From: Limisphaerales bacterium
GTDB taxonomy: Bacteria; Verrucomicrobiota; Verrucomicrobiia; Limisphaerales; SXTU01
Assembly: GCA_009773355.1 (NCBI GenBank)
Contig: WRPG01000054.1
Coordinates: 1 to 36,005 of the forward strand
Length of the DNA: 36,005 nt
Direction: 5' to 3'
Of this stretch, positions 1-36,005 are shown piece after piece. The translations under genes were made by a program, and so were the position numbers. Within the stretch, counting starts at the first letter, position 1. Every line of letters starts with the position of its first letter. Under the pieces are notes generated by a model. That model was not told where the DNA came from. It made no database searches and saw only the letters and a program-made list of their open reading frames with translations.

Positions 1-68
1 CCCCGGCGCGCCAGTTCCGCGCCCAGCGGCAAGCCCACGTAACCACAGCCCACGATCAGCACTCGCAC
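1..68 (-). CDS. NAD(P)-binding Rossmann-fold oxidoreductase, 5' end only
   Basis: Reading leftwards from a GTG codon at 68-66, the frame is open to the window edge and encodes RVLIVGCGYVGLPLGAELAR. This is a beta-alpha dinucleotide-binding start with the motif GCGYVG followed by a small residue and a helix. Such N-termini occur in NAD-dependent epimerase/dehydratases (YeeZ-like SDRs) and in UDP-sugar dehydrogenases, and 22 residues cannot separate them. No in-frame ATG lies close upstream. The next one, at 137-135, would add a Pro/Arg-rich leader that does not look like protein. The gene follows the histidine kinase on the same strand after about 110 bp, with no sign of coupling. Confidence 0.6.
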   Translation of the reverse strand, partial: MRVLIVGCGYVGLPLGAELARR

Positions 69-128
69 GCCCGCATCATGCCGCGTAACCGCCGGCCTGC
101 CCAGCGGATTGCGGGGCGGGCGCGGCCC

Positions 129-151
129 GGGGCGCATTCAAGGCGCGCCCC
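129..151. terminator. Hairpin downstream of the histidine kinase gene
   Basis: A perfect 7-bp inverted repeat (ggggcgc at 129-135, gcgcccc at 145-151) with a 9-nt loop lies just beyond the kinase stop codon. There is no T-tract, so intrinsic termination is only a possibility. It could equally be a chance G/C palindrome in this GC-rich spacer. Confidence 0.25.
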
Positions 152-177
152 GCCTCTGGGGGGTGGTTGCCGGCGGC

Positions 178-3100
178 TCAGATGCCGCCTGCCGCGGTCG
201 GCGCGGCATGAAGTTCCTCATGCACGGTGCGCAGGAGCGTCTCGACGCTGTAGGGCTTGTGGAGGATGTGCTTCACGCCCAGCCCGAGCACCTCGTCGGT
301 GCGGTCCTTCTGGCCGGGCAGCCCGAGCGCGCCGCTGGAGGCAATCACCTTCAACCCGGGCGAGAGCTTGCGCAGCGCGCGGATGAGCTGCACGCCGTCC
401 ATGAAGGGCATCATCACGTCCGTGATGACCAGGGCCACCTCGCTGGCGTGGCGGCTCATCTCGGTGAGCGCGGTGGTGCCGTCGTCAGCGGTGAGCACGC
501 GGTAGCCGTGGGCCTCCAGCATCCGGCGCGTGACCTGAAGGATGCCGGCCTCGTCGTCCACCACGAGCACGAGTTCGCCGTGGCCGCGCGGGAGCGGCTC
601 GGGGGCTGCGGCCGCGAGCTGGCCGGCGGCCTCGGGCGAGGCGGGCAGATAAACCTCGAACGTCGTGCCCCGGCCCACCTGGCTGCTCACCGTGATGAAG
701 CCGCCGTGGCTGCGGACGATGCCGATCGCGGTGGAGAGGCCCAGGCCGGTGCCTTTGCCCTGTTCCTTGGTGGTGAAGAACGGCTCGAACATCCGGTCGA
801 GCACCTCGGACGGGATGCCGCAGCCGCTGTCCTTCACGCGCAGGAGGATGTGCGGGCCTGGCTTCGCGCCGGGATTGACCTGGGCGAGCGCGTCGTCCAC
901 CTCGACGTTCGCCGCGCTGTAAGTCAGTTCACCGCCCTCGGCCAGGGCGTCGCGGGCGTTCACGCTGAGGTTCAGCAGCACTTGATGGAGCTGTGTGGTG
1001 TCGCCCACCACCGGCCATAGGTCGTTCGGGATGTCGGCACTTAGGGCGATGTTGCGCGGGAAGGTCTCGCGGGCCAGGCGGACCATCTCCTTGATGATGT
1101 GCTTGGGGTGGAGCACGACGCGCTCGCCCTCGATGCCGCGCGCGAAGGTGAGCACCTGCTTGACGATGTCCGCGCCGCGCTTGGCGCTCTGCACGATGCC
1201 GTCGAGCTGGCTGGCCGTCGCCTCGTCGCGGGCCATCAACTTGAGGAGGTCCGCGCCCATGAGGATGGGGGCGAGCACGTTGTTCAGGTCGTGGGCGATG
1301 CCGCCGGCCAGCAGGCCGATGCCCTCGAGCCGCTGCGCGCGGAGGAACTGCTGCTCCAGCGTCTTGCGCTCGGAGATGTCCTGCTTGATGGCGATGAAGT
1401 GCGTGACGCGGCCGGCGTGGTCGCGCACGGGCGCGATGGTCAGCTCCTCGGCGTAGAGGGTGCCGTCCTTGCGGCGGTTGCGCATCTCGCCGTGCCAGAC
1501 GCGCCCGGCGAGGATGGTCTTCCACATGCCCTCGTAGAACTCGCGCGGGTGCTGGCCGGACTTGAGCAGGCGCGGGTTCTGGCCGACGGCCTCCGCGAGC
1601 GCGTAGCCGGTGCTTTTGGTGAAGGCCGGGTTGACCCAGAGGATGGTCCCCTGCGCGTCGGTGATGACGATGGCGTTGGCGGCGGCCTCGAGCGCGGCGC
1701 TTTGCAGGCGGAGCTGTTCCTCGGCCCGCCTGCGGTCGGTGATGTCACGGACCAGGGCGACGAAGTAATCCCGGTTCAAATGGATGAGCTTGACGCTGAC
1801 TTCCACGGGGAAAGTGGACCCGTCCTTCCGCCGGTGGCGGCCTTCGACGACCTGGGCGCCGGTCTTGCGGATCGCCTCGGCCACGCGCGGCCAGGAGGCA
1901 CGGTCCACGCACTCGACCTCCACATCCGGCACGCTCAAGGCCAGCAGCTCCTCGCGGGTGTAGCCCGAGGCCAGGCAGCTCGCCTCGTTCACGTCCAGAA
2001 AGCGCCCCGTTTCCGGATCAATGACCTCGATGCCATCGCTGGATCGGTCCACCAAGGTGCGAAACAGGATCAGCGACTCCGCCGCCCGCTTGTGCTCGGT
2101 GATGTCCCGGAGGATGCCCTGCACCAGCGTGCCCTCCACCGGTCCCCAGTTCACCTCCACGTCCACGATGGTTCCGTCGGGCCGCGTGATCTGGCGCTCC
2201 GTGCGGAAGGTCTCCCCGTCCCGGGCGGTCTGGAGCCGGGCGGGCAGCAGCGCGCGCTCTTCCGGCGCGTAGGTGTCCGCGAGGTTCAACGCCAGCAATT
2301 CCACCAGCGGCCGGCCATACAGCCGGCACGCAGCGGGGTTCACCTCCACAAACCGTCCGGCGGCGTCCACCAGCGCGATGCCGTCCCCCGCCTGCTCCAT
2401 CAGGCGGTGGTAGCGGCTCAGGGTGGTGGCCAGCAGTTCCTCGGCGCGCCGCTGCTCCGTCACGTCGGTGATGAGGCCCCGGAAATGCGTCGCCTGGCCC
2501 GCCGCGTTCCGCACCACCACACATTGGTCCCGCACCCAGCAGACCTGCCGATGCGCGTTGAAAATCCGGTAATCCCGCGTGAACTCAACCCGGCCCGCCG
2601 CGACCGCCGTGTCGCTCTCCGCCGCAATCCTCGGCAAGTCCTCCGGGTGCGCGATGCTCGCAAACTGGAGCTGGCCCGAGGTGAACTCCGCCGGCCGGTA
2701 GCCGAAACGCGCGACATTTTCCGAAACGAATTCCGCCGGCCAGCCCGGCTCCGCGCGCGCGACGTAGGCGACCGACGGGCTTTGGTCTATGACCAGCTTG
2801 AGGACGTTCAGCCGCTCCTCCGATTCCCGCAGCCGGGCCACGGCCTGCGCCAGCTCCGCCCGCTGGCGCAAGGCCACCAGGCCGAAGGCGAGGTCTTCCG
2901 CCAGTTCGGTCAACAGCTTCACCTCGTCGTCATCGAACCGGTCCGGCTCCGCCGAATACAGGCTCAACTCGCCGAAGGCTTTCTCGGCGGCGCACAAGGG
3001 CAGGACGACCGCCGAGCGCAGGCCGGCGGACTGCGCCCGTTCGCGGCAGGCCGCGAAGGCTTCTTCCACCTGGAAGTCCCGGCAGATGACCGGCTGCCCG

Positions 3101-3990
3101 ATTTGGATGGCCGTGCTCGCCAAGCCACAGGTCACCGGCCAGCCGCAGCAGGGCAATGGCAGTCCTTCGAGGAAGCCGACCGCCCGCCCGGCCCGCGCCG
3201 CCACCCGCAGCTTGCCGTCTGGCTCAACCATCCCCACCCAGGCCAGCCCATGCCCGGTGTGCGCCGCCAGTTCCGTGCAGAACTCCTGTAGCAGGCCGGC
3301 CTCGTCCGTGGCGCGGATGAGCACGGAGTTCGCCGCGCTGATGGCGCCCAGCGTGCGGTTGAGCCGCCGCACGCGCCGCTCGTTGCGCACCACCACGGTC
3401 ATGTCGTTGGTCACGGCCAGCACCTCGCGCACGGTGCCGTCGGCGTTGAGCAGCGGTGTGAAGGTGTAGGCCAGGTGCGCGTGGCCGGACGGCAGCGTGA
3501 TGTCCAGCACCTCGGTCTGCGCGCGGCGGGTCTCCAGCGCGCGGTTGAGGACGGGCAGATAGGCGTTCACCATCTCCAGCGGAAAAACTTCCTCGTCCCG
3601 CCGGCCCAGCACCGCGTCCAGCGGCTTGTTCGCCTCCAGCAGCCCGCGCGTGTTCAGATAGCGAAAGCGGCGGTCGGCGTCGTAGATGGCGAAGGTGAAC
3701 GGCATATGCGCCACCGCCGAGGTGAGCCGCTCCTGCGCCGCCTCCAAGTCACTGCGGACGGCCACCTCGCGCCGCAAACCCCGGCGCAGCAGCAGGTAGA
3801 TCAGCCCCGCTGACACGGCCACGAACAGCAGCCCCTTGGCGATGTTCGACCACAGTTCGGCGGTGTGGCTGCCGAAGGCCAGCGCCACCGCGAGGTCGGA
3901 CAGGACAATCCACGCACCCGCCGCCGCCGCGTAAATCCACGCGACGCGCCCGGGCACTTCGGCCAGGCCAAGGTGAGTTGGTTCCCGCAT
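178..3990 (-). CDS. Hybrid sensor histidine kinase (2 TM, PAS, GAF, 4 PAS, HisKA, HATPase, REC)
   Basis: This is a predicted membrane-anchored sensor kinase of about 1270 residues with a fused receiver. Two hydrophobic helices occupy roughly residues 17-40 and 52-69. A PAS domain (about 85-205) and a GAF domain (about 230-385) follow, then four further PAS domains ending in typical DIT/DIS linkers (DVTEQRRAEE, DITEHKRAAE, DITDRRRAEE, DISERKTLE). The HisKA motif AHDLNN carries the phospho-acceptor His. The ATPase part has NLSVNARDAL (N box), DSGCGIP (G1) and GKGTGLGLS (G2). The C-terminal receiver (from about 1139) has VVDDE, ITDVMMP with the acceptor Asp, and the HKPY lysine. The ATG at 3990 sits just before the first TM segment. 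An in-frame ATG at 4068 would add 26 residues of non-membrane sequence. No separate response regulator is adjacent, so the signal and output are unknown. Confidence 0.93.
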   Translation of the reverse strand: MREPTHLGLAEVPGRVAWIYAAAAGAWIVLSDLAVALAFGSHTAELWSNIAKGLLFVAVSAGLIYLLLRRGLRREVAVRSDLEAAQERLTSAVAHMPFTFAIYDADRRFRYLNTRGLLEANKPLDAVLGRRDEEVFPLEMVNAYLPVLNRALETRRAQTEVLDITLPSGHAHLAYTFTPLLNADGTVREVLAVTNDMTVVVRNERRVRRLNRTLGAISAANSVLIRATDEAGLLQEFCTELAAHTGHGLAWVGMVEPDGKLRVAARAGRAVGFLEGLPLPCCGWPVTCGLASTAIQIGQPVICRDFQVEEAFAACRERAQSAGLRSAVVLPLCAAEKAFGELSLYSAEPDRFDDDEVKLLTELAEDLAFGLVALRQRAELAQAVARLRESEERLNVLKLVIDQSPSVAYVARAEPGWPAEFVSENVARFGYRPAEFTSGQLQFASIAHPEDLPRIAAESDTAVAAGRVEFTRDYRIFNAHRQVCWVRDQCVVVRNAAGQATHFRGLITDVTEQRRAEELLATTLSRYHRLMEQAGDGIALVDAAGRFVEVNPAACRLYGRPLVELLALNLADTYAPEERALLPARLQTARDGETFRTERQITRPDGTIVDVEVNWGPVEGTLVQGILRDITEHKRAAESLILFRTLVDRSSDGIEVIDPETGRFLDVNEASCLASGYTREELLALSVPDVEVECVDRASWPRVAEAIRKTGAQVVEGRHRRKDGSTFPVEVSVKLIHLNRDYFVALVRDITDRRRAEEQLRLQSAALEAAANAIVITDAQGTILWVNPAFTKSTGYALAEAVGQNPRLLKSGQHPREFYEGMWKTILAGRVWHGEMRNRRKDGTLYAEELTIAPVRDHAGRVTHFIAIKQDISERKTLEQQFLRAQRLEGIGLLAGGIAHDLNNVLAPILMGADLLKLMARDEATASQLDGIVQSAKRGADIVKQVLTFARGIEGERVVLHPKHIIKEMVRLARETFPRNIALSADIPNDLWPVVGDTTQLHQVLLNLSVNARDALAEGGELTYSAANVEVDDALAQVNPGAKPGPHILLRVKDSGCGIPSEVLDRMFEPFFTTKEQGKGTGLGLSTAIGIVRSHGGFITVSSQVGRGTTFEVYLPASPEAAGQLAAAAPEPLPRGHGELVLVVDDEAGILQVTRRMLEAHGYRVLTADDGTTALTEMSRHASEVALVITDVMMPFMDGVQLIRALRKLSPGLKVIASSGALGLPGQKDRTDEVLGLGVKHILHKPYSVETLLRTVHEELHAAPTAAGGI

Positions 3991-4367
3991 TCTCCAGAAT
4001 TTTTGGCTCGGCGGACGGTGCCACAGGTTCCGTCCAAAACCAACCTCCCTTTGCTGTGCGGTGAACATTTATTGGCACACTTCCGCCCCCTGCCGGACGG
4101 CTCTGGCGGGACCACCGGGACGCGGCGGCTGAAGTTCATGGAGAGCAGCCACGGCCCGATCACCCGCAGTTCCGGCCCTAAAGCCGTGCCGGCGATTTGC
4201 AATCGCCGGCACAGGTTCAGGGCGAATTTCCCCTCCCATTTTCCTGCCCTCAATCTGCCTGCCCAAATTCCGTGGCAATGCCCGGTGGACCCCACGCCCC
4301 CGCGCTGACGGCGTTTGGCATTGCGCTTCTCCCGTCCGGCTGGCAGCAACTCCGCCAGCAGCACACC
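3991..4367. other. Divergent intergenic spacer with one palindromic repeat
   Basis: These 377 bases separate the kinase (-) from the amino-acid permease (+). I see no convincing gene. The only clear structure is the hairpin at 4186-4212, listed separately. Both flanking genes must be transcribed from here or from the adjacent coding ends, but I could not identify a good -35/-10 pair. Confidence 0.6.
4186..4212. repeat. Palindromic repeat, single hairpin of the gtgccggcgatttgc family
   Basis: A perfect 12-bp stem (gtgccggcgatt at 4186-4197, aatcgccggcac at 4201-4212) with a 3-nt loop. Nearly the same sequence forms both arms of the larger element at 22456-22563, so this looks like a solo half-copy of a dispersed repeat rather than a gene-specific terminator. 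Confidence 0.75.
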
Positions 4368-5849
4368 ATGACCAAGCCCAACGACTCCTCTCCGCGCCCC
4401 GGCCAGCTCGTGCCCACGCTCGGGCTGTTCACGACCGTGATGATCGTGGTGGGCGGCGTCATCGGCTCGGGCATCTTCCGCAAGTCCGGCGTGATGGCGG
4501 GGCAGCTCGGCTCCACGGAGCTGCTGCTCGCGGTGTGGGTGCTCGCGGGCGTCATCACGCTCTTCGGCGCGCTCACCAACGCGGAGATTTCCAGCTTCAT
4601 CACCGAGACCGGCGGCCAATACGTCTTCTTCGAGCGCATGTATGGGCCGTTCGTCGCCTACCTGTTCGGCTGGGCGGTCTTCGCGGTCATCCAGACCGGC
4701 AGCATCGCGGCGCTGGCCTACGTGTTCGCGGAGTATTTCACCCAGCTCCAGCCGCTGCCGGAACTCAGCGGCGCGGCGGCGAACTGGTCCTTCCATGTCC
4801 CGTTCATCGGCGACATCGCGCCGTTCAAGGAGTTCGGGGTGAAGTGCCTCGCCGCGTTCGTCATCGTCGTGCTCACCACGGTGAACTATCTCGGCGTGCG
4901 CTTCGGCGGCGCGGTGCAAAACATCTTCACCATCGCCAAGCTCGTGGGCATGGCCGCGCTGTTCCTCGCGGCGTTCCTCGTGCCCAGCGCGGGCGGCAGC
5001 GCGGCGAACTTGTCCACGTCCGTGCCCGCGCTTCAGAAGCACGGCTTTGAACTCGTGGTCGCCATCGCCGCCGCGTTGCAGGGCGCGTTCTGGGCCTACG
5101 ACGGCTGGGTGAAGACGACGTTCTGCGCCGGCGAAGTCCGCGACCCGCAGCGCAACGTGCCGCGCGCAACGGTGCTGGGCATGTTCATCGTCACCGGCAT
5201 CTACCTCGGGCTGAACCTCGCCTACTGCTGGGTGCTACCCGCCGAACTGATGGCGCAGTCCAAGCTCGTCGCTGCTGACGTGGCCGAGCGCATTGCGAGC
5301 GGCGGAGGCCAGTGGATTGCCGTGGTCGTGATGGTCTCCACGTTCGGCGCAAACAACGCCACCATCCTCGCCAGCGCCCGGGTGTATTTCACCATGGCCC
5401 GGCGCAACCTCTTCCCCGCCATGCTCGGCCGGGTGCATCCACGTTATCACACGCCCGCCGCCTCGCTCGTGGTGCAAGGGCTGTGGAGCATCGCGCTCGT
5501 GTTCACCGGGACGTTCGACACGCTCACGGACACGCTTATTTTCGTGAGCTGGATTTTCTACGGCCTCGGCGCGTATGGCGTCTTCGTGCTGCGCCGCAAG
5601 GAGCCGGACGCGCCGCGTCCCTACAAGGTGCCGGGCTATCCGTGGGTGCCGGGCATCTTCGTCGCGTTCTCGGCGGTCTTCCTCGTGCTGACCATCGTGA
5701 ACGACGTGAACACCTACCGCGCCGCCGTGGCCGCCGGAAAGCCAGGCCTCCTGAACTTCGCGCTCGGCACGGCGCTCGTGGTCATTGGGGTGCCGATTTA
5801 CTTCTTCTACCGGAAGCGCAACGCAGCGGCGGCCCCCAGCCCGGCATAG
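4368..5849 (+). CDS. APC-superfamily amino acid permease
   Basis: A 493-residue polytopic inner-membrane transporter of the amino acid-polyamine-organocation superfamily, closest in style to LAT/SteT-type exchangers. About 12 hydrophobic helices are visible. The first carries the family signature GGVIGSGIF at about residues 25-33, where the substrate carboxylate is bound by the broken TM1 helix. Other family-like stretches are FGALTNAEISS, FWAYDGWVKT (the TM6 region) and the C-terminal RPYKVPGYPW motif. I chose the ATG at 4368 because it gives a short cytoplasmic N-terminus. In-frame codons further upstream would add a repeat-derived leader. The gene stands alone between divergent and convergent neighbours. 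The substrate (amino acid or polyamine) is not deducible. Confidence 0.93.
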   Translation: MTKPNDSSPRPGQLVPTLGLFTTVMIVVGGVIGSGIFRKSGVMAGQLGSTELLLAVWVLAGVITLFGALTNAEISSFITETGGQYVFFERMYGPFVAYLFGWAVFAVIQTGSIAALAYVFAEYFTQLQPLPELSGAAANWSFHVPFIGDIAPFKEFGVKCLAAFVIVVLTTVNYLGVRFGGAVQNIFTIAKLVGMAALFLAAFLVPSAGGSAANLSTSVPALQKHGFELVVAIAAALQGAFWAYDGWVKTTFCAGEVRDPQRNVPRATVLGMFIVTGIYLGLNLAYCWVLPAELMAQSKLVAADVAERIASGGGQWIAVVVMVSTFGANNATILASARVYFTMARRNLFPAMLGRVHPRYHTPAASLVVQGLWSIALVFTGTFDTLTDTLIFVSWIFYGLGAYGVFVLRRKEPDAPRPYKVPGYPWVPGIFVAFSAVFLVLTIVNDVNTYRAAVAAGKPGLLNFALGTALVVIGVPIYFFYRKRNAAAAPSPA

Positions 5850-5882
5850 CGGACGCAAGGCGGATGGTCGTTCGGGCTGATC

Positions 5883-5900
5883 GGGGACAAGAGTGTCCCC
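5883..5900. repeat. Hairpin between convergent genes
   Basis: A perfect 7-bp stem (ggggaca at 5883-5889, tgtcccc at 5894-5900) with loop agag, between the permease stop and the stop of the gene at 5907. It has no T-tract. It may serve as a bidirectional terminator or be a dispersed palindromic repeat, and the sequence does not decide between these. Confidence 0.5.
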
Positions 5901-5906
5901 GCCACG

Positions 5907-6782
5907 TCACCGGGCTGCCTTCCACTTCCGATATTCCTCCAGCACCTCGTCGCGCGAGCAGCGCGGGCGCAGGACGGTGCGGACCTTGAAGCCGTATTCC
6001 TTCATCACTTCCGGCTTGGGCACGATGAACTGAAAGTCCCACGCCGGGTTCGTCGTCTTCAGTGCCGCGTTCGCCCCGCCGCCGCTGGGTGAGTGCGTGA
6101 GGCGGATGCCCTCGGCGCGGTCGAACATGACCAGCCACATCAGCCCGTCGAAGTGGCCGTAGAAGAGCGGCGTGTCGAAGCGGAAGGTCGAGAGACTCTT
6201 GTAGAGCGTGTCGCGGCCCGGAGCGTAAGTGAGGTCGAACTTGTCGTCGCGATGACGCACGGTGCTGTCGCGGTTGTGAAACTGCGTGCAGAGCTGCATC
6301 CAGTTCGAGCCGGGCTGGCCTTCGAGTCCGCCGAGAAAATACATGGACTTGTCCAGCGGGGCGTTGATGTAGCTCGCCCAGAACATCGCCAGGTAGCCGC
6401 GTGGGAAGACGTGCTGGTGGGCCACGCAGCGGAAGCTCATGTCGAGATAGTGCGGCGCGACGAGCTTGAAGCGCGTCCAGCTCTCGACGTGATACGTGGG
6501 CGTGGGCGGCTGGTGCAGCTCGCCCTCGGAGTCGGAAAGCTCCTTGAAGGCCATTCTTGCGTTGCGCGGCTCGAAGAACGTCTTCGAGTCCGGCGGCTCT
6601 TCGCCATTGACGATGTGCTCGAAGTTCAGTCCTGCCACCGCCGGCACGAAGATGTTCCGCGCTCCGGCCGTGTTGTGGATGAGGCTCCAGACGCCGTTGT
6701 AACCGGCGCGATGCTGCTCATGCGCCGCGTTGTCGCCGATGACGGCGGTGAGGTCGCCGACTTTGAAGGTGGAGTGGGCCAT
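5907..6782 (-). CDS. Conserved protein of unknown function, paired with a sugar isomerase
   Basis: A 291-residue protein with no signal peptide or TM helix. I do not recognise a named domain. The sequence is rich in aromatic and beta-prone stretches (VWSLIHNT, IFVPAVAGLNFEHI, YLAMFWASYIN, MYFLGGLEG) and has histidine-containing motifs (QLCTQFHN, STVRHRDD, THSPSGGG). This is compatible with a beta-sandwich or mutarotase-like carbohydrate protein, but that is inference only. From memory, close relatives occur as hypothetical proteins in planctomycete and verrucomicrobial genomes. The ATG lies 6 bp after the stop of the upstream sugar isomerase/epimerase, so the two are almost certainly co-translated and a role on the same substrate is likely. 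Confidence 0.88.
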   Translation of the reverse strand: MAHSTFKVGDLTAVIGDNAAHEQHRAGYNGVWSLIHNTAGARNIFVPAVAGLNFEHIVNGEEPPDSKTFFEPRNARMAFKELSDSEGELHQPPTPTYHVESWTRFKLVAPHYLDMSFRCVAHQHVFPRGYLAMFWASYINAPLDKSMYFLGGLEGQPGSNWMQLCTQFHNRDSTVRHRDDKFDLTYAPGRDTLYKSLSTFRFDTPLFYGHFDGLMWLVMFDRAEGIRLTHSPSGGGANAALKTTNPAWDFQFIVPKPEVMKEYGFKVRTVLRPRCSRDEVLEEYRKWKAAR

Positions 6783-6788
6783 GGCGGT

Positions 6789-7853
6789 TCAGACCTTTCT
6801 CCCCAAAATCCGGTCCAGCGAATCGCTGGTCTGCCAGACGAGCGCCTCGGGGTAGTGCGGATACGGATGGAAATACTCGAAGGTCAGGAAGCCGCGGTAG
6901 TTGATCTTGTCCAGCTCCTCCAGCAGCGCGGGCCAGTTCGTCGTGCCGTCGAGCAGCGGGCGGAAGGTTTCGAGCGAGAAGTCCGTGCCCTTCTTGGTGA
7001 ACTCCTTGAGGTGGATGTTCTGGATGCGCTGGCCCATCACCGGCACCCAGTGCTCCGCGTGCTGGAACATCGCGATGTTGCCGGTGTCGTAGTGGATGCG
7101 CACGCGCTCGTTGCCGAAGTGGTCCACGAACGCGTTCATCTCCATCGGCGTCATGAGGAAGCCGTTGAAGAAGATGTTCTCCATGTTGAGATACACCTTC
7201 TGCTTCGCGGCGGTCTTGGCGAGCTGGGCAATGGCTTCCTTCGCGCGCTGCTCGCAGATGTCGTTGCGCACCGGCTCGTGGTCGGTGCGCCAAGGGATGT
7301 GCACCGCGCCGGGGACGACGAGCACGTTCTCCACGCCGAGGTCGCTGGCGGCCTGGGCGATCTTGCCGGCGAGTTCGAGGCCGCGCGCGCGCTTCGCGGG
7401 GTCATTGCTCGTAAGCGGGTAAGGCCAGAAGAGGAACGAGCACAGGCCGCTGATTTGGATGCCAATCTGGTCGGCCATCTGACGGATCGTCTTGAACTCC
7501 TTCGTGCCTGCTTTGGGCGAGAGGTCGTTGTCGAGGTCGTAGTTCAGCTCGATGCCGTCGAAGCCCGCGTCCTTCGCGAGCTGGAGGCACTCGCGCAGGT
7601 TCATACGGTCGGGGTAGGGGAAAGCCCAGAGGTTGATGGACTTCTTCATCGCGTAGCGCTTGGGCGAGGCGCGACGCGGGTCGGGCTTGGTGGCGGGCTG
7701 GGCGGCGGACGCGCTTCCACCGACAACTGCGGCGGCTCCCGCCGCAGCGAAAGCCGAGCGCAGGGCATCGCGTCGCGTGAGTCCATCACGCGGCGGTGGT
7801 TCGATGGGATTGAAGGCGGGGGAGAATGAGTCTTGCGACGGCTGGGCTTGCAT
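6789..7853 (-). CDS. Tat-exported sugar phosphate isomerase/epimerase-like TIM barrel
   Basis: A 354-residue AP-endonuclease-2-like TIM-barrel protein. The N-terminus has a Tat signal, TRRDALRSAF at residues 26-35, followed by an Ala-rich hydrophobic stretch, so the enzyme should act outside the cytoplasm. The D-tagatose-3-epimerase type metal site can be read: Glu225 (NMENIF), Asp256 (HYDTGN), His281 (NIHLKEF) and Glu326 (LTFEYF). Such enzymes isomerise or epimerise free sugars and polyols at C2/C3. The phosphate in the family name is not evidence of a phosphorylated substrate. The start is the ATG at 7853, which puts the RR motif at a normal distance; an upstream extension would read through a repeat. 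The gene is followed after 6 bp by the unknown protein at 5907-6782. Confidence 0.92.
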   Translation of the reverse strand: MQAQPSQDSFSPAFNPIEPPPRDGLTRRDALRSAFAAAGAAAVVGGSASAAQPATKPDPRRASPKRYAMKKSINLWAFPYPDRMNLRECLQLAKDAGFDGIELNYDLDNDLSPKAGTKEFKTIRQMADQIGIQISGLCSFLFWPYPLTSNDPAKRARGLELAGKIAQAASDLGVENVLVVPGAVHIPWRTDHEPVRNDICEQRAKEAIAQLAKTAAKQKVYLNMENIFFNGFLMTPMEMNAFVDHFGNERVRIHYDTGNIAMFQHAEHWVPVMGQRIQNIHLKEFTKKGTDFSLETFRPLLDGTTNWPALLEELDKINYRGFLTFEYFHPYPHYPEALVWQTSDSLDRILGRKV

Positions 7854-7899
7854 GGAGGCAAACTGACAAGAACCGCCCCGCGCTGGCAAGCCCGCGCGC

Positions 7900-8009
7900 G
7901 GAGCGCCGGCTTGCAGCCGGCTTATGGCGTGAGGGAAACGGAGCGTCTCGAATTGCGGTGCTGTGCCTGCATTTCGACAGCGCAAAGCCGGCTTGGAAGC
8001 CGGCGCTCC
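7900..8009. repeat. Palindromic interspersed element, about 110 bp, with hairpin termini
   Basis: The left arm 7900-7923 begins ggagcgccggctt and the right arm 7985-8009 ends aagccggcgctcc. The arms are inverted repeats of each other over about 24 bp, differing only around the central loop. Each arm is itself a small hairpin (gccggctt...aagccggc type). The core of about 60 bp is not repetitive within the window. The element lies between the Gfo/Idh gene and the sugar isomerase gene of the same operon and accounts for most of their 161-bp gap. Confidence 0.75.
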
Positions 8010-8014
8010 GCCGC

Positions 8015-9040
8015 TCAGGCCAGTTCAACCCGTTGTCCGCTCCGCACGGATTGCTCCTCCGCCTCGCAAATCTCCACCGAGCTGACGCCGTCCGCCGCTG
8101 TCACCACGGTCGGCTCCGCGCCCGCCAGCGCGCACTCGACGAAGTGCCGCAACTCGCCCACGTAGCCGTCGGGCTGGCCGAGCTTGAGCACCTGCGCGGG
8201 CTGGCCGGCCTCGCAGAGCTTGAGCGCGTCTGCGGCGCGCGCGAGGTCGTAGTCCACCGTCGCGCGCTCGAAGTTCACCGTGTAGCTCATGTTGAAGCCG
8301 AAGCCCGGCGTCATGCACCACGCGCCTTCGGCGTGGACCATCGTGCCACCGGCGACCTCGTATTCCGTCACGACGTGGTCAATCGCCCCGCTGATTTTCG
8401 TGTGGCCCACCGAGCGCACGGCGCGCGGGCGGCCGAAGCAGAATTGCACGAAGTCCGTGTCGTGGATGTGCAGATCCAGCAACGCGCCGCCGGACTTTGC
8501 GCCGTCGAGGAAGTTGGCTTGGCCCCAGCCCGGCGGCTCGGCCACACGACGGAAGCGCGCGGAAAGCACCTTGCCAAAACGCCCATCCGCGATGGCCGCG
8601 CGCACCCAGACCCACTCCGGGAAGAAGCGCAGGCACATCGCGGGCATGAGGATGCGGCCCGTCTCGGCGGCGACCGCGGCCATCTCGCGCGCCTGCGCGG
8701 CAGTGCGGGCGAAGGGCTTTTCGCAGAGGACATGCTTGCCCGCGCGCAACGCGGCGATGGCGAGACCACGATGCGTGAGGGTGGGCGCGCAGATGTCCAC
8801 GGCGTGGATGTCGGGATCGGCGAGCATCGCGGCGTAGTCGCGGAACGGCCTGAAGCTGCCCGGCTCCAGCTTCACGGGCGCGTTGTCGCCTACATTGCCG
8901 GCCACGCCGGTGAAGTCGCCGTCGAGGTGACGGCCGCTGGGATTGCAGAGCGCGGCGACGCGCGCGCCGGGCACCTGCCGCAGCGCCTTGATGTGCGTGG
9001 CGGCCATGAAGCCGAGACCGATGAGGGCGAGATTGAGCAT
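8015..9040 (-). CDS. Gfo/Idh/MocA family NAD(P)-dependent oxidoreductase
   Basis: A 341-residue cytoplasmic oxidoreductase expected to use NAD(P) on a sugar, inositol or related polyol. The N-terminal Rossmann fold has ALIGLGFMAATH (residues 5-16). The catalytic-lysine motif CEKPF is at residues 106-110. The C-terminal beta-sheet domain carries GGALLDLHIHDTD at about 184-196, matching the family's G-G-x-x-x-D-x-x-x-H-x-x-D pattern with the active-site His. The ATG at 9040 starts directly at the first beta strand; the longer in-frame extension would encode sequence derived from a gcgcaaggg/acgcaaagg type repeat. It sits in the run 11199-5907 with a Tat-exported sugar isomerase, consistent with carbohydrate catabolism. 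The specific substrate is unknown. Confidence 0.94.
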   Translation of the reverse strand: MLNLALIGLGFMAATHIKALRQVPGARVAALCNPSGRHLDGDFTGVAGNVGDNAPVKLEPGSFRPFRDYAAMLADPDIHAVDICAPTLTHRGLAIAALRAGKHVLCEKPFARTAAQAREMAAVAAETGRILMPAMCLRFFPEWVWVRAAIADGRFGKVLSARFRRVAEPPGWGQANFLDGAKSGGALLDLHIHDTDFVQFCFGRPRAVRSVGHTKISGAIDHVVTEYEVAGGTMVHAEGAWCMTPGFGFNMSYTVNFERATVDYDLARAADALKLCEAGQPAQVLKLGQPDGYVGELRHFVECALAGAEPTVVTAADGVSSVEICEAEEQSVRSGQRVELA

Positions 9041-9112
9041 GGACGAATTAGCCGCGAAAGGGCGCAAGGGACGCAAAGGAAAAATACGGAGAGTTGGCCG
9101 TCCGCTGTTTGG

Positions 9113-9724
9113 CTACGCAACCTGCCGCTTCAACCACCGCTCCCAGTCCGCCGACGTGTCCACATCGGACAGTTCGCGCAACAGCGCGACACGCAGGTCG
9201 CTTTCGCGGGCGCGGCGCACGGTCTCGCCGAACACACGGTTGGTGCTCCACGGGATTCCAGTGAAGAGCGTCGGCTGCGGCGCGCGCAGGCCGATGAGCC
9301 AGTAGCCGCCGTCCAGCGCAGGGCCTAGCACAACGTCGTGGCCTTCCAGCGCCAGCCAGGCGTCCTCGATGTCCGCTGCGGTCACGTCCGGGCAGTCCGA
9401 GCCGATGACGACGACGTGCTGCGCATCGGACTCGAAGTGCTCGTCGAACGCGGCGTGCAATCGCCCGCCGAGGTCGCCTCCGACCTGAGGGCACAAGGTC
9501 CAGCCGGGACGAAGCCACGGTTCGATTTCCGCGGCAGCCTCCAAGGGCGCGAAGCACAACTCGGCCTTGGGCAGCGGGGTGAGGTTGGCGAGCAGCGCCT
9601 CGACGAGCTGTCGGTAGGCGGCGCAGGCGGCGTCCGCGCCGAGTGATTCTGCGAGCCGGGTTTTCACCGCGCCGGCGCGGGGAGCCTTCAGGAAGACCAC
9701 CAGCCGGCTCGCGTTCGTCCTCAT
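9113..9724 (-). CDS. TIGR04282 / DUF2064 family GT-A-like transferase
   Basis: A 203-residue protein of the rSAM/selenodomain-associated transferase 1 family (TIGR04282, DUF2064), a GT-A nucleotidyl/glycosyl-transferase-like fold. The diagnostic motifs are FLKAPRAGAVKTRLA at residues 10-24 (family F-x-K-x-P-x-x-G-x-V-K-T-R-L), VVIGSDCPDV (the metal-binding D-C-P region) and VLGPALDGGYWLIGL. The length is typical. The ATG at 9724 overlaps the stop of the upstream MFS gene in an ATGA, which implies translational coupling. The biochemical role of the family is poorly defined, so no substrate is assigned. Confidence 0.92.
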   Translation of the reverse strand: MRTNASRLVVFLKAPRAGAVKTRLAESLGADAACAAYRQLVEALLANLTPLPKAELCFAPLEAAAEIEPWLRPGWTLCPQVGGDLGGRLHAAFDEHFESDAQHVVVIGSDCPDVTAADIEDAWLALEGHDVVLGPALDGGYWLIGLRAPQPTLFTGIPWSTNRVFGETVRRARESDLRVALLRELSDVDTSADWERWLKRQVA

Positions 9725-11199
9725 TCCACGGCGGACAGTTCCGTCTCGGTGGCGTGGCCGCCGAGGTCTTTGGGTTCGGGCAGGATGATGGCGACCAACA
9801 TGCCGGGGACGAAGAGGCACGCGGCGAAGAGCAGCGTTTTCTTGAAATCGCCGCCGCTGGCGAGCGAGCCGGAGAAGACCACGCCCAGCGCGGATGCGAT
9901 GCGCCCGATGTTGTAGCAGAAGCCCGCGCCCGTGGTGCGCAGCAGCGTGGGGAAGAGCGGCGGCAAATACATGGTGAACAGGCCGAAGACGCCGGAGAAG
10001 AACCCGACCGCCGGGAACCAGACCCACACGAGCGATTCCCAGCCGCGCACTTGAATGAACGTCCCGCCCATCGTGAGGAAGAACCCGAGGTAGCAAATCG
10101 CGATGGAGCGCCGGTAGCCGAAGCAGCGCGCGAGCGCCGCCGCCGCGAAATTGCCGACGATGCTTGCCACGATGACCACGAAGAAGGCGATGCTGACGGT
10201 CTTCTGCTTGTAGGCAGCTATCCACTTGGCGGCCTCGGCTGGCGCAGCGCCCGCTGCTCCGACCGCGCTCTTGGCGAGCTCCACCTTCGCCGCCGCGTCG
10301 AGGTCGGGAAGATTTCGCAGGTGCTGCGCATGCCAGAACATGAAGGCCCACCACGCCGTCAGCCCGCAGGCGCAGACGATGATGGTGAGCAACGTCGTGC
10401 GCCGCACCGCGCCGCGAAAGAGGTCGGCGATGCCGGGCTGCGAGCCGAGCGACGCGCGTTTGGCGGCGTGCCATTCCTCCGGCTCCGGCACATGGCGGCG
10501 AATCCAGAAGACCATCAGCGCCGGCAGGATGCCGACGAGGAAGACCCATTTCGGATGCAGGTCCGCCATGAGGAAGGTGGTGAGGCACGCGAGCAGCACG
10601 CCGAGGTTCACGCCGGTTTGCAGCACGGCAGCGATCCACGGCCGCCACTTCTTCGGCCACGTCTCGGACAGCAGCGAGGAGCCGACCGCCCATTCGCCGC
10701 CGATGCCCAGCGCGGCCAGAAAGCGGAAGATGAGCAACTGCCACCACGTCTGCGCGAAGAAGGACAGCCCGGTGAAGACCGCGTAAGTCAGGATCGTGAG
10801 CGAGAGCGAACGGCTGCGCCCGAGGATGTCGCCGAGCCGCCCGAAGAACGCGCCGCCCAACGCCCAACCGACGAGGAAGGCGGCCTGGATGTAGCCGGAT
10901 TTTTGCTTCACCAGCTCGTGCGCGGGCGTGGCGTCGGCGGGAATCAACGCCTCGTTGATGAGCAGCGACGCGACGAACGTGGACGCCACCAGCCCGTAAA
11001 GGTGCATGTCCAGCCCGTCGAAGAGCCAGCCCAGCCACGCGGCGAGGCCGGACTTGCGCTGCTGCGGCGTGAGTTCGCGGAGGGTGGTGGCCTCGGCCTT
11101 GGCGGCCTCGGTCGGCGTGAACCTGACCGCCTGGCCATCGGGGCCGGCCTTGCGCATGAAGATGGTGCTCTGCGGCTCTTGCTCAGGCTGGTTGCTCAT
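9721..11199 (-). CDS. MFS transporter (sugar/organic-acid porter type)
   Basis: A 492-residue major facilitator superfamily transporter with about 12 predicted TM helices. After a hydrophilic N-terminus of about 50 residues, TM1 contains WLFDGLDMHLYGL, an acidic D-G-x-D pattern seen in the aromatic-acid/sugar porter branches. The loop 2-3 signature GRLGDILGRSRSL follows, and GIGGEWAVGSSLL is the TM5 pattern of the same branch. An Ala-rich insert (about residues 300-325, AVGAAGAAPAEAAK) lies in a loop between TM segments. It starts the minus-strand run that continues through the TIGR04282 protein (ATGA overlap) and Gfo/Idh, suggesting that it imports the substrate of those enzymes. The ATG at 11199 was chosen over upstream in-frame codons because those lie in sequence without protein character. 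Confidence 0.93.
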   Translation of the reverse strand: MSNQPEQEPQSTIFMRKAGPDGQAVRFTPTEAAKAEATTLRELTPQQRKSGLAAWLGWLFDGLDMHLYGLVASTFVASLLINEALIPADATPAHELVKQKSGYIQAAFLVGWALGGAFFGRLGDILGRSRSLSLTILTYAVFTGLSFFAQTWWQLLIFRFLAALGIGGEWAVGSSLLSETWPKKWRPWIAAVLQTGVNLGVLLACLTTFLMADLHPKWVFLVGILPALMVFWIRRHVPEPEEWHAAKRASLGSQPGIADLFRGAVRRTTLLTIIVCACGLTAWWAFMFWHAQHLRNLPDLDAAAKVELAKSAVGAAGAAPAEAAKWIAAYKQKTVSIAFFVVIVASIVGNFAAAALARCFGYRRSIAICYLGFFLTMGGTFIQVRGWESLVWVWFPAVGFFSGVFGLFTMYLPPLFPTLLRTTGAGFCYNIGRIASALGVVFSGSLASGGDFKKTLLFAACLFVPGMLVAIILPEPKDLGGHATETELSAVE

Positions 11200-11346
11200 G
11201 GATGCTGGACGCGAGCGTAGGCGAACGAAGTCGCGCGGCACAAGCGGACAGTTGCCCGGGCACATCGGGCGGGGCGCATCAGGCTTTGGGTTTTCCTTGA
11301 ATTGAGCCCGCAGGCTTTTCACTCTCCCCCCGTCACCGCACACGCC

Positions 11347-12564
11347 ATGAACTCTGATTCCTCCCTCTCCCGCCGTTCCTTTCTCACCGCTGCCGCCACC
11401 ACCGTCGCGGGCGTCGCCGCCGCCGCTGACCGCGACTGGACCGGCAAAATCCCCACGCGCTACCCGGACCCGGACATCATCGCGCTGGACAAGCGCTTCA
11501 AGGCCAAGCTCGGCAACACGCCCATCCTGCGGATTCACCACAGCGCGAACACGCTCTGGACCGAAGGCCCGGCGTGGAATGCCGTGGGCCGCTACCTGCT
11601 CTGGAGCGACATCCCCAACAACCTCCAGCAGCGCTGGATTGAGGACGACGGCCACGTCAGCATCTTCCGCAACCCGGTCAACAACACCAACGGCAACACC
11701 TTCGACTATGAGGGCCGGCAGCTCTCCTGCGAGCACCTCACCCGGCGCGTCGTGCGCCATGAGCACAACGGCTCGGTCACGGTGCTGGCGGACAAGTTCG
11801 GCGGCAAGCCCTTCAACGCGCCGAACGACGTGGTGGTCCATCCGAACGGCGACATCTGGTTCACGGACCCCGGCTACGGCGGCCTGATGAACTACGAGGG
11901 CGAGCGCGTGAAGTCCACGACCGTCCAGCCGCACCAGAAGGAGGCCGTGTATGTGATTGATGGCAAGTCCGGCAAGATCGAGAAGGTCACGGACGAAATC
12001 TTCAAGCCCAACGGCCTGTGCTTCTCACCCGACTACAAGAAGCTCTACGTGGCCGACACCGGCGCGAGCCATTACGAAAACGCGCCGAAGAACATCAAGG
12101 TGTGGGACGTGGATGGCAAGAAGCTCAAGGGCGGGCGGGAATTTTGCTCAATGGCGATGGTCAAGTGTGGCAATGGCAAATGCGAAAATGTGGATGTCGC
12201 GAAGACGGAAGAGTATCGGAAAACCGCACAACCTCCGCTTGGCTTTGGTGGAAAACCATTCGACCCGAAGGACTACGGTCGCACCGCCGACGGAAGGACC
12301 GGAGCAATCGTCGCAGGTTTTGCCGACGGCATCCGCTGCGACACCGAGGGGAACATCTGGGCCAGCGCCGGCTGGGTGGGCGCGGGCTACGACGGGGTCC
12401 ACATCTTCGCCGGCACGGACGGGCAGCGGATCGGGCAGATTCTGTTGCCGGAGATTTGCTCAAACGTCTGCTTCGGCGGCGCGAAGCGAAACCGCCTCTT
12501 CATGACCGCCAGCACCTCGGTCTATGCGGTCTATGTCGAGACGCAGGGCGCGCACATCACCTGA
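11347..12564 (+). CDS. Tat-exported SMP-30/gluconolactonase family protein with an extra segment
   Basis: A 405-residue predicted periplasmic beta-propeller lactonase. The Tat signal is LSRRSFLTAAATTVAG (residues 7-22). Metal-site motifs of the SMP-30/regucalcin family are present: TEGPAW with Glu73, FNAPNDVVV with Asn160/Asp161, KPNGLCFSPD with Asn222, and the late ADGIRCD. The reaction would be hydrolysis of a sugar lactone such as gluconolactone, the product of sugar oxidation. One region looks inserted: about residues 269-322, with CGNGKC and a Lys/Glu-rich stretch, interrupts the usual path from KLKGGREF to ADGIRCD, and its DNA (about 12150-12310) is visibly less GC-rich than its surroundings. 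The start is the ATG at 11347 next to the RR motif. Confidence 0.93.
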   Translation: MNSDSSLSRRSFLTAAATTVAGVAAAADRDWTGKIPTRYPDPDIIALDKRFKAKLGNTPILRIHHSANTLWTEGPAWNAVGRYLLWSDIPNNLQQRWIEDDGHVSIFRNPVNNTNGNTFDYEGRQLSCEHLTRRVVRHEHNGSVTVLADKFGGKPFNAPNDVVVHPNGDIWFTDPGYGGLMNYEGERVKSTTVQPHQKEAVYVIDGKSGKIEKVTDEIFKPNGLCFSPDYKKLYVADTGASHYENAPKNIKVWDVDGKKLKGGREFCSMAMVKCGNGKCENVDVAKTEEYRKTAQPPLGFGGKPFDPKDYGRTADGRTGAIVAGFADGIRCDTEGNIWASAGWVGAGYDGVHIFAGTDGQRIGQILLPEICSNVCFGGAKRNRLFMTASTSVYAVYVETQGAHIT

Positions 12565-12585
12565 GCGGCCCGTTGGTCGGGCGCG

Positions 12586-12624
12586 GGGCGGGCCTTCGCG
12601 GGACTGGCGGAGCACGGCCCGCCC
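12586..12624. terminator. Possible bidirectional terminator between convergent genes
   Basis: A perfect 9-bp G/C stem (gggcgggcc at 12586-12594, ggcccgccc at 12616-12624) closes a 21-nt loop between the SMP-30 stop (+) and the stop of the membrane protein (-). The position suits a shared terminator, but there is no T-tract on either side. Confidence 0.35.
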
Positions 12625-12644
12625 GGCTCCAGCGCCGGAGATTG

Positions 12645-13802
12645 CTATTCGGCGGCGGCGCGGGCGTCCGCCGGCTTGAGCAGTTGCCGCCACAGGGCAA
12701 ATGCTCCGGCGAAGAGGAAGTAGGAGCCATAGCCCGCATAGCCGGTGTCAAGCCTCCCCGCGAGCACGCTCATCAGGGCCATGCCGGCCGCCACCAGGAA
12801 GAACTGTCCGGCCGCCAGCGAGGTGGCCGCCCCGGCGATGGTTCCCGCCGACTTCGGCCACGCCAGCGCGCCCGTGATCAGCAACGCCACCGCCGGCAGG
12901 ACGATGCCCGAGTGGGGCAGCACGCGCGAGAAGCGCGTCACGCGGTCCATTCCCTCCAACGGGGCGAACCCGGCCGGGTTGTGCAGGTAGAACGGCAGGT
13001 TGATGGCCAGCACCAGCCCGCCAATGGCAAGGCCGACCTGCATCATGGTTCCGAGGCCATGCCGGTGGAGCAGAAACGCCATGACGGGAATGCCCGCCAG
13101 GCCGAAGTTGGGCCGGTTTGAAACTGCCAGCGCGAACAACAGCACCGCCCCCCAGCGCCGGGCCGCGTTGACGCCCGGCTCACCCCACGAGCGCAGCAGG
13201 CACCACACGGCCACGAACACCGAGATGCCGCTCGTCACGCCGTCGCTGCCCGTGACGGTCTGCTGCATCACCGCCGGGCTGGCGCACAGGATCAGTCCGA
13301 ACAACGGCAGCGCCCGCCGCAGGCCGAACTCCGCGGCGAGCAGCCAGAGATACGCGCCCAGCCAGAAGAGGCTCTGGTAGGCGCTCGTTCCCAGGGCCAC
13401 GAACGGCGCGGCCAGGAAGAGCGAGCCGGGCAGGTGATGAATGCGGTTCCCGAGGTAGGTCAGCTCCGTGTAGGGATATTCTCCACGGGCCATGGCGCGG
13501 ACGGCGAGGTCATACGCCTCGTCCGTGTCGCTGCCCCGGCCCGGGACGTTGGTGTTTGCCATCGGGAACAAGACAGCGAAGGCGATGAAGATGCCCGCCA
13601 TCATCACCGCCGCGAGCGCCCGCGCGTGCCGCTCACTGAGCCGGGCTTCGACCTGCGCGGCCACCCGCTCCGCAGCCAGGACCAGCGCCAGCACGGCGAA
13701 CGGAAACACCGCCAGACCGGGCCGCCCCAGATACTTCTCCACCTGGTGAAGCGACGGGAGGACGAGCAGGGCCGTCAGGGCCGCCCGGACAAGGTTGCTC
13801 AT
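12645..13802 (-). CDS. Polytopic membrane protein, GT-C glycosyltransferase-like
   Basis: A 385-residue integral membrane protein with about ten hydrophobic helices. After TM2 an acidic extracytoplasmic segment reads GSDTDEAYDLAVRAMARG, followed by EYPYTELTYLGN and LPGSLF. This resembles the first periplasmic loop of GT-C lipid-linked-sugar glycosyltransferases (ArnT/PMT and DUF2029 types), where an acidic residue is catalytic and a P-Y motif follows. The assignment is by pattern only. The ATG at 13802 lies 20 bp beyond the stop of the PVC heme protein gene, so it is the last member of that run. It could instead be an unrelated membrane protein. Confidence 0.85.
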   Translation of the reverse strand: MSNLVRAALTALLVLPSLHQVEKYLGRPGLAVFPFAVLALVLAAERVAAQVEARLSERHARALAAVMMAGIFIAFAVLFPMANTNVPGRGSDTDEAYDLAVRAMARGEYPYTELTYLGNRIHHLPGSLFLAAPFVALGTSAYQSLFWLGAYLWLLAAEFGLRRALPLFGLILCASPAVMQQTVTGSDGVTSGISVFVAVWCLLRSWGEPGVNAARRWGAVLLFALAVSNRPNFGLAGIPVMAFLLHRHGLGTMMQVGLAIGGLVLAINLPFYLHNPAGFAPLEGMDRVTRFSRVLPHSGIVLPAVALLITGALAWPKSAGTIAGAATSLAAGQFFLVAAGMALMSVLAGRLDTGYAGYGSYFLFAGAFALWRQLLKPADARAAAE

Positions 13803-13822
13803 CGCTTCGCTGGGATCGCCCG

Positions 13823-16438
13823 CTACTTGAACATCGCGTGCTTGGCGTCGCCGCCGCTCAGGACGTAGGCGACGAGGTCGAGGATTTCGTCCTGCTTGAG
13901 CATGTTGATGAGGCCCTCGGGCATGGGCGAAACCTTGGACGGCTCCATCTTGACCACCAGCTTGCGGTCCACGCCGAGGCGCTGGTTCGGGTCGGTCAGG
14001 TCGGTGTTCACCTGCACCGTGTCGCCGCTGAGGTTGACGATGATGCCGGAGATTTTCTCTCCGTCGGTCTTCGTCAGCACCACAGGGACGAACTGCTCGT
14101 TGATCTCCTTGCTCGGATTGATGACCTGGTCGAGGAAATCGCGCGCGTTGTAGCGGCCGCCCGCGCCGGTGAGATCCGGGCCGGTCATGCCGCCTTCGTT
14201 GCCGAAGCGGTGGCAGGCGAAGCACGCGGACGCGCCGAACATCTTGCGCCCGTTGTCGTAGTTGCGGCCCTTCAGTCCCTTCTCAGCAACGACGGCCAGC
14301 TCGTCGAGCTTCCATTCCTTCACGTAGGAGCGGCCTGCGAACGCCTCGGCCAGCGCTTCGAGCGGCGACTTCTTCACGGGCTTCTTCGCGAGCAAGGCGG
14401 CGAGCGTGGTCTTCTCGGCGTCGGTCAACGTGGCCTCTGCGCCGGTGCGGATGAACTCGATGAACTTCTCGAAGCTCGCGCCGCCCCGGTAGTTTGCGGC
14501 GCGCAGGAACCAGTTGAACTGGTCGGTGCGCAGCGCGGTGGTCCAGCCGGCCTTCAGCATCCGCAGCGAGCGGGCGTATTCCATCTGCTCCTCCTGGCCG
14601 GGCGCGTTCTTCAGCGCGGCGATGCCCTTGGCGGCAATGTTCGGCGACTGGAGGGCGACGAGCGTCTCGCACAGCACCCAGTTCAGCGGGAAGTTCTCGG
14701 CGGGGAACAGCGGGTCCAGCTTGGCAATGGCGCGCTGGCGAGTGGCTTCATCGGGCTGCCCGAAGCGCACGAGGCTGATGGAGTAAGTGCGGACGAACGC
14801 GAGGCGCTGGTCTTGGTTCAGCTTCTTCCAATCCACCTTGTCGAGCGCGGCGAAAATCTTCGCGCCCATCGCGGTGTTGACGGGCGCGTCGCTGGGCTTG
14901 CGATGCTGCGGGTCAATGCCGGTCACGCGCGCGAGGGCGAGCAACGCTTCGACCTGCTTGCCCCCGTCCTTCTCGGTGAGCGCCTTGTCGGCCCACGTTG
15001 CGGCGGGCTGCCATTCCAGCGCGGTGCGGGCGGCCCAGCGCAGGTAGCGGTCGCTGCTGGTCAAGTGCGGCCACGCGGCGGCGACGGCCTTCGCGTCGGC
15101 CTTGCCGTGGAAAGCTTCAAGCGAGTGGCGCAGCGCGCGGGCCTTCGCGGCGACAGGGTCCGTCACCGACTTCGCGGGCGCGGTGGATTCCTTGCCGGTG
15201 TAAGTCACGCGGTAGAGGCCGGACTGCACCTTGCGCCCGCCGATGGCGAAATACATCGCGCCGTCCGCCGGGTGGATGATGGCGTCGGTGAGCGGCAGCG
15301 GCGCGCCGGAGAGGAACTCCTCGCGCGTGGCGGTGTAGCTGGAGCCGTCGGGCTTGAGGTGGACGGCGTAGAGCTTGCCCCAGCTCCAATCGAGGATGTA
15401 GAGCGCGTCCTGATACTTCGCGGGGAACTTCGCGCCGTAGCCGAAGGTCACGCCGGTGGGCGAGCCGGGGCCGATGTTGACGACCGCGCCGAGGTTGTCG
15501 GGATACCACTCGGGGCGCTTGCCCGCGCCGTTGCGCCAGCCGTATTCGGAGCCGCTGGTGACGTGGTTGACGCGCGTGGGCCGATACCACGGGGTGTTGA
15601 AATCGTATTCCATGTCGGCGTCGTAGGTGAACAGCTCGCCGTCGCGGTTGAGCGCGGCGTCGAAGATGTTCCGGTAGCCGGACGAAACCGGCTCGAAGTT
15701 TTTCCCGTCGAGCGACACGCGGTAAATGATGCCGCCAGGCCCGAGCACCTCGCGCATGAAACCGCGGCCGTCCGGCATGCGCGGGAGCACATGGTCCTCG
15801 CCCCAGATGAGCGGAACTTTCGACGAGCTGAACGCCGTGGGCTTCGTCCCGTTGCCGGTGATGAGGAAGAGCGACTTGGCATCCGGCGCGAGCACGATGG
15901 CGTGGACGCCGTGGTCGCCGCGCGCCTGCATGTCGCGGAGCAGCTCCACCTTGTCGAGCACGTCGTCGTTCTTCGAGGACGTGACGCGGTAGAGGCCGCT
16001 GGGGATTTTGTTCTCGTAATCGTTCACCGCGCAGTAGAGGCCGTTGTTGAACCACAGCAGGCCGTTCACCGCGCGGATGGCGGCGGGAATCTTCTCAATC
16101 TTCGCCGGGTCGAGCGGCTGGCCGGGCGCGGGCGGCGCGAAGCGGAACAGCCCGCCGTATTGGTCACTGGCGATGATGCGGCCCTTGCCATCCGTGCAAA
16201 GGTTGACCCACGAGCCTTGCTCGGCGGCGGGCACGGAGTGGAGCAGCTCCACCTTGAAGTCCTTGAGCACCTTGATGCGTTCGAGGGGCGTGGCCTTGTT
16301 CTCGTTGACCGCCGCGCCGGCGGTCTGGCGCGGGGCGGCCTTCTTGGCGTCCTTCTTGCCGGGCTTGGCATCTTGGGCGACAGCGGAAAGCAGGCCGAGG
16401 GAGAGGGCGATGACGGCGAAGCGGAACAGATGTTTCAT
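13823..16438 (-). CDS. PVC-type heme-binding CxxCH protein (membrane-bound dehydrogenase domain)
   Basis: An 871-residue exported protein. A Sec signal peptide (MKHLFRFAVIALSLGLLSAVA) precedes a beta-propeller domain of the PQQ/sorbosone-dehydrogenase-like type (TIGR02604 style; about residues 50-420), with ADMEYDFNTPWYRPTRVNHV and GSEYGWRNG typical of it. A helical, HEAT-like middle follows (about 430-700). The C-terminus is the TIGR02603-type heme domain with CFACH at 739-743, GPDLTGAGGRY, and SPMPEGL near the end. Such proteins are presumed to oxidise a sugar or alcohol in the periplasm and pass electrons to the c-type heme; no member's substrate can be inferred here. It follows a DUF1501 gene on the same strand, separated by a 229-bp repeat-filled gap. 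Confidence 0.93.
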   Translation of the reverse strand: MKHLFRFAVIALSLGLLSAVAQDAKPGKKDAKKAAPRQTAGAAVNENKATPLERIKVLKDFKVELLHSVPAAEQGSWVNLCTDGKGRIIASDQYGGLFRFAPPAPGQPLDPAKIEKIPAAIRAVNGLLWFNNGLYCAVNDYENKIPSGLYRVTSSKNDDVLDKVELLRDMQARGDHGVHAIVLAPDAKSLFLITGNGTKPTAFSSSKVPLIWGEDHVLPRMPDGRGFMREVLGPGGIIYRVSLDGKNFEPVSSGYRNIFDAALNRDGELFTYDADMEYDFNTPWYRPTRVNHVTSGSEYGWRNGAGKRPEWYPDNLGAVVNIGPGSPTGVTFGYGAKFPAKYQDALYILDWSWGKLYAVHLKPDGSSYTATREEFLSGAPLPLTDAIIHPADGAMYFAIGGRKVQSGLYRVTYTGKESTAPAKSVTDPVAAKARALRHSLEAFHGKADAKAVAAAWPHLTSSDRYLRWAARTALEWQPAATWADKALTEKDGGKQVEALLALARVTGIDPQHRKPSDAPVNTAMGAKIFAALDKVDWKKLNQDQRLAFVRTYSISLVRFGQPDEATRQRAIAKLDPLFPAENFPLNWVLCETLVALQSPNIAAKGIAALKNAPGQEEQMEYARSLRMLKAGWTTALRTDQFNWFLRAANYRGGASFEKFIEFIRTGAEATLTDAEKTTLAALLAKKPVKKSPLEALAEAFAGRSYVKEWKLDELAVVAEKGLKGRNYDNGRKMFGASACFACHRFGNEGGMTGPDLTGAGGRYNARDFLDQVINPSKEINEQFVPVVLTKTDGEKISGIIVNLSGDTVQVNTDLTDPNQRLGVDRKLVVKMEPSKVSPMPEGLINMLKQDEILDLVAYVLSGGDAKHAMFK

Positions 16439-16488
16439 AAAGCGTGCGGGCGATTAGAGCAGAAGCCCGGCACGGTGCCAACCGGGAG

Positions 16489-16626
16489 TTGTGGAATGTG
16501 GCCATCACGGCCCGACTGGGCTGGGCGGTTCCACAACCCCTTGAGGTTGTTTCCCATTGCGGGCGATTCCCAAGGTAGCGCTGGGCGCGCAACCTTGGGC
16601 TGAGTGACGGAAGCCCGTTGGGCTTC
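16489..16626. repeat. Cluster of several palindromic repeats
   Basis: Three hairpins lie one after another between the DUF1501 and heme-protein genes: ttgtggaa/ttccacaa (16489-16496 and 16529-16536), cccaaggt/accttggg (16569-16576 and 16592-16599) and gaagccc/gggcttc (16610-16616 and 16620-16626). None has a T-tract. I read them as a mosaic of dispersed repeats occupying an intra-operon gap, which may also attenuate or protect the mRNA. Confidence 0.65.
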
Positions 16627-16667
16627 TGCTTTGCGCCCGTCGCGCCCTTGACGTGCGGCTCCTTCCC

Positions 16668-18092
16668 CTACGCCAAGATTTCCCGGATGACGTGCCCATG
16701 CACATCGGTCAGGCGGAAGTCGCGGCCGCCGAAGCGGTAGGTGAGCTGCTCGTGGTTCATGCCCAGCAGGTGCAGCACGGTGGCGTAGAGGTCGTAAATC
16801 TCGCACTTGTCCTCGACGGCGTAGTAGCCCAGCTCGTCCGTCGCGCCAAAGGCCGTGCCGCCCCGCACGCCGCCGCCCGCCAGCCAGAGGCTGAAGCCGA
16901 AGGGGTTGTGGTCGCGCCCGTCGCTGCCCTGCGAGAAGGGCGTGCGCCCAAACTCGCCGCTGAAGAGGATGAGCGTGTCGTCGAGGAGGCCGCGGGCCTT
17001 GAGGTCAGTGATGAGGCCGGCGAGGCCGGTGTCCACCTGATGCGCCATCGTGCCGTGGCCTTCCTTGATTTTGCCGTGCTGGTCCCACGGGTTCGCCGCG
17101 CCGCCCGCACCGATGCCTTCGTTGAGGCAGCTTAACTCAACGAAGCGCACGCCGCGCTCGATGAGCCGCCGCGCGACGAGGCATTGGCGACCGTAGCTGG
17201 CGGTCTGCTTGTGCGGGGAGTCGAGGCCGTAGAGGCGCTTGGTGGCTTCGCTTTCGCCGCTGATGTCGCACAGCTCCGGCACGGCGGACTGCATGCGGTA
17301 AGCCGTCTCGTAGTTGCGAATCGCGCCCTCGATGGCCGCCTCGCCGGTCGCCTGCGCGAAGGGCGTGTCCAGCGCGCGGATGAAGTCGAGGCGGCGGCGC
17401 TGCAAGGTGTCGCTCTCGCGCGGCTGGATGTTCGGCAGCGCGGGCTGCTCGTCCACGCGGATGATGCTGGCCTGGTGCTGCGCGGGCAGGTAGCCGTTGC
17501 TGAAGAGGCCCACGCCGCCGTGCGGCGCGACCGCCCCGCCGCTCTGCAGCACGACGAAGCCGGGGAGGTTCTGGTTCTCGACGCCGAGGCCGTAGCTCAT
17601 CCACGCGCCCGCGCTGGGATGGCCCATGAAGGGAAAGCCGGTGTGGAAGGCGTAGTTGCCCTGCGCGTGCTCGTTGACCTTCGTGGTCATGCTGCGGATG
17701 ACGGCAAGATCGTCGGCGAGGGAGGCGAGCCTGGGGAAAAGGTCGGTCATCACCACGCCGCTCTGGCCGCGCGGCTTCGCCTCCCACGGGCTGGCCATGA
17801 GGTTGCCGTTGTTGTTGAACATCGTGGGCTTCACCGGCACGGGCATCGGCTGGCCGTGGCGTTGCGCGAGCGCGGGCTTGGGGTCGAACGAATCCACATG
17901 CGACACGCCGCCACTCATGTAGGCGAAGATGACGCGCTTCGCGCGCGGCGCGAAGTGCGGCTGTCCCGGCGGCAGGCCCGCACCAAACGCGCGGCTGTTC
18001 ATCAAGCCCGCCAGCGCCAGCGAGCCGAAGCCGAGCGACGTGCGGCGGAGCATGGCACGGCGGGAGAGAGCGAAACGGCGGTCAGCGGACAT
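16668..18092 (-). CDS. DUF1501 family protein, Tat-exported (sulfatase/phosphatase-like fold)
   Basis: A 474-residue DUF1501 protein. The Tat signal [20 protein letters not shown] (residues 9-28) leads to the domain start [27 protein letters not shown]. Further family motifs are [38 protein letters not shown] and the C-terminal [18 protein letters not shown]1501 belongs to the alkaline-phosphatase/sulfatase superfamily by fold, but its reaction is not established. The ATG at 18092 overlaps the end of the PSD1-type gene by 11 bp (ATG at 18092-18090, TGA at 18084-18082), so the two are translationally coupled, the classic PSD1-DUF1501 pairing. Confidence 0.95.
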
Positions 18093-21000
18093 AGATGAAC
18101 TCCTTGAGGTTGAACAGCGACTGGATGAAGTCCTGCCAAGCGCGCGGGTCGCTGGGGTTCGCGTCCGCGCCGAGCGAGGCTAGGTAGGCACGGGACTTCG
18201 TAAGTTCATCTGCGGAGGCCGGGCGGGCGAAGGCGGCTTGGAAGAGGAGTTGGATGCGCGCGGATGCGTCGGCTTGAGGCGTCTGGCGGAGAAGTTGTTC
18301 GGCCCAGGACTTCGCGGCTTCGATGACGAACGGGTCGTTGAGGAAGGCGAGCGATTGCGCGGGGACGTTCGTCGCGTCGCGGCGGCCCAGCGTGGTGAAG
18401 GGCTTGGGTGCGTCGAAGATTTCCAGGAAGGGACTGAGGTTGTTGCGGCGGATGTTCAGATAAATGCTGCGGCGTGCGCGGTCGCCGATGCCGACGGGCG
18501 GGCCGAACTGCGTCGTGTCGAGCCGACCGCTGACGGCGAGCAGCGTGTCGCGGATGGCCTCGGCTTCGAGGCGGCGGACGCGGAAGTGCGAGAGATAGTC
18601 GTTGGCGGCGTCGCGCTCGCTGGCGAGGGCGGTGGGTTCGCTGGCGAGTTGGTAGGCGCGAGTGGTGACGAGGCGGCGAATGAGCGTCTTGAACGACCAG
18701 CCGTCGGAGATGAACTGCGCGGCGAGGTGGTCGAGCAACTCCGGATGTGTCGGCTGGTCGCCGAGCCGGCCGAAGTTGTCCACGGTCGGCACAAGGCCGC
18801 GCCCGAAGAGGTGGTGCCAGACGCGGTTGACCATGACGCGCGCGGTGAGCGGGTTTTGCGGGGAAGCGATGGCGTGCGCGAGTTCGAGGCGTCCGCTGGT
18901 TCCCGTAGGAGACGACGTGAGGAGTCTCTGACTGGATTGGGTCTGGGGTCTGGGGCCTGGTGTCTGGGGATGTTTGAGACTCCTCACGTCGTCTCCTACA
19001 CGGAGGACTTCGAGGAAACCGCGCGGCACGGGGTCGCCGGGTTTCAAGTGGTCTCCGCGCAGCATCAAGGGGGCGTCGTGCGCGGCGGCTTCAAGCACAC
19101 CGGGCGCGCGGCGCGGCGCGGGGATTTCGCCTTCGAGACGGCGATACTCGGCGATGAGCGGGGCGGCTTTCGGCAGCGAGGCGAGTGTCGTCGGCAGCAG
19201 GCTGCGGCGAAGGAAGAAGTCGAGGAAGGCGGCTTGTTCGGCGGTCAGCGAGCCGTGTCCCCAACCGTCGAGCGCGGAGCGAAGCGCGCGTTCGTAGTGA
19301 GCCGCGAGTTCGGCGGCGGACTTGGGTGGGGCGATTGTGGCGAGGAGCGAAGCGGGCGCGAGCGGTTCCTCGCGCAGCGTCTCCTTGTCGTGGAAGACGA
19401 CGCGCTCGGCGCTGAACCACGAGCGGCCTTGCGGGTCGCTGTTCTTGCCAAGCTTGCGCGTGAGGTCGTCTGCCGTGCCGAACTCGATATAGGCCCAGTT
19501 GCCCTTGCGATACGCGGTGTCCATGCGCACCCAGCCTGGCTCGTCGCGCGTGAGTTCGGCTTTGGGGAAGATGGGGTTTGAGCCGAGCGGGTAGTTGTCC
19601 ACGATGACGCGGACCATCGCGCCCTTCCCGCCGGCGGCGCGGACGCTGATGAAGTCTGTCGTGATTTTGAAGCGCGGGGAAGTGAGCAGGCCGCCGTGCC
19701 TTTCGCTGACAAGGTGAGAGGAAACGGCGGCGGGGAGAAGGCCCTTGAGCACGCGGTCGCCAGCGGGTTCGAGGGTGAAGTCGGAGCGCAGGTGTCCAAC
19801 CTGCGTTTGAGGGCCTTTCGCACGAGCAGGTTGGACACCTGCGCTCCCGTCCGCGAAGGCGTTTCCCTCCGTGAACCATTGTGCGGCGTCGCCGTTCGAG
19901 AAGTCCCACTCGGTTTTGAACTGCCCGTTGTGCTGGCGAGCGGCATCGAGTTGGTCGCGCCAGTTCTTGGTCACGTCGGCCCATCCTGTGGCGAAGGCGG
20001 GGCCGTCCAGCTTGCTCAACTTCACCCACGCGTGCAGTGGGTTGGCAGCGTTGCCCGCCGCGTCCTTGAGCGCGGCGCTGAGGGCGTCTTCGGCGGCGGA
20101 CGGGGCCTTCGCAGCGAGTTCGGCGCGGGCGGCCTTCAGCTCGGCGGTGAGCGCGGCGTGTTTCGCCTTTTGCTCCGGCGTCATGGCTTTGGCGATTTCC
20201 TCGGGGCTGACGCCAACTGGCCCAGCGCGGAAGGACGCGGCGATTTCGTCCGTGGTCAGCGCGCGGTCGTAGAGGCGGGCCTCGTCAATCTCGCCGGCAA
20301 GGTAGGCGCGCCCGCCGCCGGTGTGGCGTCGGCCGAGCAGCACGCGGGAGCCGGCCGCCGCGAAGGTGCGCAGCGCCGAGTCCTCGCCGGCCGGCGTGAA
20401 GGCGGGCGCGTAGAGGACGCCGTTGCGATAGAAGGCGACGCTGTTGTCGGGGCGATAAACGACGGCGACGTGGATGAGTTCGCCGGGCTTGGCCACCTCG
20501 GCGATGCCGTCGAGCGTGCGGGAGCGGCGGAAGTTGTTGCTGCCGTTCACCCACTTCCTCGGCTCCTTCTCAGCGAAGACGATGGAGTCGAAGAAGACTC
20601 CGTTGCTGGTCTCGACGGTGAGCACACCGCCGCCCTGCTGGTCGAGGTTCGCGAGCGCGACCCAGGCTTCGAGGGTTTTCTCGCGAAGGTCGCGCGCGAA
20701 CGGCGCGGTGCGGACGTGGGCTTCCTTGCCGTCGAGGATGAGGCGGCCGTTGCGGAGAGTGGCGTTGCCGAGGAGTTCACCGTGGAGAGTGCCGAGCTGG
20801 TCGCGGGCGTCGGTGTCGAAGGACCAGCGGGAGATGGGCTGGGGTGTGCCGGCGACTTCTAGTCGCCGTGCTGACGTGCTGGGTGCGGCGGGCGGCGGCT
20901 GGAAGCCGCCGCCACGGGTGGCGGGCGCCTTCGCGCGGGCGGTGGCTTCGAGGGCGGTGAGTTCGCTTTCGGCTTTGGCGATGCGCTGGTTGAGCGCGGC

Positions 21001-22602
21001 GAGTTGGGGGTCGGCGCTGGAGCAGCGCGTGAGCTGGGCGATGAGCTGCGGGATGGCGTCGCGCCAACTGTCGGCGAGAGCGGATTTGATTTGGGCTTTC
21101 AGCGCGAGGAGTTCGATGCGGTTCTTATTCAGCACGTCGGGCGAGTCCACTTGCACCTGCGCAGGGCGGCTGCTGGCGAGCACGCCGTAGAGCGCGTAGT
21201 AATCGCGCTGGCTGACGGGGTCGAACTTGTGGTCGTGGCAGCGCGCGCACGCGATGGTCAGGCCCTGAAAGGCTTTGCCGAGCACGTCAATCTGGTTCTC
21301 GACGGACTTCACCTGGTCGTCGAGCGTGTCCACGGGCTGGAAGCCGTGCTCAACGAGGCGGAAGTGCGCGGGACCGAGGCGGGATTCGTTGAGGGAATCG
21401 GTTTTGTTCCAACGCGTCTGTGCCGGCGGGAGCAGGTCGCCGGCGATGTGTTCGCGGATGAGTTGGTCGGCCGGCACGTCGGCGGCGAAGGCGCGGATGA
21501 CGTAGTCGCGGTAGCGCCAGGCTTGCGGGATTTCGGGGTCGCCCTCGGAGCCGTGCGTCTCGGCGTAGCGCACGAGGTCGAGCCAGTGCCGCGCCCAGCG
21601 CTCGGCGAAGGCGGGTGAGGCGAGGAGCGAGTCCACGGCACGGGTGATGGCGCGCTGCTCACTTTCACGCCTGCTCACTTTCTCACCCGCTCCGCCAGCA
21701 GGTGAGAAAGTGGGAGAGTGAGAAAGTGAGAATTCTCGCACGAACGCTTCCATGTCCTCGGCACGTGGCGGCAGGCCGGTGAGGGCGAAGGTGAGGCGGC
21801 GGATGAAGGTGCGCGGATCCGCATCCGCGCCGGGCGCGAGGCCGTGCTGTTCCAGCTTCGCAAGCAGGAAGCGGTCAAGCGCGTTCGTGCTCCACGCGGC
21901 GTTTTTTGGCGTGGGCACGGCGGGCTGCGTGAGCGGCTGGAAGCTCCACCATTGTCGGCGGAACGCGAGGGTGTCGGCCCAAGCGGACGAGGAGGACTGA
22001 GACAACGAAGTGGCCGGGCCAGTGCGCGGGTCGGGCGCGCCCTGGCGAATCCACTCGGCGAAATTCGCGAGGATGCGGGCGTCGAGTTTCGCGCCGTTCT
22101 TGGGCATCTTGAGCTTCGGATGCGTGTGCCGGAGCGCCTGGAGCAGCAGGCTGGAATCGGGCTGGCCGGGCACGAGGGCCGGGCCGGACTCGCCGCCTTT
22201 GAGCAAGCCATCGCGCGTGTCGAGAGCGAGGCCGCCCTTCTTCTTCGCGGAGGAATGGCACTCGTAGCACTCAGCGGCGAGCACGGGGCGGATGTGCTTC
22301 TCGAAGAACTCGATTTGGGCGGGCGTGGGCGCAGCGGCGGTGGCGTCCGAACCGGGCAGCGCGGAAACCAACACCAGCAAGGCGACAAGGCGGAACGCAG
22401 AGGCGCAGAGGACGCGGAGAGGCGCGGAGAGAGGAGGAAAATGGGCGAGACGCCGTGGCCCGTGCCGGCGGTTTGCAACCGCCGTCTGCGGGCTGGAGCA
22501 GGACGAAGCGCCTTCGGCTTGCCCACGCGCAACGCGGCGATTGCAAATCGCCGGCACGGGCCAACGCGCGGGCTGCCCCTGCTGGCGCACAAGAAAGTTC
22601 AT
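18082..22602 (-). CDS. PSD1-type protein: PSCyt1 cytochrome, DUF1549, LamG, DUF1553, with five in-frame repeat insertions
   Basis: A giant exported protein (1506 residues from the ATG at 22602). Domains in order: signal-like core [13 protein letters not shown] (about 72-84); PSCyt1 cytochrome c with CYECH at 112-116; DUF1549/PSCyt2, split, with [13 protein letters not shown] and [11 protein letters not shown] near 452; LamG/concanavalin-like domain (about 590-770, with [15 protein letters not shown]); and C-terminal DUF1553 (about 1215-1490, with [20 protein letters not shown]). Palindromic repeats lie at five places in the frame without breaking it, adding peptides between or at the edges of domains. 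These make it longer than its relatives. The start is uncertain: no initiation codon lies between the GTG at residue 16 and the hydrophobic core, leaving an unusually long N-region. It begins 13 bp after the RbsC-like gene and overlaps DUF1501 by 11 bp. The function of the family is unknown. Confidence 0.92.
18905..18999. repeat. In-frame palindromic element with perfect 24-bp inverted repeats
   Basis: The arms 18905-18928 (starts gtaggagacgacgtgagg) and 18976-18999 are perfect 24-bp inverted repeats around a 47-nt centre rich in tctggg. It lies inside the PSD1-type gene (about residues 1201-1232), just before [16 protein letters not shown], where DUF1553 normally begins, and is translated as a linker rich in Ser, Thr, Pro and Gln. 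Confidence 0.85.
19783..19847. repeat. In-frame palindromic element with perfect 22-bp inverted repeats
   Basis: The arms 19783-19804 (starts ggagcgcaggtgtccaac) and 19826-19847 are perfect 22-bp inverted repeats with a 21-nt loop, inside the PSD1-type gene (about residues 918-940). It is translated as [20 protein letters not shown] or close to it, with no stop codon. Confidence 0.85.
20850..20913. repeat. Two in-frame hairpins preceding the LamG domain
   Basis: The first hairpin has an 8-bp stem (cggcgact/agtcgccg, 20850-20868). The second has a 10-bp stem (ggcggcggct/agccgccgcc, 20891-20913) with loop gga. Both are translated within the PSD1-type gene (about residues 563-584), giving the peptides [10 protein letters not shown] and RRLEVAGTP, immediately upstream of the LamG segment. 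Confidence 0.75.
21655..21730. repeat. In-frame ctcactttc/gagaaagtg repeat cluster
   Basis: Two copies of ctgctcactttc (from 21655 and 21671) face two copies of a gagaaagtg motif (from 21704 and 21720). The perfect 13-bp pair is 21675-21687 with 21718-21730. It lies within the DUF1549 part of the PSD1-type gene (about residues 290-315) and encodes a Ser/Glu/Arg-rich peptide in place of the short loop normally found there. Confidence 0.75.
22456..22563. repeat. 108-bp palindromic element overlapping the 5' end of the PSD1-type gene
   Basis: The left arm 22456-22484 and right arm 22535-22563 are inverted repeats over 29 bp with two differences. The differences compensate within each arm, so both local hairpins stay perfect (cggcggtt/aaccgccg on the left; cggcgatt/aatcgccg on the right). 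The arm sequence matches the solo hairpin at 4186-4212. Read on the minus strand it encodes VPAICNRR near the predicted N-terminus. Confidence 0.85.
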
Positions 22603-22615
22603 GCAAAAATTCAGT

Positions 22616-23962
22616 TCACTCCGACGCCGCGAGCCGCAGTCGCCAGCCGCGCTGGCGGAGCAAATCGAGCAGCACGGCCCCGAGTATGACGAGGCCGAGG
22701 ACGACTTTCTGCGTGTAGCTTTCCACGTTGGTCAGGTTCATGCCGTTCTGAATGACGGCGATGATGAACGCGCCGGTGAGCGTGCCGAACATCCGGCCCG
22801 TGCCGCCGTTCAAGCTCGCGCCGCCGACCACCACCGCCGCGATGACATACAACTCATACATCTGGCCGAATGTGGGCGAGCCGCTTTTGAGCTGCGAGGC
22901 GAGCACGACGCCGCCGAGGCCGGCCAGCAGCCCGCTCGCGACGTAGGTGAGGAACAAGACGCGCCGCACCGGCACGCCGGAGTAGCGCGCGGCCTGGCGG
23001 TTGCCGCCGACGGCGTAAAGCCAGCGGCCCAGCACGGTGCGCGACATGACGAGATGCGCCGCCACATAGAGCAACGCCATGAGCAGGACGGCGTTCGGCA
23101 GGCTGAAGAAATCCGCGCCGCGCCCGAGCCACACGAAGGAATCGGGCACTTGGTAAACGGATTGTCCATGAGTCAACAAATACGCCGCGCCGCTGGCGAC
23201 GAGCATCATGGCGAGCGTGACGATGAAGGGCGGGAGGTGGAAGACAGTCACCAGCGCGCCGTTCGCCGCGCCCGCCAGGCTCGCCACGAGAATCGCGCCG
23301 CCGCACGCGAGTATCATGCCGAACGCGCCCGCCTGCTGCGCCCCGGCGAAGTCGCGGATGAAAAGCGTGGCCAGCACGGCGGCGAGTGCGATGAGGCTGC
23401 CGACGGAGAGGTCAATGCCGCCGCCCACGATGACGAGCGTCATGCCGATGGCGACGATGGCGATGACGGCGATCTGGTTGGCGATGTTGAGCAGGTTGTC
23501 GCGCTTCAGGAAGTTCGGCCAACGGTAGGTCTGCGGCTGCACGAGGCGCGGGGTGCCGAGCGCGGGGAAGTCGGTGGCGAGGTCCGCGAAGACGAGCCAG
23601 CCGGCGCTGGCCTGGGTGCAGGCGATGGCGTCGAGCTTGCCGGCGGACGCGGCGGCTTGCAGCGCGGCGCGGGCGTCCTTCGGCTCGCCCTTCACAGTGG
23701 CGACGACGGTCGCGCCGGCGTTCGTGAGCGCGGCGTTGAGCGTGTCGGCGAACGCGGCGGCGTCCGGCTGATTCGGCACGGCGATGAGGACGCGGGCGGA
23801 TTTGCCGAATTGACTGGTGATGCTCGCGGCGAGTTGGCGCGCGGCGTCCGTGCCGGTGGGATGCTGCTCGGTGTGCGTGGCGAAACTGAAAAAAGCGCAG
23901 AGCGCCAGCAGCACGAAGACCATGCCGTAGTCGGCGAGGCGGCGAGAAAGAGCAGACTTCAT
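22616..23962 (-). CDS. RbsC-like sugar ABC transporter permease with an extra N-terminal domain
   Basis: A 448-residue inner-membrane permease of the ribose/xylose class (BPD_transp_2). The core from about residue 155 has MTLVIVGGGIDLSVGSLIAL, GAANGALV, LPPFIVTLAMML, LYAVGGNRQAARYSGVPV and the late GGASLNGGTGRMFGT, all typical of RbsC. The usual length is near 320; here TM1 (about 12-29) is followed by about 115 residues predicted to be extracytoplasmic (about 32-145; SARVLIAVPNQPDAAAFADT, GATVVATVKGEP, alternating beta/alpha) before the core. The start is the ATG at 23962, just beside a repeat array. The partner binding protein is upstream at 26556-27533, but no ATPase gene is present in the window, so energising must come from elsewhere if the system works. 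Confidence 0.93.
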   Translation of the reverse strand: MKSALSRRLADYGMVFVLLALCAFFSFATHTEQHPTGTDAARQLAASITSQFGKSARVLIAVPNQPDAAAFADTLNAALTNAGATVVATVKGEPKDARAALQAAASAGKLDAIACTQASAGWLVFADLATDFPALGTPRLVQPQTYRWPNFLKRDNLLNIANQIAVIAIVAIGMTLVIVGGGIDLSVGSLIALAAVLATLFIRDFAGAQQAGAFGMILACGGAILVASLAGAANGALVTVFHLPPFIVTLAMMLVASGAAYLLTHGQSVYQVPDSFVWLGRGADFFSLPNAVLLMALLYVAAHLVMSRTVLGRWLYAVGGNRQAARYSGVPVRRVLFLTYVASGLLAGLGGVVLASQLKSGSPTFGQMYELYVIAAVVVGGASLNGGTGRMFGTLTGAFIIAVIQNGMNLTNVESYTQKVVLGLVILGAVLLDLLRQRGWRLRLAASE

Positions 23963-23964
23963 TG

Positions 23965-24084
23965 GCAATGACCAATTCCCAATGACCAATGACGAATGAC
24001 CAAGCCAGCGCCCATCGCACGGTCATTGGGCATTGGGCATTGATTGGGCATTCTGGAATTTGGCATTGGGCATTCTCCCGCTGG
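23965..24084. repeat. Array of cattggg/aatgacc direct and inverted repeats
   Basis: The 122-bp gap between the mutarotase-like gene and the RbsC-like gene is AT-richer than its surroundings and made of short repeats: caatgacca / aatgacgaatgacc on the left and gggcattgggcattg copies on the right, with the two halves roughly inverted. It begins immediately after the TGA of the upstream gene. No gene is visible in it. Confidence 0.75.
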
Positions 24085-25299
24085 TCATTTTCCGAGTTGG
24101 CCAGACTTCAGGAACTCATGCCGCACCGGCGCAGTCACCCGCTGGCCGGTGGTGGAGATGAAGGTCACTTGGCCGGGCGCGAACTCCAGCGTCTTCACTT
24201 CGGTGAAGCCCGCCGGCACGCGCACGACGCCTTGGATGTAGTTCACGGCCGTCGGGCGCGTGGCGCTCAACTCGATGCTCGTGGCGATGCCCTCCTTCGC
24301 AAGCACGTTGGGCGCGATGGACGCGGCGAGGCCGTCGGCCCAGTGGCCGGTGATGTCTTCGATGCCGACACAGTTGTTGCGGCCAAACCACGGCAGGCCA
24401 TGGCGGCCGTGATTCTCCAGCCAGAAGAGCGTGCCGGTGAGCACCGCCGGGTCTTTCAGCGCGAACCACACCCAGCCCTCGTCGCCGCGCGTGGCGGTGA
24501 CCCAAGCGGGGCCGTTCGGCTCGTTGAGGAGCAGGAAGAGGTCGGCGTGACCTTTGCGGGCAGGGAGCGAGGCGAGGTCAGTGTCGGGCGCGCCCTTCCA
24601 AGCCACCGGCACCTTGCTTAAGTCCTTGAAGCGCGCGCCGATTTGCAGGGCTTGATACTCGGCCTGCTTCGGGTCGCTGAAGAGGCCGGGCGCGACCATG
24701 CCGAACTTGAAGGGACTCGTCGCGATGCGGAACGCGCCTTCCTTCTCTGGCATCGCGAGCGTGGCGTGATGGCCGAGGGGCGTCTTGCCGGCGAAGCCTT
24801 CGATGAGGTGGCGTGAGTAAACGACGTTCTGACCGTCCACGAGGGAGAGTTCCTTGGTCACCTTGCCGGGGCGGACTTTGGTTTCAATGACCGTGGTGAG
24901 CGTGGTGACGTCGCCGGCCTTCTTGGTGGCAACGTGCTTCCACGGTGAACCGGCGGTCTCGCCGTGCGGTGGGTGCTTCTCGCCGTTGACCACGTCGCCG
25001 TTGCCGCCGAAGGGCAGGCAGAAGAAATCCCCGCGCAACGGCACGAGCACGGGCACGGGGTAGGCGTGCTTCTCCCCCTGCCACGGGCTGATGTGGTAGG
25101 GCTGCACGGGCCGCGCGGAGTCGCGATAGAAGGTGACGGGGGCCATGTGCCCGCCGAGATGCGTGAGCGCCAGCTCGACTTGCGGCGTGGCGACAATCCA
25201 GCTCGGCTGCGAGGCAACGGTGCGGGTCTTCTCGCCCGGGCCGGCGGAGGCGGGGAGCGAGGCAACGAGTAGGAGGGTGTGAAGGGCGATGTGTTTCAT
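24085..25299 (-). CDS. Exported protein of unknown function, possibly mutarotase-like
   Basis: A 404-residue protein with a Sec signal peptide (MKHIALHTLLLVASLPASAG). I do not recognise a named family with certainty. The mature part is beta-rich. It opens with VELALTHLGGHMAPVTFY and later has PFGGNGDVVNGEKHPPHGET, resembling the strand-turn and H-G motifs of galactose-mutarotase-fold proteins (aldose 1-epimerase, DUF4432 and similar), so a carbohydrate-binding or epimerising role is plausible. It is flanked in its operon by a sugar-type binding protein, a shikimate-dehydrogenase family protein and the RbsC-like permease. Both adjoining gaps are filled with repeats. The ATG at 25299 is placed at the signal peptide; a longer upstream reading would cross repeat sequence. 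Confidence 0.87.
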   Translation of the reverse strand: MKHIALHTLLLVASLPASAGPGEKTRTVASQPSWIVATPQVELALTHLGGHMAPVTFYRDSARPVQPYHISPWQGEKHAYPVPVLVPLRGDFFCLPFGGNGDVVNGEKHPPHGETAGSPWKHVATKKAGDVTTLTTVIETKVRPGKVTKELSLVDGQNVVYSRHLIEGFAGKTPLGHHATLAMPEKEGAFRIATSPFKFGMVAPGLFSDPKQAEYQALQIGARFKDLSKVPVAWKGAPDTDLASLPARKGHADLFLLLNEPNGPAWVTATRGDEGWVWFALKDPAVLTGTLFWLENHGRHGLPWFGRNNCVGIEDITGHWADGLAASIAPNVLAKEGIATSIELSATRPTAVNYIQGVVRVPAGFTEVKTLEFAPGQVTFISTTGQRVTAPVRHEFLKSGQLGK

Positions 25300-25624
25300 A
25301 GATGGTGGGAAATGGGAGACAGGAAATGGGTGATGGGGAAGTGGGTTTTGTGCGGCGCAGTGCTTGAGCCAGTGCGCCGTTGGGGTTCGCCGTTGTCGAG
25401 GGATGGCGGGCAAGATTGACCCTTCTCATTAGCACCCGGCTTCAGCCGGGTGTCCGCGTCACGCGAGGGCGGAAACCGTTTCAACGGTTTCCGTTTCGGG
25501 GCACACGCATGCCAAGGGAGCAAGCCGTTGAAACGACTCGCGCCGTCCGCGCCTCGAACACCCGGCTGAAGCCGGGTGCTAATGAGAGGGGCGATCAGGG
25601 CTGTCGCGTTCATCGGTCGTGCGC
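25300..25624. other. Intra-operon spacer occupied by repeats
   Basis: These 325 bases lie between the shikimate-dehydrogenase family gene and the mutarotase-like gene. The part near 25300-25350 is made of gggaaatggg/gatgggg-type short repeats, and 25425-25586 is the large palindromic element listed separately. I see no gene here. Confidence 0.7.
25425..25586. repeat. 162-bp palindromic element, family A copy 1
   Basis: The terminal inverted repeats are perfect over 29 bp (25425-25453 with 25558-25586), beginning ctcattagcacccggc on the left and ending gccgggtgctaatgag on the right. Each terminus contains its own hairpin (cacccggctt/agccgggtg type). The centre holds a further 10-bp-stem hairpin (ggaaaccgtt/aacggtttcc, 25471-25492). 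A second copy lies at 30837-30986. No ORF of its own; a MITE- or REP/BIME-like element is the natural comparison. Confidence 0.9.
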
Positions 25625-26473
25625 TCAAACCCCCATCGCTTCCTCCAGCGCCCGGCGCATCGCAGCCGGGTCCGGGTTCACACCGGTCCAATACTGCACG
25701 CCGATGACGCCTTGGTTCACGAGCATCCCGAGTCCGTCGAGCGTGCGACAGCCGCGGGCCGCGGCGTCGCGGAGCAGGCGGGTCTGCGGCGGGCTGAAGA
25801 CCACGTCGGCGACGACCATGTTCGGCTTGAGGGAATCCAAGTTAAGTTCCAGCCGCGCCTCGGCGTCGTAGAGGCCGATGGAGGTGGCGTTGATGACGAT
25901 GTCGGTGTCGGCGGGGATGGTGAAGTCGTCGGCCCATGGGACGAAGGCGACAGATAGGGCCAATGCTTTGCCGAGGTGGTCGGTGAGGTTTCGGCCGCGC
26001 TGCTCACCACGGTTCACCACCGTGATGTGCTTCGCGCCGACAAGGCCGATTTCCACCGCCACGGCCCGCGCCGCGCCTCCAGCTCCGAACATCACGATGT
26101 TCTTCCCGCGCGGGTGGCAGACTTCCTGGAGCGACTTGAGGAAGCCCTTGCCGTCCGTGTTTTCGCCGATGAGTTGCTCGCCGCGCCGGACGACGCAGTT
26201 CACCGCGCCGATAAGCGCGGCGGATTCGCCGACGCCGTCGAGCAACGGGATGACGGCGACCTTGTGCGGCATGGAGAGGTTGAAGCCGCGAAAGCCCATC
26301 GCCCGCGCTCCGCGCACGGCGTCCGCGAGGCCGGCGGGCGGCACCTCCATGTTCACGTAGCGCCAGTGCAGGCCGTGGTGGCAGAAGGCGGCCTCGACCA
26401 TCGCGACGGTCGGGTTGCCAGCGGCCCCGACGGACATCGAGCCGACGAGGGAGGGGAGGAAGTTGGCGGGCAT
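25625..26473 (-). CDS. aroE: Shikimate 5-dehydrogenase family protein
   Basis: A 282-residue NAD(P)-dependent dehydrogenase of the AroE family. The substrate-binding serines (GSMS, Ser12 and Ser14), the catalytic Lys71 in FNLSMPHK, Asp107 in ENTDGKGF, the nucleotide loop FGAGGAARA (129-137) and the C-terminal VNQGVIGVQYWTG are all present. The usual GxNVTxPxK reads GFNLSMPHK, a mild departure. Classic AroE reduces 3-dehydroshikimate in aromatic biosynthesis. The context here (IclR regulator, sugar-type binding protein, RbsC-like permease) points instead to a catabolic paralogue of the quinate/shikimate or YdiB type, though this is inference. The ATG at 26473 follows the binding-protein gene across an 82-bp repeat. 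Confidence 0.9.
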   Translation of the reverse strand: MPANFLPSLVGSMSVGAAGNPTVAMVEAAFCHHGLHWRYVNMEVPPAGLADAVRGARAMGFRGFNLSMPHKVAVIPLLDGVGESAALIGAVNCVVRRGEQLIGENTDGKGFLKSLQEVCHPRGKNIVMFGAGGAARAVAVEIGLVGAKHITVVNRGEQRGRNLTDHLGKALALSVAFVPWADDFTIPADTDIVINATSIGLYDAEARLELNLDSLKPNMVVADVVFSPPQTRLLRDAAARGCRTLDGLGMLVNQGVIGVQYWTGVNPDPAAMRRALEEAMGV

Positions 26474-26555
26474 GGAGTAATGGAGTGGGGGAGTTTTGGA
26501 GTGATGGTCGGAGCCGGAGACAACACTCCATTTCTCCTCCACTCCAACACTCCGT
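26474..26555. repeat. ggagtg/cactcc imperfect inverted repeat
   Basis: The whole 82-bp gap between the RbsB-like and AroE-family genes consists of iterated ggagt motifs (left half) facing cactcc motifs (right half, for example cactccaacactcc), separated by about 20 bp. The RbsB-like stop codon leads directly into it. Confidence 0.6.
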
Positions 26556-27533
26556 TCATTTCAACGACGCATCCTTCATCCCATCCGCCTTCCGATACAG
26601 GCTGGTCGGAATCAGCATCTCCTTCGGCACGTCCTCGCCCTTCGAGTGCTTCACGATGGCGCGGACGATTTCGATGCCCATCTTGTCGGGGAACTGAATC
26701 GGGTCGGCGTAAATCTTGCCGTCCTTGATGGCTTGCTTGCCCTCGGGCTGGCCGTCGAAGCCGACGATGACAATCTGCGCCGTCTTGCCGGCCTTCTCGA
26801 TGGCCGCGCGCGCGCCGAGAGCGGACGGGTCGTTGATGGCGAAGACGCCGCGCAGGTCGCCGTGGGCTTGGAGGGCGTCTGCGGCGGCCTTGTAGCCCAC
26901 GTCTTTTGCGCCACCGCCGTCGAGTTCCATAACGAGGTTGATTTTCGCGGCGGCCTTGGCGTTGTGGGCATCAATGACTTCGCGGAAGCCTTTCACGCGG
27001 AGACGGCAGGACTCGGCCTGTTTGAAATGGAGGATTGCGACCTTCCCGCCCGCTGCGCCGAGCGCCTCAATCATCGCGTGGCCCGCTTCCTTGCCGCCGC
27101 CGAAGTTGTCCGTGGCGACCTGCGTGAGCAGCTTCACGCCCGGCTCGTTGCACGGGATGTCCACGGTGAGCACGGGGATGCCGGCGGCGTTCGCCTCCTG
27201 AATCACCGGCACGATGGAGCGGGACTCGCACGGGCTGAGGACGATGGCGACGCACTTCTTCACGATGAAGTCCTTCACGTGGTTCGCCTGGCGCGCGACG
27301 TCGGTGTCGGCGCTGAGGACAATGGTGTCGTAGCCGTGCTTCGCCGCCTCGGCGGTGATGTGGTCGCCGATGACCTTGAAGAACGGATTTTGCAGTGTGA
27401 GCAACGTGACGCCGATGGTGCCTTTCTTGGCGGGGGCAGCGGGGGAATCCGGCTTGGCCGTGTCGGCGGCCTTCTTGCAGCCGGGGGCAAGCACAAACAG
27501 GCACGCGGCGAGCAGCAGCAGGGGCGATTTCAT
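26556..27533 (-). CDS. RbsB-like sugar ABC transporter substrate-binding lipoprotein
   Basis: A 325-residue periplasmic binding protein of the ribose/galactose class (Peripla_BP_4). A lipoprotein signal ends in the lipobox LAPGC with Cys19, so it should be membrane-anchored. The mature part starts KGTIGVTLLTLQNPFFKVIGDHI, the standard first strand of the family, and continues with IVLSPCESRSIVPVIQEANAAGIPVLTVD and FAINDPSALGARAAIEKAG. The hinge and second lobe are complete. It is preceded by the IclR regulator (19-bp gap) and is presumably the receptor for the RbsC-like permease further down the operon. The ligand, likely a monosaccharide or polyol, is unknown. Confidence 0.95.
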   Translation of the reverse strand: MKSPLLLLAACLFVLAPGCKKAADTAKPDSPAAPAKKGTIGVTLLTLQNPFFKVIGDHITAEAAKHGYDTIVLSADTDVARQANHVKDFIVKKCVAIVLSPCESRSIVPVIQEANAAGIPVLTVDIPCNEPGVKLLTQVATDNFGGGKEAGHAMIEALGAAGGKVAILHFKQAESCRLRVKGFREVIDAHNAKAAAKINLVMELDGGGAKDVGYKAAADALQAHGDLRGVFAINDPSALGARAAIEKAGKTAQIVIVGFDGQPEGKQAIKDGKIYADPIQFPDKMGIEIVRAIVKHSKGEDVPKEMLIPTSLYRKADGMKDASLK

Positions 27534-27552
27534 GGTCGGTTGGGGTTTGGGT

Positions 27553-28377
27553 TCAACTGGCAAATTGTCGGGCGGCGTCGTTGGCGGCTTCTTGCATCAC
27601 CTGGCCCAGCTCGGCGAAGCGCGACTGCGGAATGCGCTCCTTCGGCCCCGCGATGGTGATGGCGGCGACCGCGTGCCCGTGCCGGTCCAGCAGCGGCGCG
27701 GCCACACAGTGGATTGCCTCGAAATGCTCGCCGAAATCCACCGCGTAGCCGAGCGCGCGGACGCGTTCGAGCTCCTCGGACAGGGCCTTGCGCGAAGCGA
27801 GAGTCCGGTTGGTGTGCCTTTCCAAGCGCAGCCGACCGAGCACCTCCGCGCGTTCCGATTCCGGCAGGAAGGCGAGCAGGGCCTTGCCCGGCGCGGCGCA
27901 GTGCAACGGGGCGCGCGAACCGAGGTCCACGAAATACTTGAATGGGTGCAGCGAGGGCAGTTGCTCGATGATGACGCAGGTGTCCTCCGCGAGGCAACAA
28001 AGCTGTGTGGTCTCCCCGGTCGCGTGGAGCGCGCGCCGCATCGGCTCCAGGGCCGCCTGCACCAGACTTCGGCCCGCGGTGCGCGGCTGGCCGAGCAGGA
28101 GGAGCTTGTGCGTGAGCCGGAAACGCTTCGTGGCGGCGTCGCGCTGCACGTAGCCCAGTTCCTCCAGCGCGGTGGCGATGCGGAAGCCGGAGGCGGGGGA
28201 GATTTTCAGCGCGACGTTGATTTCGGCGAGAGTCAGCCCGGCCGGCGTGCTGGCGACCAGCTCCAGCACCGCCAGCCCGCGTTCCAGCGCCGGCACCTGC
28301 AGCTCGGACTCCGCGCCCTTGGTCACGCGGGCGTGGCGGAAGCCGTTGACCGCCGGGGTCCGGGTTGAAGATTTCAT
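27553..28377 (-). CDS. IclR family transcriptional regulator
   Basis: A 274-residue regulator. The N-terminal winged HTH spans about residues 28-85 (VPALERGLAVLELVASTPAGLTLAEI, SGFRIATALEELGYVQRD). The C-terminal IclR effector domain (about 95-265) contains the family stretch PLHCAAPGKALLAFLP and CVAAPLLDRHGHAVAAITIAGP. IclR proteins bind small organic acids or sugars and control adjacent catabolic or transport operons. It is the first gene of the long minus-strand run and is separated by only 19 bp from the binding-protein gene, so autoregulation with the operon is likely. The ATG at 28377 was chosen; an AT-rich promoter-like region lies just upstream. Confidence 0.95.
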   Translation of the reverse strand: MKSSTRTPAVNGFRHARVTKGAESELQVPALERGLAVLELVASTPAGLTLAEINVALKISPASGFRIATALEELGYVQRDAATKRFRLTHKLLLLGQPRTAGRSLVQAALEPMRRALHATGETTQLCCLAEDTCVIIEQLPSLHPFKYFVDLGSRAPLHCAAPGKALLAFLPESERAEVLGRLRLERHTNRTLASRKALSEELERVRALGYAVDFGEHFEAIHCVAAPLLDRHGHAVAAITIAGPKERIPQSRFAELGQVMQEAANDAARQFAS

Positions 28378-28391
28378 AACGGGACGACGTT

Positions 28392-28420
28392 CCTGTAATG
28401 GAATTATTCAGTCATGCCAA
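28392..28420 (-). promoter_or_regulatory. Candidate sigma-70-type promoter upstream of the IclR operon
   Basis: On the minus strand, TTGGCA (28420-28415) is followed after 17 bp by TACAGG (28397-28392), within a short AT-rich island in otherwise GC-rich DNA. The spacer contains the odd palindrome GAATAATTC, a conceivable regulator half-site. The -10 match is poor and the implied leader is very short, so this is a weak prediction. Confidence 0.25.
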
Positions 28421-28608
28421 AAATTTCCCTTAAAAATGCCAGCGGGGTCCGGCGAGGCTCACCTCCACTGATTCGCGGCTTTGGCTGGTCGTCCGCGCTG
28501 ACTTTTCCTGGAGCGCGAACGCGGGCAGTGGCGTGCGGAAATCCCGCGAACACCCATTCGCGAGCGCCCGTCTGACTTGCCAATGCCGCGCCAGTCCGGC
28601 GCGGCCGA

Positions 28609-30465
28609 TTGCCTGTGACCAAAACCAAACCGTCCCGATTTCTTCACTGCGCCGCCGCGCTCGTGCTCGCGTTCGCTTCGCACACGAATGCTGGGCAGCC
28701 TGAGGCAGCCAAGCCGTCGAGCGACACGATTGACTGGAACAAGGAGCGGCAATTCTGGTCGTTCAAGCCTCCGCAGGCGCAGGCGCGTCCGCTGGTGAAG
28801 AACGCGAAGTGGGCGCGGCAGCCTGTGGATTACTTCATCCTCGCGCGGCTGGAGCTGAAGAAACTTTCGCCCTCGGCCGAGGCGGAGCGACGGACGTTGA
28901 TTCGTCGGCTCACGCTCGACTTGACCGGTCTGCCGCCGACGCCGGAGGGGGTCGCGGCGTTCGTGGCGGACAAGCGCGCGGATGCCTACGAGCAGCTCGT
29001 GGAGCGGTTGCTGGCCTCGCCGCGCTTCGGCGAGCGCATGGCGAGCGTGTGGCTGCCGCTGGCTCGTTATGCGGAAGACCAGGCACATCAGGTGGGCAAT
29101 GACTCGACGATGTTTTACGCTAACGCGTTCCTCTATCGCGAGTGGGTGATGGGTGCATTCAACCGCGACCTGCCTTACGACCAGTTCATCCGTTTCCAGC
29201 TTGCGGCGGACAAGTTCCCGGCTGCGAAGCCAGAGGACTTGGCCGCGCTCGGCTTCCTCGGACTCGGGCCGAAGTATTACAATCGCGGGCGCATCGAGGT
29301 GATGGCGGACGAGTGGGAAGACCGCGTGGACACCGTCACGCGCGCGACGCTCGGCCTCACCGTCGCGTGCGCACGCTGCCACGACCACAAGTTCGAGCCA
29401 ATCACCCAGCGCGACTACTACGCGCTGGCCGGGGTCTTCGCGAGCGTGAAGATGGTCAACAAAACGGCCGACGGCAAAACCGTCGAGGGCAAGGTGCAGG
29501 CCGACAAGATGCCCGCCGACGCGGTCCACATGGTCGAGGAGGGCACGTCGCAGAACCTGAGCATCTTCCTGCGCGGCAACCCGGAACAGCAGGGCGCGGT
29601 GGCCGAGCGCAGTTTCCTGAAAGTGCTATCCACCGGTGAGCCAAAGCCCTTCGCCGACGGCAGCGGTCGCCGCGAACTCGCCGAGGCCATCGCGAGCCGC
29701 GACAACCCGCTCACCGCTCGCGTGCTGGTGAACCGCGTCTGGGGCGTGCTCTTCAGCAAGCCGCTCGTGGCCACGCCCAGCAACTTCGGCCACTCCGGCA
29801 TGACGCCCACGCACCCGGAGCTGCTCGACGACCTCGCGGTGCGCTTCATGTCGGGCGGCTGGTCCGTGAAGTCGCTCGTGCGCGAGCTGGTGCTCTCGGC
29901 GACGTATCGCCAGACTTCGCGCGACGACGTGAAGAAGTCCGCCGCCGACGTGGCGAATGAATCGCTCTGGCACATGAACCGCCGTCGGCTCTCCATCGAG
30001 CAATGGCGCGACAGCGTGTTGGCGGTGACGGGCGAGCTGGACTTGGCCGGCGGCAAGTCGCTCGAACTCGACGACGCGAAGAACCTGCGCCGCACGGTCC
30101 ACGCGCGCGTGAGCCGGCTGAAGCTGAACGACCTGCTGATGCAGTTCGACTATCCGGACGCGAACGTCCACGCCGAGAAGCGCTCCGCCACGACCACGCC
30201 GACGCAGAAGCTTTTCATGTTGAACAGCCCCTTCATGCTGGAGCGCGCGAAGGCGCTGGCCGAGCGCGTGACGACCGACGCGAGCGAGTCCGACGCCGCC
30301 AGCATCCAGCGCGCGTATCAACTCCTCTACGGTCGCAGCCCTGAGAGCGCGGAGACTGCCGCTGCGCTGGCCTTCCTGCGCAAGCCCGCGACGGGCGAAG
30401 TCACGCGCTGGCAGCAATACGCGCAGGCGCTGCTGATGGCGAATGAGATGTTGTATGTGGACTAA
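28609..30465 (+). CDS. DUF1549/DUF1553 (PSD1-type) protein without the PSCyt1 domain
   Basis: A 618-residue exported protein. A signal-like N-terminus (FLHCAAALVLAFASHTNA) precedes DUF1549 with LIRRLTLDLTGLPPTPEGV, LLASPRFGERMASVWLPLARYAED and the heme-type motif [11 protein letters not shown], then DUF1553 with GSGRRELAEAIASRDNPLTARVLVNRVWG and the C-terminal MANEMLYVD. It lacks the N-terminal CxxCH PSCyt1 domain and the LamG module of its larger relative at 18082-22602. No suitable ATG exists: translation must start at TTG 28609 or, six bases on, GTG 28615 (GTG ACC AAA ACC). It heads a plus-strand run leading to a DUF1501 gene. Role unknown; a periplasmic location is expected. Confidence 0.92.
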   Translation: MPVTKTKPSRFLHCAAALVLAFASHTNAGQPEAAKPSSDTIDWNKERQFWSFKPPQAQARPLVKNAKWARQPVDYFILARLELKKLSPSAEAERRTLIRRLTLDLTGLPPTPEGVAAFVADKRADAYEQLVERLLASPRFGERMASVWLPLARYAEDQAHQVGNDSTMFYANAFLYREWVMGAFNRDLPYDQFIRFQLAADKFPAAKPEDLAALGFLGLGPKYYNRGRIEVMADEWEDRVDTVTRATLGLTVACARCHDHKFEPITQRDYYALAGVFASVKMVNKTADGKTVEGKVQADKMPADAVHMVEEGTSQNLSIFLRGNPEQQGAVAERSFLKVLSTGEPKPFADGSGRRELAEAIASRDNPLTARVLVNRVWGVLFSKPLVATPSNFGHSGMTPTHPELLDDLAVRFMSGGWSVKSLVRELVLSATYRQTSRDDVKKSAADVANESLWHMNRRRLSIEQWRDSVLAVTGELDLAGGKSLELDDAKNLRRTVHARVSRLKLNDLLMQFDYPDANVHAEKRSATTTPTQKLFMLNSPFMLERAKALAERVTTDASESDAASIQRAYQLLYGRSPESAETAAALAFLRKPATGEVTRWQQYAQALLMANEMLYVD

Positions 30466-30844
30466 CGGCCATTTGAAGAAGGTCGCCAGCGTATGGCTGC
30501 TGCTGTGGTGCTTCAGCCAGAGTCACGTGGCATTGGCATTTACCACAACCCGATTCACGACCGTTGATTGGACGGTGAGCATTCCAACCGGAAAGATTGG
30601 GCTAGACCAATCTTTCATCGTCACGGACGACCCAAGTGGGACGGATTCATGGGAGACGCGAGCGTTGTTTGGCCCTGTTGAACTGGCGTTGCCGTTCAAA
30701 CTCCCGTGGGCAGCAGCGCTGCTGCTCGCACTCGTTGTTGGGACCGCTTGCGTCGTTATTGTGATTCGCACCATGCTTTCGGGGCGAAGCCCGCTCAGTC
30801 AGTCCGCCGCTGGAAAAGAACATGACTCCGTCGCTTCTCATTAG
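30455..30844 (+). CDS. Small membrane protein of unknown function, 3' end inside a repeat
   Basis: A 129-residue protein from the ATG at 30455, which overlaps the end of the PSD1-type gene by 11 bp (an in-frame ATG at 30443 is also possible). It has an N-terminal hydrophobic segment (VASVWLLLWCFSQSHVALA), a polar domain of about 45 residues and a strong C-terminal TM helix (LPWAAALLLALVVGTACVVIVI). I do not recognise it. Its DNA is markedly less GC-rich than that of its neighbours. The stop codon TAG (30842-30844) lies inside the left terminus of the family A element, so the original C-terminus may have been altered by the insertion. Confidence 0.65.
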   Translation: MWTNGHLKKVASVWLLLWCFSQSHVALAFTTTRFTTVDWTVSIPTGKIGLDQSFIVTDDPSGTDSWETRALFGPVELALPFKLPWAAALLLALVVGTACVVIVIRTMLSGRSPLSQSAAGKEHDSVASH

Positions 30845-30986
30845 CACCGGGCTTCAGCCCGGTGTGCCCGTCGGCGAGGAGCCGAGCCGGTTCAACGGCT
30901 TGGCTCCGGCCTCCGGGCTGAAACCGTTGAAACGGTTTCACCCGCGCCCGTCGCCCCCCACCCGGCTGAAGCCGGGTGCTAATGAG
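30837..30986. repeat. 150-bp palindromic element, family A copy 2
   Basis: Same termini as the element at 25425-25586: ctcattagcacc at 30837 and ggtgctaatgag ending at 30986. The left hairpin is caccgggctt/agcccggtg, the right cacccggct/agccgggtg. Compared with copy 1, the left arm differs at two bases that pair with each other. Two internal hairpins (gccgagccg/cggcttggc with one mismatch, and aaaccgtt/aacggttt) sit where copy 1 has its ggaaaccgtt hairpin. The inverted match extends three further bases outward on each side. Confidence 0.9.
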
Positions 30987-31035
30987 AAGAACAACTGGCT
31001 GGCGCGATGCCCAGCCGCCTGCTAACAGTTCCACC

Positions 31036-31215
31036 ATGCTTAAGACCATGAATCTGACACGGACCACAACACGCGAGACCCGCTTGGAAGCTGAGTGCGA
31101 CACGTTGCTCCGCGAGTTGGAGCGCGGCGTGAAGCACATGAAGAAGATGGAGGCCGAAATCGCCGAGCTGCGCCTCAAGAAGCGGGCGGCCTTGGCGCGT
31201 TTGAAGGCCGCCTGA
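31036..31215 (+). CDS. Small coiled-coil protein
   Basis: A 59-residue reading frame from ATG 31036 (55 residues if the ATG at 31048 is used). It is almost entirely charged and helical: ETRLEAECDTLLRELERGVK and KKMEAEIAELRLKKRAALAR show Leu/Ile/Met at heptad spacing. No signal peptide or TM helix. It is followed after 6 bp by the next small protein, which itself overlaps the DUF1501 start, so it sits in a tight translational unit. It is too short for family assignment; the operon position and coiled-coil pattern argue that it is real. Confidence 0.55.
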   Translation: MLKTMNLTRTTTRETRLEAECDTLLRELERGVKHMKKMEAEIAELRLKKRAALARLKAA

Positions 31216-31221
31216 CGCCGT

Positions 31222-31482
31222 ATGCTCGCCAAGTTCCTCACGTTGCTGCGCTATGTCTTCACGCACGCGGAGACGACCCGGCAAAACCAGACGGACATCC
31301 GCGAACTTCAACGTGATGTCATCCATTTAGCCGTCGAGATGGAAAAGCTCCGCAGTGAAATCCGGTTCGGGAAGGAAACCGAACGTGGTGAGCGGGAGAA
31401 GCAGATGCTGCTCTTGGAAAACGTCCTCCTGCGTTTCGAGAAACGACTGCCCGCTCCAACATCCGGCCGGGACGCCAAATGA
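31222..31482 (+). CDS. Small coiled-coil protein coupled to DUF1501
   Basis: An 86-residue protein beginning MLAKFLTLLRYVFTHAETTR, a possible amphipathic membrane-associating helix, followed by a long heptad-like helix (IRELQRDVIHLAVEMEKLRS, EKQMLLLENVLLRFEKRL). Its TGA (31480-31482) overlaps the ATG (31479) of the DUF1501 gene as ATGA, the hallmark of translational coupling. Not recognised as a named family. Together with the preceding 59-residue protein it may form a heteromeric coiled coil or a scaffold for the exported partners, but this is inference. Confidence 0.7.
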   Translation: MLAKFLTLLRYVFTHAETTRQNQTDIRELQRDVIHLAVEMEKLRSEIRFGKETERGEREKQMLLLENVLLRFEKRLPAPTSGRDAK

Positions 31483-32879
31483 ACCCCATGAACTCGTCCA
31501 TTTTCACCCGCCGCGATTTCCTTCACCGCACCGCCGCCGGTTTCGGCATGGTGGGCTTGTCGGGCCTGCTCGGCTCGCGCGCGTTCGGCGAGGGCGCGAC
31601 GCGGCAGACGCATTTCGCGCCCAAGGCCAAGCGGGTCATTTTCCTCTTCCTCAATGGCGGACCGTCGCATGTGGACACGTTCGACCCGAAGCCGGCGCTC
31701 AAGACGCACGAGGGCCAGCAGCCGTCCGGCGAGCTTTACCGGAAATACAAGGGCACCGGCTTCGTGCCGTCGCCGCTGAACTTCGCGAAGCATGGGCGCA
31801 GCGGCATCGAGGTGAGTGAGTCGTTGCCGCATCTGGCCAGCGTGATTGACGACTGCTGCGTCATCCGCTCGATGAAGACCGACGTGCCGAACCACGAGCC
31901 GGGCCTGCTGATGATGAACACCGGCAACCTCCAGCCCATCCGTCCGTCGCTCGGTTCGTGGGCGCTCTACGGGCTGGGCACGGAGAATGAGAACCTGCCC
32001 GGCTACGTCGTCCTGCGGCCTTCGCCCAAAATCGTCGTGGGCCCGGCCTTGTGGAGCAACAGCTTCCTGCCCGCCGAGTTTCAGGCGACCAGTGTGGTCA
32101 CGGAGAACATGCAGGTGGACAAGTTGGTGGCCAACATCAAGAACGCGAAGCTCTCGCCCACGGAGCAGCGCGAGCAACTCGACTTGCTCGCCACTTTGAA
32201 CAAGCTGCATCTCAAGGCGCGCGGCAACGACGGAGAACTCGACGGGCAAATCAAGGCGATGGAGACAGCCTTCGCGATGCAGAAGCGTGCGATGCAGACC
32301 TTCGACATCTCGCGCGAGCCGGCCTACGTGCGCGAGATGTATGGCGAGACGGCGTTCGCGCGCTCGTGTTTGCTGGCGCGGCGATTGGTCGAGGACGGCG
32401 TGCGCTTCGTCTCGATTTACTACACCAGCAACGGCAGCAACCAGCCGTGGGACACGCACTCGAACCACGATGACGGCCACAAGAAGCTCTGCGCCGACGC
32501 GGACAAGGCCGCCGCCGCGCTCATCCTCGACTTGAAGCGCCGGGGATTGCTCGACGACACCTTGGTTCTCTTCGGTGGCGAGTTCGGTCGCACTCCTTAC
32601 GCGCAAGTGCAGGAGAAGGCCAAGCACGGTCGCGACCATCATCACACGGCGTTCAGCTACCTGCTGGCGGGCGGCGGCGTGAAGGGCGGGATGACTTACG
32701 GCACGAGCGACGAGCTGGGCATGAACGCTCAGGACAACCCCGTCCACGTCCACGACCTGCATGCGACCATCCTGCATCTGCTCGGCCTCGACCACGAGCG
32801 GCTGACTTACCGCTACTCCGGGCGTGACTTCCGGCTGACGGATGTCTCCGGGAACGTGGTGCGGGACATCATTGCGTGA
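31479..32879 (+). CDS. DUF1501 family protein, Tat-exported
   Basis: A 466-residue DUF1501 protein, second of three in the window. Tat signal FTRRDFLHRTAAGFGMVGLS, then FAPKAKRVIFLFLNGGPSHVDTFDPKP. Family motifs: QPWDTHSNHDDGH, LVLFGGEFGRTPY, GRDHHHTAFSYLLAGGGVKG and [14 protein letters not shown]. It is closely similar in its ends to the protein at 16668-18092 and is partnered with the PSD1-type protein at 28609-30465 through three small genes. The start at 31479 overlaps the preceding stop; ATG 31488 is an alternative. Exported and folded before export, hence probably cofactor- or metal-containing; the reaction is unknown. Confidence 0.95.
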   Translation: MNPMNSSIFTRRDFLHRTAAGFGMVGLSGLLGSRAFGEGATRQTHFAPKAKRVIFLFLNGGPSHVDTFDPKPALKTHEGQQPSGELYRKYKGTGFVPSPLNFAKHGRSGIEVSESLPHLASVIDDCCVIRSMKTDVPNHEPGLLMMNTGNLQPIRPSLGSWALYGLGTENENLPGYVVLRPSPKIVVGPALWSNSFLPAEFQATSVVTENMQVDKLVANIKNAKLSPTEQREQLDLLATLNKLHLKARGNDGELDGQIKAMETAFAMQKRAMQTFDISREPAYVREMYGETAFARSCLLARRLVEDGVRFVSIYYTSNGSNQPWDTHSNHDDGHKKLCADADKAAAALILDLKRRGLLDDTLVLFGGEFGRTPYAQVQEKAKHGRDHHHTAFSYLLAGGGVKGGMTYGTSDELGMNAQDNPVHVHDLHATILHLLGLDHERLTYRYSGRDFRLTDVSGNVVRDIIA

Positions 32880-32909
32880 CCAACGGACGCGCCCGGCGCG
32901 GCCCAACCG

Positions 32910-34466
32910 TCACCCCTCCTTCCGGTAACTCGCCACCACCCATTCGCTCAGCACTTGCTCCGGCGCGGCCACGGCATCGGCGTCGAGGGTGAATTCCTTC
33001 CGGCCGGTGTTGCCGGCGATGAGCTTCAGGCCGAACTGGAAGTCCTTGAACTTCTGCCCGCAGAGGTCGCGCACGGAGAGCTGCTTCTCCAGCGCCTCGG
33101 CGATGAGTGCGTCCGCCGCCGTGTCGGTGAAGCGCAGGGCGAGGAAGTGCTCCTTGGCGAAGCGCTCCCCGTAGTCGTGGACGAGCTGCCGCATGACGAC
33201 GCGTTCCTCATTCGCGTGCTCGGCGAGGAGCTGCCTCAGCGCGGCGGCGGGACGGTCCACCAACTCACGAGTCACGACGAAGCGTTTCACGTGCGTGCTG
33301 GGCAGCTCGAACTTGAAATCCCGCAGCGCTCGCTCACTCACCGTCATCAGGCCGCGCGCGCCGGTCTTCTCCTCGCCCGCGCGTTCGGCGATGCGCCGCA
33401 GGCCATCATCGTGGAAGAGCACCTCGATGCCGTAGGCGGCGAAGTCCTGCTCGTATTGGCGGATGATGCTGCCCTCGCTGGTCTTGAGGATGTGGAAGAG
33501 GTCGTCCACCGCGAGCGGCTGGCACACAACGCGCACGGGGAGGCGGCCAATGAACTCCGGCTCGAAACCGAAGTCAATGAAGTCGCGCGTCTGCGTGTCG
33601 CCCAGCACGCTCACGGCGTCGGCAGCGGAGTGGGGCTTGGCGGCGAAGCCGATGGTCGCCTCGCGCAGGCGCTTGCGGACGATCTTGTCCAGCCCGTCGA
33701 ACGCGCCACTGACGACGAAGAGGATGTGCTTGGTGTTGATGGTGGCGGGGCCTTTCTTGCCGCCGCGCTGCGCCTCCATCATCGCCTGAATCTGCGCCGC
33801 CATGTCCTGCGGCGAACGCGCGGGCACCTCGGTTTCCTCCATCAATTTGAGCAAGTTCGTCTGCACGCCGCGCCCGCTCACGTCGCGCCCGGACGAGTTC
33901 GGCGCGCTGGCGAGTTTGTCAATCTCGTCAATGTAGATGATGCCGTGCTGGGCGCGGGCGATGTCGCCGTCCGCGCGGCGGACCAGCTCGCGCACGATGT
34001 CCTCCACGTCGCCGCCCACGTAGCCGGTCTCGCTGAACTTGGTCGCGTCGGCCTTCACGAAGGGCACGCCAATGAGGTCCGCCATGCTGCGGACGAGGTA
34101 GGTTTTCCCGACGCCGGTGGGTCCGAGCAGGATGATGTTCTGCTTGGTGTAGTTGGGCATCGCCTTGCCCGCGAGCGCGGCCTGGACGGCGTGGTAGTGG
34201 TCGCACAGGGCGACGCTGAGAACCTTCTTCGCCTCGTCCTGCTGGATGACAAAGCGGTCGAGGTGCGCCTTGACATCGCGCGGCTTGCGCTGGAACTGGA
34301 ACGCGGCGTCGGCCGCGTCGCCGGAAGTGGGTTCCACACTGCGATCAAAGTTCGACTGAGCGTCGCCCGTGGCGGGGGGCGGCACCTGAAGATGTCGCAT
34401 CAAGTCGTTGAGCCGCCGCTGGAATTCCTCGGGCGTGGGCTGGCTGCTGGCAAAGGCATCGCGCAT
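32910..34466 (-). CDS. ClpX-like AAA+ unfoldase lacking the zinc-binding domain
   Basis: A 518-residue AAA+ ATPase of the ClpX branch. Walker A GPTGVGKT (115-122), pore loop GYVG (148-151), Walker B IIYIDE (176-181), IGF loop (272-274), arginine finger in EFIGRLP (Arg308) and sensor 2 GARGL (369-373) are all present. The IGF tripeptide is the ClpP-docking motif of ClpX, so partnership with ClpP is likely. It differs from canonical ClpX in two ways: the N-terminal four-cysteine zinc domain that recruits adaptors is missing, replaced by about 60 residues without a Cys cluster, and the C-terminus extends about 115 residues beyond the usual end (from about 400). It is encoded divergently from a DUF1501 gene and has no clpP neighbour here, so it is probably a paralogue of the housekeeping ClpX. 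Confidence 0.92.
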   Translation of the reverse strand: MRDAFASSQPTPEEFQRRLNDLMRHLQVPPPATGDAQSNFDRSVEPTSGDAADAAFQFQRKPRDVKAHLDRFVIQQDEAKKVLSVALCDHYHAVQAALAGKAMPNYTKQNIILLGPTGVGKTYLVRSMADLIGVPFVKADATKFSETGYVGGDVEDIVRELVRRADGDIARAQHGIIYIDEIDKLASAPNSSGRDVSGRGVQTNLLKLMEETEVPARSPQDMAAQIQAMMEAQRGGKKGPATINTKHILFVVSGAFDGLDKIVRKRLREATIGFAAKPHSAADAVSVLGDTQTRDFIDFGFEPEFIGRLPVRVVCQPLAVDDLFHILKTSEGSIIRQYEQDFAAYGIEVLFHDDGLRRIAERAGEEKTGARGLMTVSERALRDFKFELPSTHVKRFVVTRELVDRPAAALRQLLAEHANEERVVMRQLVHDYGERFAKEHFLALRFTDTAADALIAEALEKQLSVRDLCGQKFKDFQFGLKLIAGNTGRKEFTLDADAVAAPEQVLSEWVVASYRKEG

Positions 34467-34575
34467 GGCGGCGATACGGTGGCACTGAGGGGCGGCTTTG
34501 CAAGCTGTAGGCGGCGGCGTGGTTGTGAATTTACCCCCCGTTGCCGCCCGTCCATCTCAGCGACGTTTTCATCAC

Positions 34576-35910
34576 ATGAGCCAGCCTCGATACAACTGCA
34601 ACGGCATCGGTCGCCGCGATTTCCTCCAGCTCGGACTGGGCGTGACGGCGGGGCTGGGCTTCACCGATCTGCTCCGCCTGCGCGCCAACGCGTCCGAGGC
34701 GGCGAAGTCCTCCGGCAAGCGCGTCAACGTCATCATGATCTGGCAGGACGGCGGGCCAAGCCATTACGAGAGCTTCGACCCGAAGCCGGACGCGCCGTCG
34801 GAGATTCGCGGGCAGTTCAAATCCATCACGACAAAGGTGCCGGGCATCCACTTCTCCGAGTGCGTGCCCGAGCTGGCGAAGGTCAACGACAAGTTCACCG
34901 TCCTGCGCTCGCTGGCGCACAAGGATCCCAATCACGGCGGCGGCAACCACTATCTGATGACCGGCGCGCCGACGCCGGTGCCCGTGGGCTGCGGCGCGTT
35001 CGTCACGTTCCATCCCTCCTTCGGCTCGGTGGTCTCCTACAAGCGCGGCGTGCAGAACGGCATCCCGCCCTACATGACCATGCCGAGCATGTCGCGCTCC
35101 GGCGGACCGAACTTCCTCGGGGCCGAGCACGCGCCCTTCGTCGTGGGCGGCTCGCCGCAGACGGCGGGCTTCAAGGTGCGCGACGTGGTGCTGCCGCCCG
35201 AAGTCAGCGAAGGCCGGGGCGTTTCACGTCAGGACTTGCGCAAGTCGCTCGACCGGCTTGCGCGCATCACGGACGCGGCGGCGGAAGACCCGACCGTCGG
35301 TTTCGACAAGTTTTACGAGCAGGGCGTGGACCTCATCACCAGCCCGCAGGCGCAGGCGGCCTTCGACATCGGCAAGGAGCCGGAGAAAACCCGCGAGCTG
35401 TATGGCATGAACGACTTCGGCCAGCGCTGCCTGCTCGCGCGCCGGCTCGTCGAGGCAGGCGTGTCGTGGGTGACGGTCTACAGCGGCGGCTGGGATCATC
35501 ACACGAAGATTTTCGAGACGCTCAAGGGCCAGCAGGGCGTGAACTTCGACAAGGGCGTGGCCGCGCTGATCGCCGACCTTGATCGGCGCGGTTCCTTGGA
35601 GAACACGCTCGTGCTTGCGCTGGGCGAGTTTGGCCGGACGCCGAAGGTGAACAAGGACTCCGGCCGCGATCACTGGCCGTTCGCCATGAGCGTGCTGTGC
35701 GCGGGCGCGGGCGTGCCGCGTGGCACGGTCATCGGCGCGACCGACCCGAAGGGCTACTACGCCGCCGACAACGTGTATGCGCCCGAGGACTTCGCCACCA
35801 CGCTCTACACGAAGCTGGGCATTGACCCGCATCAGGTGCTCCACACCAACACGGGCCGCCCGGCCCAGTTGGTGAACGGCGGCCGCCCGATCAAGGAACT
35901 GTTCGCCTAA
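34576..35910 (+). CDS. DUF1501 family protein, Tat-exported, divergent type
   Basis: A 444-residue DUF1501 protein. Tat signal GIGRRDFLQLGLGVTAGLGF (residues 11-30), then KRVNVIMIWQDGGPSHYESFDPKP. Family motifs: GGWDHHTKIFE, LVLALGEFGRTPKV, GRDHWPFAMSVLCAGAGV and, at the end, NGGRPIKELFA. It differs from the other two DUF1501 proteins in the window at its C-terminus (no [13 protein letters not shown] end) and in its middle region, so it belongs to another subgroup of the family. It has no PSD1-type partner directly adjacent in the window. The start is ATG 34576, with the RR motif about 12 residues in. Confidence 0.95.
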   Translation: MSQPRYNCNGIGRRDFLQLGLGVTAGLGFTDLLRLRANASEAAKSSGKRVNVIMIWQDGGPSHYESFDPKPDAPSEIRGQFKSITTKVPGIHFSECVPELAKVNDKFTVLRSLAHKDPNHGGGNHYLMTGAPTPVPVGCGAFVTFHPSFGSVVSYKRGVQNGIPPYMTMPSMSRSGGPNFLGAEHAPFVVGGSPQTAGFKVRDVVLPPEVSEGRGVSRQDLRKSLDRLARITDAAAEDPTVGFDKFYEQGVDLITSPQAQAAFDIGKEPEKTRELYGMNDFGQRCLLARRLVEAGVSWVTVYSGGWDHHTKIFETLKGQQGVNFDKGVAALIADLDRRGSLENTLVLALGEFGRTPKVNKDSGRDHWPFAMSVLCAGAGVPRGTVIGATDPKGYYAADNVYAPEDFATTLYTKLGIDPHQVLHTNTGRPAQLVNGGRPIKELFA

Positions 35911-35985
35911 GGAAACGCTGATTTAAGCCATCGGGTTTCGATTTGTTGCAGACGGCGCGGCGGGCGTTTTCTAAACTGCCTGACA

Positions 35986-36005
35986 TGACCCACCAGACCA
36001 GTTTC
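35986..36005 (+). CDS. Possible start of a further gene, cut by the window edge
   Basis: An ATG at 35986 opens a frame (MTHQTSF) that runs off the window. A TAAACT hexamer (35972-35977) just upstream could be a -10 element, but no -35 at the right spacing was found. Seven codons are not enough to identify a product, or to be sure that this is a gene. Confidence 0.3.

Follow-up and report, generated by a model that had tools for sequence, protein, structure and literature searches.

Four-hairpin elements in a Limisphaerales genome and their probable derivation from an IS200-like transposon

Architecture of the two elements in the window

Our study describes a pair of short repeat elements in the window, the whole 36,005-nucleotide stretch that was analysed, which belongs to the 6.16-Mb draft of a Verrucomicrobia MAG from a Limisphaerales-type order. 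The copies are 162 bp and 150 bp long and lie where the first-pass annotation had placed them, with the inverted ends and hairpins that it described; each is an imperfect near-palindrome. Each half runs from a tag, TCTCATTAG, through an outer hairpin and a linker of about 19 nt to an inner hairpin, CCGTTTCAACGG, and the other half is the same, inverted; a central spacer separates the two inner hairpins around CCGTTTCAACGG in both copies. After the tag CTCATTAG, the outer hairpin of both copies follows the consensus CACC(C/G)GGCTTCAGCC(G/C)GGTG. The features are as follows.

25425 to 25586, no strand assigned: element copy 1, a four-hairpin element read as non-autonomous
25424 to 25432, plus strand: left tag of copy 1, TCTCATTAG, unpaired in the outer hairpin
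25433 to 25452, plus strand: left outer hairpin of copy 1, CACCCGGCTTCAGCCGGGTG
25453 to 25471, plus strand: left linker of copy 1, constant in length (about 19 nt) and free in sequence
25472 to 25491, plus strand: left inner hairpin of copy 1, GAAACCGTTTCAACGGTTTC
25521 to 25540, minus strand: right inner hairpin of copy 1, CAAGCCGTTGAAACGACTCG
25559 to 25578, minus strand: right outer hairpin of copy 1
25579 to 25587, minus strand: right tag of copy 1, CTAATGAGA
30837 to 30986, no strand assigned: element copy 2
30845 to 30864, plus strand: left outer hairpin of copy 2, CACCGGGCTTCAGCCCGGTG, in which a C-G pair of copy 1 has become G-C, a compensated change
30883 to 30902, plus strand: left inner hairpin of copy 2, CCGGTTCAACGG, with one pair broken (T to G)
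30920 to 30939, minus strand: right inner hairpin of copy 2, GAAACCGTTGAAACGGTTTC
30959 to 30986, minus strand: right outer hairpin and tag of copy 2

A repeat search recovered the inverted ends as 44-nt arms that are 89% complementary (I6), together with a 31-nt repeat at 100% between the two copies (I7). Both copies fold far more stably than their dinucleotide shuffles: copy 1 reaches -122.1 kcal/mol against -65.9 +/- 4.8 kcal/mol (z -11.7), and copy 2 reaches -112.9 kcal/mol (z -10.7). When the two copies were aligned with each other and in reverse complement, the likeness lay in the hairpins and not in the linkers. The earlier statement that the differences between the copies are paired, so that every hairpin is kept, holds nearly: the stems covary, but in copy 2 one pair of the left inner hairpin is broken, a defect that the orthologues in three sister genomes do not share.

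The tag of copy 2 (CTCATTAG) also provides the TAG stop codon of a small upstream ORF (30443-30844). Repeats that supply a stop codon to an upstream ORF have been reported for GTAG REPs.

Copies, stem covariation and orthologous sites

The terminal 28-mer, allowed up to three mismatches, matched 33 times in the host genome, while the reversed pattern used as a control gave no match. These matches comprise 16 two-ended elements of 113-162 bp and at least three half copies; the pair in the window is thus not alone in its genome (had it been, this would have spoken against the earlier proposal), and dispersal in multiple copies is a property of non-autonomous derivatives, or MITEs in the broad sense. 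The wider scan of related genomes that the first-pass annotation had proposed found the ends in 31 of 97 relatives of the order, in a patchy and lineage-specific distribution with up to 82 matches per genome, again with no match to the control.

The covariation analysis used 25 distinct end hairpin pairs from the host genome. Stem cells were paired in 95.6% of cases compared with 88.7 +/- 0.8% after shuffling (0/500), and the further copies therefore do preserve pairing, the point on which the earlier proposal of selection on structure could have failed. Six pairs changed on both sides, and there were 36 compensated cells against 12.1 in shuffles, counts that are inflated by kinship among the copies; the signal is lost when the partner is slid, and compensated changes at column pairs 13/24, 32/45 and 36/41 recur among copies with unrelated linkers. 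The conservation of the outer stems is partly a matter of ascertainment, because these stems served to find the copies; the inner stems did not. Linker length stays within 17-22 nt (mostly 18-19 nt), and linker identity is 34%, compared with 30% for shuffled letters.

Conserved stems could also reflect a role in the host, with the copies of this genome now acting as hairpins of transposon origin (attenuators, stabilizers of mRNA 3' ends or nucleoid sites) whose stems are kept by selection at each locus. The placement of the copies is in keeping with this, since all 16 lie between genes or nearly so, all but one being intergenic under a crude ORF model, and the neighbouring genes are co-directional at 13 of the 15 copies considered for orientation; the conservation of inner stems that played no part in finding the copies points the same way. 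However, none of these 15 copies lies between convergent genes, an absence of bias on which we rejected a terminator role; no Rfam 15 family matches the window at the gathering score; and selection at the level of transposition predicts equal conservation of the stems.

The window region is syntenic within the genus, which allows the two sites to be followed between species. At the copy-1 site, the intergenic DNA on the aroE side is about 30-70 bp long and the element is absent in four congeners (G004, G005, G008 and G010), while the site is filled by a GTAG-type REPIN in G002, by repeats like CGGTTTGCAACCGCCG in G003 and by another inverted repeat in G009. G007 has an orthologue of copy 2 with the same linkers, and G002 and G004 each have a left half; none was found at the syntenic site in G005, G008, G009 or G010. 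In a second genus (g37), a site that holds the element in one species carries a different hairpin repeat in the other. Different repeats thus occupy syntenic positions, so several palindromic families make repeated use of intergenic sites; the retention of copy 2 at one intergenic place in several congeners indicates that some copies are old and static. An exact empty site was obtained in neither genus: neighbouring intergenic DNA had changed too, and in g37 the orthologous places were occupied by other palindromic repeats. The persistence of copy 2 in sister species despite different flanks, and the filling of syntenic sites by different palindromic repeats, are what a host function might also produce, but presence and absence at orthologous sites mean that the host has no need of the element there, and we consider a present-day host function unlikely.

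Other palindromic families are found alongside the elements. One, GTGCCGGCGATTTGCAATCGCCGGCAC, lies at 4186-4212 of the window, with a diverged inverted pair at 22451-22568, and similar repeats sit at the copy-1 site in the sister genome G003. At the host locus of one of the half copies (L010, G000:C98:51849 onward), the four-hairpin element breaks off after its left half, and a GTAG-tagged REPIN (GTAGCTCGACATTCCAATGTCGAG ... inverted) stands where the right half would be; the same REPIN type occupies the copy-1 site in G002.

Transposase genes between the same ends

We searched 13 end-rich genomes for Y1_Tnp genes and then scanned the surroundings of each gene for the ends. In one relative (G054:C163), a gene for a 150-aa Y1_Tnp protein lies exactly between CTCATTAGCACCCGGCTTCAGCCGGGTG...GGAAACCGTTTCAACGGTTTCC and its inverted counterpart, in a unit of about 610 bp whose left end is perfect and whose left and right ends each contain both hairpins. 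Gene-carrying units with these ends are also present in G089 and others; the versions in G027 and G032 have other stems, with the tag, loops and inner hairpin unchanged. The proteins of G054, G027 and G032 served as the profile for a wider transposase search, in which nearly all close relatives of the G054 transposase, from Verrucomicrobiota and Acidobacteriota, proved to lie in units of about 600-650 bp with double-hairpin inverted ends. A transposase flanked by the same ends, which the first-pass annotation had suggested looking for, therefore exists. The autonomous unit is laid out as tag (TCTCATTARC), outer hairpin, linker of about 19 nt, inner hairpin, gene and inverted end, and the short form is both ends joined without the gene; the sharing of ends with a coding element whose gene is missing is the relation of a non-autonomous derivative to its parent. 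The flanks of the close transposases hold 1.3-1.8 strong hairpins per 130 bp, compared with 0.07-0.12 in control stretches at the same loci, while more distant relatives (E about 1e-32 to 1e-38), which include the host's own Y1 gene, are flanked by hairpins of other sequences.

One genome (G267) contains two gene-carrying copies that are 94% identical over 627 bp and have unrelated immediate flanks, the similarity starting and stopping sharply at CTCATTAAC and GTTAATGAGAG; since these near-identical copies are bounded by the ends, the unit has moved. As the same hairpins flank the gene of a single-strand-DNA transposase in relatives, the elements in the window are most likely stripped-down passengers, and we conclude that the feature is very probably a non-autonomous transposable element, a REPIN-like MITE, that carries the ends of an IS200-like transposon.

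The outer stem types CCCCGC and CCCCAT change places between the two G267 loci (L247 and L248), a pattern that a swap of ends would give. Separately, a 677-bp transposon is 89% identical between a Limisphaerales contig and a Candidatus Solibacter contig (L121 and L149), which may reflect transfer between phyla or a mis-binned contig.

The 150-aa enzyme is homologous to the TnpA proteins of ISDra2 and IS608, with conserved HUH and single-tyrosine motifs, and YIxxQxxHH is present in 44 of 45 aligned relatives. It passes the NCBIfam model for IS200/IS605 (NF033573, 62.7 against a cut-off of 55) and fails that for REP-associated transposases (NF047646, 27.7 bits against a cut-off of 80); judged by these profiles, it is an IS200-like Y1 protein and not a RAYT proper. 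Its Y---Q--HH motif is the signature of TnpAY1 subclass 1.2, to which we provisionally assign it by signature and not by the model of the authors of that scheme. The overall design of the elements, with two inverted palindromic ends, a variable spacer and compensatory changes, is that of a REPIN (PMC3116915), and a classical REPIN mobilized by a true RAYT (TnpAREP) encoded elsewhere in the genome would account for it. This reading is disfavored and in our view highly improbable: the tag is TCATTAG and not GTAG, the transposase passes the IS200/IS605 cut-off and falls short of the RAYT one, Y---Q--HH stands in place of Y---NP (PMC6006769), and the transposase gene lies inside the ends as a unit.

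The earlier suggestion of a transposase acting in trans, such as a RAYT/Y1 protein or that of an IS with similar ends, is thus upheld as to the Y1 gene within the same ends, but the enzyme is not a RAYT and none that is cognate was found in the host. At E<=1e-30, neither the host assembly nor 10 congeners yielded a cognate transposase, a result to be read with the caveat that drafts may miss a gene; two congeners in this set carry about 49 and 65 end matches, and a further genome (G028) has 44 end matches and no Y1 gene at all. The only full Y1 transposase gene of the host (L031, G000:C114:8373-8795) was considered as the cognate enzyme and rejected, as its ends are another double hairpin (CCTGGGGCGTTGCCCCAGG outer), and five of the six copies of that end lie on the one contig, C114. 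Because no cognate transposase was seen in the host assembly, its copies may now be immobile; they are probably left over from a past burst or dependent on a missing or foreign enzyme.

Boundaries, mechanism and relation to known families

Among 52 copies from several genomes, the base immediately outside the tag CTCATTAG (position -1) is T at 101 of 104 ends, and C is favored less strongly at positions -2 to -5. This conserved C-T next to the tag matches the CT site at which TnpAREP is known to cleave, an analogy that is only suggestive. None of these 52 copies has a target-site duplication at k>=3, which agrees with the earlier remark that none was obvious. Long terminal inverted repeats, small size and the lack of coding capacity would suit a MITE of a DDE transposon; however, such elements duplicate their target, the ends here are covarying hairpins, and the gene found between identical ends encodes an HUH/Y1 enzyme, so that we give this origin next to no credence. 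In g37 (L174, L175, L176, L180 and L183; G089 and G046), the element sits within a longer palindrome that is itself conserved, GGGCGCATCTCAGTTTCTTGCAGCCGATTCCCCAT...GCAAGAAACTGAG. No empty copy of this outer palindrome (GGGCGCATCTCAGTTTCTTGCA..) was found there when it was considered as a target preference; it is either the target or an outer arm of the element.

The biochemistry of IS200/IS605 and TnpAREP (PMC8266576) suggests a model for the movement of the IS200-like unit and its passengers. A transposase dimer would bind the hairpins on single-stranded DNA, at the replication fork or on the lagging strand, with the tag helping to pick the nicking site; Y116 would then cut and join, and the ends together with the intervening DNA would move without target duplication. 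The hairpins would be retained because only elements recognized by the enzyme spread, and the linkers would drift in sequence because nothing but their length counts.

REPINs, TIRtrons and IS200 derivatives are known kinds of element (PMC3116915, PMC3733652, PMC3119063), and comparison with each highlights what differs here. REPINs and BIMEs with their RAYTs (Bertels and Rainey, 2011; PMC3116915) share inverted palindromic units that form a doublet, and thereby a larger hairpin, with compensatory changes, as well as conserved ends, a variable compensated spacer, an intergenic location and a Y1 HUH enzyme acting in trans. The elements described here differ in having two different hairpins per end, a TCATTAG tag (TCTCATTAG) where theirs is GTAG, and an enzyme on the IS200-like side of the tree with its gene inside the ends; movement as a unit is said not to occur in REPtrons (PMC6006769). 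TIRtrons, TIRYTs and TIR repeats (Di Nocera, 2013; PMC3733652) likewise place a Y1 transposase within inverted repeats, include some double palindromes and form dispersed families. The GGGGWSAS motif of most published TIRs is missing here, the ends beginning TCTCATTARC, and while published TIRYTs mostly belong to TnpAY1 subclass 2.1 with a C-terminal HTH (PMC6006769), our enzyme has the subclass 1.2 signature and no C-terminal HTH was seen in its 150 aa. IS200/IS605 elements and their PATE derivatives have an HUH/Y1 TnpA, subterminal hairpins, no target duplication and short gene-free derivatives, but lack terminal inverted repeats, whereas the ends here are inverted copies with two hairpins each (PMC3119063).

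The enzymes resemble TnpAY1 subclass 1.2 (Quentin, 2018; PMC6006769) in the Y---Q--HH signature and in being IS200-like, short and low in copy number. That subclass was described as generally without IS ends or IS properties and mostly from Cyanobacteria and Bacteroidetes (PMC6006769), in contrast to the elaborate ends and dispersed non-autonomous copies seen here in Verrucomicrobiota and Acidobacteriota. In the open-access literature we found neither this end design nor a report of it from this order, and no ends described for subclass 1.2.

These elements bear on the question of how REPs and REPINs arose and move. Bertels and Rainey proposed that REPs and REPINs descend from palindromes flanking an IS200-like element (PMC3116915), and the four-hairpin elements look like the link postulated between simple IS200-type jumping genes and the widespread REP/REPIN repeats. 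We offer tentatively, at a little under even confidence, the broader proposal that TnpAY1 subclass 1.2 represents a true lineage of transposons, with inverted ends of paired hairpins, which moves both as an autonomous unit of about 620 bp and as gene-free four-hairpin passengers, and would thus be a living example of the postulated intermediate between IS200-like elements and the REPIN/RAYT system. Within a single bacterial order, forms with and without the gene that share their inverted hairpin ends can be set side by side, and a protein subclass described as devoid of IS properties gains ends, passengers and a direct route to biochemistry.

Follow-up and report, generated by a model that had tools for sequence, protein, structure and literature searches.

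A ClpX-related AAA+ unfoldase of Verrucomicrobiota and Poribacteria with a second, degenerate small domain

Domain organization and genomic context of the window gene

We analysed a stretch of 36,005 nucleotides from a Limisphaerales bacterium (the window), which contains on its minus strand a gene for an AAA+ protein related to ClpX, hereafter referred to as the paralog. The gene and the parts of its product were assigned as follows.

32910..34466, minus strand: gene of the ClpX-sister AAA+ unfoldase, with an ATG start, 518 codons and a stop codon (ORF, Pfam, NCBIfam and structure matches)
34389..34433, minus strand: predicted N-terminal helix (PxPEExQxxLxEF-like), residues 12-26, at the place of the zinc domain (model and motif in the aligned rows)
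33522..34295, minus strand: AAA+ large domain, residues 58-315 (Pfam, structure matches and motifs)
34101..34124, minus strand: Walker A GPTGVGKT, residues 115-122 (alignment)
34014..34025, minus strand: pore-1 loop GYVG, residues 148-151 (invariant in 57 rows)
33735..33827, minus strand: longer Met-rich segment, residues 214-244, at the place of the RKH loop (alignment and model)
33645..33653, minus strand: IGF tripeptide, residues 272-274, corresponding to the ClpP-docking loop of ClpX (alignment)
33255..33521, minus strand: AAA+ small domain (copy 1), residues 316-404, with sensor-2 Arg371 (Pfam, model and profiles)
32913..33254, minus strand: C-terminal extension, residues 405-518, degenerate small-domain copy 2 with the sensor-2 motif lost (profiles and models)

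The first-pass annotation of this DNA had described a ClpX-like unfoldase that retains the AAA+ motifs and the IGF loop, lacks the zinc domain and has gained about 115 C-terminal residues, and each of these points was borne out. The motor motifs were all there (Walker A and B, sensor 1, Arg finger, sensor 2, and the pore-1 GYVG and pore-2 loops), as was the IGF tripeptide. Pfam searches matched the protein to 11 families, with AAA_2 and ClpB_D2-small above their cut-offs and without the ClpX zinc finger (PF06689). E. coli ClpX structures aligned to residues 61-407 (E 1e-72) with ~42% identity over the core, and the predicted fold could be superimposed on ClpX 4i63_E with a Z of 34.8 and an rmsd of 2.2 over 315. 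The homology ended near residue 407, leaving ~110 residues at the C-terminus, and a Pfam search of this extension and of the N-terminus returned no family. The full-length predicted model had a mean pLDDT of 79.2, and the linker formed by residues 27-57 was mostly of low confidence. Comparison with five close relatives indicated purifying selection, the dN/dS being 0.03-0.08 for the core and 0.07-0.21 for the extension. The match to ClpX, the end-to-end relatives described below and these dN/dS values go well past what chance would give.

The host genome (6.16 Mb, 162 contigs) encodes one other ClpX, on contig C54, which carries the only zf-C4_ClpX domain of the genome and whose gene lies directly after the only ClpP match. 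Since this canonical clpX with a zinc domain adjoins clpP, the window gene does not represent the housekeeping copy, in agreement with the earlier reading of a protein distinct from it. The refuting condition named in the first-pass annotation, a genome devoid of any further clpX, therefore does not hold. The window gene had no operon partner of its own, and a search for its promoters and terminators found none. Its neighbours at 28609-30465, 31479-32879 and 34498-35910 lie on the opposite strand and are genes of the PSCyt2/PSD1 (DUF1549/DUF1553) and DUF1501 types.

A comparison of neighbourhoods across lineages revealed lineage-specific neighbours only, with no conserved neighbour that ties the paralog to ClpP or to a substrate. 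In the Poribacteria loci, a methionine-synthase-like gene (name read from sequence) was among the two upstream neighbours in 19 of 29, and a conserved gene of ~250 aa was next downstream in 26 of 29. Twelve Verrucomicrobiota loci had a zinc-ribbon Ser/Thr-kinase-like gene nearby, likewise named from its sequence. In 11 of the 12 (L029, L046, L047, L055 and others) it is the immediate upstream neighbour and has the same orientation as the paralog. Its product is a protein of ~800 aa with the ribbon at the N-terminus.

The N-terminus and the pore entrance

For the family alignment, two of the 80 retained loci (L030 and L031, with split frames) were dropped, and the remaining 78 together with the window gave 79 rows. 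Alignment A1 comprised 57 of these rows, and alignment A2 comprised 56 of those 57. The predicted N-terminal helix and the mostly disordered linker stood at the position of the zinc domain in the model, and the helix motif was recognisable in most long rows. The RKH motif was present in 23/23 ClpX rows and in none of the paralogs, neither in the 27 rows of the tree described below nor in the 79 family rows. In the paralogs its place was filled by the longer Met-rich segment, which has a predicted helix at residues 222-233 and two residues, D221 and Q225, that are invariant in the 57 aligned rows.

The RKH loop matters in the recognition of ssrA-tagged substrates, as stated in the accessible part of a study of Myxococcus xanthus (PMC11423568). 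This role, together with the absence of the loop, provides the best support for different substrates, a point that the first-pass annotation had not raised. A specialised unfoldase with different substrates had been proposed in the first-pass annotation; the specialised paralog stood, and the different substrates are plausible from the missing RKH motif. As a separate observation, the canonical ClpX of Poribacteria (L163-L171) had two tandem zf-C4_ClpX domains in one frame in six of nine genomes, and in one of these six the second finger fell under the curated cut-off.

The C-terminal extension as a degenerate second small domain

In the full model, the order of helices and strands in residues 405-518 was similar to that in the preceding small domain. 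An hhalign comparison of residues 316-408 with residues 409-518 gave a probability of 98.3 and an E of 1.2e-14 over 73 columns, the controls (column-shuffled profiles, ten in all, a reversed one, and those of the large domain and the N-terminus) reaching 0.016 or worse. The extension matched the paralog's own small domain at 9.7e-13 (27 rows) and the ClpX small domain at 1.4e-6 (23 rows).

A model of the extension alone had a pLDDT of 89.8. In a Foldseek search with this model, all 50 of the matches listed were ClpX or ClpXP entries, with a best E of 0.09, and none of the 374 matches reached E <=0.001. VIA-align returned ClpX, HslU and Skd3 entries among the 50 matches listed; the best match had a Z of 7.9, below the value of 8 under which unrelated folds can also score, with an rmsd of 2.6 over 84, and many rows had an rmsd >4. 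Because the Foldseek E was weak and the VIA-align Z stayed below 8, the duplication rests mainly on the sequence profiles, with the structures in agreement. The alignment further showed that the sensor-2 TGARG motif was lost in the second copy. The profiles indicate that the AAA+ small domain has been duplicated in tandem and that the extension is its degenerate second copy, a duplication that is newly recognised here.

Structure prediction of both ends, proposed in the first-pass annotation, gave a helix and a linker at the N-terminus and a resemblance to the small domain, with weak structural scores, for residues 405-518. The earlier picture of swapped ends was incomplete, since the paralogs form an old sister clade of ClpX and the extension is a copy of the protein's own small domain.

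Phylogenetic position

We built a tree of AAA+ cores with E. coli HslU, on a very long branch, as the root. The paralog rows consisted of the window protein, 22 of the 56 A1 relatives and 4 other paralogs, and the ClpX rows were drawn from Pseudomonadota, Bacillota, Actinomycetota, Verrucomicrobiota and Poribacteria; L117 and L169-L171 were omitted as ClpX-side repeats. The 27 paralog rows (25 long and 2 short) formed one clade with support of 99/98 and the 23 ClpX rows formed the other with 100/99, separated by a long branch. This phylogeny against canonical ClpX, an early suggestion, places the paralogs by their core sequences as an old sister group of the 23 sampled ClpX, a position indicating that the paralog is not a recent duplicate of the local ClpX. 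ClpX was the top NCBIfam family for the window protein, which scored under both ClpX equivalog cut-offs (351.2 versus 359 and 316.4 versus 370.75).

Distribution of the paralog

Scanning the species genome collection yielded 180 relatives, and we retained the best 80 of these. These 80 were 50-96% identical to the window protein, most of them aligned nearly end to end, and came by record title from Verrucomicrobiota and Poribacteria with three exceptions (two Proteobacteria-labelled records and one Omnitrophota-labelled record, 68-88% identical to the window protein). In a profile search of 288 Verrucomicrobiota genomes, whose matches fell into two classes, the long paralog was found in 81 genomes (76 full-length and 5 partial, mostly at contig ends), and 78 of these 81 had a further above-threshold match, taken as ClpX. 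The paralog was also found in 57 of the 58 Poribacteria genomes searched, with one copy split across two contigs, and in 7 of 11 genomes of the window's own genus. These observations establish the distribution of the paralog along with its architecture, and its occurrence is patchy even inside the genus.

Plasmid matches (89 records, 25 among the matches listed) and phage matches (200 records, 15 among the matches listed) had <60% identity, and some plasmid matches extended beyond residue 410, to 484 at most. Two of these longer matches were examined as long paralogs and rejected, since the tail crosses stop codons and the gene encodes a canonical ClpX that has both the zinc domain and RKH. 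At the sensitivity used, the paralog was not found in the plasmid or phage collections, and IMG/VR searches with the extension and the full profile (one and two search patterns only) confirmed none.

The link to ClpP, short forms and reduced genomes

The tripeptide [IVLM]GF was found in 79/79 rows of a first set and in 55/55 long rows of a second, overlapping set, the two together amounting to 124 distinct cores with the short forms included. The residues that flank it varied among members. ClpP was present in all 36 further paralog-bearing genomes examined, and ClpP-family matches were found in all 11 genomes of an earlier set, which comprised 10 carriers and G257 with ClpX only. In one genome of this set (G093) these matches were weak throughout, and neither a full-length ClpP nor a zinc-domain ClpX was present, which probably reflects a gap in the assembly.

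Four short paralogs (L152, L153, L180 and L181, in genomes G023, G164, G016 and G013) kept the motor motifs and were without the IGF loop, the extension and the N-terminal helix, all together. In a tree from which nine near-repeat rows had been dropped, they formed one clade, whose best position was inside the subgroup of the window protein (98/99). The arrangement with the long forms as a clade and the short forms outside it had a p of 0.298 in the AU test and appeared in 0% of 200 bootstrap trees. Since the AU test did not reject this outside placement, loss of the extension by the short forms is the favoured explanation, though not the sole one; the single short clade indicates that the IGF loop and the extension were lost jointly in one event. 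In G023 and G164, the short paralog occurs beside a long copy. The short forms are a derivative clade, possibly uncoupled from ClpP.

Two genomes, G075 and G096, are complete single contigs of 0.92 Mb each. Both carry the paralog (loci L149 and L150), with VGF as the docking tripeptide, and one full-length ClpP, and a zinc-domain ClpX was not found in them. Their only ClpB_D2-small proteins were the paralog and two ClpB/ClpC-sized proteins, and the paralog was the sole ClpX-like match in the stretches around clpP. In both, clpP lies ~10 kb from the paralog and is not adjacent to a clpX. Both genomes retain ClpB-like and ClpC-like proteins (class assigned from sequence), and with a ClpC-like protein present the ClpP there does not depend on the paralog. 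That the paralog was kept and ClpX apparently lost suggests, from gene content, that the paralog can perform some essential share of what ClpX does.

Interpretation

We consider it probable that the paralog belongs to the ClpX/HslU group as a second single-ring unfoldase coupled to ClpP, with substrates of its own. The intact motor motifs, the conserved [IVLM]GF, its joint absence with the extension and N-terminal helix in the short forms, the presence of ClpP in the carriers and the gene content of G075 and G096 speak for this reading. The ClpC-like protein and the VGF variant of G075 and G096, the single event behind the joint loss, the patchy occurrence and the lineage-specific neighbourhoods weigh against it. 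It would assemble as a hexamer, dock ClpP by its IGF loops and pull substrates through the GYVG pore. Its substrate choice would be unlike that of ClpX because, in place of the zinc domain and the RKH loop, it has an N-terminal helix attached by a flexible linker and a Met-rich segment at the pore entrance. Lacking sensor 2, the second small domain probably has no part in ATP hydrolysis. It may serve as a peripheral module, either bracing the ring or presenting a docking face for adaptors or substrates.

A broader proposal, which we put forward only tentatively, is that the single-ring ClpP/HslV-type unfoldases include, next to ClpX and HslU, a third class represented by the paralog, with tandem small domains as its defining trait. 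The ring would then gain an extra layer from the second small domain, which would recruit dedicated adaptors or, as a substitute for the zinc domain, stabilise the ring. Such an enzyme would be able to take over the role of ClpX, as in the two reduced genomes.

It is rather unlikely that the paralog is a ClpP-independent remodelling chaperone in which the IGF loop was kept merely by descent. The short forms keep their motor motifs without the IGF loop and the extension, and a ClpP-free mode may be viable in the clade. However, [IVLM]GF is aligned in all long members despite their varied flanks, and the long branch from the clade to ClpX makes passive retention unlikely. We regard it as very improbable that the paralog is simply the housekeeping ClpX ortholog, its ends having degenerated. 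The core identity to E. coli ClpX and the status of the paralog as the sole ClpX-type protein found in G075 and G096 are in favour of this, but the canonical clpX in the same genome, the further match in 78 of the 81 Verrucomicrobiota carriers, the separate clade and the scores below both NCBIfam ClpX cut-offs oppose it, and outside G075 and G096 it is already contradicted. An HslU-type motor that partners HslV is scarcely credible: HslU is the third best NCBIfam family, the sensor-1 segment SGAF resembles what we take to be the HslU segment and the host genome has one PF00227 protein, but the HslU score of 209.2 is far from the cut-off of 362.45, the core as read from its sequence has no insertion of the size of the I domain that HslU has, an IGF-type loop is to our knowledge not an HslU feature, and PF00227 (HslV-type) peptidases, found in five of eight genomes examined, were absent from the other three (G075, G096 and G164), which all carry the paralog.

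With its duplicated small domain and different pore entrance, the paralog is naturally suited to show which parts of a ClpX-type motor determine the choice of substrates.

Comparison with known systems

The paralog family was not described in the literature on ClpX paralogs or extra small domains, which was covered at the level of abstracts with few subscription papers, and searches of the literature on M. xanthus and Xiphinematobacter gave nothing beyond PMC11423568. Canonical ClpX (TIGR00382, PRK05342) and the paralog have in common the large and small domains, Walker A/B, GYVG, pore-2, the Arg finger, sensor 2 and an IGF-type loop. Unlike canonical ClpX, the paralog has no zinc domain and no RKH loop, has a duplicated small domain, belongs to the sister clade and falls below the NCBIfam cut-offs. 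HslU and the paralog both belong to the single-ring AAA+ subgroup, whereas the paralog is far under the HslU cut-off, has no I-domain-sized insertion and is found in genomes without a PF00227 peptidase.

Like the paralog, ClpI of Actinomycetota is an additional Clp unfoldase class with a distinct phylogenetic position, and some of its subclasses have a ClpP-docking motif whereas others do not, as described in the accessible part of PMC10149685. According to the same source, however, ClpI is of the double-ring ClpB/ClpC type and comes from another phylum.

The closest counterpart by description is ClpX3 of M. xanthus (MXAN_2743). In the accessible part of the report (PMC11423568), it is a protein without an N-terminal domain or RKH motif and with 43.54% identity to E. 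coli ClpX, probably horizontally acquired, whose gene is isolated from the canonical tig-clpP-clpX operon located elsewhere, and its deletion mutant grew poorly at 36 C. The lack of an N-terminal domain and of RKH and the isolated gene are shared with the paralog, a likeness drawn from the description alone, and judged from that published description ClpX3 is likely a relative of the paralog clade. If ClpX3 belongs to this clade, the architecture described here would provide a structural frame for its heat phenotype.
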